Source of the DNA: Microbacterium sp. 1.5R | Lineage (GTDB): Bacteria; Actinomycetota; Actinomycetes; Actinomycetales; Microbacteriaceae | DNA length: 64,000 bases | Direction of reading: 5' to 3' | Assembly: GCF_001889265.1 (NCBI RefSeq) | Contig: NZ_CP018151.1 | Coordinates: forward strand, 1,550,001-1,614,000 | Part shown: positions 1 to 64,000 of the stretch, piece by piece | Position numbering within the stretch: position 1 is the first letter of the stretch | How the letters are laid out: every line of letters starts with the position of its first letter | The notes under the pieces: model-generated | Told to the model about the DNA's origin: nothing | Seen by the model: only the letters and a program-made list of their open reading frames with translations | The model's database searches: none | Program-made: the position numbers and the translations under genes

Positions 1-1
1 C

Positions 2-715
2 CACCTCTTCGACGTGCGCGAGGTCGACGAGGAAGCGGCGGTCGCCTGGTATCAGCCTCTTGCGCGCTCGGTGATCATCGATATCCAGCGCCGTGGTGCT
101 GACGCCATCCTCGTCGGCGGCTCCGGGCTCTACGTCTCCAGCGTCGTCTTCGACTTCGCCTTCCCGCCGCGCGACCCGGTCATCCGCGCTCGGCTCGAAC
201 GCGAGCTCGAGGACGAGGGTGCGGGGGCGATGCTCGACCGGCTGAGAGCGCTCGATCCGGCCACGGCGGCGCGCGTCGACCCCCACAACGGGAGACGGGT
301 GATCCGCGCCCTCGAGGTGCTCGAACAGGGCAGCGCCACGCACGGTGCCGCTCTGCCGGAACAGCCGTCGCTCTGGCAGGCGGACACCCGACTGATCGGT
401 CTCCATGTCGAGCGCAGCGTCCTCGTCGAACGGCTCGACGCACGGGTCGAACAGATGTGGCGTGCAGGCCTCGTCGACGAGGTGGCGGGGCTCCGGCGGC
501 AAGGGCTCGAGGATGGCGTCACTGCGCAGCGTGCCATCGGCTACTCCCAGGCTCTGGGGCAGATCGACGGGCGGCTCAGTCAAGACGAGGCGATCGCCGA
601 GACGCAGGCCCTCACGCGTCGGTATGCCCGACGTCAGGTGTCCTGGTTCAAGCGGTATCCGGGTCTCACCTGGCACGAACCCCCGGTCGACGCGACGGCA
701 CTCGTCGAGTCCTGA
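2..715 (+). CDS. miaA: tRNA dimethylallyltransferase MiaA, 5'-truncated by the window edge
   Basis: MiaA transfers a dimethylallyl group to A37 of tRNAs that read codons beginning with U. The reading frame is already open at base 2 (HLFDV...), so the N-terminal P-loop lies outside the window. The visible part has the family's central LVGGSGLYV segment, the [11 protein letters not shown] motif and a basic C-terminal segment ([16 protein letters not shown]), ending in a normal stop. The gene lies a short distance upstream of dapF in the same direction, an order common in actinobacteria. Family assignment is from recognised motifs; nothing looks damaged apart from the cut. Confidence 0.93.
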
Positions 716-773
716 GTCGACATCTCCCTCACCGCCATCGCGCGATGTCGGTGACCGATGAGAAGGTGGATGC

Positions 774-1301
774 ATGGCCACCCACTTCTACACGGCGAGC
801 AGCCTCGACGGTTTCATCGCGACTGACCAGCACTCCCTCGATTGGCTCCTCAAGCAGGACATCGACGCCGAAGGACCGATGTCCTATGGGGCGTTCGAGA
901 AGACGATCGGGGCGCTGGCCATGGGGGCATCGACCTACAACTGGGTCATGCAGCACGAAGAAGGGCGCTGGGGCTACGAGCAGCCGACCTGGGTGTTCAC
1001 GCACAGGGAGCTCGAGATTCCCGTCGGCGCCGACGTCCGCAAGGCGCAGGGCGATGTGACCGCCGTTCACTCCGAGATGGTCACTGCCGCCGGCGGCAAG
1101 GATCTGTGGGTCGTCGGCGGCGGAGACCTGGCCGGGCAGTTCGCGGATGCGGGTCTTCTCGATGAGGTGTGGGTGCAGTACGCGCCGGTCACTCTCGGAT
1201 CCGGGGCGCCCCTGTTGCCGCGGATGCTGGACCTCGAGCTTCTCGAGGTGGCTCGCAACCGCAACTTCATGTGCGGGCGTTACCGCGTGCGCCGTGGCTG
1301 A
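774..1301 (+). CDS. dihydrofolate reductase / RibD C-terminal family protein
   Basis: A 175-residue protein of the RibD_C/DHFR-like reductase fold: N-terminal strand with the typical SSLDGFIA sequence, a GxSTYxW segment in the middle, LWVVGGGDLAGQF (the nucleotide-binding glycine loop) and LGSGAPLLP near the end. Such proteins bind NADPH but their substrates are mostly unknown, so no pathway is assigned. AGAAGG lies 7 bases upstream of the ATG and decides the start. The stop overlaps the start of the following GNAT gene, suggesting co-transcription. Confidence 0.85.
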   Translation: MATHFYTASSLDGFIATDQHSLDWLLKQDIDAEGPMSYGAFEKTIGALAMGASTYNWVMQHEEGRWGYEQPTWVFTHRELEIPVGADVRKAQGDVTAVHSEMVTAAGGKDLWVVGGGDLAGQFADAGLLDEVWVQYAPVTLGSGAPLLPRMLDLELLEVARNRNFMCGRYRVRRG

Positions 1302-1770
1302 GGCGTCAGCTCCTCGGCGCGCAGTCGAGAGCTGGCCGGTCCGGGCGTTCGACCGGGCGGACACCGAGGCGGTTGTCGCGCTCTGGGACGAGGTCGGGCT
1401 CACGCGCCCGTGGAACGACCCGCGGCTCGACATCGAGCGCAAGCTCACGGTGCAGCCGGAGCTGTTTCTGGTCGTCGAGAGCACCGAGCCCGAATCGAGC
1501 TCAGCATCGATCCTCGGGACGGTCATGGCCGGCTACGACGGACACCGCGGCTGGCTCTACTACCTGGCGACCGCCAAGTCGCACCGCCAACGAGGGATCG
1601 CGCGAGCACTCGTGCGCGAGGCCGAACGGCTTCTCGTCGCCATGGGCTGCCCGAAGGTGCAGCTCATGGTCAGGGAGGGGAACGAAGGCGTCCTCGGTTT
1701 CTACGACGACCTGGGCTACGAACGATTCTCCGTGTCGAACACGGGCAGACGCCTGATCGTCGACGCCTAG
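1294..1770 (+). CDS. GNAT family N-acetyltransferase (YpeA/RimI-like)
   Basis: About 158 residues from a GTG at 1294, chosen because it overlaps the upstream stop and gives the normal family length; the open frame extends further upstream but that part shadows the reductase gene. GNAT features: ALWDEVGLTRPWND near the N-terminus, the strand before the acetyl-CoA site (GWLYYLAT), the acetyl-CoA loop HRQRGIARALV, and the C-terminal NEGVLGFYDDLGY. The combination resembles YpeA. The acceptor substrate cannot be told from sequence. Confidence 0.85.
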   Translation: MAEASAPRRAVESWPVRAFDRADTEAVVALWDEVGLTRPWNDPRLDIERKLTVQPELFLVVESTEPESSSASILGTVMAGYDGHRGWLYYLATAKSHRQRGIARALVREAERLLVAMGCPKVQLMVREGNEGVLGFYDDLGYERFSVSNTGRRLIVDA

Positions 1771-1780
1771 CCGAGATCTC

Positions 1781-1786
1781 TAGACT
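1781..1786 (+). promoter_or_regulatory. -10 element of a probable leaderless dapF transcript
   Basis: TAGACT is followed by exactly 6 bases and then the dapF ATG, with no Shine-Dalgarno sequence between. In actinobacteria this spacing places the transcription start at or next to the start codon. The same TANNNT-N6/7-start arrangement recurs at many genes in this window. Confidence 0.6.
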
Positions 1787-1792
1787 GGACGA

Positions 1793-2665
1793 ATGGTCGC
1801 ATTCACCAAAGGGCACGGTACGGGCAACGATTTCGTGATCATCGCCGACCCCGACGGCTCACTGGAACTCAGCTCGGAACAGGTCGCAGTGCTCTGTGAC
1901 CGGCACCGCGGCATCGGAGCCGACGGCATCCTTCGTGTCGTGCGCTCTGCAGCGATCGTGGACGGGCGGGCGTCACTCGCTGAGGAGCCGGCAGCTGAAT
2001 GGTTCATGGACTACCGCAACGCCGACGGATCGATCGCCGAGATGTGCGGCAACGGCATCCGCGTCTTCGCGCACTATCTCGTGCGTTCCGGGCTCGCCAC
2101 GATCCAGCCCGGCTCGACGCTCCCGATCGGAACCCGAGCGGGCGTGCGCGACGTGACCCGCAGTGAGACGGGATATCAGGTGGATCTCGGCCTGTGGAAG
2201 CTCTCCGGCGACGACCCTCTTGTCACGGCGGACGGGCTCCCCGTCACGCGCCCGGGGCTGGGCATCGACGTCGGGAATCCTCATGTGGTGGTCGCCCTCG
2301 CATCCGAGGCGGAACTCGCCTCACTCGAACTCCACCGTGCTCCGGTGCTCGAACCCACCCCGCCCGCGGGTGCGAACGTCGAGTTCGTCGTCCCGGGTGA
2401 GCCGCTTGTGCGGGACGGGATCGGGCACGTCTCGATGCGCGTCTCCGAGCGCGGTGTGGGGGAGACCCTCAGCTGTGGCACGGGTGTGGCGGCCACAGCT
2501 CTGGCGGTGCGCTACTGGGCAGGTGCGAAGGCGCCCGACAACTGGCGGGTCGAGGTGCCGGGTGGCACGCTCGGCGTGCGCATGTTCCCCGCGGAGGACG
2601 GCGAGCACGTCGCGCTGTCCGGCCCCGCGCAGCTCGTGTTCAGCGGCGAGGTCGACCTGATCTGA
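1793..2665 (+). CDS. dapF: diaminopimelate epimerase
   Basis: Interconverts LL- and meso-2,6-diaminopimelate for lysine and peptidoglycan synthesis in the cytoplasm. The 290-residue protein is of normal length. It starts with the family's [10 protein letters not shown], carries the first catalytic cysteine in [15 protein letters not shown] and the second in [14 protein letters not shown], both intact. The start is fixed by the motif at residue 5 and by a leaderless-type promoter directly before it. The stop overlaps the ATG of the following HAD gene (TGATG), so both are probably translated from one transcript. Confidence 0.97.
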
Positions 2666-3315
2666 TGGGCGCGACCGGTCCGATCGATCTGGTCATCTTC
2701 GACTGCGACGGAGTCCTCGTCGACAGCGAGCGGCTCTCGATCGAGGTGGACCGGCGGGTACTCGCCGATCTCGGGTGGGAACTGTCCTCGGACGAGATCG
2801 TGCACCGGTTCGTCGGACGTTCTGCCGCCTACTTCCGCTCGGAGATCGAGTCGTTCCTCGGGAGCCCGCTTCGCGATGACTGGGAGGCGACCTATCAGCC
2901 GTGGTACGTCGCTGCCTTCGCTGAGCTGATCGCGGTGGACGGCGTCGAGCGCGCACTCGACGAGATCGTGACGGCCACGTGCGTGGCTTCGAGCGGTACC
3001 CATGCGAAGATCCGGAGAACGCTCGGGATGACCGGTCTCCTTCCGCGATTCGAGGGAAGGATCTTCAGCGTGGATGACGTGGTCGTCGGTAAGCCCGCCC
3101 CGGATCTCTTTCTGCACGCCGCAGATCGGCTCGGGGTGCACCCCGAACACTGCGCGGTCGTCGAGGACAGCCGGTTCGGCGTCCGCGCCGCTCGAGCCGC
3201 CGGGATGCGGGTATACGGCTACGCCGGCGGGCTCACCCCAGCCGAGTGGCTCGAACAGGAAGGAGCCGTCGTGTTCGCCGACATGCGCGACCTTCCCGAC
3301 CTTCTCGGTCGCTGA
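2665..3315 (+). CDS. HAD-superfamily hydrolase (phosphatase/phosphoglucomutase-like, subfamily IA)
   Basis: A 216-residue HAD enzyme: motif I DCDGVLVDSE near residue 15, an alpha-helical cap, motif II TCVASSGT near residue 110, motif III lysine in VVGKPAPDLF, and motif IV EDSRFGVRAARAAGM. The cap places it with beta-phosphoglucomutase-like phosphatases; the substrate is not predictable. It overlaps the dapF stop and runs toward a converging methyltransferase gene whose stop lies 18 bases beyond. Confidence 0.88.
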   Translation: MGATGPIDLVIFDCDGVLVDSERLSIEVDRRVLADLGWELSSDEIVHRFVGRSAAYFRSEIESFLGSPLRDDWEATYQPWYVAAFAELIAVDGVERALDEIVTATCVASSGTHAKIRRTLGMTGLLPRFEGRIFSVDDVVVGKPAPDLFLHAADRLGVHPEHCAVVEDSRFGVRAARAAGMRVYGYAGGLTPAEWLEQEGAVVFADMRDLPDLLGR

Positions 3316-3333
3316 TGTCGCTGCGGCGAGACG

Positions 3334-3975
3334 TCAGACGAGAGCGATCGGCTCGGTGGGTGGGGTGCCGTGCTTGCGCACCTTGAGGATGCGATAGCCC
3401 TTGGAGGTCGCGGTGCGGTGCACGCTGAAACCAGGATGGAACGTCGAGCCGATCCACCGTTGCAGCGAATCCGCGCCGAGGTTGCGCTGCACGACGAGCC
3501 ACGCGTCGCTGCGCTCGTCGAGGCGGGGGATCCACTTCTCGAGCAGGCCGTGAAGCTCGTTCTTGCCGACGCGGATCGGAGGATTCGAGCGGATCGAGCG
3601 GAAAGTCACGTCAGCGGGAACATCCTCGGGCAGTGAGGCGTTGACATTCTTGAGACCATGAGCTGCGGCGTTGCGACGCACGAGATCCAGAGCCCGCTCG
3701 TTCACATCGACCGCCCATACGGTCGCATGGGGCGCGGCCAATGCCATCGACAGCGTGACCGGTCCCCACCCGCTTCCGAGGTCGAGAAGATGGCCTCCCG
3801 GCGGAACCGGAGGCGTGTTTGCGAGAAGGACGGCAGTACCGGCATCCAGCCGATCCGGGCTGAAGACGCCGCCAGCAGTGGTGACGTCCAGCTCTCGGCC
3901 TGCGAGCGTCACACGGATCGATCGCAGGTTCTCGGGGCTTGCCGGGGCCGCGGTGAAGTAATGGTCGGACCCCAT
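3334..3975 (-). CDS. class I SAM-dependent methyltransferase (RsmC-like)
   Basis: A 213-residue enzyme with SAM motif I DLGSGWGPVTLSMA, the acidic residue of motif II in WAVDVNERALDL, and an NPP motif (IRSNPPIRVG) typical of methylases acting on the exocyclic amino group of guanine or adenine in rRNA. This matches the C-terminal catalytic half of RsmC-like proteins; the N-terminal half of RsmC is absent, as is common in actinobacteria. The ATG at 3975 is chosen because TACGCT lies exactly 6 bases upstream (leaderless type); the longer open frame upstream runs into hflX. Confidence 0.85.
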   Translation of the reverse strand: MGSDHYFTAAPASPENLRSIRVTLAGRELDVTTAGGVFSPDRLDAGTAVLLANTPPVPPGGHLLDLGSGWGPVTLSMALAAPHATVWAVDVNERALDLVRRNAAAHGLKNVNASLPEDVPADVTFRSIRSNPPIRVGKNELHGLLEKWIPRLDERSDAWLVVQRNLGADSLQRWIGSTFHPGFSVHRTATSKGYRILKVRKHGTPPTEPIALV

Positions 3976-4043
3976 ACCGTGAGCGTAGCGGACAGCGCGG
4001 GCTAAGGTTAAGGCTCGCAACAAAACCCAGAGATAAGGGACGG

Positions 4044-5555
4044 ATGACGGAGACCAGCACACACTCCACAGGTGACGAAGCAGTCGATCGCGTTCTCGCG
4101 AATGCGGAGAAGCGGACGGAGGCACGAGTCTTCGGCGCCGCTCAGGCGCTGCAGGACCAGTCCACCGCGTCACACGCGTTCTCGGACGGCGACCAGTGGG
4201 ACCTCGAGGATCGTCATGCGCTGCGGCGCGTCGGCGGTCTCTCCACAGAACTCGAAGACGTCACGGAGGTCGAGTACCGCCAGCTCCGGCTCGAGAACGT
4301 GGTGCTGGTCGGCGTGTATCCGCAGGGCGCTCAGGAAGACGCGGAGAACTCGCTCCGCGAACTCGCAGCCCTCGCGGAGACCGCAGGAGCCGTCGTCCTC
4401 GATGGCGTTCTGCAGAGGCGACCGCACCCGGACGCCGCGACCTACATCGGGCGCGGCAAGGCGCAGGAGCTGAAGGACATCGTGGCGGCCACGGGCGCGG
4501 ACACCGTGATCGCCGACACGGAACTCGCCCCCAGCCAGCGACGAGCTCTCGAGGACGTGGTCAAGGTCAAGGTCATCGACCGCACCACCGTCATCCTCGA
4601 TATCTTCAGCCAGCACGCCAAGAGCCGTGAGGGCAAAGCCCAGGTCGAACTCGCGCAGCTCGAGTACCTCCTGCCGCGCCTGCGCGGCTGGGGTGACTCG
4701 ATGAGCCGTCAGGCGGGTGGCCAGGTCGGTGCCGGTGGTGCCGGAATGGGCTCCCGTGGCCCCGGTGAGACGAAGATCGAGCTCGACCGTCGCCGCATCC
4801 GCACCAAGATGGCGCTCCTTCGTCGGCAGATCCGTGACTTCGGCCCGGCGCGAGAGGCCAAGCGCGCCGAGCGCAAGCGCAACACGATTCCTTCCGTGGC
4901 CATCGCCGGATACACCAACGCCGGCAAGTCGAGCCTCCTCAACGCTCTCACGAGCGCAGGGGTGCTCGTGGAGAACGCACTGTTCGCGACGCTGGATGCG
5001 ACGGTCCGCCGCTCGGAGACGTCGGACGGGCGTGTGTACACGCTGACGGACACCGTCGGCTTCGTCCGCAACCTTCCGCACCAGCTCGTCGAGGCTTTCC
5101 GATCCACGTTGGAAGAGGTCGGCGACGCCGACGTCGTGCTGCACGTCGTTGACGGATCTCACCCCGACCCCGCCGGTCAACTGCAGACCGTGCGGGACGT
5201 CATGGGCGATGTCGGTGTGCGTGATATGCCCGAGCTCGTGGTGTTCAACAAGGCCGATCTGATCGACGACGACGAGCGTCTCGTGCTGCGAGGCCTCGAG
5301 CCCACGGCGCATTTCGTCTCATCCCGGTCGGGCGAGGGCATCGAAGAGCTTCGAGCGGCGATCGAAGAGGCGCTTCCGAAGCCGGCCGTGGAGGTGCACG
5401 CGGTCGTTCCCTATGACAGGGGTGATCTGGTCGCGGCGATCCACGAGACCGGGATGCTGCTGGCGGTGGACCACAGCGAGCAGGGCACAGTCGTGCACGC
5501 GCGTGTGTCGGAGCGACTCGCCGCCGATCTGGCGCCGTTCGCGATCGACGCCTGA
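4044..5555 (+). CDS. hflX: GTPase HflX
   Basis: Ribosome-associated GTPase that splits stalled ribosomes. 503 residues. N-terminal glycine-rich HflX domain with the GQVGAGGAGMGSRGPGE segment, then a coiled basic linker (RRIRTKMALLRRQI) and the G domain: G1 GYTNAGKSSLLNAL, G3 DTVGFVRNLPHQLVEAF, G4 FNKADL, G5 SSRSGEG. The N-terminus is extended by about 90 residues relative to E. coli HflX, as in other actinobacteria. ATAAGGGA precedes the ATG. It diverges from the RsmC-like gene. Confidence 0.96.
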   Translation: MTETSTHSTGDEAVDRVLANAEKRTEARVFGAAQALQDQSTASHAFSDGDQWDLEDRHALRRVGGLSTELEDVTEVEYRQLRLENVVLVGVYPQGAQEDAENSLRELAALAETAGAVVLDGVLQRRPHPDAATYIGRGKAQELKDIVAATGADTVIADTELAPSQRRALEDVVKVKVIDRTTVILDIFSQHAKSREGKAQVELAQLEYLLPRLRGWGDSMSRQAGGQVGAGGAGMGSRGPGETKIELDRRRIRTKMALLRRQIRDFGPAREAKRAERKRNTIPSVAIAGYTNAGKSSLLNALTSAGVLVENALFATLDATVRRSETSDGRVYTLTDTVGFVRNLPHQLVEAFRSTLEEVGDADVVLHVVDGSHPDPAGQLQTVRDVMGDVGVRDMPELVVFNKADLIDDDERLVLRGLEPTAHFVSSRSGEGIEELRAAIEEALPKPAVEVHAVVPYDRGDLVAAIHETGMLLAVDHSEQGTVVHARVSERLAADLAPFAIDA

Positions 5556-5579
5556 CCGCTTTGCGGTGCGGGGCGCGGT

Positions 5580-6251
5580 TCAGCGCGCGACGAATCGCGC
5601 CTCGACCGTTGCGGAGATGACGATCTCGTCGGGTTCGTAGTCCATTGACGGCCCGCCCACGTCCTGGGACTCCTGCATCATCGCCCCGCGCATCTTGGGC
5701 ATGCCCGCGAGCGGCTGAACGGGTGCGGGGGCGATCAGCCCGACATCGGCGATCTCGACGGGAACGACGGAACCGAGTCCGAGCGCTGTGGCGTATGCCT
5801 GCGCGCGAGTCACGGCCGCTCCGACGGCCTGCGCCGCGACCTCCCGTTCGACCCGGGACCTCGTCTCGGCGGTGAGGTGCCAGTCGACCCAGCCGACCTC
5901 GACACCGTCCCATGCCGAGACCTCGGACACCCAGAGCGAGAGCGCCGAGGCCTCGGCGAACGTCGCAGTCAGATCCACGGCGGCGTAGTGAACGGGCGCG
6001 AGCTGCGTGCCCTCCGAGTTCCACGGGCGCTCGGCGCGGACGGACAACCGCTTGCTGGACCAGTCGACGACGATGCCCGTGTCCAGCCGCGCGGTGATGC
6101 TCTCGCGCACCGGCTCGGTGAGATGCATCACGCTATCGACCACTCCTGCGCGGTCGGCGCCGTCTGCGCGGACACTGACGTGGATGGTGGCGCGCTCGGG
6201 CGCAACTCGCGCCTCGTGCTCGCCGCGGACGGTGACGGTGACTTCGCTCAT
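5580..6251 (-). CDS. SIMPL domain (DUF541) protein
   Basis: A 223-residue protein of the SIMPL family (VTVRGEHEARVAPERATIHVSVRADG at the N-terminus, given here in part; then a repeated alpha/beta arrangement, and DEIVISATVEARF at the end). Members form beta-rich oligomers; their role is poorly defined, and this one has no obvious signal peptide, so it may be cytoplasmic. TAGAGT lies 6 bases before the ATG (leaderless type). It converges with hflX and diverges from ssrA. Confidence 0.85.
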   Translation of the reverse strand: MSEVTVTVRGEHEARVAPERATIHVSVRADGADRAGVVDSVMHLTEPVRESITARLDTGIVVDWSSKRLSVRAERPWNSEGTQLAPVHYAAVDLTATFAEASALSLWVSEVSAWDGVEVGWVDWHLTAETRSRVEREVAAQAVGAAVTRAQAYATALGLGSVVPVEIADVGLIAPAPVQPLAGMPKMRGAMMQESQDVGGPSMDYEPDEIVISATVEARFVAR

Positions 6252-6382
6252 GTCGTGACTCTACGCCAGGGCATGGAATGGCGAAGGCCTCGCGAACGTT
6301 GTAGTCTGTGAGGCTCGGGGACTCCGGTTCCCGGGATGATAAGTACAAAGAGTGACAGCGGCTCCTTCGAGAGAAGGACCAC

Positions 6383-6752
6383 GGGGCTGATCGGTTTCGA
6401 CAGCGCCTGTGAATCCACGAGAAGCGGGCCGAGGATGCAGAGTTATCTCGTAAACGCTCTCTGCAAAAAAATAGTTGCCGAAACCAAGCGCAACGACTTC
6501 GCCCTCGCTGCATAAGCGAGCCCGATAGTCCGTCAGGCCGTATGTGATTCCGATACGGATCCTGGCGTCATTTAGGAATCTTGCTGCGTGATGGCGTCTG
6601 GACGTCACGTGGGACTCTTCCCAGGCTGGGCTCGTCGACTTAGGTGTCTGTGACAAAGGTCGGAGCCGAGCAGAACGTCTTCACAGACTGCGCCCGGAGA
6701 AGGCGTGGAGACTCAGCGTTGGACGGGGGTTCGATTCCCCCCAGCTCCACCA
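6383..6752 (+). ncRNA. ssrA: transfer-messenger RNA (tmRNA)
   Basis: One-piece tmRNA. The 5' end GGGGCUG pairs with CAGCUCC at 6742-6748 (one G-U), followed by A and an encoded CCA. The T arm (GGGGGUUCGAUUCCCCC) and the 5' GGUUUCGACAG tract are present. The resume codon is at 6477 and the tag frame reads AETKRNDFALAA, stopping with UAA at 6513-6515; the C-terminal ALAA is the usual protease-recognition end. A 6-bp hairpin with a GAGA loop (6363-6378) sits just before the mature 5' end and may belong to the precursor leader. Rescues stalled ribosomes together with SmpB (not in this window). Confidence 0.97.
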
Positions 6753-6773
6753 CGTCGCTGTCACAAGCAAGAA

Positions 6774-6816
6774 GGCCCGCCTGCCTAGTGATGATCACTA
6801 GGGAGGCGGGTCTTTT
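6774..6816 (+). terminator. Rho-independent terminator shared by ssrA and the converging nuclease gene
   Basis: Near-perfect inverted repeat (GGCCCGCCTGCCTAGTGAT against GATCACTAGGGAGGCGGGTC) with a T run after the right arm. It sits 22 bases after the tmRNA CCA end and before the stop of the converging gene at 6855. Confidence 0.85.
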
Positions 6817-6854
6817 GTGTGCGTGATCGGGAATCGACGCGGCTCAGGCTCGGC

Positions 6855-8219
6855 CTACGGCGCGCCAGGCAGGGTCTCGCAGGGGATGCCGTCGTTGTCG
6901 AAGTCGAGCTTTGCGACGTCGCCGTAGTAGGGGTAGAACCGGTCGAACCATTCCTTCGCTGCAGCGTAGTTCGCGAAGTCCGTGCAATTCCGCGTGTCCC
7001 CGGGGTTCCCCGGTTGCTGAGGCGGTTGAGGTTGCTGAGGCGGCTGAGGGACGGGGATGCCTGAGGACGGTACTCGGAAGTTGTCGCCTTCGTAGATCCA
7101 CACCCGCCACCACTTGGCGAGGACTGCATCTCGTTCGGCCGCGTCCGCGGTGTAGAAGTGATGAGCCGCGGAGTTCGACCAGAACCGCGCGACGGGAACG
7201 GTGCCGGCCTGCGTGGAGTCGGCCGGGTAGACGTAGTACGCGATCCCTTCGTCTTTCCAGATGTTCGGCCACTTGGCGATGACAGCCGCGCGCTCGGCGG
7301 GGTCTGCGGTGTAGAAATGCCCCGAGTACGTGCTGCTCCAGAACCTGTAGAGCGGGATGGTTCCGGCGACCTGAGTCGTGAACGCGGTGTACCGCTGCCC
7401 CTCGTAGGTCCAGACGTTCGGCCAACGGGCGATGATCTGATCGCGCTCCGTCGGGTCAGTGGTGAAGAAGTGCCCCTGGTGGACGGGGCTCCAGAACCGG
7501 TACACGCCGACGGGGTCTGGCATCGGCGGCGCGGAGGGCCGTCCGACGGTGGGCGTCGCCGGCATCCAGGCGTCCCACTGGGGGCCGCATTCTTGGAGGA
7601 GCGTCTGGATGGCACTCTTCTCGACGGGGTCGACGGACAGGTTCCACCGCCACTTCACCGCGACCCACTCGGAGACATAGGTGCACCGCATCGGCCGGTA
7701 TGGAGGCAACCACGATGCCGGATCCTTGTCGGCCTTCGCGGTGTTCACGGCGGCGGTGACCATGGTCAGGGTGCGCTGGTCGTCGAGGTCGTTGGAGTAG
7801 CTCTGTCGTTGCGCGTCGGTCCAGGCCCACGCGCCGGACGCCCACGCTTCCTTGAGCGCGACAAGGTGATCCATCTCGATCGCGGCGGGGTCGATGTGCG
7901 TGACGTTGTCGTAGTAGGAGAACCACTGACCTCCAGTGACGGTGCACGCGCCGGTGACGGTCGTCGGAATGTCGGACTCCTCGAGCAGCACCTCCTGACG
8001 GGTGCGGCATCCGTCCCCGTCGAGATCCGCGCCTTCGAAGAAGAGGTCGCGGTTGTACTTCACGGTGGACGGAGCCTCGACACGCAGCTGATCGAGGAGC
8101 GTGCCGACGGGTACCCTTTCCGTCGATGGCGGAGGCGCTGCCACCGCCGCTGACGGAGTGAGCGAGCCTGCGACGACCGCGGTCGCGACGAGAATGGCAC
8201 TCAGGAACCGATTGCGCAT
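6855..8219 (-). CDS. secreted HNH-type (DUF1524-like) nuclease with three DUF5648 repeats and an Excalibur domain
   Basis: About 454 residues from the ATG at 8219, preceded by AGGGAG; the open frame extends 18 codons further but without a ribosome site. Residues 1-27 form a Sec signal peptide (cleavage near AVAA/PPP). Residues about 57-214 match secreted actinobacterial HNH proteins: IEMDHLVALKEAW (catalytic His region), NDLDDQRTL, NTAKADKDPASWLP. Three YRFWS..HFYT..ERD repeats (about 239-383) are DUF5648-like. A Pro/Gln linker leads to a C-terminal Excalibur calcium-binding motif (NCTDFANYAAAKEWF, DFDNDGIPCE). Likely an exported or surface-bound endonuclease. Function is inferred from domains. 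Confidence 0.85.
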   Translation of the reverse strand: MRNRFLSAILVATAVVAGSLTPSAAVAAPPPSTERVPVGTLLDQLRVEAPSTVKYNRDLFFEGADLDGDGCRTRQEVLLEESDIPTTVTGACTVTGGQWFSYYDNVTHIDPAAIEMDHLVALKEAWASGAWAWTDAQRQSYSNDLDDQRTLTMVTAAVNTAKADKDPASWLPPYRPMRCTYVSEWVAVKWRWNLSVDPVEKSAIQTLLQECGPQWDAWMPATPTVGRPSAPPMPDPVGVYRFWSPVHQGHFFTTDPTERDQIIARWPNVWTYEGQRYTAFTTQVAGTIPLYRFWSSTYSGHFYTADPAERAAVIAKWPNIWKDEGIAYYVYPADSTQAGTVPVARFWSNSAAHHFYTADAAERDAVLAKWWRVWIYEGDNFRVPSSGIPVPQPPQQPQPPQQPGNPGDTRNCTDFANYAAAKEWFDRFYPYYGDVAKLDFDNDGIPCETLPGAP

Positions 8220-8344
8220 GCCACTCCCTGTGAAATCGGCTCCGCCGTGGAGCCTCGCGCTCAGGATACACACAGAATACCGGTACGCTGTCGAGGTCGT
8301 TCGACGGCGCGTGCGTCCGCTGACACGTCCTCCCGCGTCGGTGG

Positions 8345-9199
8345 TCAGCCGGTGGTGAGCCGGTCGAGAGCGTCCTCTGCGGTGCGGAGATGCTCTTCCG
8401 ACTCCCGCACTCGCTGCGCGAGCGATTCCTGTTCGGCCTTCGCCTCCTCGGCGTCTTCTCGCGCGCGCTTCGTTTCATGTCGGACCTTCGCCAGGTCAGC
8501 TTCGAGTTCACGCTCACGACGTGTGAGGGCTTCGATCCTCACCGCAGCATCGCGGAGTGCTCGGTCGGCCGTCGCCGCTTCGCGTGCCGCCGTGTCGTGA
8601 GCCTTCTGGGCTTCTCTGACGGCCCGTTCCGCGTCCCGTCGCTCTCTGCGTGACCGCACCTCGTCGACGGGTGTGGGCGAGATCGCGGGTGGTGCGGGTG
8701 CGCCTCCACCCACGAGGGTGTCGGCGATGTCGGCGAACGTGCCGGCCGGTTCCAGCTCGCGCACGAGCCTCGCCGAGGAGACGGCGGCGGCCGCAGTCGG
8801 ATCGAAGAAGGCCGCGCTGATGGTCTGCTGAACCGCCTCTCTCGTCGAAGCCGTGACGCGCTGTCCGCGCGCTTCAGCGAGCGCAGCGGCATCTGCCGCG
8901 AGTCGGCTCGTGAGGGCGCGGCGGTCGCGACCGAGCTGCGCGAGCGCGCGAGCATCCAGGTCCGCCTGAGCTTCGCGGAGCTCTTCGGCGAGTTGAAGCG
9001 CTTCTCCGAGTTGCGCGGCGCGCTCGTGTGCGAAGACGTTGACCACCCAGGCGGCGACCGACGGCTTCTTCAGATCGCGAATCTGCGCGGCGAGGCCCGC
9101 GTCGTCGGCCTCGACGGCGCGCGCGTTGCGTGCGCTCACGAACTCTGCAGGTGACCCCGTGTACAGCTCCACTGCGATGTCAGCGAGCGGGGAGTCCAT
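8345..9199 (-). CDS. hypothetical coiled-coil protein
   Basis: About 284 residues. I recognise no named family with certainty. The N-terminal third contains VSARNARAVEADDAGLAAQIRDLKKPSVAAWVVN-type sequence (shown in part) seen in conserved actinobacterial hypotheticals; the rest is almost entirely charged, alanine-rich helix, with a strong coiled coil over roughly residues 175-280. No signal peptide or membrane segment. TATCGT lies 7 bases before the ATG at 9199, supporting a leaderless start rather than the longer open frame. It diverges from the DUF7882 gene. Confidence 0.75.
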   Translation of the reverse strand: MDSPLADIAVELYTGSPAEFVSARNARAVEADDAGLAAQIRDLKKPSVAAWVVNVFAHERAAQLGEALQLAEELREAQADLDARALAQLGRDRRALTSRLAADAAALAEARGQRVTASTREAVQQTISAAFFDPTAAAAVSSARLVRELEPAGTFADIADTLVGGGAPAPPAISPTPVDEVRSRRERRDAERAVREAQKAHDTAAREAATADRALRDAAVRIEALTRRERELEADLAKVRHETKRAREDAEEAKAEQESLAQRVRESEEHLRTAEDALDRLTTG

Positions 9200-9287
9200 G
9201 CGTGCGACGATACACCGCGCAGGATGAGCTCCTCCCTGCCTCTTCAGATGCGCAGTCCGTGCCACCTGTGCCAGTATTCTGGTTCGC

Positions 9288-9602
9288 ATGGCAACGCTGT
9301 TCTATGGCGCGTCGGACGTTCCGATCCACATCGAGGATCGATCACTCGCGCATCTGAAGATCGTCATCGCGACCAAGCTCCGCCGTCAGGAGAGCTTCAC
9401 CCTGTCATGGCGTCATCCCGAGGGAGAGCCCGGCGGACGATCCACCATCTGGATCCATCCGTCCATCCCGCTGCGCTTCACCTTCGACGAGCCGGAGCAG
9501 CCTCAGTTGAACCCGCGGTGGATCGACGATCTGATGCAGTCGGTGAACTCGACAGGCGGCATCCTCCTCGTCGACGAAGTGATCGATTCTCCGGTCGAGT
9601 GA
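9288..9602 (+). CDS. small DUF7882-type protein of Microbacteriaceae
   Basis: 104 residues: MATLFYGASDVPIHIEDRSL, then a segment LAHLKIVIATKLRRQESF and later STIWIHPSIPLRF. This short family is frequent in Microbacteriaceae genomes and is often mislabelled as a DNA ligase; its role is unknown. TATTCT lies 7 bases before the ATG, so the transcript is probably leaderless. Both the family and the promoter type support the assignment of the host lineage. Confidence 0.75.
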   Translation: MATLFYGASDVPIHIEDRSLAHLKIVIATKLRRQESFTLSWRHPEGEPGGRSTIWIHPSIPLRFTFDEPEQPQLNPRWIDDLMQSVNSTGGILLVDEVIDSPVE

Positions 9603-9605
9603 GCG

Positions 9606-10184
9606 TCAGCTGGCCCACTCGATCAGGATGAGGCCCTGGCGCGTGTCCGCGAACTTCACCCAGCCGTCGCCGAACAGATACGTCATGCCGTAGCCGTCTT
9701 CGTCGGTGCCCATCGCGAACTGCGGGTTCTCGGTGATGTAGATGCCGTCGGGGCCGTCCTCGCGGGTCCAGCCCTCTCCGAGGAGGGAGGTCTGTGCAGC
9801 AGTGGCGTCTTCAGCGCTGATCGTCGACCACCCGTAGAGCTGACCGTGATCTGAGGCGACGCTGTAGTCGGCCCAGAAGCAGAGGAGCCCGTCGGCGAGC
9901 GTCACGCCACCCACCACGAACTCCTTCTCCTCGAAGGTCCAGCCCTGATCGGTGAGTGCCTGCACGGTTCCGGCCGAGACGATCGTGTCGCAGGCTGGCT
10001 CCACCGCCGCGGAGGGTGTGGGAGTGGCTGCCGGCTCCGCAGTCGCCGTGGGGGAGGGCTTCGGCGAGTCGGGCGTGGGCGACGGCGCTCCCTCGGGCGT
10101 CGCTGCGCAGGAGACGAGCGCGACGGTGAGCAGGAGCGCACCGAGTGCGGCGGAGGTGAAGCGGTTCATCGCGCGTGCCTTCAT
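9606..10184 (-). CDS. putative lipoprotein
   Basis: 192 residues from ATG 10184, or 187 from an in-frame ATG at 10169 that directly starts the basic signal region (MNRFTSAALGALLLTVALVSC). The lipobox LVSC places a lipidated cysteine near residue 21 of the shorter form. A Ser/Pro/Thr/Ala-rich linker (about 35 residues) follows, then a globular C-terminal domain with no family I recognise. The start is only 6 bases after the stop of the upstream hisN-like gene, so the two are probably co-transcribed. Expected location: outer face of the membrane. Confidence 0.8.
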   Translation of the reverse strand: MKARAMNRFTSAALGALLLTVALVSCAATPEGAPSPTPDSPKPSPTATAEPAATPTPSAAVEPACDTIVSAGTVQALTDQGWTFEEKEFVVGGVTLADGLLCFWADYSVASDHGQLYGWSTISAEDATAAQTSLLGEGWTREDGPDGIYITENPQFAMGTDEDGYGMTYLFGDGWVKFADTRQGLILIEWAS

Positions 10185-10190
10185 CGGGGG

Positions 10191-10988
10191 TCAGTCGTGC
10201 AGAAGTGCGAGGAACGCGTCGTGGAGGATGCCGTTGGTGGCGAGCGCCGAGAGGTCGGAGATCGTCTCTGCGCCGTCGAAACCGGTCATCCGACCGCCCG
10301 CCTCGCGCACGATCGGGACTGCGGCCGCGACGTCGTACTCCTTGACGCCGAATTCCGCGACCATGTCGATCCGCCCCTCGGCCAGGAGCATGTAGGCGTA
10401 GATGTCTCCGTAGGCACGGTCGCGCCATACCCGGTCGGCCAGCTTCAGCAGTTGGTCGAGGTGACCGGACTCAGCCCATTGGGTGATGCTCTGGAAGCTC
10501 ACGCTCGCGTCATCGAGAGACGACACGGAGGATGCCGAGACGCGGCGCGGTTCGGCATCCGTCGCCGTCCATGCCCCTGACCCTGACGCCGCCCACCAGC
10601 GGCGTCCGATCGCGGGCATGCTGACCACTCCGACCTGCGGTACGCCGTCGACCGCGAGGGCGATCATCGTGCCCCACAGCGGCACTCCGCGGAGGAAGTT
10701 CGCGGTGCCGTCGATGGGATCGATGATCCACTGCCGATGGGTGCTGCCCTCAGCGCCGAACTCCTCGCCGAAGATGCCGTCATCGGACCGTTCGGTCGAC
10801 AGGATGGCGCGGATCGCCCGCTCGGTGGCGAGGTCCGCATCGGTGACATGAGAATTGTCCGCTTTGGTCGAGATCTCCAGGTCAGAGCTGTCGAACCGGG
10901 GGAGCGACTGCGCATCTGCGGCGTCGGCGAGTCGAAGGGCGAGTGCGAGGTCGCGAGAGAAGTCGTCGACGCGGGGGGAGGCGGTCAC
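10191..10988 (-). CDS. hisN: inositol monophosphatase-family enzyme, probably histidinol-phosphatase HisN
   Basis: 265 residues from a GTG at 10988, supported by GGAG 4-5 bases before it. IMPase-family motifs: the first metal-site motif GEEFG, the second DPIDGTANFLRG, and the C-terminal KEYDVAAAVPIVREAGG. The last has Tyr where inositol phosphatases usually have Trp (WDxAA), which is frequent in the actinobacterial histidinol-phosphatase subgroup. No other his gene is near, so the substrate is an inference; a generic inositol phosphatase remains possible. Confidence 0.75.
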   Translation of the reverse strand: MTASPRVDDFSRDLALALRLADAADAQSLPRFDSSDLEISTKADNSHVTDADLATERAIRAILSTERSDDGIFGEEFGAEGSTHRQWIIDPIDGTANFLRGVPLWGTMIALAVDGVPQVGVVSMPAIGRRWWAASGSGAWTATDAEPRRVSASSVSSLDDASVSFQSITQWAESGHLDQLLKLADRVWRDRAYGDIYAYMLLAEGRIDMVAEFGVKEYDVAAAVPIVREAGGRMTGFDGAETISDLSALATNGILHDAFLALLHD

Positions 10989-11133
10989 ATCTCCAGGATA
11001 ACCGCCCCGCCCGGGGACCCGAGGGCTCGTGACACGGGGCGACACGCGCGGCGAACACGTGGGACCCGACTCGATTTCGCACCGCGGCGATCGGCTGGTA
11101 ATGTAATTCCTCGGCCGGGGAATACCGCGCCAC

Positions 11134-11206
11134 GCACCTCTAGCTCAATCGGCAGAGCAACTGACTCTTAATCAGTGGGTTCTCGGTTCAAGTCCGAGGG
11201 GGTGCA
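11134..11206 (+). tRNA. tRNA-Lys (anticodon CUU)
   Basis: 73-nt cloverleaf. Acceptor GCACCTC pairs with GGGGTGC (one G-U); D arm with AGCTCAATCGGCAGAGC; anticodon stem ACTGA/TCAGT around loop CTCTTAA, anticodon CTT at 11167-11169; T arm TTCAAGTC. Discriminator A; CCA is not encoded. A strong terminator follows 8 bases later. Confidence 0.97.
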
Positions 11207-11213
11207 CGGATCA

Positions 11214-11247
11214 GCCCCGATGACTCTCGCCAGTCATCGGGGCTTTT
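11214..11247 (+). terminator. terminator of tRNA-Lys
   Basis: GCCCCGATGACT and AGTCATCGGGGC form a perfect 12-bp stem with a 6-base loop, followed by TTTT. Confidence 0.88.
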
Positions 11248-11316
11248 CTGCGTCGCGGTGATGCCGCCGACATCGCTTTCCGTGCGCTAGTTTGATGCAA
11301 ACGCTAAGGGGTGGCG

Positions 11317-11727
11317 ATGCGCGCACGGGTGAAGAGATTCGCAGTCGGAGCGATCGTGGCCGTCTGCAGTCTTCCGCTCACCGCATGCTCGGCTGGGCTC
11401 GAGACGAGCATCGCCTATACGGCCTCCTCGGTGACGCTGGCCCCCGACGAGGCGCTCGTGGTCGACTTCGGTGACATCAATCCCACCGTCGGTGAGGAGT
11501 GGGTGCTGACGCGGGAGCCCGATCCGGCGGTTCTCGGACCGGGCGACGAGCGGTCGCGGTACCTGGGCGAGGAGGGTGAGACCGGAGCGCCGAGCGCGCT
11601 CACCTACCGCTTCGCGCCCGTGGGTGAGGGAACCACCGTGATCCAGTTCGAGTACCGATTCCGCGGCGCCGTTCCCGAGGACCTCGACGACCAGAAGACC
11701 GCGGAGATCACGGTCACCGTCAAGTAG
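11317..11727 (+). CDS. lipoprotein with a chagasin-like (I42) inhibitor domain
   Basis: 136 residues from ATG 11317, 6-7 bases after AAGGGG (a GTG two codons earlier would overlap that ribosome site). The N-terminus is a lipoprotein signal ending in LTAC. The mature part shows an INPTVGEEW loop, comparable to the NPTTGY loop of chagasin-type cysteine-protease inhibitors, and a C-terminal GEGTTVIQFEYRFRG strand pair, comparable to that fold's GxxxxxFxYxR region. The family call is an inference from these two motifs; target protease unknown. The neighbours give no clue. Confidence 0.6.
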   Translation: MRARVKRFAVGAIVAVCSLPLTACSAGLETSIAYTASSVTLAPDEALVVDFGDINPTVGEEWVLTREPDPAVLGPGDERSRYLGEEGETGAPSALTYRFAPVGEGTTVIQFEYRFRGAVPEDLDDQKTAEITVTVK

Positions 11728-11826
11728 GTCGATCAGGCGACTGCGATGACAGCGCCGCCGGTGGGCCTGCTGCGCTCTGAGAGCTCGCTCATCGCCCCAC
11801 GGCATCGAACGCAGCAGGCTGGCGTG

Positions 11827-13053
11827 TCACCCGGCGTCGCCGAGCAGGATGGCCTGCGCGTCCTCGATCGCGGCGTCGTCGGGCTCGTCGTCGATGTGCG
11901 CGAGGATCTTCCTGCCGCAGAAGATCGTCGCCGCTGCGATGAGCACGGCGAGAGCGGCGACCAGATACGGGATCGTCGCGTTGAACGCGTGCCAGAGAGC
12001 CGCTGCGAGGGGCGGCGCGATGGCTCCGCCGAGGAACCTCACCGACGAGTACGCCGACGATGCGACCGAGCGGGGCAGGTCCGTCGCCTCCATCACCGCT
12101 TCGGTGAGCACGGTGTTCATCACACCCAGCAGCAGTCCGCCGATGACGATGCACACGACCAGCGCAGTGGCGGATTCGACCAGCAGGCCGGCGATGATCA
12201 GATCCACGGCGAGAAGCGGCAGGACGGTGAGGATCACGCTCGTGCGGGACATCCGGCGCATGAGCAGGGGAGCCACCCAGACGCTCGTGATGGCGAGGGC
12301 GAGGCCCCAGCCGAAGAACGTGAAGCCGATCCCCATGGCCCCGAAGCCCAGAGGGAACGGCGAGAACGCGAGCAGGATGAAGAAGCCGATGTTGTAGAAG
12401 AAGGCCGCGATCGCGAGAATCGCGAGCGCAGGACGACCCAGGGCCCTGAAGGGTGCCGAGAACGGGATGGGCGCGCGCTTGTCCTCGGGTCCGCGCAGAA
12501 GCACGAGCACGGCGAGGAAGGCGATCGCCATGAGCACCACCACTCCGAAGAACGGGGCGCGCCAGCTCTGCTCGCCCAGCAGGCCGCCCAGAAGCGGACC
12601 GATGGCGATACCGAGCCCGAGGGCTGCCTCGTAGAGGACGATCGCAGCTGAGCCGCCCCCCGATGCCGCGCCCACGATCGTCGCGAGAGCGGTGGAGATG
12701 AACAGCGCGTTGCCCAGACCCCATCCTGCGCGGAAGCCGATGACCGCGTCGACGCTGCCGCTGAGCGCGCAGAGCAGGGCGAACACCACGATGAGCGCCA
12801 GCCCGATCAGAAGCGTCTTCTTGGCGCCGATGCGGCTCGAGATCCAGCTGGTCACGAGCATCGCGAGACCGGTGACCGCGAGATAGCTCGTGAACAGGAG
12901 CTCCGTCTCGAACGGGGTCGCCTGCAGGGATTCCGCGATCGCGGGGAGGATGGGATCCACGAGTCCGATGCCCATGAATGCGACGACGCACGCGAAGGCG
13001 ACGGCCCAGACCTGGGCTGGTTGCTTCCACACTGAGGTGGCGGGGGTGTTCAC
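11827..13053 (-). CDS. MFS drug-efflux-type transporter
   Basis: About 408 residues from a GTG at 13053, preceded by GGAG and overlapping the marR stop (GTGA), so translation is probably coupled. Around 12 hydrophobic segments; the first loop contains SRIGAKKTLLIG, the second MFS signature region of the DHA1 type. The protein ends in an acidic soluble tail (IDDEPDDAAIEDAQ). The pairing with a MarR regulator suggests export of a small toxic compound; the substrate is unknown. Confidence 0.88.
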   Translation of the reverse strand: MNTPATSVWKQPAQVWAVAFACVVAFMGIGLVDPILPAIAESLQATPFETELLFTSYLAVTGLAMLVTSWISSRIGAKKTLLIGLALIVVFALLCALSGSVDAVIGFRAGWGLGNALFISTALATIVGAASGGGSAAIVLYEAALGLGIAIGPLLGGLLGEQSWRAPFFGVVVLMAIAFLAVLVLLRGPEDKRAPIPFSAPFRALGRPALAILAIAAFFYNIGFFILLAFSPFPLGFGAMGIGFTFFGWGLALAITSVWVAPLLMRRMSRTSVILTVLPLLAVDLIIAGLLVESATALVVCIVIGGLLLGVMNTVLTEAVMEATDLPRSVASSAYSSVRFLGGAIAPPLAAALWHAFNATIPYLVAALAVLIAAATIFCGRKILAHIDDEPDDAAIEDAQAILLGDAG

Positions 13054-13487
13054 GCTGCTGCTCCTGTCGAGTCGGTGGTGGTGTGCGCCGCGAGGATCTC
13101 GGCGGCGCGCGTCAGGATGCTCCATTCGTCGCCGTCGAGGTCGGCGAAGCGAGGGGCGAGCGTGTCACGGAACTCTTCGCGCCATGACTGCAGCGCGTGG
13201 GACCCGGCCGCGGTGATGGCGACGGCCGTCGCGCGAGAGTCCTCGGCGACGGGGGAGCGAAGGACCAATCCCTCGCGCTCGAGATTCCCGATGAGCCGGG
13301 TCATCCCGGGCTGGGTCGTGCGTGCGGCTGCCGCGAGCTCTCCGACCCGCTTAGGGCCGGACTGCTCGAGCAGACTCAGCACCCGCCACTGCGCGGCAGG
13401 CGCATCATTGCCGGCGTCCTGTGCGGCGATCCGGCCGAGCGCATACCCGGAGAGCACGAGCGAGGGGATGACATCCTGACGATTCAT
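13050..13487 (-). CDS. MarR family transcriptional regulator
   Basis: 145 residues with a winged helix: SLLEQSGPKRVGELAAAART (helices 2-3), recognition helix TTQPGMTRLIGNLEREGLV, wing VLRSPVAEDSRATAVAIT. TATACT lies 7 bases before the ATG (leaderless type), and an 8-bp inverted repeat overlaps both. It is followed by the MFS gene in an overlapping arrangement. It most likely represses itself and the transporter; the inducer is unknown. Confidence 0.92.
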   Translation of the reverse strand: MNRQDVIPSLVLSGYALGRIAAQDAGNDAPAAQWRVLSLLEQSGPKRVGELAAAARTTQPGMTRLIGNLEREGLVLRSPVAEDSRATAVAITAAGSHALQSWREEFRDTLAPRFADLDGDEWSILTRAAEILAAHTTTDSTGAAA

Positions 13488-13514
13488 ACCAGAAAGTATA
13501 TACCCACTGGTATG
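13485..13514. promoter_or_regulatory. probable MarR operator over the marR start codon and -10 box
   Basis: CATACCAG (13485-13492) and CTGGTATG (13507-13514) are perfect 8-bp arms, 22 bp apart centre to centre, with a GTATATAC palindrome between them (13496-13503). The left arm contains the start codon and the -10 box lies inside, so a bound dimer would block transcription. Confidence 0.65.
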
Positions 13515-13526
13515 TATAAGTCCGGG

Positions 13527-14312
13527 TCAGCGCCGAGCCCCCGCGATCCGAGCCGAGAGCTGGTGCGCATGGGCGAGGAGCGTCCTGCCCAGCTCGCCGA
13601 TCCGATCAGGGCCGAAGCGGAATCCCACGCCGGTCAGGCTCAAGGCCCATTCCGGTCGACCCGAGCGATCGAAGACCGCCGCGCCGAGACCCCAGCTGCC
13701 CTCCACGATCAGCCCCGGATTCACCGCATAGCCTCTCTCCTTCGTCTCGGCCAGCCGTGTTCGCAGAGGTGCGGCGCCGTGAGATCTGCCCCAATTGGCC
13801 TCGAGCTCCGGATGACGTTCCAGATAGGCGTCCACATCGTGGTCAGGGAGGAATGCCAGGATGGCGAGCCCGGCGCTTGCTACGCCGAGCGGAAACCGCA
13901 CGCCCTCGCTCAGCACGAATGACCGGATCGGGAAGGAGCCCTCCTCGCGGACGAGGCACACCGTCTCATCGGCACGGCGCACCGAGAGGAAGGCGCTCTC
14001 CTCGGTCTTGACCGCGAGCGAGCGGACGATATCACGCCCCAGGGCAGTCACGTCGTAACGGGCTGCGGCGACGGATCCCATGAGATAGAGCTCCGGCCCG
14101 GGCATCCAGCGAGTGGAGGACTCGTCGCGGTCGACCAGACCCTCGGCGCGAAGTGCGGAGAGCAGGCGATGCGCGGTCGAGCGGGACAACCCGGCGGACG
14201 CGGACAGCTCCTGGAGCGACGCACCGTCGTGGCCGCTGGAGGTCACGAGCCTCAAGAGCTTCGCGGCGCGCGCGATCGCCTGCGTTCCGGGGATCGAGGC
14301 GGAGGGTTCCAT
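13527..14312 (-). CDS. IclR family transcriptional regulator
   Basis: 261 residues from ATG 14312; TAACGT lies 7 bases upstream (leaderless type). N-terminal winged helix (LLRLVTSSGHDGASLQELS, recognition helix LSRSTAHRLLSALRAEGLV), then the IclR effector-binding GAF-like domain ending GFRFGPDRIGELGRTLL. It is divergent from the CoA-transferase/thiolase operon, so it probably controls that operon in response to a carboxylic acid intermediate. Confidence 0.9.
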   Translation of the reverse strand: MEPSASIPGTQAIARAAKLLRLVTSSGHDGASLQELSASAGLSRSTAHRLLSALRAEGLVDRDESSTRWMPGPELYLMGSVAAARYDVTALGRDIVRSLAVKTEESAFLSVRRADETVCLVREEGSFPIRSFVLSEGVRFPLGVASAGLAILAFLPDHDVDAYLERHPELEANWGRSHGAAPLRTRLAETKERGYAVNPGLIVEGSWGLGAAVFDRSGRPEWALSLTGVGFRFGPDRIGELGRTLLAHAHQLSARIAGARR

Positions 14313-14314
14313 AA

Positions 14315-14343
14315 TGTGGACGTTATTCGTTGATGTGTCCACA
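14315..14343. promoter_or_regulatory. candidate IclR operator
   Basis: TGTGGAC (14315-14321) and GTCCACA (14337-14343) form 7-bp inverted arms separated by 15 bases, overlapping the -10 box of the IclR gene in the region shared with the divergent operon. Confidence 0.5.
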
Positions 14344-14418
14344 TCGCAAGAGTGTTCTTCCCTCGGGGATGCCGGAGAGCGGATGCTGAAGAAACGGGCG
14401 TCATTCGAAGGAGCATGC

Positions 14419-15192
14419 GTGATCGACAAACAGTGGGCGAGCGCCGAAGAAGCGGTCGCAGACATCGAGGACGGTGCGTCTCTCGCCGTCGGAGGATTCG
14501 GGCTCTCCGGGAATCCGACTTCGCTCATCGACGCACTGCTCGCCCGGGGCACGAGCGGGCTCAGCATCGTCAGCAACAACTGCGGAGTGGACGACTGGGG
14601 GCTCGGCATCCTGCTCGCCGCTCGCCGGATCCGCAAGATGACCTCGTCCTACGTCGGGGAGAACAAGGAGTTCGAACGGCAGTTCCTCTCCGGCGAACTC
14701 GAGCTCGAGCTGACACCGCAGGGAACCCTCGCCGAGAAGCTCAGGGCGGGAGGGTCTGGGATCGCCGCATTCTTCACCCAGACCGGCGTCGGCACGCAGG
14801 TCGCCGAGGGTGGGCTCCCGCGACGCTACAACCCCGACGGCAGCATCGCGGTGGCGTCTCCGGCGAAGGATGTTCGTACCTTCGACACCGCGGCAGGGCC
14901 GCGTGAGTATGTGCTCGAAGAGGCCATCACCACCGATTTCGCGCTGGTGCATGCGCTGGCGGGGGACAGGCACGGGAATCTGATCTTCAACAAGGCGGCG
15001 CGCAACTTCAACCCGCTCGCGGGGATGGCCGGACGAATCTGCATCGCGCAGGTGGAGCAGCTCGTCGAACCGGGGGAGCTGGATCCGGACCGCGTCCATC
15101 TGCCGGGTGTCTTCGTGCACCGCGTCGTCGAGGTCGGCACCGACATCCCGAAGCGCATCGAACGTCGAACCGTCACGCCGGAAGGAGTCTGA
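14419..15192 (+). CDS. scoA: 3-oxoacid CoA-transferase subunit A
   Basis: 257 residues from GTG 14419, chosen for the GAAGGAG 6 bases before it; the open frame upstream is antisense to the IclR gene. CoA-transferase family I alpha subunit: [13 protein letters not shown] (CoA-binding GxGGF-like loop), [12 protein letters not shown], and [20 protein letters not shown]. Moves CoA between succinyl-CoA and a 3-oxoacid such as acetoacetate or 3-oxoadipate. It forms a tight operon with subunit B and a thiolase. Confidence 0.9.
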
Positions 15193-15193
15193 C

Positions 15194-15844
15194 ATGGCGC
15201 TCACACGCGATGAGATGGCCGCTCGCGCTGCCGCAGAGCTGCGGGACGGCTCCTATGTCAACCTCGGCATCGGGCTGCCCACGCTCGTGCCGAACCACGT
15301 GCCCGACGGCGTGACCGTCGTGCTGCAATCCGAGAACGGCATCCTCGGCGTCGGACCGTACCCGCACGAGGGCGCGGTGGATCCGGACCTGATCAACGCC
15401 GGCAAGGAGACCGTCACGGTGCTGGCCGGTGCCGCGTACTTCGACTCCGCGACGAGTTTCGGCATGATCAGAGGCGGCAAGATCGACGCGGCGATTCTCG
15501 GCGCCATGCAGGTGTCCGCCACCGGAGACCTCGCGAACTGGATGATCCCGGGCAAGATGGTGAAGGGACCCGGCGGCGCGATGGATCTCGTGCACGGTGC
15601 CGCGCGCGTCATCGTGCTGATGGAGCACACCGCGAAGGACGGATCGGCGAAGATCGTGCACGACTGCTCGCTTCCACTCACAGGCCGCGGGGTCGTCGAT
15701 CGCATCATCACCGACCTGGCGGTGATCGACGTGACACCGGACGGTCTCTCGCTCGTCGAGCTCGCACCGGGCGTGACGGTGGAGCAGGTCGTGGCGGCGA
15801 CGGAGCCGACACTCACGGTCCCCGAAGAACTGCACGACCGATGA
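15194..15844 (+). CDS. scoB: 3-oxoacid CoA-transferase subunit B
   Basis: 216 residues; ATG preceded by GAAGGAG and one base after the subunit A stop. The catalytic glutamate lies in the [10 protein letters not shown] motif; the N-terminal [15 protein letters not shown] and the [17 protein letters not shown] region are typical of the beta subunit. The stop overlaps the thiolase ATG (ATGA), supporting a single operon for converting acetoacetate (or 3-oxoadipate) to acetyl-CoA units. Confidence 0.92.
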
Positions 15845-17070
15845 ACGCACAGAACGGAGAGGCGGAGATGAACGCCCCAGACCACTCGAGCGACGCGGAC
15901 GTCGTGATCGTCGCCGCGGCACGCACTCCCCAGGGCCGCCTCAAGGGACAGCTGGCGAGCTTCAGCGCGCCGGAGCTCGGCGCATTCGCGATCCGAGGTG
16001 CCCTGGAACAGGGGTCCATCGATCCCTCGGACGTGGACGCCGTGATCGTCGGCCAGGTCCTCGCGGCCGGCTCGGGACAGAACGCAGCGAGACAGGCGGC
16101 GATCGGAGCCGGTATCGGCTGGGACGTTCCCGCCCATTCCGTGAACAAGGTGTGCCTCTCAGGTCTCACGGCGATCATCGACGCGGCTCGGATGATCCGG
16201 ACGGGAGACGCGGCGGTCGTCGTCGCGGCGGGCATGGAATCCATGACCAGGGCTCCGCACCTGCTCATGGGGTCGCGGGACGGATGGACGTACGGCAGCG
16301 TGGAGGTGCTCGATCACATGGCCCACGACGGCCTCACCGACGCGTACGACAAAGAGAGCATGGGCGCGTCCACCGAGCGCCACAACGCCCGCTACGAGCT
16401 GACGCGCGGGGCTCAGGATCAGGTGGCGGCGCTGTCGCATCAGCGTGCTTCGGCGGCTCAGGCCGCCGGCGTCTTCGACGATGAGATCGTGTCCGTCGCC
16501 GTTCCCCAGCGGCGGGGGGAGCCGACGCTCGTCACCGCCGATGAGGGCATCAGGCCCGACACGACCGTCGAGTCCCTCGCGGGCCTTCGGGCGGCGTTCG
16601 CCGAGGGCGGCTCGATCACGGCCGGCAATTCGTCTCAGATCTCCGACGGAGCGTCGGCGGTCGTCGTGACGACCCGCGCCACGGCGGCGACCAGAGGCTG
16701 GCCGGTGCTCGTCACCGTCGGCGCCAGCGGGCAGACCGCAGGGCCGGACAACTCGCTGCAGGCGCAGCCCGCGCGGGCCATCGAACGCGCGTGCGAGAAG
16801 CAGGGCATCACGGCCGCAGACCTCGATGTCGTCGAGATCAACGAGGCCTTCGGAGCGGTCGTCGCCCGATCGCAGCTCGAGCTCGGGCTCTCCAGCGACA
16901 TCGTGAACGTCCACGGCGGCGGCATCGCGATCGGTCATCCGATCGGCGCGTCAGGCACACGTCTGGTCGTCCACATGGCACACGAACTCGCTCGCAGAGG
17001 AAGCGGCGTCGCGGCTGTGGGGCTGTGCGGAGGAGGCGGTCAGGGCGAGGCGCTGATCCTCACCCGCTGA
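15841..17070 (+). CDS. acetyl-CoA C-acetyltransferase (thiolase)
   Basis: 409 residues from the overlapping ATG at 15841; a second ATG at 15868 has a better ribosome site (GGAGAGGCGGAG) and may be the true start. Catalytic residues are all visible: nucleophile Cys in NKVCLSGL, His in GHPIGASG, second Cys in [11 protein letters not shown]. The sequence ([17 protein letters not shown]) looks more like acetoacetyl-CoA thiolases than PcaF, so acetoacetate breakdown is favoured over the beta-ketoadipate pathway, but no further pathway gene is present to decide. Confidence 0.9.
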
Positions 17071-17073
17071 GAC

Positions 17074-17355
17074 TCAGCGCTTGATCGGCTTGACGCCCTC
17101 GGAGCGCTGCTTCTTGGCTTCCTTCTCGCGCTCCTTCTGCTGCTTGGCATAGACCGGCGAATCGGGCGACACGGGGCGACCCTGCTTCGCGCGGCGGGTG
17201 TCGATGACAGCGCCGATCGACAGCGCGAGCGTGATTCCCCAGCTCACCCACGCGAGGGCGGAGCGCCAGGTGATCTTGGTGTCGCGGGATCCGCGGAGCA
17301 GAGTGACGCCCGTCATGATCGCGCCGACGATTCCGGTGCCCGAGAGGTAGTTCAT
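17074..17355 (-). CDS. small membrane protein of unknown function
   Basis: 93 residues: two likely membrane segments (about residues 5-20 and 32-48), then a highly charged basic tail (KQQKEREKEAKKQRSEG). No family recognised. TAGCGT lies 6 bases upstream of the ATG, so the start is well supported. The stop lies 3 bases beyond the stop of the converging thiolase gene. Confidence 0.7.
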   Translation of the reverse strand: MNYLSGTGIVGAIMTGVTLLRGSRDTKITWRSALAWVSWGITLALSIGAVIDTRRAKQGRPVSPDSPVYAKQQKEREKEAKKQRSEGVKPIKR

Positions 17356-17592
17356 GACTTCACGCTACCTGTCGACGGCTGCGTCGCGCCCCGCCTTGAC
17401 AACTCGGCGGGGAATCTGTCAGAGCCGTTCGCCGATGAGGCGGCCCGGGAACCCAGGCGTCGTCCCGCCGACCGCGATACCATGGAAGGGTCGCGGCTGG
17501 TCCGCGGCCGCAATCCGTGTATCTACCGGCCGCCGGCTTCCCGGCGGACAGCGGCGGCACCCGACCCCGCGTCCGTGGACGCGCGAGAGCCC

Positions 17593-18864
17593 ATGACACA
17601 CGCAACTCCCATTCCCGAGCACCCTGCCCCGATCCCCGCGGCTGAGGAGCGAGGACTGCTCCGCATCGCGGGGCTCCCGTATTTCATCATCGCGTTCATC
17701 GCCCGGCTTCCGTTCGCGATGATGGTCGTCGGAGTGCTCACGGTCGTCGTCTCGGCGCGCGGTTCGCTCTCGCTCGGCGGACTCACCTCGGCGGCCGTCG
17801 GACTCGGCACAGCATGCTTCGGACCTCTGCTCGGCGCCGCCGCCGATCGGTTCGGACAGCGCATGGTGCTGCTGATCCTGGCGATCGCCAACGGGGCGAT
17901 GCTGGTGCTCTTCACCGTCGTCGTCTACACGGGGGGAGCGGACGCGCTGGTGCTGATATCCGCGTTCGGCATCGGCGCCACCGCTCCGCAGGTCGCTCCG
18001 ATGTCTCGATCCAGACTCGTGACGATGATCGCCGATCGGATGCCTGAGGCGGCGCGCACGCGCACCGTCTCGGGGACCATGGCGTATGAGTCCGCCGCCG
18101 ATGAGACCGTGTTCGTGTTCGGCCCGTTCATCGTCGGCATCCTCGCCTCCGCCATCGCGCCGTGGGCCCCGCTCATCGGTGCGGCGGTGCTCACGGTCGT
18201 GTTCGTGGGCGCGTTCGCCCTGCATCCGAGCGCGCGTGTCGTCTCGGTGCACCGAGGCGAGGACGGGCGGGCGCCGTCGGCCGTGACCGAGCTCTTCAGC
18301 CCGCGTCTGCTGATCGTCGTCGTCGGCATCCTCGGCGTCGGCATGTTCTTCGGCACGATGCTCACATCGCTCACCTCCTTCATGGCGGACCGCGGCGCCG
18401 CAGAACAGGCAGGGCTCCTCTACGGCGTGATGGGTGTCGGGTCGGCGATTCTCGCGCTCGGCGTCGCGTGGCTCCCGGTGCGGTTCTCGCTCCGCGCGCG
18501 CTGGCTGCTGTTCGCCGGCATCCTGCTCGGCGGAAGCCTGCTGCTGCTCCTCGTCGACTCGCCGGCGACCATGATGATCGCTCTCGGGATCATGGGGATC
18601 GGCATCGGCCCGACCCTCGTCACGCAGTACAGCTTCGGGGCTGCACGCAGCCCTCTGGGGCGCTCGGCGACCGTGATGACGATGCTCGGCTCGGGGATCG
18701 TCGTCGGGCAGTCCCTCGGCGCGGCCGTGGCGGGAGAGCTCGCCGAGAGCGCAGGAACGACCAGCGCTCTCGTGCTGCCGATCATCTCTGCGGCGATAGC
18801 CTTCGTCGCCGGGCTTGTCAACTGGTGGCTGAGCGGCACCCGACCTCGCGTAGCCTCGGTCTGA
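17593..18864 (+). CDS. MFS transporter
   Basis: 423 residues from ATG 17593; the open frame begins 37 codons earlier but that part lacks hydrophobic character. Twelve predicted membrane segments, with a loop GAAADRFGQRMVLLIL that corresponds to the MFS motif A region. A long central loop (HPSARVVSVHRGEDGRAPS) splits the two halves. It stands alone, upstream of otsA; substrate unknown. Confidence 0.85.
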   Translation: MTHATPIPEHPAPIPAAEERGLLRIAGLPYFIIAFIARLPFAMMVVGVLTVVVSARGSLSLGGLTSAAVGLGTACFGPLLGAAADRFGQRMVLLILAIANGAMLVLFTVVVYTGGADALVLISAFGIGATAPQVAPMSRSRLVTMIADRMPEAARTRTVSGTMAYESAADETVFVFGPFIVGILASAIAPWAPLIGAAVLTVVFVGAFALHPSARVVSVHRGEDGRAPSAVTELFSPRLLIVVVGILGVGMFFGTMLTSLTSFMADRGAAEQAGLLYGVMGVGSAILALGVAWLPVRFSLRARWLLFAGILLGGSLLLLLVDSPATMMIALGIMGIGIGPTLVTQYSFGAARSPLGRSATVMTMLGSGIVVGQSLGAAVAGELAESAGTTSALVLPIISAAIAFVAGLVNWWLSGTRPRVASV

Positions 18865-18915
18865 GCTTCTGTAGCCTGAGGAGCACCCCCACTGCATCGT
18901 CAGGAGCACTCACCC

Positions 18916-20325
18916 ATGTCAGTCGCAGATTTCGTCGTCGTCGCCAACCGACTTCCCGTCGACCGGGTCGTGGGTCCTGACGGAGACGAGGAGTGGCGGA
19001 CCTCCCCGGGCGGTCTGGTCGCCGCACTCGAGCCGATGATGCGCAGTGCGCGCGGAGCCTGGGTCGGGTGGGCCGGCCAGCCGGATGTCGAGCTGGATCG
19101 ATTCGAGATCAACGGCATCGACCTGATCCCGGTGCCGCTCAGCGCCGAGGAGGTCGCCGACTACTACGAGGGCTTCGCGAACGACACGATCTGGCCGCTG
19201 TACCACGACGTCATCGCGCCGCCGCAGTACCACCGCGAATGGTGGGAGGCGTACGTCAAGGTCAACCGCCGTTTCGCGGAGGCAGCCGCCGACGTCGTCG
19301 CACAGGACGGCACCGTCTGGGTGCACGACTACCAGCTGCAGCTGGTGCCGCAGATGATCCGCGAACTGAGGCCCGATGTCACGATCGGCTACTTCCACCA
19401 CATCCCGTTCCCTGCGCACGGGCTCTATGCCCAGCTCCCGTGGCGTGATCAGGTGCTCAAAGGCCTGCTCGGCGCTGATGTCATCGGCTTCCAGCGCGCA
19501 CAGGACGCCACCTACTTCCTGACCGCTGTGCGCCGTCGTCTGCGTCACGAGGTGAAGGGGTCGGCGGTCACCATCCCGACCGAGGGGGGCGGCACGCGCA
19601 CCGCCGTCGCTCGGGCCTTCCCGATCTCGATCGACACCGCTCCGTACCTCGAGCTCGCGGCACGCCCCGATGTCCGAGCGCGCGCGGCCGAGATCAGAGC
19701 GAGCCTCGGCAACCCGAAGAAGATCCTCCTGGGCGTGGACCGCCTCGACTACACCAAGGGCATCCGGCATCGCATCAAGGCGTACGGCGAGCTCCTCGAA
19801 GACGGCAAGCTGAGCGTCGACGACGTCACCTTCGTGCAGGTCGCGAGTCCGAGCCGAGAGCGTGTCGACGCGTACGTGCATCTTCGCGATGAGATCGAAC
19901 TCGCGGTCGGGCGCATCAACGGCGATCACGACACCATGGGGCACACCGCCATCCGCTATCTGCACCAGGGCTACCCGCGCGAGGAGATGGTCGCACTGTA
20001 CCTCGCCGCCGACGTCATGCTCGTGACCGCGCTGCGCGACGGCATGAACCTCGTCGCGAAGGAGTACGTCGCGACGCGGGCCGACAATCGCGGGGTGCTC
20101 GTGCTGAGCGAGTTCACGGGCGCCGCCGACGAGCTGCGGCAGGCGGTGCGCGTCAACCCGCACGACATCGCCGGGTTGAAGGACGCGATCATGACCGCGG
20201 TCACCATGACGCCCGCTGAGCAGGGCAAGCGGATGCGGTCGCTGCGACGTCGCGTGCTGGAGAACGACGTGAACGCGTGGTCGTCGTCGTTCCTGCGCGC
20301 ACTCGCGGACGTCCGCGGACGCTGA
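18916..20325 (+). CDS. otsA: trehalose-6-phosphate synthase (GT20)
   Basis: 469 residues. Makes trehalose 6-phosphate from a nucleotide-glucose donor and glucose 6-phosphate. Motifs: ANRLPVDRV and GGLVAALEP at the N-terminus, VWVHDYQLQLVPQMIR, GYFHHIPFPA, the donor-site LGVDRLDYTKGI, and ALRDGMNLVAKEYVATR. The gene is directly followed by otsB, forming the usual two-step route to trehalose, an osmolyte and, in actinobacteria, a cell-envelope precursor. Confidence 0.96.
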   Translation: MSVADFVVVANRLPVDRVVGPDGDEEWRTSPGGLVAALEPMMRSARGAWVGWAGQPDVELDRFEINGIDLIPVPLSAEEVADYYEGFANDTIWPLYHDVIAPPQYHREWWEAYVKVNRRFAEAAADVVAQDGTVWVHDYQLQLVPQMIRELRPDVTIGYFHHIPFPAHGLYAQLPWRDQVLKGLLGADVIGFQRAQDATYFLTAVRRRLRHEVKGSAVTIPTEGGGTRTAVARAFPISIDTAPYLELAARPDVRARAAEIRASLGNPKKILLGVDRLDYTKGIRHRIKAYGELLEDGKLSVDDVTFVQVASPSRERVDAYVHLRDEIELAVGRINGDHDTMGHTAIRYLHQGYPREEMVALYLAADVMLVTALRDGMNLVAKEYVATRADNRGVLVLSEFTGAADELRQAVRVNPHDIAGLKDAIMTAVTMTPAEQGKRMRSLRRRVLENDVNAWSSSFLRALADVRGR

Positions 20326-20388
20326 TCGGCCGGGTCGCACCGTTCCGCCGGGTCATACTGGGAGGACACCGCCTCGATTGGAGACACT

Positions 20389-21183
20389 GTGACCCGTAGC
20401 TGGACCCCCGGAGCCGCAGACCCGGCGCTGAGCGCCATCGCCGCCACACCCAGACTGATCGTCGCGCTGGACTTCGACGGCACGGCATCTCCGCTCGTCC
20501 CCGATCCGATGGCCGCCAGGGCTCTGCCCGAGGTCGCCGTGCAGGTCGCCCGTCTCGCGGCGCTCCCCGACACGGTCGTCGCCTACGTCTCCGGGCGCAG
20601 CATGCATGACCTGCGGGTGATCACCGAGCACACGGATGACTCGCTGATCGCGCTGGCCGGATCGCACGGTGCGCAGTACTGGTATCCCGGGGTCGGCGCC
20701 AACGAGGCCGACGGCGACACCGCGGAGGGGTCGCGAGAGGAGCTGTGGGAGGCCGCGCGGCCGATCATCGATCGATACGAGGGGGCGGAGCTCGAGCCCA
20801 AGACCTTCGGAATGGGTGTGCACACCCGCACGGCCACACCGGAGGTCGAGAAGGCGGTGTTCGCCGAGATCGATGCACTCGTCGCGGAGCGCTTCCCGCA
20901 CTGGCGACGCCGCTCGGGGCACCGTGTGCTCGAGTTCTCGTCGCGGAACGAGGGCAAGGATGCCGCGATGACCGCGCTGCGCGAGCATTTCGACGCCACC
21001 GCCATCCTTTTCGCCGGCGATGACGTCACGGACGAGGACGCCATGCGCGTGCTCAGCGGCGACGATCTCGGCGTCCGCGTGGGACCGGGGGAGAGCGCCG
21101 CCGAGCTTCGTGTGGAGAACCCACAACAGATCGCCCTGCTTCTGGAGGCGCTCGCGGACGAGCGCACCTCCCGGCGGGAATAG
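20389..21183 (+). CDS. otsB: trehalose-6-phosphate phosphatase
   Basis: 264 residues from GTG 20389, with GGAG 5 bases upstream. HAD motif I DFDGTASPLV, motif II YVSGRS, a cap-type insertion with KTFGMGVHTR, motif III lysine in RNEGKDAA, and motif IV GDDVTDEDAM. Removes the phosphate from the OtsA product. Its stop codon (TAG, 21181-21183) is the first half of the -10 box of ilvD. Confidence 0.95.
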   Translation: MTRSWTPGAADPALSAIAATPRLIVALDFDGTASPLVPDPMAARALPEVAVQVARLAALPDTVVAYVSGRSMHDLRVITEHTDDSLIALAGSHGAQYWYPGVGANEADGDTAEGSREELWEAARPIIDRYEGAELEPKTFGMGVHTRTATPEVEKAVFAEIDALVAERFPHWRRRSGHRVLEFSSRNEGKDAAMTALREHFDATAILFAGDDVTDEDAMRVLSGDDLGVRVGPGESAAELRVENPQQIALLLEALADERTSRRE

Positions 21184-21186
21184 ACT
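21181..21186 (+). promoter_or_regulatory. -10 element of a probable leaderless ilvD transcript
   Basis: TAGACT, 6 bases before the ilvD ATG and no ribosome site between. The TAG is also the otsB stop codon. Confidence 0.55.
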
Positions 21187-21192
21187 TCCGTC

Positions 21193-22911
21193 ATGTCCTC
21201 GCATGATCCCTCCACCAGCGCGCCCATCGACATCAAGCCCCGCAGCCGCGTCGTCACCGACGGCATCGAGGCGACGACCTCCCGAGGCATGCTCCGTGCC
21301 GTCGGCATGGGCGACGCCGACTGGGACAAGCCCCAGATCGGAATCGCCTCCAGCTGGAACGAGATCACACCCTGCAACCTGAGCCTCGACCGGCTCGCGC
21401 AGGGTGCCAAGGAGGGCGTGCACTCCGGCGGCGGGTACCCGCTGCAGTTCGGCACGATCTCGGTCTCGGACGGCATCTCGATGGGCCACGAGGGCATGCA
21501 CTTCTCGCTCGTGTCGCGCGAGGTCATCGCCGACTCGGTCGAGACCGTGATGATGGCCGAGCGACTCGACGGATCGGTGCTGCTCGCCGGTTGCGACAAG
21601 TCGATCCCCGGAATGCTGATGGCCAGCGCCCGGCTCGACCTGTCGAGCGTGTTCCTCTACGCCGGCTCCATCGCACCGGGCTGGGTCAAGCTCTCGGACG
21701 GCACCGAGAAGGACGTCACGATCATCGACTCGTTCGAGGCCGTCGGCGCCTGCCGCGCGGGACTCATGAGCGAAGAGGACCTCAAGCGCATCGAATGCGC
21801 GATCGCACCGGGTGAGGGCGCCTGCGGTGGCATGTACACGGCGAACACGATGGCGTCGGTCGCCGAGGCCCTGGGCCTGAGCCTTCCCGGTTCTGCCGCT
21901 CCGCCCGCCGCGGATCGTCGTCGTGACTACTTCGCGCACCGTTCCGGCGAGGCCGTCGTCAACCTGCTCCGCCAGGGCATCACGACCCGCGACATCCTCA
22001 CCAAGGAGGCGTTCGAGAACGCGATCGCCCTCGCGATGGCCCTGGGCGGTTCGACCAACGTCGTGCTGCACCTGCTCGCGATCGCGCGCGAGGCCGAGGT
22101 CGAGCTGAGCCTGCACGACTTCAACCGCATCGGCGACAAGGTGCCGCACGTCGCGGACATGAAGCCGTTCGGCAAGTACGTCATGAACGACGTCGACCGC
22201 CATGGCGGCATCCCCGTGATCATGAAGGCGATGCTCGACGAGGGCCTGCTGCACGGTGACGCGCTCACCGTGACGGGCAAGACGCTCGCCGAGAACCTCG
22301 CGGACCTCGACCCGCAGCCGATCGACGGCGAGGTCATCCACACCTTCGACAACCCGATCCACGCGACCGGCGGCCTGACGATCCTGCACGGGTCGCTCGC
22401 GCCCGAGGGTGCCGTCGTGAAGACCGCAGGCTTCGACGCGGCCGTCTTCGAGGGCTCCGCCCGGGTGTTCGAGCGCGAGCGCGCGGCCATGGACGCCGTG
22501 GCCAACGGCGAGATCGAGGCGGGCACCGTCATCGTCATCCGCTACGAGGGTCCGAAGGGCGGACCCGGTATGCGCGAGATGCTCGCCATCACCGCGGCCA
22601 TCAAGGGCGCGGGGCTCGGGAAAGATGTACTACTCTTGACTGACGGACGATTCTCAGGCGGCACAACCGGCCTGTGCATCGGCCACATAGCACCCGAAGC
22701 GGTGGACGCAGGTCCTATCGCCTTCGTGCGCGATGGTGATCTGATACGGGTCGATATCGCAGCTCGCTCTCTCGACCTACTCGTCGACGAGGCGGAGCTC
22801 GCCTCCCGCCGCTCTGGCTGGGAGCCGCTACCCCCGCGCTATACCCGTGGCGTTCTTGCCAAGTACTCGCGTCTCGTGCGGTCCGCCGCCGAGGGCGCGA
22901 CGACCGGCTGA
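21193..22911 (+). CDS. ilvD: dihydroxy-acid dehydratase
   Basis: 572 residues, normal length. Dehydrates dihydroxy-acids in valine/isoleucine synthesis using an Fe-S cluster; cluster cysteines lie in [19 protein letters not shown] and [14 protein letters not shown]. The C-terminal [20 protein letters not shown] motif is intact. Odd point: from about 22621 to the stop, codon choice shifts abruptly to many A/T-ending codons (GTA, CTA, ATA, ACA, TCA, TCT), unlike the preceding 1.4 kb, while the protein stays conserved; see findings. Confidence 0.97.
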
Positions 22912-22972
22912 TCCGCGTCGGCTCCGGCATCCCAGCCTCCGACGTCGCCAACAGACCACCAGAAGGAGTGTC

Positions 22973-24775
22973 ATGACTGCTGACACCGTCTCGGCTGTGC
23001 CGAGGCCGCCCGCACCCAAGTCCGCCGCACCGGAGATCTCCGGAGCCGAGGCCGTGGTCCGCACGCTCGAGCTCCTCGGCGTCAAGGACGTCTTCGGTCT
23101 TCCCGGAGGAGCGATCCTCCCGGTCTACGACCCGCTGATGGACGCCGCCGAGCTGCGGCACATCCTCGTGCGGCACGAACAGGGAGCGGGACACGCCGCC
23201 GAAGGCTACGCGTCGTCCTCGGGCAAGGTCGGCGTCTGCATCGCGACGTCGGGTCCCGGTGCGACCAACCTCGTGACCGCGATCGCCGACGCCTACATGG
23301 ACTCGGTGCCGCTGCTCGCGATCACCGGGCAGGTGTTCTCGACGCTGATGGGCACTGACGCGTTCCAGGAGGCCGACATCGTCGGCATCACGATGCCGGT
23401 CACGAAGCACTCGTTCCTCGTGAAGGATGCGTCGGAGATCCCGGGCGCCATCGCGGCGGCCTATGAGATCGCCTCGACCGGCCGACCGGGACCGGTGCTC
23501 GTCGACATCACGAAGGACGCCCAGCAGGCGATGGCGCCGTTCGTCTGGCCTCCCAAGTACGACCTGCCCGGATACCGCCCCGTGACCAAGGCGCACGGCA
23601 AGCAGATCCAGGCGGCGGCGGCCCTTCTGGCCGAGGCCAAGAAGCCGGTGCTGTACGTCGGCGGCGGTGTGATCCGCGGTCGCGCGTCTGCCGAGCTGCT
23701 CGCCCTCGCCGAGACCACGAATGCGCCCGTCGTGACCACACTCATGGCTCGCGGCGCATTCCCCGACTCCCACCAGCAGCACCTCGGCATGCCGGGCATG
23801 CACGGCACCGTTCCGGCGGTGCTGGCGCTGCAGGAGGCCGACCTGATCGTGTCCCTCGGGGCGCGGTTCGACGACCGCGTGACCGGCAAGGCCGCGCTCT
23901 TCGCGCCGAACGCCAAGGTCGTGCACGTCGACATCGATCCGGCCGAGATCTCGAAGATCCGCACCGCAGACGTGCCGATCGTGGGCGACGTCCGCGACGT
24001 GCTGGTCGATCTCGAGTCGGCGTTCCGCACCGCGATCACCACCACGACCCCTGACACCGAGGAGTGGTGGTCGTACCTCGACGGGCTGCGCAACGAGTTC
24101 CCGCTCGGGTACGCGCCGACGACCGACGGCCTCCTCGCTCCGCAGTACGTGATCCAGCGGATCGGTGAGCTGACCGGGCCGGAGGGCATCTACGCCGCGG
24201 GCGTGGGACAGCACCAGATGTGGGCTGCGCAGTTCATCAAGTACGAGCGCCCCAACGCCTGGCTGAACTCCGGGGGCGCAGGAACCATGGGCTACTCGGT
24301 TCCCGCTGCGATGGGCGCGAAGGTCGCCGAGCCCGACCGTGTGGTGTGGGCGATCGACGGTGACGGCTGCTTCCAGATGACCAATCAGGAGCTCGCCACC
24401 TGCACGATCAACAACATCCCGATCAAGGTCGCGATCATCAACAACTCGTCGCTGGGCATGGTGCGCCAGTGGCAGACGCTGTTCTACGACGGTCGCCACT
24501 CGAACACCGACCTCAACACCGGTCACGGCACCGTCCGCATCCCCGACTTCGTGAAGCTCGCGGAGGCATATGGCTGCCTCGCGATCCGCGTGGAGAAGGA
24601 GGAGGAGGTGGACGCGGCGATCAAGCTCGCCCTCGAGACGAACGACCGTCCCGTCGTCATCGACTTCGTCGTCAGCGCCGATTCGATGGTGTGGCCGATG
24701 GTTCCCCAGGGCGTGAGCAACAGCTACGTCCAGTACGCCCGCGAGCACGCGCCCGCATTCGACGAGGAGGACTGA
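22973..24775 (+). CDS. ilvB: acetolactate synthase large subunit
   Basis: 600 residues from ATG 22973 with AGAAGGAG upstream. ThDP-dependent enzyme making acetolactate and acetohydroxybutyrate. N-terminal PYR domain with the activating glutamate in [16 protein letters not shown], a central FAD-associated domain, and a C-terminal ThDP motif ([18 protein letters not shown] ... [12 protein letters not shown]). Followed after 2 bases by ilvN, its regulatory subunit, and then ilvC. Confidence 0.97.
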
Positions 24776-24777
24776 CC

Positions 24778-26362
<1,585 letters not shown>

Positions 26363-26377
26363 TCTGAGACGGTCGAA

Positions 26378-26416
26378 GAGAAGGGGCCCGGTGCGGATCG
26401 CACCGGGCCCCTTCTC
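26378..26416 (+). terminator. terminator of ilvBNC
   Basis: A perfect 18-bp stem (left arm 26378-26395, right arm 26399-26416) with a 3-base GAT loop. It lies between the ilvC stop and the stop of the converging membrane-protein gene and can serve both. Confidence 0.85.
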
Positions 26417-26429
26417 GCGGTTCTGCGGG

Positions 26430-27359
26430 TCACTCCGCCGGAGCCTCCTCGACCTCGATCGGGGCGTCGGCGGGGTCGGCCCATACCGGCGCGGGCAGAA
26501 GAGTGTCGACCGCTCCGCCCTGGATCTCGCGCAACGCGTCCTCGATCTCGTCGGCGTTCTCGGGCACGGCGAGACCGCAGGTGCGCAGCTCGGAGGCGAA
26601 CTTCAGCGTGAGGCGGCTCTTGCCGGCCTCCACGGCCTCAGCCGTGGTGCCGGTGCGCTTCTCGCTGCCGGTCTGGATGTCGGAGACCTCATCGCACACG
26701 TGGTAGACCGCACCGCCGTCGACCCACACGACCTCGTCCTTTCCGAGCATCAGGATGACCGCCGACTGGTCGGCCGTGTACTTCTCGACGGACGGCGGGT
26801 TGAAGTCGACACCGATCACCGTGGCGAGCAGGGCGAGGACCACACCGACGATGCCGGCCGTCGTCTTCTGCCCCTTGCTCATGTCCTTGTTGAGGAAGAT
26901 CAGGATCACCAGGGGGAGGAAGGCCACGATCGCGATGATCGCGCCGAGCTGGTTCTGCACGAAGAAGCGCACGGTCTCGGATCGGCGCGCGGGGTCGAGC
27001 CTGTTGGCCTTCTTCCAGAGCACCGAGCCGGTGATCGCGAGCGCGGCGATGACCACGAGCAGGACGAGAAGCGTGACGAACGCCCACTGCGGGAACTGCG
27101 CCGTGACGCCCTGCTCTTCCAGGAGGCCCGTGTCGGGGTCGCGCAGGAGCGTGCCGTCCTCGCCGACGTACTCGCGCTGGCGGAGCAGCCAGAAGATCGA
27201 CACCGCCTCGGCCGCGATGGCGAGACCCCACAGGACCGCGGCGATCCAGCGGAAGGTCGTCGCCCGCGACTTCGCCGCGGCTGTCGGCTTCCATCCCGCG
27301 GCGGGCTCGTCGGCTCCGCCCGGTGTGCTCTGGTCGACCCTGTCGTTCTGCTCGGCCAC
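26430..27359 (-). CDS. hypothetical multi-spanning membrane protein
   Basis: 309 residues from GTG 27359, with GAAGGGAAG upstream. About four membrane segments (near residues 36-58, 92-115, 136-156, 165-185), the first two separated by an acidic loop. The C-terminal third is soluble (YTADQSAVILMLGKDEVVWVDGGAVYHV, shown in part) with two cysteines (HVCDEV, LRTCGL) that may form a disulfide outside. No family recognised; it lies in the middle of the branched-chain amino acid region and is divergent from 27437. Confidence 0.75.
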   Translation of the reverse strand: MAEQNDRVDQSTPGGADEPAAGWKPTAAAKSRATTFRWIAAVLWGLAIAAEAVSIFWLLRQREYVGEDGTLLRDPDTGLLEEQGVTAQFPQWAFVTLLVLLVVIAALAITGSVLWKKANRLDPARRSETVRFFVQNQLGAIIAIVAFLPLVILIFLNKDMSKGQKTTAGIVGVVLALLATVIGVDFNPPSVEKYTADQSAVILMLGKDEVVWVDGGAVYHVCDEVSDIQTGSEKRTGTTAEAVEAGKSRLTLKFASELRTCGLAVPENADEIEDALREIQGGAVDTLLPAPVWADPADAPIEVEEAPAE

Positions 27360-27436
27360 TGGCTTCCCTTCCGGAGAGGGCCGCGGTGGCCCAGATGCCC
27401 CCGAGCATAGTGGACGACGTGTCCTACGCTGGGGAC

Positions 27437-27958
27437 ATGACTTCCGACTCCGACGATGCCCTGAGCTGGGACGGCGACGACGGCGTCGCGCCGAAGGCGC
27501 GCACTCCGAAGCGCTCTGAGAGCGAGGCGTCCACCCAGCGGGATCACGCCGATGATGCGGCGCTGCCGGACGGCTGGAACGCCGTCGGCCGCGGCAGCGA
27601 GGCCGTCGGTCGCGTCGAGACCGACGGCACCGTCACGATGCCGGACGAGCAGGAATCAGCACACCTGAGCACCGCGATGCTGCTGACCCTCGGGGTCGTC
27701 GGCGGCGTGTACCTCCTGTACAGCATCGGCTGGGTCGTCGGAGGGATGCGGCTGAAGCCGCTGGCCAATCTGATCGTGGCCGATGCCATGTACGTGCCGT
27801 GGTTCGTGCTCGCGGTCGCGGCGCCCGCACTCTGGTTCCTCGCGGTGTGGGTCTTGACCCGTGCGAAGGCGACGTGGATCCGGGTCGGACTGCTGCTGCT
27901 CGGAGTGGTGCTGCTCGTGCCCTGGCCTTTCGTGACGGTGGGGGTGATCGGATCATGA
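27437..27958 (+). CDS. hypothetical membrane protein with a long acidic N-terminus
   Basis: 173 residues from ATG 27437; TACGCT lies exactly 6 bases upstream (leaderless type). The first 75 residues are polar and acidic (DSDDALSWDGDDGVAPKAR), followed by three membrane segments. Similar proteins in Microbacteriaceae are sometimes labelled DNA polymerase III tau from low-complexity similarity, which this sequence does not support. The stop overlaps the next gene (ATGA). Confidence 0.7.
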   Translation: MTSDSDDALSWDGDDGVAPKARTPKRSESEASTQRDHADDAALPDGWNAVGRGSEAVGRVETDGTVTMPDEQESAHLSTAMLLTLGVVGGVYLLYSIGWVVGGMRLKPLANLIVADAMYVPWFVLAVAAPALWFLAVWVLTRAKATWIRVGLLLLGVVLLVPWPFVTVGVIGS

Positions 27959-28305
27959 CCGAGCAGTCGACCTCTCCGGCGACCTCCGCCTCCCCGCGGT
28001 GGCTCAATGCACTCGTGCTCGGAGTCGCAGGACTCTTCTACGCCTATGCGATCTGGAATGCCGTCGCTCATCTCGTCTCCATGGCCCAGAGCGGACTCAC
28101 CGGCATCGGCTGGGTGACCCTTCTCTTCGGAGTGGTGTTCCCGGCGCTCGTCTTCGTGTTCGCGTACGTGATCGGGCGACGGCGACGCGCGGGCGAGCTC
28201 GCTCTGGTGCTGCTGGCGGGTCTCGGCGTCGTGGCGGTGTTCTGGCTGAGCCTGATCGGCTACAGCATCCTCAACATGTCCGATCTCGTGACCGTCGCTC
28301 TCTGA
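27955..28305 (+). CDS. small membrane protein
   Basis: 116 residues with three hydrophobic segments and a basic loop (GRRRRAGEL). Start ATG overlaps the stop of the preceding membrane-protein gene, so the two are translationally coupled and probably act together. No family recognised. serA begins 114 bases downstream. Confidence 0.7.
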   Translation: MTEQSTSPATSASPRWLNALVLGVAGLFYAYAIWNAVAHLVSMAQSGLTGIGWVTLLFGVVFPALVFVFAYVIGRRRRAGELALVLLAGLGVVAVFWLSLIGYSILNMSDLVTVAL

Positions 28306-28419
28306 CAGACGGCGTCACACGGCACGGAGCAGCGGAGCCGCTCGGGTACAGTTGAAGTGATCGCGCCCCCACGGTGTGCGGCGCATCGGCCCCCTGTCGC
28401 GCTGCCCCGAAGGATCCCT

Positions 28420-30024
28420 GTGCCGAAGCCCGTCGTGCTCATCGCTGAAGTTCTCTCTCCCGCCACGATCGAGGCCCTCGGCCCCGACTTCGACGTTCGC
28501 AACGTCGATGGCACCGACCGCGAAGCGCTGTTCGCCTCGCTCGCGGATGCCGACGCGGTGCTCATCCGTTCGGCGACGCACATCGACGAAGAGGCGCTCA
28601 CCCATGCTCCGAAGCTCAAGGTCGTCGCCCGCGCGGGCGTCGGGCTCGACAACGTCAACATCAAGGCAGCCACCGCAGCGGGTGTCATGGTGGTCAACGC
28701 GCCGACCTCGAACATCGTCTCGGCCGCCGAGCTGACGGTCGGCCACATCCTCAGCCTCGCCCGTCGCATCCCCGCCGCACACGCATCGCTCGCGGCCGGT
28801 CAGTGGAAGCGCAGCTCGTTCACGGGAGCCGAGCTCTTCGAGAAGACGGTCGGCATCGTCGGCCTCGGACGCATCGGAGCTCTCGTCGCCGCGCGCCTCG
28901 CCGCGTTCGACATGCGCGTCGTCGCTTACGACCCCTACGTCACCTCGGCCCGCGCGCAGCAGCTCGGTGTCCAGCTCCTCTCGCTCGACGAGCTCGTCGC
29001 AGAGGCGGACTTCCTCACGATCCACATGCCGAAAACGCCGGAGACGACCGGCATGATCGGTGCCGAGCAGTTCACGGCCATGAAGCCCACGGCCTTCGTC
29101 GTCAACGTCGCCCGCGGTGGCCTCATCGACGAGGAAGCGCTGCACGCGGCCCTCGTCGCCGGTGAGATCGCGGGTGCGGGTCTCGACGTCTTCACCTCCG
29201 AGCCCCCGGCCGAGGGCGGCACTGCTCGTCCGCTGCTCGACCTCCCGAACGTCGTCGTCACCCCGCACCTGGGTGCCAGCACCGAGGAGGCGCAGGAGAA
29301 GGCCGGCGTCTCGGTCGCGCGTTCCGTGCGCCTCGCGCTCGGCGGCGACCTCGTTCCCGATGCGGTCAACGTGGCCGGGGGAGTCATCGACCCGTATGTG
29401 CGCCCCGGCATCTCGCTCGTCGAGAAGCTCGGCCAGATCTTCGCGGCTCTCGCGACCTCGCCTCTCACGAGCCTCGATGTCGAGGTCCACGGCGAGCTGA
29501 ACGACTACGACGTGAGCGTGCTGAAGCTCGCCGCGCTCAAAGGCGTCTTCACGAACATCGTCAGCGAGACCGTGTCGTACGTCAACGCACCGCTGCTCGC
29601 CGATCAGCGCGGTATCGCGGTCCGTCTGCTCAAGGACGACGTGAGCGACGAGTACCGCAACGTCATCACTCTGGCCGGAGCGCTCTCGGACGGTACGCAA
29701 CTGTCGGTGTCGGGCACCCTCACCGGTCCCAAGCAGGCAGAGAAGCTGGTCGCCATCAATGACCACGCCCTCGAGCTGCCGATCGAGAAGCACCACGTCG
29801 TGATGCTCTACACCGACCGTCCCGGCATCGTCGCGGTCTACGGTCAGAAGTTCGGCGAGGCCGGCATCAACATCGCAGGCATGCAGATCTCGCGCCTGGG
29901 GGCGGGCGATCAGGCGCTCAGCGTTCTCACCCTCGACTCGCCGGTCTCGGACGATCTGCTCGACGACCTGCGCAACGAGATCGACGCAGACCTGTTCCGT
30001 CAGATCGAGATCACCGAGGTCTGA
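28420..30024 (+). CDS. serA: D-3-phosphoglycerate dehydrogenase
   Basis: 534 residues from GTG 28420 with AAGGATC upstream; the open frame extends 21 codons further without a ribosome site. First enzyme of serine synthesis. NAD-binding VGIVGLGRIGALVAARL, catalytic Arg in NVARGGLIDEEAL, catalytic His in VTPHLGASTEEAQ. The long form with an allosteric substrate-binding domain and a C-terminal ACT domain (MLYTDRPGIVAVYG) is typical of actinobacteria and implies serine feedback. Confidence 0.97.
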   Translation: MPKPVVLIAEVLSPATIEALGPDFDVRNVDGTDREALFASLADADAVLIRSATHIDEEALTHAPKLKVVARAGVGLDNVNIKAATAAGVMVVNAPTSNIVSAAELTVGHILSLARRIPAAHASLAAGQWKRSSFTGAELFEKTVGIVGLGRIGALVAARLAAFDMRVVAYDPYVTSARAQQLGVQLLSLDELVAEADFLTIHMPKTPETTGMIGAEQFTAMKPTAFVVNVARGGLIDEEALHAALVAGEIAGAGLDVFTSEPPAEGGTARPLLDLPNVVVTPHLGASTEEAQEKAGVSVARSVRLALGGDLVPDAVNVAGGVIDPYVRPGISLVEKLGQIFAALATSPLTSLDVEVHGELNDYDVSVLKLAALKGVFTNIVSETVSYVNAPLLADQRGIAVRLLKDDVSDEYRNVITLAGALSDGTQLSVSGTLTGPKQAEKLVAINDHALELPIEKHHVVMLYTDRPGIVAVYGQKFGEAGINIAGMQISRLGAGDQALSVLTLDSPVSDDLLDDLRNEIDADLFRQIEITEV

Positions 30025-30040
30025 TCGCAGGGGAGACTCC

Positions 30041-30086
30041 GACAGAGCGGGAGGAGCGGCCGGGAGGTCGCTCCTCCCGCTCTGTC
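30041..30086 (+). terminator. terminator between serA and the converging tetR
   Basis: An 18-bp perfect stem (30041-30058 with 30069-30086; arm core AGCGGGAGGAGCG) and a 10-base loop, 17 bases after the serA stop; usable in both directions. Confidence 0.8.
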
Positions 30087-30096
30087 GTTCCCGGCC

Positions 30097-30642
30097 TCAG
30101 GGAGCGGTGGCGCGCAACACGAGCGCGATCAGGTCGGACAGCTCGTCACTTCTCGGCACCAGGCGTTCGGGACCGTGCACATCGAGCGAGTTGTTGAAAT
30201 ACAGACCGTCGCTGAGCAGCATCACGAGATCGAGGCTCGCGGCATCCCGCACATGAGGACGGATCGTGTCCTCCCAGCGGTCGCGGTTGCGTCGCAGCGC
30301 GTCGGCAGCGGGTGCCGAGCCGCCTTGGGCCAGGCGGGTGGCGGCAATGAGGACGCGGTCCAGCGCGTCGTCCTCCATCACGGAGGTGCGCACGTAGTAC
30401 GCGACGGGGCCCTCTTCGGCCGAGGTCATCCGCTCGAGATCCAGAGTGGTGAGCGCATCGAGGCGCTCGATGAGGCCCGCTGCCAGCTCGTCCTTCGAGC
30501 CGAAGTGATAGAGGAGGCCGCCCTTCGACACGCCGGCGGCCTTCGCTGTCGCATCCAACGTGGCCGCCCGCTCACCGTCTTCGATGACGATCGATTCGAA
30601 GGCGTCCAGGACGCGTTCGCGGGCGAGGGGAGGTCGGGGCAT
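30097..30642 (-). CDS. TetR family transcriptional regulator
   Basis: 181 residues. N-terminal HTH: RERVLDAFESIV, TLDATAKAAGVSKGGLLYHFGSKDELAAG. The C-terminal ligand domain is of the TetR_C type seen in LfrR-like regulators. It is divergent from an MFS pump of the 14-TM type with a symmetric operator between them, so it probably represses the pump and itself. AGAGGATCC precedes the ATG. Confidence 0.92.
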   Translation of the reverse strand: MPRPPLARERVLDAFESIVIEDGERAATLDATAKAAGVSKGGLLYHFGSKDELAAGLIERLDALTTLDLERMTSAEEGPVAYYVRTSVMEDDALDRVLIAATRLAQGGSAPAADALRRNRDRWEDTIRPHVRDAASLDLVMLLSDGLYFNNSLDVHGPERLVPRSDELSDLIALVLRATAP

Positions 30643-30695
30643 CGGGGATCCTCTGTTCGTCTCGATTCACAGTAGCGCGGCCGTATGACGATTCT

Positions 30696-30725
30696 GTTAC
30701 TATACCATCTGGACGGTTTAGTAAC
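30696..30725. promoter_or_regulatory. probable TetR operator in the divergent promoter region
   Basis: GTTACTATACCAT (30696-30708) is matched in inverted orientation by ACGGTTTAGTAAC (30713-30725), 11 of 13 positions complementary. It lies 54 bases from tetR and 30 bases from the MFS start codon. Confidence 0.65.
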
Positions 30726-30754
30726 GATGCCGTCGTGATCCTGAGAGGTGTTCC

Positions 30755-32290
30755 ATGACCCGTACTGCGTCGATCCCGACGACAGAGACGGATGCTCCCC
30801 GCGTCGGCGCCCGTGGCTGGGCGGCACTCGTCGTGCTCATGCTGCCGGTGCTCCTGGTGTCGGTGGACAACACGGTGCTGAGCTTCGCGCTGCCCGAGAT
30901 CTCCATCGCGCTCGCGCCCACCGGAGCGGAGCAGCTGTGGATCATCGATGTGTATCCGCTCGTGCTCGCCGGGCTGCTCGTGACCATGGGCACACTCGGA
31001 GACCGCTTCGGGCGTCGTCGGATGCTGCTGATCGGCGCGACCGGCTTCGCGGCCGTGTCGGCACTCGCTGCGTTCGCCCCCACGGCAGGTCTTCTCATCG
31101 CCGCGCGAGCGCTGCTCGGCTTCTTCGGTGCGATGCTGATGCCGTCGACCCTCTCGCTGCTGCGCTCGATCTTCACGAACCGCGATCAGCGGCGCCTCGC
31201 CATCGCGGTCTGGGCGTCGGCGTTCTCCGCGGGCTCGGCCCTCGGCCCGATCGTCGGCGGCTTCCTGCTCGAGCACTTCGACTGGGGCTCGGTCTTCCTG
31301 ATCGCCGTGCCCGTGCTGATCCCGCTCCTCATCGCGGCGCCGCTGCTCGTTCCCGAAAGCCGCGACCCGCACCCCGGACGCATCGACATCGTCAGCATCA
31401 TGCTCTCGATGGCAGCGATGATCCCGGTCGTCTACGCGATCAAGTCGCTCGCCGTCGACGGCCCCAGCCTCACTGCGGGGGCGTGGGCGCTGCTCGGCAT
31501 CGTGATGGGGTATCTCTTCGTGCGGCGTCAGCTCGCTGCCGAGGTCCCGATGCTCGACATGCAGCTGTTCCGCCGGGGCTCGTTCTCGGGGGCGATCCTC
31601 GTGAACCTCCTGAGCGTCGTGGCGCTCGTGGGCTTCCTCTACTTCGTGTCGCAGCACCTGCAGCTCGTCCTCGGTCTCTCGCCGATGACGGCCGGCGCAG
31701 CGCTCGTGCCCGGAATGGCCGCGATGATCGTCGCCGGCCTCTCGGTCGTGCCGATCTCACGGCGAGTGCCACCGCACGTGCTCGTGCCCGCCGGTCTCGC
31801 GTTCTCTGTCGCCGGCTACCTCCTGGTCGCGTTCACGACGGCGGATCACGGCGTCGCTCCGCTGATCATCGCCTTCGTGGTGCTGGGCATCGGCATCGGG
31901 GCGGCGGAGACGATCTCGAATGAGCTGATCCTGTCCAGTGCTCCGGCCGAGAAGGCGGGCGCGGCCAGCGCCGTCTCCGAGACCGCCTACGAGCTGGGAG
32001 CGGTGCTCGGCACCGCCGTCCTCGGCGGCCTGATCACCGCGTTCTACCGCGGGGCGCTGGTGATTCCCTCCGGCATCCCAGCGGAGGCGGCGCACGCCGC
32101 GACGGAGACGCTGGCCGGCGCCTACACTGCCGCGAAGGATCTCCCCGCGCAGCTCGGAGACGCGTTGTGGGATGCGGCTGCCGCCGCCTTCGGATCGGGT
32201 GTCCTGGTGACCTCGCTGATCGGCGCGGGCCTGGTGATCGTGGCCGGGGTGATCGCCGCCGTCACACTGCGCAAGGCGCCCTCGCACTGA
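30755..32290 (+). CDS. MFS efflux transporter, DHA2 (14-TM) type
   Basis: 511 residues. N-terminal DNTVLSFALPEI (motif D1 type), GTLGDRFGRRRMLLIGATGF (motif A), and a proline/glycine-rich motif C-like ASAFSAGSALGPIVGGFLL, the marks of drug/H+ antiporters such as LfrA, QacA and SmvA. GAGAGG precedes the ATG. With the divergent TetR gene it forms a self-contained multidrug resistance pair inserted in an otherwise biosynthetic region. Its substrates (possibly cationic dyes or biocides) are an inference. Confidence 0.92.
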   Translation: MTRTASIPTTETDAPRVGARGWAALVVLMLPVLLVSVDNTVLSFALPEISIALAPTGAEQLWIIDVYPLVLAGLLVTMGTLGDRFGRRRMLLIGATGFAAVSALAAFAPTAGLLIAARALLGFFGAMLMPSTLSLLRSIFTNRDQRRLAIAVWASAFSAGSALGPIVGGFLLEHFDWGSVFLIAVPVLIPLLIAAPLLVPESRDPHPGRIDIVSIMLSMAAMIPVVYAIKSLAVDGPSLTAGAWALLGIVMGYLFVRRQLAAEVPMLDMQLFRRGSFSGAILVNLLSVVALVGFLYFVSQHLQLVLGLSPMTAGAALVPGMAAMIVAGLSVVPISRRVPPHVLVPAGLAFSVAGYLLVAFTTADHGVAPLIIAFVVLGIGIGAAETISNELILSSAPAEKAGAASAVSETAYELGAVLGTAVLGGLITAFYRGALVIPSGIPAEAAHAATETLAGAYTAAKDLPAQLGDALWDAAAAAFGSGVLVTSLIGAGLVIVAGVIAAVTLRKAPSH

Positions 32291-32304
32291 CCAGTACGCT
32301 GGGA

Positions 32305-32345
32305 GGACCGGCCCGCTCGGCATGCATCCGAGCGTCGGCCGGTCC
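32305..32345. repeat. large hairpin between the MFS gene and leuB
   Basis: GGACCGGCC CGCTCGG (32305-32320) pairs with CCGAGCG (32328-32334) and GGCCGGTCC (32337-32345), a 16-bp stem with a 2-base bulge and a CATGCAT loop. No T run follows, and leuB starts 20 bases later, so it may be an MFS-gene 3' end, a barrier to readthrough or a leuB leader element. Confidence 0.6.
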
Positions 32346-32365
32346 ATCCCGATGCAAGGAGTGTC

Positions 32366-33409
32366 ATGTCGCGTGTCGTGAAGCTGGCCGTCATCCCCGG
32401 TGACGGAATCGGCCCAGAGGTCGTCGCCGAGGCCGAGAAGGTCCTCGACGCGGTCACCGCATCGAGCGATGTGACGTTCGACAAGACGCGCTTCTCGCTC
32501 GGCGCCGCCCGTTTCCTCGAGACGGGCGACACTCTCACCGACGATGATCTGCAGTCGATCTCCGAACACGACGCGATCCTGCTCGGCGCGGTCGGCGGCA
32601 CGCCAGGAGACCCGCGCCTGAAGGACGCGAACATCGAGCGCGGCCTGCTGCTGAAACTCCGCTTCACGCTGGATCATTACGTCAATCTGCGTCCGTCCAA
32701 GCTCTTCGCCGGTGCCTCGGGTCCGCTCGCGAACCCCGGCGAGATCGACTTCGTCGTCGTCCGCGAGGGCACTGAGGGGCCGTACGTCGGCAACGGCGGC
32801 GCGATCCGCAAGGGCACACCGCACGAGGTCGCCAACGAGACGTCCGTGAACACGGCATTCGGTGTCGAGCGGGTCGTGCGATACGCGTTCGATCTCGCCG
32901 AACGTCGCAGCAAGAAGATCACCCTCGTGCATAAGACGAACGTGCTCGTGCACGCCGGCGCCATCTGGCAGCGCGTCGTCGACGAGGTCGCGTCCGAGCA
33001 TCCCGACGTGTCCGTCGACTACCTGCACGTCGATGCCGCGACGATCTTCCTCGTCACCGATCCCTCGCGCTTCGACGTGATCGTCACCGACAACCTCTTC
33101 GGCGACATCCTCACCGATCTCGCAGGCGCTGTCACCGGCGGCATCGGACTCGCCGCATCGGGCAACATCAACCCCGACGGCACCTTCCCGTCGATGTTCG
33201 AGCCGGTGCACGGCTCGGCTCCCGACATCGCGGGGCAGCAGAAGGCCGACCCCACCGCGGCGATCCTGTCGGTCGCGCTGCTGCTCGACCACCTCGGACT
33301 CGGAGCGGAGGCCGCTCGAGTGAGTGCCGCCGTCGAATCCGACATCGCGACCCGTACGGGTGCGCGCACGACCGCGGAGATCGGCTCCGCGATCGCTGCT
33401 CTGCTCTGA
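32366..33409 (+). CDS. leuB: 3-isopropylmalate dehydrogenase
   Basis: 347 residues. Oxidises 3-isopropylmalate in leucine synthesis. N-terminal [20 protein letters not shown], substrate arginines around [19 protein letters not shown], metal-binding aspartates in [22 protein letters not shown]-binding [30 protein letters not shown] lies just before the ATG. Followed 48 bases later by ilvE. Confidence 0.96.
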
Positions 33410-33457
33410 CCGACAGGCGTAGGCTGAGACGGCGCGAGGATGCGCGCCGCATGAGGA

Positions 33458-34570
33458 ATGGATGACGAGATGACGACCATCGACGCCGAGACCACCGTGG
33501 CTCCGCTGGAGTTCGCTGTGACCAAGAACCTGACCGCCGCGACGCCCGGTCGGGTCGCCGAGGTTCACGAGAACCCGGGGTTCGGTGTCGTGTTCACCGA
33601 CCACATGGTCGACATCTGCTGGTCCGTCAAGGGCGGATGGCACCGACCGCGCGTGCAGCCCTACGGACCCATCCCGCTCGACCCGGCCGCGTCCGTGCTG
33701 CACTACGCCCAGGAGATCTTCGAGGGCATCAAGGCCTATCGTCACGCCGACGGCTCGATCCACACGTTCCGCCCCGACCGCAACGCGGCACGACTGCAGG
33801 CCAGCGCGCGTCGACTCGCGCTCCCGGAGCTGCCCACCGAGTACTTCATCCAGTCGCTGCGCGAGATCATCGCGGTCGACGGTCGCTGGGTTCCCTCAGG
33901 TGCCGACCAGAGCCTGTACCTGCGTCCGTTCATGTTCGCCAAGGAGGCCTTCCTCGGTGTTCGCGCGGCTCAGAAGGTCGCGTACTACGTGATCGCCAGC
34001 CCAGCCGGAGCGTACTTCACCGGGGGAGTGAAGCCCGTGCGGATCTGGCTCTCCGAGGACTACGCCCGTGCCGGCAAGGGCGGCACCGGCAAGGCGAAGA
34101 CCGGCGGCAACTACGCCTCGAGCCTGCTCGCGCAGAGTGAGGCGAGCGCGAAGGGCTGCGACCAGGTCGTGTTCCTCAACGAGCAGCGCAACGTCGAGGA
34201 GCTCGGCGGCATGAACGTCGTGTTCGTCTTCAAAGACGGCCGCGTCGTGACGCCCGAGTCCGACAGCATCCTCGAGGGGATCACACGCGATTCGCTGCTG
34301 CAGCTCGCCGAAGACCGCGGCTACGCGGTCGAGAAGCGTCCGATCTCCATCGACGAGTGGCGCGAGGGTGTGGCCTCAGGCGATATCGTCGAGGTCTTCG
34401 CCTGCGGCACCGCCGCCGTCGTGACTCCCATCGGTGCTCTCGTCGGCGAGGGCTTCGATGAGCCGCAGCCGCTCGGCGAACTGGCCCTGTCGCTGCGCGA
34501 AGAGCTCACCGACATCCAGTACGGCCGCCGTGAGGACAAGCACGGCTGGCTTCTGCGGCTCGACGTCTGA
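33458..34570 (+). CDS. ilvE: branched-chain amino acid aminotransferase
   Basis: 370 residues from ATG 33458; an in-frame ATG four codons later (33470) is an equal candidate because AGGA lies too close to the first. PLP enzyme (class IV fold): YAQEIFEGIKAYRHADGSIH, the PLP lysine near residue 214 in KTGGNYASSLLAQ, and the C-terminal EVFACGTAAVVTPIG. Performs the last step of valine, leucine and isoleucine synthesis. A terminator follows 13 bases after the stop. Confidence 0.95.
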   Translation: MDDEMTTIDAETTVAPLEFAVTKNLTAATPGRVAEVHENPGFGVVFTDHMVDICWSVKGGWHRPRVQPYGPIPLDPAASVLHYAQEIFEGIKAYRHADGSIHTFRPDRNAARLQASARRLALPELPTEYFIQSLREIIAVDGRWVPSGADQSLYLRPFMFAKEAFLGVRAAQKVAYYVIASPAGAYFTGGVKPVRIWLSEDYARAGKGGTGKAKTGGNYASSLLAQSEASAKGCDQVVFLNEQRNVEELGGMNVVFVFKDGRVVTPESDSILEGITRDSLLQLAEDRGYAVEKRPISIDEWREGVASGDIVEVFACGTAAVVTPIGALVGEGFDEPQPLGELALSLREELTDIQYGRREDKHGWLLRLDV

Positions 34571-34583
34571 GCCTTCGTACTCT

Positions 34584-34619
34584 CGAGACCCCGCTGCGCT
34601 TCCGTGCAGCGGGGTCTCG
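34584..34619 (+). terminator. terminator of leuB-ilvE
   Basis: CGAGACCCCGCTGC and GCAGCGGGGTCTCG form a perfect 14-bp stem with an 8-base loop. Confidence 0.8.
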
Positions 34620-34648
34620 TCGTGCAGCACGCTGGATAGGCTGGTGGC

Positions 34649-35425
34649 ATGAAGATCGCCCGATTCAGCCATGACGACGCCATCCTCTTCGGGATCGTCG
34701 ATGACACCGACCTCGTCGTCCTCTCGGGCGATCCGCTCTTCGCGGGCTACGAGCCCACGGGTGACCGGGTGCCGATCGCAGACGCGGTGATCCTCGCTCC
34801 GGTGATCCCGCGCTCCAAGATCGTCTGCGTCGGCAAGAACTACCACGATCACGCCGCCGAGATGGGGGGAGTCGCCCCCGAGGAGCCGCTGCTGTTCCTC
34901 AAGCCCAACACCGCCGTCATCGGCCCGGGAGACGCCATCGTGCGCCCCTCGATCTCGGAGCAGACAGAGTACGAGGGTGAGCTCGCTGTCGTGATCGGTA
35001 GGGTCGCGAAGAACGTGAAGGCCGCGGATGCCCTCGATCACGTGCTCGGCTACACGATCGCCAACGACGTCACCGCGCGTGACCTCCAGCGCAAGGACGG
35101 TCAGTGGGCTCGGGCGAAGGGCTTCGACACCTTCTGCCCTCTCGGCCCGACCATCAGCACCGACTTCGACCCCTCGGTCGCGACGATCGAGACCCGCATC
35201 AACGGCGAGGTGCGGCAGAAGGCCCCGCTCACCGACATGATCCACTCGGTCGAGGCGATCATCGAGCATGCCTCGGCGGCCTTCACGCTGCTCCCCGGCG
35301 ACGTCATCCTCACGGGTACGCCGGCAGGTGTGGGGGAGTTCGTCGCCGGGGACACCGTCGAGGTCGAGATCACCGGACTGGGTATCCTGCGCAACACCGT
35401 GCGCGACGCCGTGCGCGCGTCATGA
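34649..35425 (+). CDS. fumarylacetoacetate hydrolase family protein
   Basis: 258 residues. FAH-fold features: IVCVGKNYHDHAAEMG, the metal-binding acidic residues in TEYEGELAVVIG, NDVTARDLQRKDGQW, and the C-terminal LLPGDVILTGTPAGVG. These enzymes cleave or decarboxylate 2-oxo acid type substrates (2-hydroxyhepta-2,4-diene-dioate isomerase-like, acylpyruvases). TAGGCT lies 6 bases before the ATG (leaderless type). It heads a three-gene operon with ATGA overlaps; its exact substrate is unknown. Confidence 0.9.
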   Translation: MKIARFSHDDAILFGIVDDTDLVVLSGDPLFAGYEPTGDRVPIADAVILAPVIPRSKIVCVGKNYHDHAAEMGGVAPEEPLLFLKPNTAVIGPGDAIVRPSISEQTEYEGELAVVIGRVAKNVKAADALDHVLGYTIANDVTARDLQRKDGQWARAKGFDTFCPLGPTISTDFDPSVATIETRINGEVRQKAPLTDMIHSVEAIIEHASAAFTLLPGDVILTGTPAGVGEFVAGDTVEVEITGLGILRNTVRDAVRAS

Positions 35426-36678
35426 CCGTCGTCGCCCTCACGGCTGCTCAGCAGGCGGCGGTGCAGCGGCGAACCGTGCTGGTTCTCTCCACAGGGCAGG
35501 TGCTGGGCGGGATCGCCTTCGGGGCGACGGTGTCTCTCGGCGCTCTGCTCGCGGCCGACATCTCGGGCAGCGACGCCCTCTCGGGGCTCGCGACGGCGTC
35601 GGTCACCCTCGGGGCCGCGCTGTGCGCCATCCCGCTCGCGCGCCTGGCTGCCAAGATGGGCCGACGCCGAGCCCTCACCTTGGGAAATCTTTTCGCACTC
35701 GTCGGCATCGCGGTGGTGATCCTCGCGGCGTCGTTGCGGGTGTTCCCGCTGCTGCTCGTCGGCATCCTGATGATCGGCGCCGGCAATGCGGGCAATCTGC
35801 AGTCGCGGTTCGCCGCGACCGACCTCGCCGCACCACGGCATCGCGGAAGGGATCTCTCGATCGTGGTCTGGGCGACCACCATCGGCGGTGTCGCTGGGCC
35901 GTTGCTGCTGGGGCCGGGGGAGATCGTCGGGGCGGCGATCGGCATGCCGCCACAGACCGGTTCCTACGCCTTCTCGTTCGTCGCTCAGTGCGTCGCGCTC
36001 GTCCTGTACCTCGTGGCGCTCCGGCCCGACCCGCTTCTGGCAGCGCAGCGGCTCGCCTCGGCGGCCGCGAAGGCGACGGGCGCCGTCGTCGCTGACCGAC
36101 CTGTGGTCGCGCGCTACGCGATGTTCGCGGTGGCCGGTTCGCACGTGGTGATGGCCTCCGTCATGGCGATGACCCCGGTCCACCTCGCCCATATGGCGCA
36201 CGGTGCACACGGCATGGCGCCCACCCCGGCCGATGTCTCGGCTCTCGTGGGCATCACGATCGCCCTGCACGTCGGAGGCATGTACGCGCTGTCGCCCGTC
36301 TTCGGCATCCTCGCCGACAGATGGGGCCGGCTGCGCGTGGTTCTGCTGGGGCAGATCCTTCTCGGCGGGGCGCTCGCGTTCGCCGTCTTCGCGAACGATC
36401 GGGAGTGGGGCGTGATCGTCGCTCTCATCCTGCTGGGACTCGGATGGAGCGCGGCGACGGTGGCAGGGGCCGCGCTGCTGACCGAGTCGAGTGCCCCCGA
36501 GATCCGCACGCGCAGGCAGGGCCGCAGCGATTCGCTGATGAGCCTCTCGGCCGCAGCAGGCGCTGTGCTCGCGGGTGTGGTGCTCGCGAACTTCCAGTAC
36601 GCAGGGCTCGGGATCGCGGCATCGGTGATCGTCATCGCCATCGTCGCGCTGTCGCCGCTCGGCCGCTCGCGCGGATGA
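35422..36678 (+). CDS. MFS transporter
   Basis: 418 residues starting at the ATG that overlaps the FAH stop. Twelve hydrophobic segments; motif A-like sequence LAAKMGRRRALTLGNLFA in the first half. An unusual His/Met-rich loop (VHLAHMAHGAHGMAPTPADVS) lies before the second half, a composition that can bind metals but may be incidental. The next gene also overlaps (ATGA). Substrate unknown. Confidence 0.85.
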   Translation: MTVVALTAAQQAAVQRRTVLVLSTGQVLGGIAFGATVSLGALLAADISGSDALSGLATASVTLGAALCAIPLARLAAKMGRRRALTLGNLFALVGIAVVILAASLRVFPLLLVGILMIGAGNAGNLQSRFAATDLAAPRHRGRDLSIVVWATTIGGVAGPLLLGPGEIVGAAIGMPPQTGSYAFSFVAQCVALVLYLVALRPDPLLAAQRLASAAAKATGAVVADRPVVARYAMFAVAGSHVVMASVMAMTPVHLAHMAHGAHGMAPTPADVSALVGITIALHVGGMYALSPVFGILADRWGRLRVVLLGQILLGGALAFAVFANDREWGVIVALILLGLGWSAATVAGAALLTESSAPEIRTRRQGRSDSLMSLSAAAGAVLAGVVLANFQYAGLGIAASVIVIAIVALSPLGRSRG

Positions 36679-37439
36679 AGGACTGGACGGGCACCGGGCG
36701 CGCATACGCCGACTCCTACGCGTCGCTCTGCGTCGGGACCGCGGAGGCCCTGCTCGGAGCGTTCGGAACCCCTGGGGAGCGGACGCTGCTCGACGTGGGG
36801 TCGGGCACGGGAATGCTCACGGCCGCATTCGCCGATGCCGGCTGGGATGCGACCGGATGCGAGCCCGAGCCGACGATGCGAGACGTCGCGCTGCGCGAGC
36901 ATCCCGCGATTCCGGTGCACGACGGAACGCTGCCTGACCTGCCTTTCGAGGACGGCCAGTTCGACGTCGTCGTGGCGAACTTCGTGCTGAACCACGTCGC
37001 CGACCCCCGAGCATCCGCGGCGGAGCTCCTCCGCGTCTCCGCAGATCTGGTGTCGGCGACGATCTGGACGAACTCGCCCACCTGGCTCTGGCGGGAGGTG
37101 TGCGAGCGTGCGGCACTCATTCCTGCGACGGGGGAGCGACTGCCGCCGGAGAAGGACTTCGAGCGCACCGTCGACGGCTTCGCGAGGATGCTCGACGACG
37201 CGGGCTGGCCGCGCCCGCAGGTGTCTGAGATCACCTGGACGTGGTCGGCCGATGCGACTGCGCTGTGGGCGTCCGCCGAGGGAGGCGTCGGGGGAGCCGG
37301 TCAGTTCTACCGTGCGCTCGACGACACCGATCGGCGCTCGTTCCGCGCGGCCTTCGAGCTCGTGTGCGCCGAGCGGTCGATCGCCGGACGCCTGCCGCTG
37401 GCGCATTCTGCGGCGGTCGCCGTCGCGCCGCGAGGCTGA
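36675..37439 (+). CDS. class I SAM-dependent methyltransferase
   Basis: 254 residues; start overlaps the MFS stop. Methyltransf_11-like: motif I LLDVGSGTGMLTAAFADAG, motif II acidic residue in GCEPEPTMRD, motif IV FDVVVANFVLNHVADP. UbiE/small-molecule type; the acceptor is unknown. Last gene of the FAH-MFS-methyltransferase operon. Confidence 0.85.
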   Translation: MKDWTGTGRAYADSYASLCVGTAEALLGAFGTPGERTLLDVGSGTGMLTAAFADAGWDATGCEPEPTMRDVALREHPAIPVHDGTLPDLPFEDGQFDVVVANFVLNHVADPRASAAELLRVSADLVSATIWTNSPTWLWREVCERAALIPATGERLPPEKDFERTVDGFARMLDDAGWPRPQVSEITWTWSADATALWASAEGGVGGAGQFYRALDDTDRRSFRAAFELVCAERSIAGRLPLAHSAAVAVAPRG

Positions 37440-37526
37440 GACCGCCCAGGGCAGAATGCCCAGGGCTCCCCGGTGCCGCGACCGCCTCCGTGAGCGCGGC
37501 ACCGAGGAGCACCTGAATCGCGGCGA

Positions 37527-38771
37527 TCAGGTGTACCAGGTCGGCTCAGGCACCTCGTTGCGCAGCACGTAGTCGCCGACCTCCCGCTTCTTGTACGCGA
37601 TCGGGTCGTGCAGGCTGTGCGTGCGCAGGTTGCGCCAGAAGATGTCGAGGCCGACCGAATTGGCCGAGGCCCTGGCGCCGGTGAGCTCGTAGATCTTCGT
37701 GGCGACCTCCAGGCCGTCGTCGACGATGCGCAGCTTCCCCGCCGCGATGCGCACGGCGATCTCGCCACGTCGACGTGCAGTGAGTTCTTCGCGCGGGGCG
37801 TGCAGCACCGCACTGATCTCGGCGCCCACGGCATCGAGCAGCGCTTCGTCGGCCCACAGCTTCGATGCCAGCTCGCCATAGCCTTCGAGCAGATACCACT
37901 CGTCTGTCGCGTGCTGCTTGTCATCGCCGCCGTACGGCCACGGGCGGGTCACAGATCGCGTGTAGGCGGATGCCGTCTCGAGGGCGCCCTGTGCGATGCC
38001 GAGGTAGAAGTTCGCGAAGACGAGCTGGATGGTCGGCACGTTCAGAGTGTTGTAGGTCAAGGGGCGGAACACCCGGTCGACGAAGCCGGCTGCCGCCGCC
38101 CAGGGGACGCGGACGTCGCGGATCTCGACCGAGCCCGATTCGGTGAGTCGCTGCCCCAGGTTGTCCCAGTCGTCTCCGAAGACGATCCCCTCCTGAGCCG
38201 TGGGGACGATCGCGAAGATGTGCGTCTCGGTGCCTTCGAGGACGCCTTCGAGGACGGTCAGGTCCGAGATCTGGCCGCCCGTCGAGAAGGACTTGCGCCC
38301 GGAGAACACGAGATCATCGCCGTCTTCGCGGATCACCAAGTCGGAGTCGCGCGGGTTGACCGCGCCGCCGAAGACGAAGTCGTTCGCGGTGTACAGCTCC
38401 TCGACCGCGGCGATCTGCTCTTCGGTTCCGACGAGACGGGCCGCCCACGCCCAGAGGTAGTGATACCCGAGGACCTGTCCGATCGACCCGTCGCCGCGGG
38501 CCACCGCCCTGATCACCTTGTAGGCGGTGTCCCAGCTCTCACCGGCGCCGCCGTGGGCGCGAGGGCCGAGCAGGGTGACCAGCCCCGAGTCCTTGAGCAG
38601 CTGGACCTCGGCCCGAGGGGTCGCATTCGCGCGGTCCCGCTCGACGGCATCCACCGCGAGGATGTCGGCCACCTCCTCGGCGCGGTCGATCCACTCGAGG
38701 CTGGTCTGAGGTCTTGGCGTGCCGCGCCAGCGATCGCTGAGGCCCGTCGTCACTGCATCCGTGATTGTCAT
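37527..38771 (-). CDS. acyl-CoA dehydrogenase-fold flavin monooxygenase (DszC/SfnB-like)
   Basis: 414 residues from ATG 38771 with AAGGGTG upstream. The fold is that of acyl-CoA dehydrogenases (helical N-terminal domain LLKDSGLVTLLGPRAHGGAGESW, beta domain FSGRKSFSTGGQISDLTVL, helical C-terminal domain) but the sequence groups with two-component FMNH2-dependent monooxygenases such as DszC and SfnB, which act on organosulfur or aromatic compounds. No flavin reductase is adjacent. Two tandem 15-bp repeats lie 64-98 bases upstream and may be operator sites. Confidence 0.85.
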   Translation of the reverse strand: MTITDAVTTGLSDRWRGTPRPQTSLEWIDRAEEVADILAVDAVERDRANATPRAEVQLLKDSGLVTLLGPRAHGGAGESWDTAYKVIRAVARGDGSIGQVLGYHYLWAWAARLVGTEEQIAAVEELYTANDFVFGGAVNPRDSDLVIREDGDDLVFSGRKSFSTGGQISDLTVLEGVLEGTETHIFAIVPTAQEGIVFGDDWDNLGQRLTESGSVEIRDVRVPWAAAAGFVDRVFRPLTYNTLNVPTIQLVFANFYLGIAQGALETASAYTRSVTRPWPYGGDDKQHATDEWYLLEGYGELASKLWADEALLDAVGAEISAVLHAPREELTARRRGEIAVRIAAGKLRIVDDGLEVATKIYELTGARASANSVGLDIFWRNLRTHSLHDPIAYKKREVGDYVLRNEVPEPTWYT

Positions 38772-38834
38772 GTTGTCACCCTTCCGGTTGGTCGATGCGG
38801 CAACGATAGGAGCGCGTCGGCGTCGAATGCGGGT

Positions 38835-38869
38835 TGTTACCCAGGGTGAGGGACTGTTACCCACGGTGA
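38835..38869. promoter_or_regulatory. two tandem 15-bp repeats upstream of the DszC-like gene
   Basis: TGTTACCCAGGGTGA (38835-38849) and TGTTACCCACGGTGA (38855-38869) are 14/15 identical, on the same strand and 20 bp apart (about two helical turns). Each contains an imperfect palindrome (GTTACC/GGTGA), which fits cooperative binding of a dimeric regulator. Confidence 0.55.
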
Positions 38870-38944
38870 CCCCTCCTGAGCGGCCCGCGACCGCTGGCGA
38901 TCGGGGAGGTCGAGACGCCACCCGGCAACTAGAATCGAGGGGAT

Positions 38945-40450
38945 ATGGCTACCCCGCACCCCCTCACCACGACCGCCAGCGGCTCCGACGTACGCGTCCG
39001 CTTCTGCCCCTCGCCCACCGGACTGCCGCACGTCGGCATGGTCCGCACGGCCCTCTTCAACTGGGCGTACGCCCGCCACAACGGCGGGAAGATGGTGTTC
39101 CGCATCGAGGACACCGACGCCGCGCGCGACAGTGAGGAGAGCTTCCGCCAGCTCGTCGACGCTCTGACCTGGCTCAAGATCGACTGGGATGAGGGCGTCG
39201 AGGTCGGAGGGCCGCATGCCCCGTACCGCCAGTCCGAGCGTCACGACATCTATCGCGGCGTGATCGACAAGCTCCTCGCCTCCGGCGCCCTGTACGAGAG
39301 CTTCTCCACGGCGGAGGAGATCGACGCCCGCAACGAGGCGGCCGGACGCGCGAAGCAGCTCGGCTACGACAATCACGACCGGGATCTCACGACCGAGCAG
39401 AAGGACGCCTTCCGCGCGGAGGGTCGTCAGCCGGCACTCCGACTGCGCGTGCCGGACGAGGACCTCACCTACGTCGATCTGATCCGCGGTGAGGTGACCT
39501 TCCCCGCCGGTTCCTTCCCGGACTTCGTGGTGGTGCGTCCGAACGGGATCCCGCTCTACACGTTCGTGAATCCCGTCGACGACGCGCTCATGGGCATCAC
39601 GCACGTTCTGCGCGGCGAAGACCTGATGCCCTCCACGGCTCGTCAGCTCGCGCTGTACGCGGCCCTGATCGACGCCGGCGTCACCACGTTCGTCCCGCGG
39701 TTCGCTCACATGCCGCTCGTGCTCGGCGAGACGGGTAACAAGAAGCTCTCCAAGCGCGACCCTCAGGCGGATCTTTTCCTCCACCGGGATCGCGGATTCA
39801 TCCACGAGGGTCTCCTGAACTATCTGGCGCTGCTCGGCTGGTCCATCGGTCACGACCGCGATGTCTTCACGCTCGAGGAGTTCACCGAGGCGTTCGACAT
39901 CGTGGACGTCAACCCGAACCCGGCTCGGTTCGACCAGAAGAAGGCCGAGTCGATCAACGGCGACCACATCCGCAAGCTCGACGAGAAGGACTTCGCCGAG
40001 AGGACGATCCCGTACCTCGCGGCCGCCGGCCTCTTCGACGAGCCGACTCACGAAGAGCTCGTGCTCGCCTTCCGGGTCGCCCCGCTCGTGCAGGAGCGCG
40101 TGCAGTTGCTCGGCGACGTGCCCGGCATGGTCGGCTTCCTCTTCTCCGACGACGTCTCGTATGACGCCGACGCGCTCAAGGGGCTCCCTGCGAACGCCGG
40201 CGAGGTGCTCGACGCGTGCGTGGTGGCTCTCGAGCCGGTGACCGGCTTCACGCCCGAGAAGATTCAGGAGGCTCTCGCAGCGGCGCTCGTCGAGAGCCTC
40301 GAGCTCAAGCCGCGTGTCGCCTACGGTCCTCCGCGTGTCGCGATCACGGGACGCCGCATCTCGCCGCCGCTGTTCGAATCCATGGAGCTCCTGGGCAAGG
40401 ACGAGTCGCTGCGACGGCTCCGGTTGCTGTCGGAGTTCCTGGCCGGCTGA
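38945..40450 (+). CDS. gltX: glutamate--tRNA ligase
   Basis: 501 residues. Class I aminoacyl-tRNA synthetase: the HIGH-type motif reads [11 protein letters not shown] (HVGM), the KMSKS-type loop reads KKLSKRDPQ. The catalytic Rossmann domain is followed by an all-helical anticodon-binding domain. In actinobacteria this enzyme may also charge tRNA-Gln for later amidation. A tRNA-Gln gene follows and a tRNA-Glu gene lies 7.8 kb away. A terminator closes the gene. Confidence 0.96.
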
Positions 40451-40462
40451 GACGGCCTGGTC

Positions 40463-40499
40463 GACGAGGGAGAGTCGCCGATGAGTGCTCTCCCTCGTC
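40463..40499 (+). terminator. terminator of gltX
   Basis: GACGAGGGAGAG and CTCTCCCTCGTC form a perfect 12-bp stem with a 13-base loop, 12 bases after the stop. Confidence 0.7.
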
Positions 40500-40599
40500 A
40501 TCCCCGCCCGCGACGCGCCCGGACGAACGGCGGCGTTTTGGCATTAGGGCCGCGGCTCGGGTAAGCTTGACTCTCGGTGCGAGACTCCGGTTTCGCCCT

Positions 40600-40671
40600 T
40601 GGGGTATGGTGTAATTGGCAACACGGCGGTTTCTGGTTCCGTTGTTCTTGGTTCGAGTCCAGGTACCCCAG
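40600..40671 (+). tRNA. tRNA-Gln (anticodon CUG)
   Basis: 72-nt cloverleaf: acceptor TGGGGTA with TACCCCA, discriminator G, D arm GTGTAATTGGCAACAC, anticodon loop TTCTGGT with anticodon CTG, T loop TTCGAGT. CCA is not encoded. The innermost anticodon pair is U-U, a mismatch. Confidence 0.95.
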
Positions 40672-40674
40672 CAA

Positions 40675-40707
40675 GACAAAAACCCCCGCTCAGGCGGGGG
40701 TTTTGTC
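40675..40707. terminator. bidirectional terminator after tRNA-Gln
   Basis: GACAAAAACCCCCGC and GGCGGGGGTTTTGTC form a 15-bp stem carrying A and T runs on either side, so it can end both tRNA-Gln and the converging gene at 40724. Confidence 0.85.
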
Positions 40708-40723
40708 GTTACTGGATGCGTGC

Positions 40724-41545
40724 CTACTCGCACTCTCCGATGAACCCGAGGTAGCACACCGCTTCGTGCGTGACGGCCGGCTCGTAGTCGTCGTTCGACA
40801 CCTGACGTGTATCGATCTCAGGCGTCCGGTGAAGGCTGCCATAGCTGCCGAGCGTGGCCACGAAGTAGCCGTCGCCGTCCTGCGCCTTCATCTCGTCTAT
40901 CGCCGCGCTGTACTCGGCGCACAGGCGGGTCGCGCTCTCGGTGAGCTCGACATCGACGCAGGCTGCCGTGTAGGTCGCGACCATGAGGTTCGTGCAGTCC
41001 GTCCAGTCCTGGTTCACGCTGCAGGGGTTCACGTCGTCCATCGTGACGTCGTAGCGCCCGGTCTCGTACTCCTCGCTGCGGAAGGTCTCCGGCTGCTCGG
41101 GTACATCGGTCTTGGTCCAGTGTCGCGCCGTGGCGAAGGCGAAGATCACGACGATCGCGGCGATGAGAAGGAGCGCGCCCACGATCGAGAGCGCCACCCA
41201 GAGACCGACACGCCTCTTCTGACCCGGAGGGCCGTCGGGCGCGGCCGTGTATCCCGGGTACACCGGCGGGCCTGCTGGCGCCGGGGCCTGCGTGGCGTAC
41301 ACGGGCGCCGTGTCGTATGCGGGAGGAGGTGCGTCGTACGCCGGAGGAGGTGCGTCGTATGCGGGGCCGGTGGGCGGCGGGGGAGCGGTCGGCTGGGTCG
41401 ACACCCAGTAGGCGTACCAGCTCTGAGCGGACGCGGTATCGTCGGCCACCTGTCGGGCTTCGAGGTCGGTGAGCTGCAACCCGAGTGGGGCGCGCAGATC
41501 TGCACGGGTCAGGGACGCACGGAACTCCTCGAATGACATCGCCAT
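40724..41545 (-). CDS. hypothetical membrane-anchored protein with a Pro/Tyr-rich cytoplasmic region
   Basis: About 273 residues from ATG 41545 (or 41539, two codons later). An N-terminal helical stretch (SFEEFRASLTRADLRAPLG) is followed by a low-complexity segment of YDAPPPA repeats (about residues 55-105), one membrane segment (LWVALSIVGALLLIAAIVVIF), and a cysteine-containing external domain (NPCSVNQDW, CTNLMVATYTAAC). No family recognised; the architecture suggests an envelope protein. Confidence 0.75.
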   Translation of the reverse strand: MAMSFEEFRASLTRADLRAPLGLQLTDLEARQVADDTASAQSWYAYWVSTQPTAPPPPTGPAYDAPPPAYDAPPPAYDTAPVYATQAPAPAGPPVYPGYTAAPDGPPGQKRRVGLWVALSIVGALLLIAAIVVIFAFATARHWTKTDVPEQPETFRSEEYETGRYDVTMDDVNPCSVNQDWTDCTNLMVATYTAACVDVELTESATRLCAEYSAAIDEMKAQDGDGYFVATLGSYGSLHRTPEIDTRQVSNDDYEPAVTHEAVCYLGFIGECE

Positions 41546-41738
41546 AGTCACGAGGATGGCAGACCATCGGGTGCCCGGACAATCGATCGGCGCGATGCCG
41601 CTGCCGACGGAGCATGCCGTCCGGAGGGAGATATCGCCTAGCAGAGCGCGCCCGTGTCGCGCCATGCCCTTCACTGCCGGCGCCGGGGCGGGCATCGTGA
41701 TCGCAGATGCCCGACGCGGCATGACAGGGAGGATGCCA

Positions 41739-42698
41739 ATGGCACTCACGAGAGTCGTCCCCGGCGAGACGCCGGGAATTCGACGCGTGCGATCGGGCTC
41801 CGGCTTCCGATACGTCGATGCCGGCAACACGCCCGTGGCCGAGGCCGATCGAGAGCGCATCCGGGACCTCGCGATACCTCCCGCGTGGAAAGACGTGTGG
41901 ATCGCCGCCGACCCCCTCGCTCACATTCAGGCGGTCGGCACAGACGATGCGGGCAGACGTCAGTATCTCTACCATCCCCTCTGGCGCACCGGCAGAGATC
42001 AGCGCAAGTTCGCCCGGGCGCTCAAACTGGCCGAGGCGCTGCCCGCCGCCAGGGCGAAGGTCACCCGTGCCATCGGTGAACCGGGACTGACACGTGACCG
42101 CGCCCTCGCCGTCTCCTTCCGGCTGCTGGACGACGCTGCACTGCGCATCGGCTCGGAGCGTTACCTGGTGAAACACGGCAGTCGCGGCCTGAGCACGCTT
42201 CGGCGACGGGACGTGCGGATCGACGGGAGTACGGTCGCGCTCAGCTTCCCTGCGAAGAGCAAGCAGCTCGCCTCGATCGAGATCACCGATGCGCCGCTCG
42301 CCGAGGCGCTGTCGGAGTTCGCCGTCGGTTCGCCGAAGGCTCCGCTGCTCGCCTATCGCAAGGGCCGTCGCCGGGTGCGACTCACCTCGAGCGAGGTCAA
42401 CGACTATCTACGGCAGGTGGCGGGATCGTCGTTCACCGCGAAGGACTTCCGCACGCTGCACGGTACGATCCTCGCGGCGGACGCGCTGGCGCGGATCGGC
42501 CGACTCGAGACGAAGACCGATCGACGGCGCGCCGAGCGCCTCGCTGTGCAGGCCACGGCGTCGGCGCTCGGCAACACTCTCGCGGTCGCCCGAGGGAGCT
42601 ACATCGACCCGCGGGTCTTCCGGCTCTACGCGCGCGGTCGCACTCTCGACCTGTCGGTGTCGCCGGAGACTGCCATCCGCAAGCTCCTCGGGCGGTGA
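41739..42698 (+). CDS. DNA topoisomerase IB
   Basis: 319 residues from ATG 41739; AGGGAGG lies 7 bases before it. Poxvirus-type bacterial topoisomerase IB that relaxes supercoils through a 3'-phosphotyrosyl link. N-terminal domain GFRYVDAGNTPVAE and LAIPPAWKDVWIA, catalytic Arg region RLLDDAALRIGSERY, SEVNDYLRQVAGSSFTAKDFRTLHGT, and the catalytic Tyr in GSYIDPRVFRLY. Usual length for the family. Confidence 0.93.
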   Translation: MALTRVVPGETPGIRRVRSGSGFRYVDAGNTPVAEADRERIRDLAIPPAWKDVWIAADPLAHIQAVGTDDAGRRQYLYHPLWRTGRDQRKFARALKLAEALPAARAKVTRAIGEPGLTRDRALAVSFRLLDDAALRIGSERYLVKHGSRGLSTLRRRDVRIDGSTVALSFPAKSKQLASIEITDAPLAEALSEFAVGSPKAPLLAYRKGRRRVRLTSSEVNDYLRQVAGSSFTAKDFRTLHGTILAADALARIGRLETKTDRRRAERLAVQATASALGNTLAVARGSYIDPRVFRLYARGRTLDLSVSPETAIRKLLGR

Positions 42699-42704
42699 GG
42701 GGCG

Positions 42705-43562
42705 TCAGCTCTCGCGAGGGTAGGTGTAGAAACCCTCGCCCGTCGCGACCCCCAGCTTGCCGTGGTCGATGTACTGCTCCTTGAGCAGGTCTGCGAAGCG
42801 CTGCTGCTTCTCGCCGCCCATGCGCGAGATGTTGTAGGCGGTCGTCAGACCGACGATGTCGTAGATCTCGAAGGGGCCTGCCGGCGCGCCCGTGCCGATC
42901 CGCCAGGTCGCGTCGATGTCCGCGGGCTCGGCGATGCCGTCGACGAGCAGCTCGGCCCCGGCCTGGAGGAAGGGCACGAGCAGCGAGTTCAGCAGGTAGC
43001 CCGCCTTCTCCTTCTTGATCTGGATGGGGACCATCCCGATCTGCGTCGCGAACTCGACGACCGTCTCGTAGACGGTGGGGTCGGTTGCGGGGGTTCCCAT
43101 GACCTCGGCGGTGTTGTGCGACCAGATCTCGTTCGCGAAGTGGAGGGCGAGGAACCGGTCGGGGCGACCCGTCGATTCCGCGAGCGCGCTCGGCAGGAGG
43201 GTCGAGGAGTTGGTCGCGAAGATCGTGGTCGCCGGTGCGGCGTCGGCGAGGGTCCGGTAGATGCTCTGCTTGAGTTCGAGGCTCTCGGGCACCGCCTCGA
43301 TGATGAGGTCAGCCGCAGCGGCTGCATCCGCGAGGTCGGAGGTGAGCCGGATGCGGTCGATCGCGGCATTCGCGCCGCCGTCAGCGGCATTCTCCACGCC
43401 GTCTGCGACGTAGCGCGAGGCGAGATCTTCGAGTCGTTCGGCCGCGCGATCGAGCGCGGACTGATCGATGTCGTATGCGACGACGTCGAAACCGTGGAAG
43501 GCGGTCTGGAACGCGATCTGCGATCCGAGCACGCCGGTGCCGAGAACAGTGATGTTCTTCAT
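42705..43562 (-). CDS. 3-hydroxyacyl-CoA dehydrogenase
   Basis: 285 residues. N-terminal Rossmann motif VLGTGVLGSQIAFQTAFHG; catalytic region LIIEAVPESLELKQ, TNSSTLLPSAL, and the His in ALHFANEIW (His-Phe-Ala-Asn where HxxNP is typical). C-terminal dimerisation domain ends GVATGEGFYTYP. Oxidises 3-hydroxyacyl-CoA, e.g. 3-hydroxybutyryl-CoA. It is 35 bases downstream of a marR gene in the same direction and probably under its control. Confidence 0.9.
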   Translation of the reverse strand: MKNITVLGTGVLGSQIAFQTAFHGFDVVAYDIDQSALDRAAERLEDLASRYVADGVENAADGGANAAIDRIRLTSDLADAAAAADLIIEAVPESLELKQSIYRTLADAAPATTIFATNSSTLLPSALAESTGRPDRFLALHFANEIWSHNTAEVMGTPATDPTVYETVVEFATQIGMVPIQIKKEKAGYLLNSLLVPFLQAGAELLVDGIAEPADIDATWRIGTGAPAGPFEIYDIVGLTTAYNISRMGGEKQQRFADLLKEQYIDHGKLGVATGEGFYTYPRES

Positions 43563-43597
43563 TTCTCTTCTTCCTCTGGTGGCCTTGTGGGCCGTGG

Positions 43598-44044
43598 TCA
43601 GGCTTGTTCGTCGCCGCTGTCGAAACGCCGGAGATCATGCGCGAAGCGCTGCACCTCGTCATCCGTCCACTGCGCGAGATGGGCGTCGATGACGTCCTGC
43701 AGCGATCGCAGTGTGCCGCGGAATGCCTCTTCGCCCTCGGCGGTCAGCTCGAGCGGTCGGCCGCGTCCGGAGTTCGAAGGGGCCTCCTGCACGAGGCCGA
43801 GAGACATGAGTGCGGACAGCTGACGTGAAACGGTCGAGCGGTTCAGTCGGAACATCCGGGCGATGTCCGTCGACCGGATCCCGGGCTGGTCGGCGATCGC
43901 CATGACGATGGACTGGTCGGTCATCGAGAGCGTCGGCTCTCCCGCGCGGGCGTCGACCAGGCCGCGCCGCGTGATGGCGACGAGCGACTTCAGGACGGCG
44001 GCGCTGTCGGTTCGGCGTTCGTCTGACCCAGTCTCATGTTGCAT
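43598..44044 (-). CDS. MarR family transcriptional regulator
   Basis: 148 residues: an N-terminal helix, winged-helix DNA-binding core (SMTDQSIVMAIADQPGIRSTD, recognition helix RLNRSTVSRQLSALMSLGLV, wing EAPSNSGRGRPLELTAEG) and C-terminal dimer helices. Two GTTGC-N5-GCAAC palindromes lie at and just before its start codon, so autoregulation is very likely. The gene downstream encodes 3-hydroxyacyl-CoA dehydrogenase; the one on the other side is pepN. Confidence 0.92.
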   Translation of the reverse strand: MQHETGSDERRTDSAAVLKSLVAITRRGLVDARAGEPTLSMTDQSIVMAIADQPGIRSTDIARMFRLNRSTVSRQLSALMSLGLVQEAPSNSGRGRPLELTAEGEEAFRGTLRSLQDVIDAHLAQWTDDEVQRFAHDLRRFDSGDEQA

Positions 44045-44080
44045 AGCGCAACTCTACGCTCTTCTGTTGCGTGAGGCAAC
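44038..44080. promoter_or_regulatory. two identical-architecture operators for the 43598 MarR regulator
   Basis: GTTGCATAGCGCAAC (44038-44052) and GTTGCGTGAGGCAAC (44066-44080) both read GTTGC-N5-GCAAC and lie 28 bp apart centre to centre. The first covers the marR start codon; a candidate TAGAGT -10 box lies between them on the minus strand. Confidence 0.75.
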
Positions 44081-44126
44081 GTACGTAGGTTCGGCAGGGC
44101 GGGAACGCGGATGAAAGGATGGAGGC

Positions 44127-46610
44127 ATGGACACAGCCAATCTCTCCCGAGAGGAGACCGCGGCGCGATCCGCCGCCGTCTCCGTGCGCAGCATCCGCGT
44201 AGAACTCGACCTCACGGGTGCGCCGGAGCGGGCACGCAGCGGGTTCTCCACGACCACGACCCTGGATTTCACCGCGACGGCGGACTCGACCTGGGTGGAC
44301 TTCATCGGAGAGAGCGTCGAGAGGGTCGTCGTCAACGGCGTCGACCGCGATGTCGTCTACGACGGGTCGCGCATCGAGCTGAGCGGCCTCGGGACCGAGA
44401 ACGTCGTCCGTGTCGAAGCTGTCGCGAGCTACAGCCGATCCGGCGAAGGCCTGCACCGGTTCCACGACCCGGTCGACGACCGCACCTACCTCTACACGCA
44501 GTACGAGCCCGCCGACGCGCGACGGGTGATGGCCTGCTTCGAGCAGCCCGACATCAAGGCGCCCTACACGTTCGTGATCGATGCTCCGGCGGGTTGGCAG
44601 GTGCTGTCGAACCAGGCGGCGGTCAGCGTCGACGCCGGCGTCGGCGTGCAACGTGTCGAGTTCGCTCCTACTCTTCCGATCTCCAGCTACATCACGTCCA
44701 TCGCGGCGGGACCCTACGCTCGAGTCGACGGCGAGTGGCAGCGCGACGATCAGCGCATCGCGCTGGGCCTGTTCGCGCGACAGTCCCTCGCGCAGTACCT
44801 GGAGTCGGACGAGATCCTCGAGATCACCCGCCAGGGTCTCGATTTCTTCACCGACGCGTTCGCCTACCCCTATCCGTGGGGCAAGTACGACCAGATCTTC
44901 GTGCCCGAATACAACCTCGGCGCGATGGAGAACCCCGGCCTCGTGACATTCACAGAGTCCTACCTGTCGCGAGGGGCCGCTACGGATGCCCAGCGTGCCG
45001 CTCGCGCGAACACGATCCTGCATGAGATGGCGCACATGTGGTTCGGCGACCTGGTCACGATGAAGTGGTGGGACGATCTGTGGCTCAAGGAGTCGTTCGC
45101 CGACTACATGGGTTCGCATGCCTCGGCGGTGGCGACGCGCTTCCACGACGCCTGGGTGAAATTCGCGGCGAACCGCAAAGCGTGGGCGTACCAGCAGGAC
45201 CAGTTGCCCACGACGCACCCGATCGTCGCGGACATCCCCGATCTCGAGGCGGCGAAGCTGAACTTCGACGGCATCACCTACGCCAAGGGTGCCGCCGTGC
45301 TCAAGCAGCTCGTCGCGTTCGTCGGCGACGAGGCGTTCTTCGAGGGCGCGCGGCGGTACTTCGCGGCGAACGCCTTCGGCAACACGACCCTCGAGGACTT
45401 CCTCGTGCAGTTGAGCGCGGTCTCCGGGCGGGACATGACCGATTGGTCGCGTGCCTGGTTGCAGACCACCGGGGTCTCGACGCTGTGGGTGGAGCGGGAT
45501 GCCGACGGCGGCGCCGCCGTCATGCAGAGCGACCCGCGGCCGCACCGCCTGCGTATCGGTCTCTACGATCGTGTCGACGGGAGGGTCGTCCGTCGCGATC
45601 AGATCGCGCTCGACATCCACGACGAGCGGACACCGGTCATCATCCCGGCTGCGGATCTCGTGCTCCTCAATGATGACGACCTCACCTATGCCAAGGTGCG
45701 TCTCGATGACGCCTCTCTGGCGACGGTGCGGGAATCACTGTCTTCGCTCGACGATCCTCTCGCCAGGGCTGTCATCTGGTCATCGCTCTGGAACGCCACC
45801 CGCGACGGCGAGCTCGCGGTCGCTCGGTACGCCGAGATCGTTCGTGCCCACGCTCCGCGGGAGTCGAACATCGGCCTTCTCGCCGGCATCCTCGCGAATA
45901 CGCTCTTCGCGATCCGCAACTACGCGAGCGATGACGCGCGACAGCGTGAGTCGACAGCATGGGTCGAGACCGCGTGGACTGCGCTCCAGGCATCCGATGC
46001 CGGCAGCGATGCACAGCTCTCCTGGGCGCGTGCGCTCGCATCGGCATCAGCTTTCGACGATGTGCGTGCAGACGACATCCGCGCGATCCTGCATGGCGAT
46101 GCCCCCGACGGGCTCACGATCGACCCGGATCTGCGGTGGCAGCTCCTCACCGCCCTCGTCACCACGGGACACGCGGATGCCGATGCGGTGGCCGCGGAGC
46201 TGGAGTCCGACGACACGGGCAGCGGACGCACCGCTGCCCGCAGGGCCCTGGCCTCGCGTCCCGAACCGGACGTCCGGGCTGCCGCCTGGGACGCGGCGTG
46301 GAACGACGGATCGCTCAGCAACGATCATCTCGACGCGGTGATCGGCGGGTTCCGAGCCGGAGGACGCCGCGATCTCATCGAGAGGTTCGATGCCGAGTAC
46401 TTCGGGCGGATCGGCGATGCGTGGGCGACACGGAGCATCGAGCTGGCGCAACGCCTCGTGGTCGGACTCTTCCCCGCCTCGCCCACACTCGATGCCGTGG
46501 ATGCCTGGCTCGCGGACAACGACACGGCGCCCGCCGCTCTGCGCCGGATCGTCATCGAACAGCGCGACCACCTGGCGCGAGCTCTGCGCGTTCGAGCCGC
46601 GCAGAGCTAG
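44127..46610 (+). CDS. pepN: aminopeptidase N (M1 family)
   Basis: 827 residues. Zinc aminopeptidase: exopeptidase motif GAMENPGLVTF, zinc site HEMAHMWFGDLVTMKWWDDL with the third ligand Glu in WLKESFADYMG, and catalytic Tyr region YAKGAAVLKQL. The C-terminal ERAP-like helical domain is complete. No signal peptide, so cytoplasmic peptide turnover is likely. GGATGGAGG precedes the ATG. The stop overlaps that of the converging kinase-like gene. Confidence 0.96.
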   Translation: MDTANLSREETAARSAAVSVRSIRVELDLTGAPERARSGFSTTTTLDFTATADSTWVDFIGESVERVVVNGVDRDVVYDGSRIELSGLGTENVVRVEAVASYSRSGEGLHRFHDPVDDRTYLYTQYEPADARRVMACFEQPDIKAPYTFVIDAPAGWQVLSNQAAVSVDAGVGVQRVEFAPTLPISSYITSIAAGPYARVDGEWQRDDQRIALGLFARQSLAQYLESDEILEITRQGLDFFTDAFAYPYPWGKYDQIFVPEYNLGAMENPGLVTFTESYLSRGAATDAQRAARANTILHEMAHMWFGDLVTMKWWDDLWLKESFADYMGSHASAVATRFHDAWVKFAANRKAWAYQQDQLPTTHPIVADIPDLEAAKLNFDGITYAKGAAVLKQLVAFVGDEAFFEGARRYFAANAFGNTTLEDFLVQLSAVSGRDMTDWSRAWLQTTGVSTLWVERDADGGAAVMQSDPRPHRLRIGLYDRVDGRVVRRDQIALDIHDERTPVIIPAADLVLLNDDDLTYAKVRLDDASLATVRESLSSLDDPLARAVIWSSLWNATRDGELAVARYAEIVRAHAPRESNIGLLAGILANTLFAIRNYASDDARQRESTAWVETAWTALQASDAGSDAQLSWARALASASAFDDVRADDIRAILHGDAPDGLTIDPDLRWQLLTALVTTGHADADAVAAELESDDTGSGRTAARRALASRPEPDVRAAAWDAAWNDGSLSNDHLDAVIGGFRAGGRRDLIERFDAEYFGRIGDAWATRSIELAQRLVVGLFPASPTLDAVDAWLADNDTAPAALRRIVIEQRDHLARALRVRAAQS

Positions 46611-47485
46611 TCCTCTTCGAGCGCGTCGGCCGTGCTCACTCCGACGGCGAAGTACTCGGGCCTGTCATCGCTCTGAGTCATCAGGACGAGGGCGATGTAC
46701 GCCGCCCAGCCTCGCGCGCGGGTCCAGGTGGCGTCGTCGTAACGCTCCCTCGTCGCTCGCCGGAATGCCTCTCGGCCGCAGGCGTCGAAGAGCATCCAGG
46801 ACGAGGCGAGGTCGTAGGCGGGGTCGCCGACCGTGACATCGCCGAAGTCGATGAGCGCGGTGAGCGTGCCGTCGGCGACGAGCACGTTGCCCGGGTGCAG
46901 ATCGCCATGGATCCAGACCTGCTCCGATGCGGGCGGCGCTGCGAGTGCCGCCGCCCAGGCGTCGCGCAGTGCCGTCCGGCGGTCGAACGCGTCCAGACGT
47001 GGCCGAATGGCGGCGTCTCGAGTGGACAGGGCGCGTCCGCGCACCGGGTTGCGGGGAGCATCGACCGGCGCGGCCACGTGCAGCGCGCGCAGGGCGTCCG
47101 CGAGTCGGGGCGCCCAGGTCGCGTTGTCCGGGCGGGAGGAGGCGAGCGCCGTCGTTCCGGGGATCCAGGGCAGAACGGACCAGGGTCGCGGAAAGTGCGC
47201 GCTCGGCTCGCCCACGATCACGGGGACGGGCGCACGGATGCCGACGGCGGCGAGAGCCGGCCCGATCGTGCGCAGGGCACGCTGCTCGTGGGTGATGAGC
47301 GGCACCGAGAGATCGCGTCGAGGCAGCCGCACGGCGAGTTCGGAGCCGAGGCGCCACATCGAGTTGTCCCAGCCGTCGGCGAACAGCCTCAGCGGAAGCT
47401 CGGCGAGGGCGGGGTCCGTGCTTCGGAGGAGATCTCGTACGCCGCCCTCGTTGAGCGAGTACTCGGCAGAGGGGGAGTCCGCCAC
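46607..47485 (-). CDS. aminoglycoside phosphotransferase (APH) family protein
   Basis: 292 residues from GTG 47485. Kinase-like fold: catalytic loop WIHGDLHPGNVLV (Brenner motif HxDxxxxN) and metal-binding IDFGDVTVGDPAYDLA. N-terminal lobe with WRLGSELAVRLPRR. Such proteins phosphorylate small molecules; sequence alone does not show antibiotic resistance. The start follows the stop of the upstream MBL-fold gene by one base. Confidence 0.85.
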   Translation of the reverse strand: MADSPSAEYSLNEGGVRDLLRSTDPALAELPLRLFADGWDNSMWRLGSELAVRLPRRDLSVPLITHEQRALRTIGPALAAVGIRAPVPVIVGEPSAHFPRPWSVLPWIPGTTALASSRPDNATWAPRLADALRALHVAAPVDAPRNPVRGRALSTRDAAIRPRLDAFDRRTALRDAWAAALAAPPASEQVWIHGDLHPGNVLVADGTLTALIDFGDVTVGDPAYDLASSWMLFDACGREAFRRATRERYDDATWTRARGWAAYIALVLMTQSDDRPEYFAVGVSTADALEED

Positions 47486-47486
47486 G

Positions 47487-48125
47487 TCAGATGTCGAGCG
47501 AGTCGCCCGGTTCGAGTATCGAGAACTCGCCGCCGCCCTGCTCGGTCGCCCACTGCAGCCGCTGCCGGTGCATCGTCTTGCCCGCGACGGACAGCGTCAT
47601 GTCGTGAGTGCCGAACGCCCGCCGTGGTTTCACGGCCAGGACGTAGTCCATGGCCTCGCCGATCTTCAGCCACGGCGCGCCGAGCGGTGCCGCGAGAGTG
47701 CCGACCTCGACGCCCTCGGGGATCGCGTACGAGTCGCCCGGATAGTAGAAGACATCGTTGATCAGCACGCCGACGTTCTCGACCACCGGCAGTGACGAGT
47801 GGATCACCTCATGCGTGCCGCCGAAGAAGCGGAGCGTGAACGCACCGACCTCCACCGTCTCGCCCGGAGCGACCACGGAGATGTCATAGCCGTCGGCCGC
47901 GCGCGCGACGCCCGCCGGGGCGTAGATCGGGGTGCCGGGGGCTGCGCGCAGGATCCGATCCAGGTGCTCGGGGGTCCAATGGTCGGGGTGCTCGTGAGTG
48001 ATCACGACAGCGACGAGACCCGAGAGATCGTTCAGGGGAGAGGTGAACGAGCCCGGGTCGAGGAGAAGGACGTCATCGCCCTGCTGGATGCGAAGAGCGG
48101 CATGTTCGAATTTGGTGACGCGCAT
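47487..48125 (-). CDS. MBL-fold metallo-hydrolase (UlaG-like)
   Basis: 212 residues from ATG 48125; AAGGAG lies about 12 bases upstream. The open frame extends through the tRNA-Glu region, which is not coding. Metal motif THEHPDHW (HxHxDH), further ligand in VLINDVFYYPGDSYA, and the last His in AFGTHDM. This is the beta-lactamase superfamily 3 / UlaG-like group, mostly unknown hydrolases. It forms an operon with the APH-like gene. Confidence 0.85.
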   Translation of the reverse strand: MRVTKFEHAALRIQQGDDVLLLDPGSFTSPLNDLSGLVAVVITHEHPDHWTPEHLDRILRAAPGTPIYAPAGVARAADGYDISVVAPGETVEVGAFTLRFFGGTHEVIHSSLPVVENVGVLINDVFYYPGDSYAIPEGVEVGTLAAPLGAPWLKIGEAMDYVLAVKPRRAFGTHDMTLSVAGKTMHRQRLQWATEQGGGEFSILEPGDSLDI

Positions 48126-48278
48126 GAGATGAGTCAACTCCTTCAGGGGCGCCGTGGCAAACCCCTCGGCAGGTGCGCCACGCCCGGGATCTGAAGACCG
48201 TCCCGCTCGATTTGGCGACGTGAGAATCGTCGTGGCATACTTGAACAGTTGTCGCGGCACGGAAACGTTCCGCCAGAC

Positions 48279-48351
48279 GGCCCCATCGTATAGCGGCCTA
48301 GTACGCTGCCCTCTCACGGCGGTAACGCGGGTTCGAATCCCGCTGGGGTCA
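48279..48351 (+). tRNA. tRNA-Glu (anticodon CUC), integration target of the island
   Basis: 73-nt cloverleaf: acceptor GGCCCCA with TGGGGTC (one G-U), anticodon loop CCTCTCA-type with CTC as anticodon, T loop TTCGAAT, discriminator A. CCA is not encoded. The last 14 bases (48338 onward) belong to a 16-bp sequence repeated at 57404-57419, so the present 3' end was supplied by the integrated element and the tRNA stays functional. Confidence 0.95.
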
Positions 48352-48353
48352 CA
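48338..48353. repeat. attL core (16 bp) at the tRNA-Glu 3' end
   Basis: TCCCGCTGGGGTCACA, identical to 57404-57419. It covers the 3' strand of the T stem, the acceptor stem, the discriminator and two more bases. Confidence 0.88.
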
Positions 48354-48380
48354 CAACACAATCTGGCGCTGGTCAGAATC

Positions 48381-48412
48381 AAGAAAACCCCCGGTTTACC
48401 GGGGGTTTTCTT
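48381..48412 (+). terminator. terminator downstream of tRNA-Glu, supplied by the island
   Basis: AAGAAAACCCCCGG and CCGGGGGTTTTCTT form a perfect 14-bp stem with a TTTA loop. It replaces the original terminator, now displaced to 57425 beyond attR. Confidence 0.85.
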
Positions 48413-48451
48413 CGTTTCCGGGCGGTTTCAACTCCGAATGTTGTCGCTTCA

Positions 48452-48475
48452 CGTGTAGCGACTCGTGTAGCGACT
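48452..48475 (+). repeat. tandem 12-bp repeats, candidate integrase arm-type sites (left)
   Basis: CGTGTAGCGACT occurs twice in direct succession (48452-48463, 48464-48475), about 100 bases inside attL. Nearly the same pair, GTATAGCGACT at 12-bp period, is found inside attR (57310-57332). Paired direct repeats on both arms are the expected layout for the N-terminal arm-binding domain of tyrosine integrases. Confidence 0.7.
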
Positions 48476-48515
48476 CGCTGCGTCCGCATCTTAGGTCCGG
48501 CCTAGACTGAGCCGC

Positions 48516-50018
48516 ATGTCGCCTGTGAAGCGCCGTTCTGACGGTACCGGAGGGGAGTGGAGCGAGCAGAAACCCGTTCGCCGCCGCGACCCCGAGACGG
48601 GGAAATGGGTGAAGACGGAAGAAACGCGCACTATCTGGAATGTGTCGCGCCGTATCCCTTGGATGCACCGTGATGACTCGGGCGTCGAACGCGAAGGCGT
48701 CAAGGTGCTCGTCGCTGAGGGCAGCACGCCGCGCATCGCCCATGCGAACTTGGAAAAGCGCATCGCGCGGTTCAAAGAGGTGAGAAACCCTGCGGCAGCG
48801 TTGAGGGAACAGCGGGCCACGGAGACGCTTAGCGAGTACTTCTGGGACACCTGGACCAAGTCGAAGCGGCACTTCGAGTACCGTCCAAACACGGCTCGCG
48901 GACACCTCACGCGGATGCGTCTGCACGTTCTGCCTGTTCTCGGAGACAAGCGCCTAGTGGACCTCAGCCGAGATGACGTCCGACGACTGTTCGAGAAGGT
49001 CATGCCCGAGAAGACCATCGAGAAGGGGAAGTCCAAGGGGCAGAAGTACGGCCCAGAACAGACACGGGATATCTGGAAGACCCTTCACATCGTCCTTCAG
49101 GACGCCGTCTACGACGGCAAGATACCCCGGAACCCCATGGATGACATTCGGGATACTGACAAGCCGAAGCGCGGCGCTGCGACCACGCTTCTCATCCCGG
49201 ACGGCATCGTCATTGACCTGACGAGAACGCTGCGTCGGCCGGAGTGGGAGGTTGAACAGGTTCGGTTCAACCTCGCCCTCCAGACAGGCATCCGAGGCGG
49301 TGAAGCGCTGGGCATCACCTGGGACCGCATCTCCGGAGTGACCGATGGCGATAGCCGCCAGCCGCGCCTAGTCATCTCACAACAACTTGCCCGAAGGGAC
49401 ATCAAGCACGGGCCAGGCTGCAAGTCAGGCAAGGACGGGCAGTGGGCGTGCGGCGTGCAGGCCCGTTACTGCCCGCGTCACGGCGCGCCGCCGACACCGC
49501 GCATCGAAATCGTCAAGTGGACGAAATCGAAGAGGGAACGCAGTCTGCCGCTCACCCGCCGCATGCGGGAGCTACTCCGCACTCAGTTCGAACGACAGCT
49601 TGAATGGAAGCGTAAGTACCCAGGGGAGTGGGCGCAGCAAGAGGCGCTGCGAGATGACCTCTCAAAGCTTGTCTTCACGACCGAGAAGGGTAAGCCGTTC
49701 CGTCCGCAGAGTGATGGGAAGCGGTGGCACGAGCTGCTGGCTGCGGCGGGTCATGCGGATTTCGATGGCTCGGCACACAAGACCCGCCACCTCGCCGTCA
49801 GCGCACTCGCTCTGCAAGGCGTGAGCCTCGAACTTATCGGTGAGATTGTCGGTCACTCGAACGTTGAAATCACGCGCATCTACCGACACATCCAGCAGTC
49901 CGACATCGAGCGCCATCTTGAAGCGCTCGATGACCACTACGAAGCCGTCGAGGCCGCGAGGGAAGCCGCACGGGAAGAATGGGTGAGCGAGCAGCTCTGG
50001 GGTCCACGAGCCGGATAA
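48516..50018 (+). CDS. int: tyrosine recombinase/integrase
   Basis: 500 residues; TAGACT lies 7 bases before the ATG. An AP2-like arm-binding N-terminus, a core-binding helical domain (LSEYFWDTWTKSKRHFEYRP), and the catalytic domain with all expected residues: Arg in LQTGIRGGEALGITW, Lys in VKWTKSKRERSLPL, HxxRH in HKTRHLAVSAL, His in IVGHSN, Tyr nucleophile in ITRIYRHI. An insertion with GCKSGKDGQWAC and RYCPRHG (three Cys plus His) looks like a small zinc-binding module. Catalyses integration at tRNA-Glu. No excisionase is recognised. Confidence 0.95.
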   Translation: MSPVKRRSDGTGGEWSEQKPVRRRDPETGKWVKTEETRTIWNVSRRIPWMHRDDSGVEREGVKVLVAEGSTPRIAHANLEKRIARFKEVRNPAAALREQRATETLSEYFWDTWTKSKRHFEYRPNTARGHLTRMRLHVLPVLGDKRLVDLSRDDVRRLFEKVMPEKTIEKGKSKGQKYGPEQTRDIWKTLHIVLQDAVYDGKIPRNPMDDIRDTDKPKRGAATTLLIPDGIVIDLTRTLRRPEWEVEQVRFNLALQTGIRGGEALGITWDRISGVTDGDSRQPRLVISQQLARRDIKHGPGCKSGKDGQWACGVQARYCPRHGAPPTPRIEIVKWTKSKRERSLPLTRRMRELLRTQFERQLEWKRKYPGEWAQQEALRDDLSKLVFTTEKGKPFRPQSDGKRWHELLAAAGHADFDGSAHKTRHLAVSALALQGVSLELIGEIVGHSNVEITRIYRHIQQSDIERHLEALDDHYEAVEAAREAAREEWVSEQLWGPRAG

Positions 50019-50078
50019 CGGAGCGCGCTGTCCCCGTCTCGTTCCGATAGGTCGGGGCGGGACCCTATGTTGACCCGT

Positions 50079-51569
50079 ATGGTGCGTTTGGGCGAGAACA
50101 TGGGGCGAAGCATGGCGAGGATGAATCTGGCTGAAAGTGGTCGCTGGAGCGGCGAGTGGTGGGTCTCTGGCGAGGACAAGCGCCACCAAGGCACGTTGAC
50201 GTTCAGCCCGACTGACGGGCCGGTCCTCGTGCTGGTGCAAGGCTGGGAGTACCGCACGTATGCCGAGATTCTTCCTGGTCTCAGCGCCCAGCAGACAACA
50301 ACCCGAGACTGGCCAGTCGTATACGGCCTCGCCGGGGGAGTCCGCTTCACTCTCCGGAACGTTGCCCTAGTGTCTGGCGAGCCACACTCGGGCGACAAGC
50401 TCGGAGAGATGACATACCGAGCCGAAGTCGCTCTCGTCGGAGAGTATGTGTCCGAGGAAGCAGCGGGTTACGTTTCGCGCGCGCGCTTTGAGGTCGAGAA
50501 CTTGACGCAGTTCGCCTCGTTCAGCGGTATCGCTTCCAACTGGCTCTTGGACGACAACGACCGTCCGACCGGCGGCGGTAGCGTGAGCCTCGACCTGGTT
50601 CCACTTGCTGAGTTCCAGACGCGCGAGGGTGTTACCAGAATCCACCGTTGGTATGACCTGCCGTCGGCGAAAGCAACTAGACGCAGCTTCACCGGCCAAC
50701 TTGCGGAGACGGTGTACCTCGACATCACGCCAGACTCTCCCGTCGCCCTCGGGTACGTGTTCGCATTGGCAACGAAGCTTTGCCAGCTCGTATCCTTGGC
50801 ATCGTTGGACGCCTGCGGCGTCATCTCGATTCAAGCCGAGGTTCCTCTCGTGGACACCGAGCTGCCCGAGGGACACCCACACGAGAGCAGTCCCGCAATC
50901 GTGGATGTACTCTTCCGCCCGGTCACGATTCCCAGGCCGGATGCCCTCGCCGTGCCAGTACACGACTATGTGTTTACCGCTGCACGAGTTGCGCCGGAAA
51001 TCTTCCTACCCGCTTGGTTCGACTTGGTGGCGGAGCAGGAACCGGCCGTCGGACTGTTGACCGATGTGTTCGCAGGTTCGACGAGCCGCATCGCCGACCG
51101 CGTGCTTGCTGCTGTCTCCGCAGCGGAATCCTTCCATCGCGGGACCAACCCTGAGCCGCCCATCTCGGATGAGGAGCACGAGAGGCTGTTGGCTATCGTC
51201 GAAGCCGCTGTTCCGGATGAGCACAAAGACTCTGTGGGGGCCAAGCTCTCTGACAATCGGCACACGTTGCGCCAGCGTCTTCGGGCACTATTCCGTGGAC
51301 TACCGGAAGAGCTTCAGAAGGCCTTGCGCATCAAGGAGTCGGTGTGGCTTGAAGAAGCAACGAGCGCGCGGAACAAGGTGGCGCATTCCGGAACGGCAGG
51401 AAGCGCCGAAATCGAAGCCCTTGATGCAGTCGCCGAAGTCACCGCGGTCATCGTTCTGCTGCACGTCCTGCGCGCCCTGGGCGTGTCCGACGCCGACTGC
51501 CTGACGCTGTTCCACGAGAACAAAAGGTTCCGTCGGGCGGCGCAGAGTGCGCGCAAACACCTCGTCTAA
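50079..51569 (+). CDS. ApeA-like HEPN-domain protein (candidate anti-phage RNase)
   Basis: About 496 residues from ATG 50079, chosen because TATGTT lies exactly 7 bases upstream; an ATG at 50067 is also in frame. The N-terminal two-thirds (GRWSGEWWVSGEDKRHQGTLTF and following beta-rich sequence, ASFSGIASNWLLDD) matches the ApeA N-terminal domain type. The C-terminal third is helical and ends with the HEPN ribonuclease motif R-x4-H in ARNKVAHSG (Arg at 51369, His at 51384). ApeA-type proteins cause abortive infection through RNA cleavage. This one stands alone with no partner gene in the same direction. Confidence 0.75.
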   Translation: MVRLGENMGRSMARMNLAESGRWSGEWWVSGEDKRHQGTLTFSPTDGPVLVLVQGWEYRTYAEILPGLSAQQTTTRDWPVVYGLAGGVRFTLRNVALVSGEPHSGDKLGEMTYRAEVALVGEYVSEEAAGYVSRARFEVENLTQFASFSGIASNWLLDDNDRPTGGGSVSLDLVPLAEFQTREGVTRIHRWYDLPSAKATRRSFTGQLAETVYLDITPDSPVALGYVFALATKLCQLVSLASLDACGVISIQAEVPLVDTELPEGHPHESSPAIVDVLFRPVTIPRPDALAVPVHDYVFTAARVAPEIFLPAWFDLVAEQEPAVGLLTDVFAGSTSRIADRVLAAVSAAESFHRGTNPEPPISDEEHERLLAIVEAAVPDEHKDSVGAKLSDNRHTLRQRLRALFRGLPEELQKALRIKESVWLEEATSARNKVAHSGTAGSAEIEALDAVAEVTAVIVLLHVLRALGVSDADCLTLFHENKRFRRAAQSARKHLV

Positions 51570-51702
51570 GCGGGCGCTGGTTAGAGTAGGAGCGATAGCC
51601 TGATGACGTAACGACGGACCCAATACTTGCAGCCGTAGTCCTCAGCGACATCGAGTCGGTAGACGAGCTGCGTGGGTTCGCAAGCCTCTCTCGTGATGAG
51701 CG

Positions 51703-52269
51703 CTAACGCGGGCTGACGCCTTCGAACATTCGGCGAAGTTCGTCGTGCGACAGGACGAGCGGCTCGTCTGGGCCGAGAACCGAGTCCTTCGCTCCGGGTA
51801 GCAGGGGTGCGTACAACCCTCTGGCGATACGCTTCAAAGCAGGACGATGCTCGACAAGCAACGCTTCTACGTGCTCGAAAGCGCGCTTCTGTATCGGCTC
51901 CGATTCATCTTCCGGTATTCCGCTTGGACGACCAATGCCGAACAGCCATTGGTCCAAGTCGCCCTTCAGTCCGCTCGCCAGGTTGTCTCCGAGCAGCATC
52001 GACTCCGAACGCGAGCCAGCCGCGAAGTAGGCAAGTGCATCTTCCTCCCGCCCGGGCACCCAGGTATCCGGAAGTCCGTGCATCTGGACGCCACCGGCAA
52101 CCACGATTCCTGCATCTGCAAGCTTGGCGCGCGCAATGTGCTCACGGGGAATCTTCACTTCGATGAACTCAAACCCTAGGACCAAAGCCGCTGTGGCATG
52201 ACCCGCCTCGTGTGCTGCGGCATGTGCGAGCCAAGCGTGCTTTCCACAGCTATCCGTCTTGAGGAACAT
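51703..52269 (-). CDS. stand-alone M41 (FtsH)-like metallopeptidase domain
   Basis: About 188 residues from ATG 52269 (TAAGTT 7 bases upstream); the open frame extends 15 codons more. Zinc motif AAAHEAGHATAALVLG (HExxH), and a later GLKGDLDQW that resembles the segment carrying the third, aspartate ligand of FtsH peptidases. FtsH's AAA ATPase domain and membrane anchor are missing, so it is a free protease domain or part of a complex. It is divergent from the DUF3846 gene. Biological role unknown; phage- or stress-response proteolysis is speculation. Confidence 0.7.
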   Translation of the reverse strand: MFLKTDSCGKHAWLAHAAAHEAGHATAALVLGFEFIEVKIPREHIARAKLADAGIVVAGGVQMHGLPDTWVPGREEDALAYFAAGSRSESMLLGDNLASGLKGDLDQWLFGIGRPSGIPEDESEPIQKRAFEHVEALLVEHRPALKRIARGLYAPLLPGAKDSVLGPDEPLVLSHDELRRMFEGVSPR

Positions 52270-52276
52270 GCGGCTC

Positions 52277-52305
52277 AACTTACCGTCTGAGGTCACGGCT
52301 ACGCT
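52277..52305. promoter_or_regulatory. divergent leaderless promoters of the M41-like and DUF3846 genes
   Basis: On the minus strand TAAGTT (52277-52282) lies 7 bases before ATG 52269; on the plus strand TACGCT (52300-52305) lies 7 bases before ATG 52313. The -10 boxes are only 17 bp apart, so the two promoters share or compete for one polymerase site. Confidence 0.6.
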
Positions 52306-52312
52306 GCCCCTC

Positions 52313-52687
52313 ATGACCGCCCAGACCCTCGTCCTCCGGCCCGCCAGCGACGCTCTGGAGGCCGTGGAGCTATCGTCCGACGCCGGAGGGGACGGGACAC
52401 ATCTTCAGGCGCTCTACGCGGCGCTGGACGTTCGACTCGTCGATGTCATCCGGCTCTCCGACGACATCGACGCGTGGCTTGACGACGAGGGCCGCGTGAA
52501 CGGTTCCGAGCCGAACAGTCTGGCGACGGCAGTATTTCGCGCGTTCGGGTGGCACCTCAACCACGGTGACGACACCCGAGGCGCGGTGCTGTTCGCCGGT
52601 CATGACGGTGAAGGCGGCATGTGCTCGCTCAGCGCCCGTCAGGATGCCATCCTGCGCGACGCTTTCGCCCAGGCGCTCCGTATGTGA
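52313..52687 (+). CDS. DUF3846 domain protein
   Basis: 124 residues from ATG 52313. The pattern LQALYAALDVRLVDVIRLSDDIDAWLDDEGRVNG, shown here across two lines as LQALYAALDVRLVDVIRL and DIDAWLDDEGRVNG, followed by PNSLATAVFRAFG and VLFAGHDGEGGMCSLS, is that of DUF3846, a small family frequent in actinophages and conjugative elements. Function unknown. Its presence supports a phage or element origin of the island. Confidence 0.75.
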   Translation: MTAQTLVLRPASDALEAVELSSDAGGDGTHLQALYAALDVRLVDVIRLSDDIDAWLDDEGRVNGSEPNSLATAVFRAFGWHLNHGDDTRGAVLFAGHDGEGGMCSLSARQDAILRDAFAQALRM

Positions 52688-52791
52688 GCGGACTGCTCGC
52701 CGAGGTCGTGCATGCGACCCTCTGAGCGCTGCGCCTCGACACCCGAGCGGGGCGACCTGGCGGTCGAGAAGTCTGACGGTATCTTCGGGTC

Positions 52792-53841
52792 ATGGGAACA
52801 CCTGGCCCCGCAGCGAAGCGCCACCACTACGTCCCGCAGTTTCACCTGCGTGGCTTCGCTGACGGCGAGACCATCACAACTGTCGAGCTGCCTGGGGACC
52901 GTTCCTACAATCAGCCGGTGCGGAAGGCAGCCGCCGAGAACCACCTGTACTCGCTGCCTGGTCACCCCGACGGTGCGGATGTGTTCGAGAAGGCGCTCTC
53001 GCAACTCGAAGGCGAAGTCGCGGGTATCTTCGCGGATATCGCCTCAGGCACGTGGCCGCTCGATGAGGAATCGCGCGGCAGCCTTGCGTACTACGTTGCT
53101 CTTCAGATGGCCCGTGGGCCGGAACAGCGGCGGAACTCGGAGAATCTCGCGAGGCAGGCCACCCGCATGGAAATCGGGTACGGGGGCCGCGCTGGGGTGA
53201 AGGGGTGGGCCAAGATAAATCTGGGCCTCGACGTGGACGACGAAACGGCCGCGAGGCTGTGGGACGAAGGGATGCGCCCTGAAGGCCCGCGCATCAAGAT
53301 TTCAACAGCCGCGCACATCGAGCAGACGCTCGAAATCGCCGAGACGCTGTTCAAGTACATGAGTGGTCGCCCCTGGTCTCTGGTCCGCTTCGACCAGCGG
53401 TCGCTCATCCTCTCGGATGTGCCTGTCGGACTGGTGCGCCAGCCGGATGATGAGGACTCGTGGATGGGCGTCGGTGTGATGACAGCGTGGGGAATCACCT
53501 TTCCGCTGACGCGCAAACTTGGGCTTCTCATGAACGACCCCAACCTGATGATGGACAACGACATCCCGGTGGAGAAGGTGAGGGCCGGGGAGTTCGACAT
53601 TGCGCAGGCCGGAACGACCGCGATGGAGCGCATTTTCAACGAGCACACGGCCGTTAGCGCCAGCCTGAGGCTGTTTCACCACCCAGAGGATGCGCGCTTC
53701 GTGCCGAGCGGTCTGCCGGACCCTTCGCCGGTTACGATGTCGCTCCAGGGCACGCCGAAGGAATACACAGGCGAGCCATACATCCTGCCGCACATCCCGA
53801 AGCGCAACGTGATTGACGCTAGCTCGGGTGAGGAAGACTGA
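52792..53841 (+). CDS. DUF4238 domain protein
   Basis: 349 residues; TATCTT lies exactly 6 bases before the ATG. The N-terminus has the family signature AKRHHYVPQFHLRGFADG, followed by AENHLYSLPGHPDGADVFEKAL (in part) and a helical middle. A later VRFDQRSLILSDVPVGLV and ITFPLTRKLGLLMND are also family-typical. DUF4238 proteins occur widely as single genes on mobile elements; no activity is established. The conserved HHYVP resembles a metal- or nuclease-site motif, but that is only an impression. It converges, 9 bases apart, with the helical protein gene. Confidence 0.8.
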   Translation: MGTPGPAAKRHHYVPQFHLRGFADGETITTVELPGDRSYNQPVRKAAAENHLYSLPGHPDGADVFEKALSQLEGEVAGIFADIASGTWPLDEESRGSLAYYVALQMARGPEQRRNSENLARQATRMEIGYGGRAGVKGWAKINLGLDVDDETAARLWDEGMRPEGPRIKISTAAHIEQTLEIAETLFKYMSGRPWSLVRFDQRSLILSDVPVGLVRQPDDEDSWMGVGVMTAWGITFPLTRKLGLLMNDPNLMMDNDIPVEKVRAGEFDIAQAGTTAMERIFNEHTAVSASLRLFHHPEDARFVPSGLPDPSPVTMSLQGTPKEYTGEPYILPHIPKRNVIDASSGEED

Positions 53842-53850
53842 CTCACCGCG

Positions 53851-54699
53851 TCACGCGTTGGTGGGCTGGAGGCTCCGTTCGAACGCTTCAACGGCATCGT
53901 CGCACACACGATTCACGGTCTGCGAGAACTGGAGGAGGGTGACGTGCTCTAGGTGCGCATCCGATTCTGGAACCCTCGATGTCGCCAGATGCCGCAGCAT
54001 CATGAACGAGAAGTGGGAAAGGTCGCTGAGGAACTTCCAGGTGATGAACTCAACACTCTCCGAGCCATACTCCGCCTGCACTGGTGTGCTCGTGAACGTC
54101 TTCTTTAGAGCTTGGGATGCGTCGAGACCCACCGCCTCCGCGAGCTGCCGAAAATGCTCCTCAGACTCGCGCTTCTGCTCTTCCATGTGCGCGGTGAGCT
54201 TCTCTGAGTCCCCGGCGGCTTCCGGCACTCCGGATACCGCGACACCCAGCAGCCGGTTGTTCTCCGTGTAGAAGACGTTCTCACTGACGAGAGTGCGGAA
54301 GATGCGCGTCAGCCGTTCCGGGCGGCCCTCTGGAGACTGCAACCACAGGAGCGCGGCGGTGTCTTCCAACGCCGCGCGCATCAGCGGATACATGACCGTG
54401 CTGTCGATGAAGAACTCGCCGGGCCTCGTCGTGAAGACGAGGCGACGTAGGGCGCGGAGCATGCGGGCAGCGTTCCGCGCACGTTCCTGCATGTACCGCG
54501 TGACCGCCAGCGACTTCTCGCCGACCGTGACTGCCGCATTGTCCGCCACGAGACGGGAATCGGAAGAGGGCGCACTGTCGGCAAGAGCCTGAAGCCGTTC
54601 GGCTTTCTCGCCCCACGCCCCGCAGACTGCCCACAACTCCTCAGCCGTCTCAGCTTGTGAGATGTGCGCGTTCATCGACAGCGCCGCTTCATCGCTCAT
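53851..54699 (-). CDS. hypothetical alpha-helical protein
   Basis: 282 residues, almost entirely helical by composition. No family recognised with confidence. Central segment FFIDSTVMYPLMRAALEDTA then ALLWLQSPEGRPERLTRIFR has the R-x3-E-x6-W pattern of some HEPN-like proteins of unknown function (DUF5677-like), an impression only. No R-x4-6-H ribonuclease motif is evident. The start codon overlaps the last codons of the decayed methyltransferase frame (ATGA), so the two were once one operon. Confidence 0.65.
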   Translation of the reverse strand: MSDEAALSMNAHISQAETAEELWAVCGAWGEKAERLQALADSAPSSDSRLVADNAAVTVGEKSLAVTRYMQERARNAARMLRALRRLVFTTRPGEFFIDSTVMYPLMRAALEDTAALLWLQSPEGRPERLTRIFRTLVSENVFYTENNRLLGVAVSGVPEAAGDSEKLTAHMEEQKRESEEHFRQLAEAVGLDASQALKKTFTSTPVQAEYGSESVEFITWKFLSDLSHFSFMMLRHLATSRVPESDAHLEHVTLLQFSQTVNRVCDDAVEAFERSLQPTNA

Positions 54700-55945
54700 G
54701 CCATCGATGCTACTGGGGGCAATAGTGTCGAGTAGTGGCAGAACCTGATGACCTCGTAGACCCGACTGGCGCGCTCAACCGACGCAACCTCGACTATCTG
54801 CGAAGCGCTTTCGACCGAGCGAGCGATGCGACGCGACTTCCTGCGTTCGATTGGGAATCCCAGTGGTTCGCTGGCCAATACGCCTGCGGCGGTGAACTCG
54901 CCCCCGGCTACCCGGCAGACGAGGCGACCCACCTCGACTGGAGGCCTACTTCCGGGAGGGCTGAGCTTCAACAGCTCCGACTGCGGAATCTCCAGCTCGG
55001 CTGCTTTCGCGGGGGACATGGAGAAGTACTTGTTGTTCCCGGTGACCATGCCCAAGGTCGTATCGCCCCAAGTTTCGAGGGGCCTGAAGTCGCCGCTGGC
55101 CAGCAGCCCGCTGTAGACGTTCAGTGCGTCAGCCGAGAGTAGCGAAGGTGTCCACTTCTCGGACGGGTCCGACGGCGTCCAGGTTGTCGCAGAGAGCGTC
55201 TCCGACAGGGCTGCCGCGTTCTGTGCCTGGTAGATGGATGCGTGCTTCGCGCTACCCGTTTCGTAGCCATCGGCCAGCAGAAGGACGACTTCTTCCTGCA
55301 CCTCCGGGAACACGCGTTCTGTGAACATGACGAGGTCTACGTGAGCGAAGCGGTCGAACAGGAACCGTCGAACCTCGGCGGCGTAGTTCACACTGAGCAG
55401 CTCGGCCGGAACAACGAGGGCGAGTCGTCCGCCCTTGCGCAACATCAGCGCCGAATGAACCGTGAACGCGGCCCATGACGAAGCGAGGCCGCTCATGTTC
55501 ACGCCCGCCTGGAGCGCTGCCGCGCGGCTACGAGTTCGAGCTTCGCCGGAGAAGTCCTGGAACCGGATGTAGGGAGGATTGCCAATGACCGCCGTATATT
55601 TCGGCTCGGGTTCCACCAGGAAGAAGTCGCTCGTGATGATGTTCGGGTCGCCGCCCGCAGCGCGCACGAGACGGTCGGCTTCGGCCGCGCTGGCATCGTG
55701 AATCTCGACGCCATCGACGCGAGGAGGCACCGCGAAACCGCTGGTTGCTGCCTGAAGCTCCGTGAGACGGCGAACGGCTTGCGTCAGGAAGGCCGCTTCA
55801 CCGCAGGAGGGTTCGAGGACGAGGTCGTCCGCTGTTCGGACCGCCCAGTTCGTTGTGAACTCTGCGATTGCATCGGGCGTGAAGAACGCACCGCCGCCTT
55901 GCGGAGCGTCGCTGTGTCGGGGACGACGGCAAGGTTCGGACGCAT
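54696..55945 (-). pseudogene. N6-adenine DNA methyltransferase, frameshifted and 3'-truncated
   Basis: From ATG 55945 the frame reads MRPNLAVVPDTATLRK, the usual N-terminus of this actinobacterial methylase group, then one G appears missing at about 55897-55898 and the protein continues in the next frame as GGAFFTPDAIAEFTTNWAVR. SAM motif LEPSCGEAAFL and catalytic NPPY (VIGNPPYIRFQDF) are intact. Similarity ends at LLKLSPPGSR; the last ~85 residues do not look like the expected target-recognition domain. No cognate endonuclease is present. Either a decaying gene, a sequencing error at the G run, or less likely programmed frameshifting. Confidence 0.75.
54735..54957 (+). pseudogene. possible 5' remnant of a gene converging on the methyltransferase
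   Basis: A GTG at 54735 with TAGTGT exactly 6 bases upstream opens a frame reading AEPDDLVDPTGALNRRNLDY and on through FDWESQWFAGQYACGG. It has protein-like composition for about 70 codons and then runs antisense into the methyltransferase at about 54957, precisely where the methyltransferase protein stops resembling its family. A deletion that removed the 3' parts of two converging genes would give this picture. The lost partner could have been a restriction enzyme, but nothing shows that. Confidence 0.35.
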
Positions 55946-56022
55946 GTTCCCATTCTGGAGGTAGCCACCGACTCTGATGACCAACGACGCGCACGCAGGA
56001 AGCGCTACGGCATCATGATGAC

Positions 56023-57279
56023 ATGCACTTCGACTCTGTCTCGCCGACCCAAGACGCGATGTGCCTGGTGCACATTGGGGACGTTCACTTGCTTCAGCGC
56101 GTGTCGCCGTTCGCAGAGGACGGCGAATGCACGATATGCACGACAGATGACCTAGACCCGAGTGGTCAAGTGGTGAACCTGGAGCGCCTGGCTCGCGTTG
56201 TGGAGGAAGTAGCTCAGGAGAGCTATGACCACGAGGGCTGGATTTCCGATGGCGCGCAGATTCTGGAGCCGCTCACCACGGAGGAAGTGGTCATGGCACT
56301 TCTCGAAGACGCTATCGAGCCGGAAGCGCTCGACCTTGCCGTCGCGCTCACCGCCTCCCTCATCAACGAAGAACTCGACTGGTTCGAGCCGTTCGGCATG
56401 GATAGGGAGGACGGAATCGAGATTGAGTGGGACTTTTTCGAGCAGCGAGTAAAGCACGAGACGCGCCTTCTGCTCCGACCTCGGGATGGCGGTCGCGCGG
56501 CGTCAGCAGCAGAGAAGAACTACGCATTCATTGAGTCCTTGCTGTTTCTCTCGGAGGAGCGCGCCGGACTGATTAGAGAGCTTCCACGAGGAACGAAGTT
56601 GTATCGGGCGCGGTCCGAGCGCGACGCAATCGAGTTCGAGCGCACTGCGCGGGAGCGTCCGGCGCGAGAGCTTGGCCCAGCGCCGAGCGAGCGTGCGAGC
56701 GCGGGGCGCATGAACGCGCAGGGCGTGCCGATGTTCTATGTGGCGCTCGATGCAGAGACAGCATGCGCGGAGGTCGCGTCGCACAGTCCGTACGACGAAG
56801 CCGTCGTCGGGCGCTTCATCGTGCAACAGAAGCTGCGGGTGCTGGACCTCACGACGGTTCCGGAGCCACGCAGCATGTTCGACGAAACGCCTCCGGATGA
56901 CATCGATGAGCGTCTGAACTCGTTGAGCGTCTACCGCGACCGCATCACGAGGCCCGTTATTCTTGACGGTAGTCACCCGGTGGACTACGCGCCCACCCAG
57001 GTGATTACGGACGCTTTCCGCTACTGGCCGGAGCAGCCGCTTGACGGCATCATGTATCCCTCGCGTGTGCGAGACGGTGGCAAGAACCTTGTCTTGTTCT
57101 ACGGCGACCGTATGTGGTTCGAGTCACCTGAGGAGAAGTCTTCACGATTCGAAGGCTTCATTCGGCTGACCGACCACAACCGGAAGACATCGCTGTTTCA
57201 CATCGACCCGAAGACCGTTCGCAGATACCGGGTGAAGCGAGACATCAGCGTCCAGAGGGCTTGGCCCTACGACGGGTGA
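56023..57279 (+). CDS. RES-domain protein with a HEPN/RES-type N-terminal domain
   Basis: 418 residues. N-terminal region (about 1-170) has a short CTIC pair and helical sequence typical of the HEPN/RES N-terminal domain. The RES domain follows: Arg in KLYRARSERD, GPAPSERASAGRMNAQGVPMFY (in part), Glu in ETACAEVASH, and Ser in MYPSRVRDGGKNLVLF. RES proteins of toxin-antitoxin systems degrade NAD+ by phosphorolysis or hydrolysis; here no Xre/MbcA-type antitoxin is adjacent, so a solitary NAD-consuming effector is inferred. No clear ribosome site precedes the ATG. Confidence 0.82.
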   Translation: MHFDSVSPTQDAMCLVHIGDVHLLQRVSPFAEDGECTICTTDDLDPSGQVVNLERLARVVEEVAQESYDHEGWISDGAQILEPLTTEEVVMALLEDAIEPEALDLAVALTASLINEELDWFEPFGMDREDGIEIEWDFFEQRVKHETRLLLRPRDGGRAASAAEKNYAFIESLLFLSEERAGLIRELPRGTKLYRARSERDAIEFERTARERPARELGPAPSERASAGRMNAQGVPMFYVALDAETACAEVASHSPYDEAVVGRFIVQQKLRVLDLTTVPEPRSMFDETPPDDIDERLNSLSVYRDRITRPVILDGSHPVDYAPTQVITDAFRYWPEQPLDGIMYPSRVRDGGKNLVLFYGDRMWFESPEEKSSRFEGFIRLTDHNRKTSLFHIDPKTVRRYRVKRDISVQRAWPYDG

Positions 57280-57309
57280 GGGGCCGCAGCAGACGCTCAC
57301 ACGCACTCG

Positions 57310-57332
57310 GTATAGCGACTCGTATAGCGACT
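57310..57332 (+). repeat. tandem 11-bp repeats, candidate integrase arm-type sites (right)
   Basis: GTATAGCGACT at 57310-57320 and 57322-57332, 12-bp period, one base different from the left-end pair (GTGTAGCGACT) and in the same orientation, about 75 bases inside attR. Confidence 0.68.
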
Positions 57333-57371
57333 AACTGAGGTCCGTAGCTCAGAACCGGGCACGATAGTTGT

Positions 57372-57397
57372 CGTCGCGGGGATAAAACCCCACGACG
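57372..57397. repeat. inverted repeat beside attR
   Basis: CGTCGCGGGG (57372-57381) and CCCCACGACG (57388-57397) with an ATAAAA loop, one mismatch in ten, ending 6 bases before the attR core. Could be the terminator of the RES gene or a recombination accessory site. Confidence 0.5.
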
Positions 57398-57403
57398 GTG
57401 ACC

Positions 57404-57419
57404 TCCCGCTGGGGTCACA
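57404..57419. repeat. attR core (16 bp)
   Basis: TCCCGCTGGGGTCACA, identical to the attL core at 48338-48353; here it is the left-over 3' fragment of the original tRNA-Glu. Confidence 0.88.
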
Positions 57420-57424
57420 ACAAG

Positions 57425-57454
57425 CGAAAGCCCTCGGTTCTCCGAGGGCTTTCG
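57425..57454. terminator. terminator beyond attR, probably the original tRNA-Glu terminator
   Basis: CGAAAGCCCTCGG and CCGAGGGCTTTCG form a perfect 13-bp stem with a TTCT loop, 5 bases after the attR core. It also closes the converging MFS gene at 57470. Confidence 0.8.
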
Positions 57455-57469
57455 TCGTCTCCGCATCCA

Positions 57470-58717
57470 TCATGTGGATCCGACGGCTGTGCGCAGCGAC
57501 ATGCTCCGGAACGCGGGGTTGGCCAACGGCGCCACCATCGATGCCGTCATCGCTCCACCGAAGAGGGCGAAGGGAACCCAGAGCGCGGTGGTCGACGCGA
57601 GCAGACCGAACGCGGCCATCGCGAGCGGCATCAGGCAGTCGTCGCCCAACCGGGTGATGGAGCTCATGCGGCCGAGGTACGCGGTGTCGACGGTTGCCGA
57701 GAACGTGGCGCTGAGCAGCACCGATGCGTAGCCGGCGGTCGCACCGATGACGAAGGCAGCGACTCCGACACTCCACGCGGGACCCCAGCCGAGTGCGACG
57801 ATGGCCAATCCCTGCAGCATCAGAGCACGGAATCCCGCGCGTGCCTCGCGCCGAGGCCGCCACCTGGCGACGGACACGGCGCCGATCGCCGCGCCGAGTC
57901 CCAACAGAGCTTCGAACAGCCCTACAGCCGGCGCGCCCCAGCCTTCGTCGTGTGCTCGGAGCGCGAGGCCGATCCCGACGGCCGGACCGACCGCGAGGTT
58001 GAGCCCCGAGAGGGCGACGACGAGCGTGCGGGTGGTCGGATGTGCGCCGAGGTGGGCGAATCCACCCGCGATGTCGCGAAGAGCGGACTGTCGGTCTGCC
58101 CGTGCGAGCAGGAACCGCGGTCTGAGCCAGATGGCGATGAACGCGATGACGACGGTGAAAGTCACCGCGTTCACCGCCGCGCTTCCGACGAGGCCCGCGG
58201 ACGCGACGATCACACCGCCGACGGCCGCGCCGGCCATCGTTCCGAGTCGCGATGCGGTCTGCGAGAGAGCGCCGTAGGACGGCAGGTCAGCGGCTCGCAC
58301 GAGCTGGCGGGCGACGGTGCCCGCCGAGGGCTCGTAGAAGGCGTCGCAGACGCCGAATGCGATGGCGGCGAGGAGGAGCACACCCACGGTGGGCGGCGCG
58401 GAGAGCACCCAGAGCGCCACCGTCACGAGAACGCCCACCCGGACGGCGTTGAACAGCATCATCACTCGGCGCGCGTCCGCGCGGTCGGCGATCATGCCGC
58501 CGAACAGCAGGACGACCGCACGAGGCAGAGTGCCGGCGGCGACGATGAGTCCTGCGACCGCAGGCGAGGCCGTCTGCACGGCGGTCCACGCCAGCGCGAT
58601 CGTCCACAGGGCGTCGCCCGCGTCCGAGAGCGCCTTGACGAGGATCCACGCATGCACTCGATGGTCTCGTCGCAACGCCGGCGGCTCGACGAGCTGCACA
58701 GGGTCTGCGGCGGTCAT
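57470..58717 (-). CDS. MFS transporter (MDR/enterobactin-exporter-like)
   Basis: 415 residues, about twelve membrane segments. Motif A-like FGGMIADRADARRVMML in the first half, LPRAVVLL before it, and the VCDAFYEPSAGTVARQLV segment typical of MFS_3-type exporters. The ATG overlaps the stop of the upstream ArsR-type regulator (ATGA), so they form one operon. Substrate unknown. It is the first chromosomal gene beyond attR. Confidence 0.88.
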   Translation of the reverse strand: MTAADPVQLVEPPALRRDHRVHAWILVKALSDAGDALWTIALAWTAVQTASPAVAGLIVAAGTLPRAVVLLFGGMIADRADARRVMMLFNAVRVGVLVTVALWVLSAPPTVGVLLLAAIAFGVCDAFYEPSAGTVARQLVRAADLPSYGALSQTASRLGTMAGAAVGGVIVASAGLVGSAAVNAVTFTVVIAFIAIWLRPRFLLARADRQSALRDIAGGFAHLGAHPTTRTLVVALSGLNLAVGPAVGIGLALRAHDEGWGAPAVGLFEALLGLGAAIGAVSVARWRPRREARAGFRALMLQGLAIVALGWGPAWSVGVAAFVIGATAGYASVLLSATFSATVDTAYLGRMSSITRLGDDCLMPLAMAAFGLLASTTALWVPFALFGGAMTASMVAPLANPAFRSMSLRTAVGST

Positions 58718-59262
58718 GGTGTCGTCGGGAAGGCGTGCGCGAAGAAGAAGATCGGTGTCCGCTGCTGCCCGTCTTCGAGATCGACCGAGTCGCGCCAGTC
58801 CTTCAGCGTCGCCGACAGCCTCGAGCTGAGGTCGCGCAGCTCGTCCGGCGTCGCCCAGGCCGTGGTCTCGGTGTTCGAGGCGTCATAGCCGGCGACGGCC
58901 GGATCATCGTGCCGGCGCTGCCAGCGTTGGAGGCGCTCGATCTGCATCCGGATGCTCTGCCGTTGCGCTTCGCGCGCCAGAAGCGCGTCGGCGGGGGAGT
59001 CCGCGAAGTCTTCCGCCGACCAGGTCAGGCCGCGACGGGCGATCTTCCACCAGCTCGTGCGCCGGTCGCCCGACGGGTCCTCGGCGCGCTCGACGAGGCC
59101 CGCCCGCTCCAGCATGCGCAGATGATGGCTGATGCTGCCGACCTGCGCATCGAGCGACCGGGCGAGTGCCGTCACCTGCGATGTGCCGTACAGCAGCAGG
59201 TAGTCGTAGATGCGTCGGCGCAGCGGGTGGTGCACGGCGGTGACGACCGAGATGTCTTCCAT
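58714..59262 (-). CDS. ArsR-type winged-helix transcriptional regulator
   Basis: 182 residues from ATG 59262, where TAACGT lies 7 bases upstream; a GTG three codons earlier falls inside that -10 box. HTH core HHPLRRRIYDYLLLYGTSQV, SLDAQVGSISHHLRMLERAGLV, wing RAEDPSGDRRTSWWKI. The C-terminal part is helical with a long charged helix (REAQRQSIRMQIERLQRWQR). Probably controls itself and the overlapping MFS gene; the ligand is unknown. Confidence 0.88.
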   Translation of the reverse strand: MEDISVVTAVHHPLRRRIYDYLLLYGTSQVTALARSLDAQVGSISHHLRMLERAGLVERAEDPSGDRRTSWWKIARRGLTWSAEDFADSPADALLAREAQRQSIRMQIERLQRWQRRHDDPAVAGYDASNTETTAWATPDELRDLSSRLSATLKDWRDSVDLEDGQQRTPIFFFAHAFPTTP

Positions 59263-59275
59263 GAACGTCACGTTA

Positions 59276-59308
59276 GAACCGGTTCCCGATTCTCACAAGA
59301 GTTCTTGT
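59276..59308. promoter_or_regulatory. palindromes upstream of the ArsR-type regulator
   Basis: GAACCGGTTC (59276-59285) is a perfect 10-bp palindrome, and ACAAGA-GT-TCTTGT (59295-59308) a 6-2-6 inverted repeat. The first lies next to the -10 box (59270-59275, minus strand), the second around the expected -35 region. Either could be the operator. Confidence 0.5.
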
Positions 59309-59341
59309 ATACCCCGGAAATCCGAGATCTAACGGGTGATC

Positions 59342-60421
59342 TCAGCTGTCGGTATCCGCCGCGTCGGAGCCTCGACGACCGCGGCGTGCTCGGCGGACGC
59401 CCCATATGATCAGCACGACCAGCCCGGCCACGGCGAGCCACGGAAGCAGGAATCCGACAGAGACCACCAGGGCGTTCAGCGAGACCACGAGCCCGTTCCA
59501 TCCCGCGACGAGCCCATCGGAGAATCCTGCGGGATCGGCCGTCGTCGGCGCGGCGGTGCGGGTCAGCTGCACCGAGAGACTCGACATCGCGACCTGGTCC
59601 TCGAGCGAGGCGAGCTGCTGCTCGTACGACTCGAGCTGCGCCTGACGATCGGTCAGCGCCACCTCCGCCTCGATGAGCTCCGCGACGGTGCCGGTCTGGG
59701 ACATGAGCTCGCTGAGTCGCTGGACGGATGCCCTGGTCGCATCGATGCGGGCTCGCAGATCGATCGCGGTCGAGGTCACATCCTGCTGCGCGATGGAGGA
59801 GGAGAGCACCTCGCCGGATTCGGTGAGCTCATCGATGACGGCGGGAAGATCCGCCGACGGCACGCGGATGCTGATCCAGCCGTACTCCGAGTCCGCGGCG
59901 ACAGGATCGGAGGAGGCGTCCACGGCAGGGGTCCCGCCGATCTCGGTGCTCTCGACGTAGCCGCCATGCGACTCTGCGAGTGTCCCGATGGCGACCGCGG
60001 CGTCCGAGACGTCCTTCACCTCCACCGTGGCGTTGGCCGTGGCGATGATCTCACGATCACCCGCTGCGACATCTCCGGCGACCGCACCCGACTCGGCTGA
60101 CTCGGTCAGAGCCGAGGGCGCGCTCTGGTCGACGGCGCCCGAGCGAGCGTCCTCGACGACAGTCACGCCCCCGCCGTCGGCCGAGCTCGTCGCCGAACCG
60201 CCGACCGCGGTGAGGATGGGCGGGGTGATGAGGACGCCGATGACGAACGCCGCGGCGATGCCGGTGCCGGTGAGCCACCGACGACGACGAACGCGACCGC
60301 GCTTCTCTGCAGGCGACTGCCGCGGCAGCTCGGCGGCGATGTCCTCGAACACGGCTCTCTCGATGCGCTCCACTGCGGCATCGGTGAGCTCGGGCAGTGG
60401 CTCGGTGGAGGTGTCGTTCAT
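59342..60421 (-). CDS. DUF4349 membrane protein, possible anti-sigma partner
   Basis: 359 residues. A cytoplasmic N-terminus (about 50 residues, with ERIERAVFEDIAAEL), one membrane segment (GIAAAFVIGVLITPPILTAV), an external domain of the DUF4349 type (ATANATVEVKDVSDAAVAI, GGYVESTEI, WISIRVPSADLPAVIDEL) with a coiled coil (EAEVALTDRQAQLESYEQQL), and a second membrane segment before a basic tail. Its start overlaps the sigma factor stop (ATGA), which suggests that it acts as the membrane sensor/anti-sigma for that factor (inference). Confidence 0.82.
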   Translation of the reverse strand: MNDTSTEPLPELTDAAVERIERAVFEDIAAELPRQSPAEKRGRVRRRRWLTGTGIAAAFVIGVLITPPILTAVGGSATSSADGGGVTVVEDARSGAVDQSAPSALTESAESGAVAGDVAAGDREIIATANATVEVKDVSDAAVAIGTLAESHGGYVESTEIGGTPAVDASSDPVAADSEYGWISIRVPSADLPAVIDELTESGEVLSSSIAQQDVTSTAIDLRARIDATRASVQRLSELMSQTGTVAELIEAEVALTDRQAQLESYEQQLASLEDQVAMSSLSVQLTRTAAPTTADPAGFSDGLVAGWNGLVVSLNALVVSVGFLLPWLAVAGLVVLIIWGVRRARRGRRGSDAADTDS

Positions 60422-60975
60422 GCGTCGCTCGCTTCCTTCACGGCACCACGCAGTCGGGTGCGGACTCGGGAGAGACGGTTCCGGACGATGGCGTGGCTCA
60501 CGCCGAGCTCCTCGGCCGCAGCCTGGTAGGCGTAGCCTTCCGCGGCGCAGAGGCGGAAGATCGCGCGATCGAGGTCGCTGAGGGTGCCGACCTCGGCCGC
60601 GATCCGCTCTGCGAGGTCCGCGGTGATCACCTGCTCCTCCACGCTGACCGTCGAGGGGAGGGTCTCATCGACCGCATCCGCGGTGTTGGCCTGGTCGCGT
60701 CTGCGCTGGCGCAGGCGGTTCGCGGCCTGGAAGCGGCAGATCGTCGCGAGCCACGGGAGGATGGAGTCTCCCTGCAGCTCGAACCCCGGCAGCTTCCGCC
60801 ACGCCGTGACGAAGGTCTCCTGAGTCACGTCCTCGGCATCCGCGGCGGCGCCGACGATCCCGTGTGCGATCCAGTAGACCGGGCGGGCGTACGCGCGGTA
60901 CAGCTCGCGGAAGGCGCTCTCGTCACCTGCCGCGGCCCGCGCCGCCACTCTCTGGTCACTCGTCTGCACTGGCAT
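60418..60975 (-). CDS. ECF-type RNA polymerase sigma factor
   Basis: 185 residues. Region 2 (AFRELYRAYARPVYWIAHGI, EDVTQETFVTAWRKL) and region 4 (LSDLDRAIFRLCAAEGYAYQ, ELGVSHAIVRNRLSRVRTRL) are both present; the linker has no region 3. Overlaps the DUF4349 gene, which may be its membrane regulator. Signals and target promoters are unknown. GGAATCGGG precedes the ATG. Confidence 0.92.
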   Translation of the reverse strand: MPVQTSDQRVAARAAAGDESAFRELYRAYARPVYWIAHGIVGAAADAEDVTQETFVTAWRKLPGFELQGDSILPWLATICRFQAANRLRQRRRDQANTADAVDETLPSTVSVEEQVITADLAERIAAEVGTLSDLDRAIFRLCAAEGYAYQAAAEELGVSHAIVRNRLSRVRTRLRGAVKEASDA

Positions 60976-61092
60976 CCCGATTCCGTTCGGTGTCTCTCAC
61001 CCAGGAAGTGTCGGTCGACGCCCCATCGTCTCAGATCGGTGCCGGCGGCATCCGCAAGCGTCTTCGACTCCGCTACCATTGCTGAGGCGAGA

Positions 61093-61209
61093 GGGAGTAT
61101 CCCGCAAGCGCATCCACCGTCATCACGAGCACCGACATCGCTGCTCCGGTCGTGCGACGCACTCTGTGCGTGGGAGAGACTTTCGGCGTTTTTCCGACCC
61201 TCCCGAAAG
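61093..61209 (+). promoter_or_regulatory. structured terC leader, possible yybP-ykoY-like (Mn2+) riboswitch
   Basis: Elements: GGGAGTATCCC (61093-61103), CCGTCATCACGAGC (about 61118-61131), a CGCAC/GTGCG hairpin (61159-61171), GGAGAGACTTTCGG (61173-61186), and CCGAAAG (61203-61209) that pairs perfectly with CTTTCGG (61180-61186) next to the ribosome site. The GGGAGTA and GAGAGACTTT sequences recall the manganese-sensing yybP-ykoY class, which often precedes terC genes. Assignment is from memory of motifs, not from a model search. Confidence 0.5.
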
Positions 61210-61222
61210 GTGCTGTACGCCC

Positions 61223-62227
61223 TTGGAAATCCCTGTCTGGTTCGAGATCACCTCGATGATCGTCCTCACGATCATCCTGATCGGCGACCTGCTTCTGATC
61301 CGACTTCGTCCCCACATCCCCTCGACCAAGGAGTCGACCCTGTGGGTGGTGTTCTACGTCGGACTCGCGCTGCTCTTCGCGGTTCTTCTCGGAAACGTCG
61401 CAGGCTGGCGAAACGCCGGCGACTTCATCACCGGCTGGGCGCTCGAATACAGCCTCTCGATCGACAACCTCTTCGTCTTCGTGCTGATCATGGCGCAGTT
61501 CGCGGTGCCGCGACGCTTGCAGCAGCAGGTGCTGATGGTCGGCATCATCATCGCCCTCGTCCTCCGCGGAGCGTTCATCCTCGTCGGCGTCACGATCGTC
61601 GAGCACTTCTCGCCGATCTTCTACATCTTCGGTGCCTTCCTCATCTACACCGCGATCAAGCAGGCGATGCCCGAGGGCGAGCACGAAGACGATGTGAAGA
61701 AGGAGAACTTCATCGTGCGCCTGCTGCGGCGCCGCATCGACATCAGCGAGGAGTACGACGGCTCGAAGCTGCGCACGACCGTCGACGGCAAGCGCATGTG
61801 GACGCCGATGGTCATCGTGTTCATCACGATCGGCGTCACCGACCTGATCTTCGCGATCGACTCGATCCCGGCCATCTTCGAGATCACCACCAACGGGTTC
61901 CTCGTCTTCGCCGCGAACATCTTCGCGCTCATGGGCCTGCGCCAGCTCTACTTCCTGCTCGGCGATCTGCTCGATCGTCTGCGCTACCTCCACTACGGGA
62001 TCGCGGTCATCCTCGGATTCATCGGCATCAAGCTGATCCTTCATGCGCTTCACGAGAACGAGCTGCCGTTCATCAACGGCGGTCAGCATGTCGAGTGGGT
62101 TCCCGACATCGACAACATGGTGTCGCTGGGCGTCATCGTCGTGGCGATGACCGTGGCCACCGTCGCCAGCCTCATCGCCTCGTCTCGGGAGAAGCGGGCG
62201 CAGCGGGTCAGCCCGACGGTCGAGTGA
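61223..62227 (+). CDS. TerC family integral membrane protein
   Basis: 334 residues from a TTG at 61223; GAAAGG lies 12 bases upstream, and the longer open frame crosses the structured leader. About eight membrane segments; conserved TerC acidic motifs LEYSLSIDNLFVFVLI and VTDLIFAIDSIPAIFEI, a cytoplasmic loop rich in charges (MPEGEHEDDVKKENF), and NIFALMGLRQLYFLL. TerC/Alx proteins export Mn2+ or load exported enzymes with it, in line with a possible manganese riboswitch upstream. Confidence 0.92.
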   Translation: MEIPVWFEITSMIVLTIILIGDLLLIRLRPHIPSTKESTLWVVFYVGLALLFAVLLGNVAGWRNAGDFITGWALEYSLSIDNLFVFVLIMAQFAVPRRLQQQVLMVGIIIALVLRGAFILVGVTIVEHFSPIFYIFGAFLIYTAIKQAMPEGEHEDDVKKENFIVRLLRRRIDISEEYDGSKLRTTVDGKRMWTPMVIVFITIGVTDLIFAIDSIPAIFEITTNGFLVFAANIFALMGLRQLYFLLGDLLDRLRYLHYGIAVILGFIGIKLILHALHENELPFINGGQHVEWVPDIDNMVSLGVIVVAMTVATVASLIASSREKRAQRVSPTVE

Positions 62228-62278
62228 GACGGTCGCTCTCCGCGGCGCCCGCGATTCCCGCGACGAGCAGGAGACGTG

Positions 62279-62872
62279 TCACTCCGCCGTCCAGAGCGCC
62301 TCGGCGTCGAGCGTGAGATCGATCACCTGACGCAGCAGAGCGCCCACCGTGGTGGACTGCAGCAGCGTGTACTGGTCGTATTCGCCCAGCGGCGCGATGG
62401 CGGCGAGCTGCCAGGCGGCCGCGAGCGGTTCGTCGGACAGCTCGGTGTCGGCGTCCCAAGGCGAGTCGGTGCGTGCCAGCACCCGGCGCACGATCGCCTC
62501 GGCTTCGGTGCGCAGGGGTGTGAGGGCGTCGTTCCAGGTCAGCTCGGGCAGCGGGGTCACCTCTGCGCGCGGGTAAGGAGCTTCGTCCAGCCACTGGTCG
62601 ACGGTGAAGCGTGCCGTGCCGACCGCCAGGGTGTGCAGCACCTGGGCATCCGCCGCCACGCTCACCAGGCGCGCCATCGTGCCGAATCCACTGCGGCGGT
62701 CGCCACCGCCGACCTCATGTCCGCGCTCGATGAGCACGACGCCGAACTGAGGGTCGTCCTCGTCGAGCAGCTGCCCGATCATGGTGAGGTACCGCGGCTC
62801 GAACACGCGGAGCGGGAGCGGGGTGTACGGGAAGAGCACCGACCCCAGCGGGAACATCGGTATTTCTGACAT
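62279..62872 (-). CDS. Lon substrate-binding (LON) domain protein
   Basis: 197 residues from ATG 62872. The N-terminal LON domain starts IPMFPLGSVLFPYTPLPLRVFEPRY and continues with FGVVLIERG and GTMARLVSVA, as in the first domain of Lon protease; the ATPase and protease parts are absent, as in many bacterial stand-alone LON proteins. Function unknown. It lies divergent from the DUF427 gene. Confidence 0.9.
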   Translation of the reverse strand: MSEIPMFPLGSVLFPYTPLPLRVFEPRYLTMIGQLLDEDDPQFGVVLIERGHEVGGGDRRSGFGTMARLVSVAADAQVLHTLAVGTARFTVDQWLDEAPYPRAEVTPLPELTWNDALTPLRTEAEAIVRRVLARTDSPWDADTELSDEPLAAAWQLAAIAPLGEYDQYTLLQSTTVGALLRQVIDLTLDAEALWTAE

Positions 62873-62908
62873 GGCCCCAGTCAACACCGTGCGACGTACA
62901 GTGAACAG

Positions 62909-63406
62909 ATGCGCAGACCCCGCCCTCTCGTGCCCTCGCCCGGTCAGGAATCCGTCTGGGACTATCCTCGACCGCCGAAGGTCGAGCCCGTGGCTGCGCG
63001 CATCACCGTTCGCCTCGGCGGCCAGCTCATCGCCGACACGCGCGACGCGGTGCGAGTCCTCGAGACGAGCCATCCTCCCGTGTACTACCTGCCGATCGCC
63101 GACTTCACGGCGGGCTCGCTCTCTGACGCGCCGGGCTCCTCGTTCTGCGAGTTCAAGGGAGCCGCACGCTACCTCGACGTGCGAGGTGGAGCGCAGACGG
63201 CGGCCGGGGCCGCCTGGAACTACCCGAATCCCTCTCGAGGTTTCGAGATGCTGGCAGACCGGGTCGCCGTCTATGCGGGTCCGATGGACGAGTGCACGGT
63301 GGGGGACGAGGTCGTCACACCGCAGCCGGGCGGGTTCTACGGCGGGTGGGTCACGTCGACGGTCGTCGGCCCCTTCAAGGGTGCACCCGGCACCCTGGGC
63401 TGGTGA
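62909..63406 (+). CDS. DUF427 domain protein
   Basis: 165 residues; TACAGT lies exactly 6 bases before the ATG. DUF427 features: WDYPRPPKVEP, VRLGGQLIADTRDAVRVLETSHPPVYYLP (in part), STFCEFKGxA-type SSFCEFKGAARYLDV, and AAWNYPNPSRGFEMLADRVAVY. A small beta-rich family of unknown function. Its C-terminal EVVTPQPGGFYGGWVTS is also typical. Stop faces the converging monooxygenase gene. Confidence 0.88.
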   Translation: MRRPRPLVPSPGQESVWDYPRPPKVEPVAARITVRLGGQLIADTRDAVRVLETSHPPVYYLPIADFTAGSLSDAPGSSFCEFKGAARYLDVRGGAQTAAGAAWNYPNPSRGFEMLADRVAVYAGPMDECTVGDEVVTPQPGGFYGGWVTSTVVGPFKGAPGTLGW

Positions 63407-63423
63407 CCCTGCTCGCCTACGCG

Positions 63424-64000
63424 TCAGAACGCGCGGAGGTTCGCCTGCAGCCCTCCGTCGACGTAGTCCCGGCGAAGGATGCCCCGGCGTCGAAGAACGG
63501 GCACGAGTTCATCCAGCGTCCGATGCAGCGTGACGGGGTGGAAGTCGCCCCACAGCAGGACGCCGTCGTTGCCCCACTCGCCGAGCTCTTCGATCAGATC
63601 TGCGAACTCCTCGGCAGTGCCGACGAAACCCGAGCGATCGGAGATGCGGCCCGTCCGAGCGAGCGCGGCGAGATGGGCTCGCAGAGGAGCATCGTCTCCG
63701 CGGTCGCCGATCAGGCGCTGGATGCTCCCGCGCGAGACGTGCTCGCCGAAGATCTCGAGGTCGAGTGGTCTGTCGAGATCGAGCGAGGTCAGATCCGTCT
63801 CCAGGTCGCTGGACTGCTTGCGTGCGATCTGCACGAGGGTCGCGTCGTCGGGATGCGCGGAGGAGGCGACGATTCGGTCGGCCTCCTCGGCGGATGATGT
63901 GATCACCGGCTGGATCGCGAACAGGATCTTGATGTCGTCCGGCGAGCGTCCGGCGGCGATCGCCGCATCGTGGATCTTCGCTCGATAGGCACGCACCGAG
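63424..64000 (-). CDS. LLM-class flavin-dependent monooxygenase (NtaA/SnaA/DszA-like), cut by the window end
   Basis: C-terminal ~190 residues of a bacterial luciferase-like monooxygenase. Visible: SPDDIKILFAIQPVITSSAEEA, SGFVGTAEEFADLIEELGEWGNDGVLLW (in part), and the family's typical C-terminal end VPVLRRRGILRRDY. The N-terminal FMN-binding half lies beyond the window. This is the subfamily of two-component FMNH2 enzymes for sulfonates, aminopolycarboxylates or dibenzothiophene sulfone. Substrate unknown. Confidence 0.88.
   Translation of the reverse strand, partial: SVRAYRAKIHDAAIAAGRSPDDIKILFAIQPVITSSAEEADRIVASSAHPDDATLVQIARKQSSDLETDLTSLDLDRPLDLEIFGEHVSRGSIQRLIGDRGDDAPLRAHLAALARTGRISDRSGFVGTAEEFADLIEELGEWGNDGVLLWGDFHPVTLHRTLDELVPVLRRRGILRRDYVDGGLQANLRAF

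Follow-up and report, generated by a model that had tools for sequence, protein, structure and literature searches.

Integrase-bearing islands that sit in tRNA genes, are bordered by att repeats and carry defence cargo are a known kind of genetic element. Comparable are the hotspots of phages and satellites that hold defence genes, DUF4238 genes among them; in particular, the available part of PMC9122126 reports strong T7 resistance from a single DUF4238 protein of a P2 hotspot. Proteins in which an N-terminal Zn ribbon precedes the HEPN/RES-NTD1 domain were described from sequence in 2013; this domain (PF18870) is an N-terminal one that occurs in fusions with HEPN or with RES, and the RES of these proteins was predicted to be an RNase (PMC3710099, excerpt). 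According to the excerpt of a 2024 paper (PMC11535050), no RES toxin-antitoxin system has been implicated in bacterial immunity and immunity known to target NAD relies on TIR and SIR2 alone.

The window analysed here is a stretch of 64,000 nucleotides of Microbacterium sp. 1.5R, corresponding to positions 1,550,001–1,614,000 of a genome made of one 3.62-Mb contig. The preferred reading, which is considered probable, is that of a 9.07-kb tyrosine-integrase island in the 3' end of tRNA-Glu with defence-type cargo, in which a RES protein would act as a triggered NAD+ cleaver. The features of the locus are the following:

48279..48352, +, tRNA-Glu (CTC), target of integration, its 3' end being attL (ARAGORN)
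48338..48353, +, 16-bp att core TCCCGCTGGGGTCACA at attL, spanning the tRNA-Glu 3' end (exact match)
48453..48480, +, tandem 12-bp direct repeats GTGTAGCGACTC, putative arm-type integrase sites of the left end (repeat search)
48516..50018, +, tyrosine integrase of 500 aa, Phage_int_SAM_3 and Phage_integrase (Pfam 4.2e-18; PHROG integrase 5.3e-39)
50067..51569, +, ApeA-like protein (ApeA_NTD1 and HEPN_Apea), PADLOC PDC-S58; possible start downstream of 50067 (Pfam, PADLOC)
51703..52314, -, HExxH (HEAGH) metallopeptidase-like protein, likely start 52269 (188 aa); weak Peptidase_M50B match, 0.046, below cut-off
52313..52687, +, DUF3846 protein, ORF listed from 52259 (Pfam 1.1e-10)
52792..53841, +, DUF4238 protein (Pfam 1.4e-37)
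53851..54699, -, ORF6, all-helical protein of 282 aa, standing where related RM loci have the REase
54696..55994, -, broken type II N6-adenine DNA methyltransferase (MTase), Eco57I type (PADLOC 2.7e-132; comparison with intact relatives)
56023..57279, +, zinc-ribbon, HEPN/RES-NTD1 and RES protein, putative NAD+-cleaving effector (Pfam, residue alignment, model)
57310..57337, +, tandem direct repeats GTATAGCGACTC, putative arm-type integrase sites of the right end (repeat search)
57404..57419, +, 16-bp att core at attR (exact match)

An earlier note on this DNA had pointed to a 16-bp sequence at the tRNA-Glu 3' end that returns at 57404, and two exact copies are indeed present at 48338–48353 and 57404–57419; besides these, one site lies within three mismatches of the core, at exactly three. 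Among the three tRNA genes of the window that were tested, tmRNA being left out, only the tRNA-Glu 3' end has 14-mers recurring elsewhere on the + strand, and the attR core together with 57398–57403 forms a GTGACC-N9-GGTCAC dyad recognised by eye. Inside both island ends tandem copies of GTRTAGCGACTC are found, the right-end repeat (57310–57337) being 86% alike the left copy (48453–48480), and these are probably arm-type sites of the integrase. Site-specific recombination by this enzyme would have put the island at the tRNA-Glu 3' end, which the 16-bp core would restore.

The left flank and the tRNA were compared with 295 genomes of the genus, all of which matched, an outcome for which the neighbouring gene of the query alone could suffice, and the loci of the 29 best relatives were read at the tRNA-Glu site, reaching about 1.5 kb past the tRNA. 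In eight of these (L015, L016, L020, L023, L024, L027, L031, and L032), tRNA-Glu is joined directly to the right flank of the window, from 57404 into the MFS/ArsR genes, at 74–77% identity, the junction alignment containing a gap in L015 and L016. Twenty of the remaining 21 have the first part of the right flank only, mostly 55–67 bp with the terminator, and at the site of L012 no right-flank match was found; of the three closest relatives, two (L004 and L006, with 88% in the left flank) are 98% identical over 60 bp starting at the core. Within about 1.5 kb past the tRNA, 27 loci have one core, L017 has two, and L029 has none; six of the 29 sites were read over 14–17 kb, and five of them showed a single core, the sixth, with two, being the L017 site. 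Since tRNA-Glu is joined to the right flank in eight relatives and the cores are single in most, the island has been inserted, and the alternative with one core exists as predicted; the region 48354–57403 is thus confirmed as an integrated element in tRNA-Glu, and the empty alleles that the earlier note had proposed to seek by comparison with relatives exist.

The cores enclose about 9.07 kb with eight large ORFs, namely the integrase and seven others; the earlier count of seven accessory genes stands as a count of ORFs, but only seven of the eight large ORFs are open, the MTase ORF (54696–55994) not being intact. Codon use is looser than in the flanks, as had been noticed from the letters: GC3 is 0.72–0.79 in seven island genes and 0.65 in the HExxH gene, compared with 0.838 ± 0.053 in 45 flanking genes (lowest 0.68), while GC is 0.59–0.66 inside the island and 0.66–0.73 in the nearest flanks. 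Low GC (0.61–0.62) is also observed at 61000–62000, outside the island.

Much of the cargo resembles stand-alone phage-defence genes, namely those of ApeA (a HEPN RNase), of a DUF4238 protein, and of the protein that combines zinc ribbon, NTD1, and RES. A PADLOC run, as the earlier note had suggested, assigns the first to PDC-S58 (2e-25) and the MTase to type II (2.7e-132). Both domains of the ApeA-like protein, ApeA_NTD1 and HEPN_Apea, are well above their Pfam cut-offs (76.2 and 62.7 bits; cut-offs 25.5 and 24.4), in agreement with its proposed membership of a defence-linked HEPN family, and residues R435 and H440 of RX4H, the HEPN catalytic motif, are kept in 10 of 10 aligned proteins, with an identity of only 26–29% between the island protein and its nine aligned relatives. 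Homologues at E ≤ 1e-20 occur in 10 of the 295 genus genomes, i.e., in 9 of the 294 others. The protein thus shares its two domains and RX4H with ApeA / PDC-S58 (PADLOC; ApeA in PMC3710099, excerpt) and differs from it in having neither a recognised Cas13 nor an intact RM operon alongside. The DUF4238 protein matches PF14022 with 130 bits (cut-off 27).

The RES protein has a RES domain with invariant active-site residues, the NAD active-site residues being assigned by a putative mapping to NatT, and its model looks like an NAD+-cleaving RES enzyme. In the modelled fold and in these residues it resembles the RES-Xre toxins MbcT, NatT, and ParT, unlike which it has an extra N-terminal half of about 180 residues (zinc ribbon and NTD1) and no adjacent Xre antitoxin gene; in fact, its neighbours at the level of large ORFs are the MTase relic and attR. 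The N-terminal half matches PF18870 with 26.5 bits, just below the cut-off of 27.4, and the architecture is the same as that of the HEPN/RES-NTD1 proteins with N-terminal Zn ribbon of 2013, from which the island protein is set apart by its place on a delimited mobile island and by a model that points to an NAD-cleaving fold (PMC3710099, excerpt). The reading of this "HEPN/RES" product as a HEPN protein, made in the earlier note, is not supported: no HEPN family was matched at E ≤ 1 in a Pfam sequence search, and PF18870 is a separate N-terminal domain that precedes the RES domain. Foldseek by itself gave nothing at E ≤ 0.001, a sequence-profile search of solved structures gave no match, and no PADLOC model fits the protein.

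The RES family (E ≤ 1e-20) is found in 10 of the 295 genus genomes, i.e., in 9 of the 294 others, and in six of these nine loci a known defence-type or RM gene is nearby: PD-T7-1 (G050); Avs2 and AbiJ (G059); PDC-S37/Hhe (G149); ApeA with MTase and REase-like genes, the RES gene being one gene from the MTase (G253); ApeA, AIPR, and PIN behind a serine recombinase (G284); and a shortened MTase adjoining RES, with an integrase domain (G116). In G209, G194, and G269 no defence gene was identified among the proteins checked singly, those of G209 and G194 having no PADLOC match, and G269 carries TnsB/TniQ-like genes and a leucine-repeat protein as in G194. At 1e-10, 100 matched PADLOC families were counted among 92 RES neighbours, one protein being able to match several, compared with 0 of 82 control proteins, a control that is in effect a single one because its six metabolic regions are homologous. 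Outside the genus, RES genes are accompanied by SIR2-like and PIN genes in Agreia (L109), by an adjacent MTase and ResIII pair and a tyrosine integrase in Arthrobacter (L110), and by a YobI-like NTPase in Cryobacterium (L113).

RES and ApeA occur together in 3 of the 295 genus genomes (P 0.003); they are 4.5 kb apart in the window, and 18 bp separate them in M. oxydans (L059) and M. esteraromaticum (L115), a tight pair that counts about once because the two ApeA are 93% identical and that may be one recent cassette. A further 56 RES loci (53 from genomes, 3 viral) include ApeA in two only, L112 (the G253 record) and L115, and the co-localisation may reflect island clustering only.

In the preferred reading, the N-terminal half would keep the RES protein inactive or would sense infection; once triggered, the protein would cleave NAD+ and the infected cell would stop before phage release. 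A more specific proposal, advanced here tentatively and with more doubt than trust, is that the RES protein, working alone and with no antitoxin, is both sensor and effector of immunity and cleaves NAD+ with a RES domain in place of TIR or SIR2, so as to kill infected cells or arrest them, and that ApeA RNase and RES form a recurrent two-effector cassette, combining RNA cleavage and NAD loss, moved by unrelated integrases. The main value of the island would be this candidate for an immune NADase that is neither TIR nor SIR2; moreover, a RES family with no adjacent antitoxin gene, met at several loci among Avs2, PD-T7-1, Hhe/PDC-S37, ApeA, and RM genes makes the role of RES enzymes directly testable, and the island is a compact, delimited gene set for testing in Microbacterium.

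Concerning mobility, a search of the other 294 genus genomes for the integrase gave nothing at E ≤ 1e-60. Among the eight large ORFs, no relaxase, TraB/FtsK, or T4SS gene was recognised (Pfam, NCBIfam), the match of ORF6 to MobH being 0.027 and 13 bits against a cut-off of 200 bits (NCBIfam), and no replication, packaging, or virion gene (terminase, capsid) and no regulator (Pfam, PHROGs); the functional PHROGs matches are those of the integrase and of a DNA methyltransferase only, and no excisionase was recognised among the large ORFs searched. The lack of replication and transfer genes given in the earlier note therefore holds for these ORFs and extends to virion genes. Having no recognised relaxase, replication, or virion gene, the island is an integrase-only one or a reduced one, and moving beyond a presumed integrase-driven excision would need the help of another element.

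The island could accordingly be taken as the decaying remains of a mobile element with an assortment of accessory genes, in which defence is incidental and most of the cargo is drifting; this is unlikely, although the sole recognised mobility gene, isolated as it is in the genus, and the fate of the RM genes agree with it. Compared with intact relatives of 558 residues, the window MTase is broken at both ends, the first 17 residues of the relatives being in another frame and those from 334 on being absent; it is 90% identical over 315 residues to the Eco57I-type MTase of M. oxydans BEL163 (L059/L112) and, unlike that type II RM pair, has neither the C-terminal part nor the REase, the place of which is taken by ORF6. 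The REase-like gene lies directly after the MTase in G253, as do genes 88% and 70% identical in G120 and G121, and since the G253 gene matched no Pfam or PADLOC family, the label "REase" depends on its position next to the MTase and on the reading of the analyst. The island MTase is, judging from its sequence, what is left of a restriction-modification pair; P0045, a protein identical to residues of this copy, comes from a 22.9-kb contig that may be the same strain assembled a second time. General decay is opposed by the other seven large ORFs, which are open and two of which have invariant catalytic residues, by the integrase, which has 500 aa and its domains, and by the defence-rich neighbourhoods of the RES homologues. 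The locus thus looks like a partly decayed defence island of a known kind: of the "undescribed defence island" of the earlier note, the defence-type cargo on an integrated element is retained, while the category is a described one and the RM part is broken. The same note would have regarded close relatives sharing the genes at unrelated places as evidence against the island; single genes, ApeA and RES, do occur elsewhere (9 of 294 genomes each), but the whole combination was not seen elsewhere in the loci fetched, and as the integrase was found in none of the 294 other genomes at E ≤ 1e-60 either, these homologues leave the island standing.

PrrC guards its type I restriction-modification system. 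That the RES protein similarly guards the RM system next to it, firing when this is lost or blocked, is improbable. The MTase that adjoins RES in the window does so in G116 as well and is one gene away in G253, RES is next to an MTase and ResIII pair in Arthrobacter L110, and the MTase-RES co-occurrence has a P of 0.039, or of 0.0003 for the subfamily at ≥72% identity, a cut chosen post hoc; however, seven of the nine other genus RES genomes have no window-type MTase at 1e-60. In addition, RES is still open in the window and in G116, where the MTase is truncated (in G116 the first 382 residues align, at 92%) and no REase match was found, so that RES persists without RM. Equally poor is the chance of a phage satellite or cis-mobilised element that a helper packages or conjugates and whose cargo mainly protects helper or element from competitors, as the resemblance to phage and satellite hotspots in site-specific insertion, att repeats, and defence cargo including DUF4238 (PMC9122126, excerpt) and to actinophage integrases (24–27% identity to the best-listed ones, 12 matches listed) is opposed by the absence of recognised phage or satellite genes (terminase, capsid, replication, regulator) and of a known helper, by the lack of a viral contig found with the island's integrase, and by a plasmid search with the whole 9 kb that gave no match.

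For the products of the HExxH, DUF3846, and ORF6 genes no part in defence is known; the first two genes are divergent neighbours, neither with a known role. No convincing structural match was found for the ORF6 fold, the predicted model of which is all-helical (pLDDT 92.7). The ORF6 family comprises 43 proteins among the matches listed, that of the window included, the named records belonging to Microbacterium and Agromyces.

At the tRNA-Glu targeted by the island, the relative G149 bears the trace of a separate insertion: a second att core, accompanied by tRNA 3' sequence and terminator, 1,452 bp downstream of the first at locus L017 (L052 is the same site).

L017 2335: first att core
L017 3787: second att core

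In G116 (locus L114), the RES gene and a truncated copy of the window's Eco57I-type methyltransferase are followed by an integrase catalytic domain, the order expected of the window's island if circular; no tRNA was found in L114.

L114 9554-10246: catalytic domain of an integrase, 36% identical to its counterpart in the window

In Arthrobacter (L110, 5672-12463) a RES homologue adjoins a methyltransferase and ResIII pair, a type III-like restriction-modification arrangement, with a tyrosine integrase nearby. ApeA and zinc-ribbon/RES genes form a two-gene pair, separated by 18 bp, in two Microbacterium species.

L115 6504-9245: pair in M. esteraromaticum
L059 7782-10523: pair in M. oxydans

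A homologue of ORF6, the island's all-helical protein, is flanked in L049 (4126-10548) by a transposase and a protein of 1,667 aa that matches NACHT weakly, neighbours which suggest that ORF6 is itself an island gene. In the window, the attR core is spanned by the dyad GTGACC-N9-GGTCAC (57398-57418).
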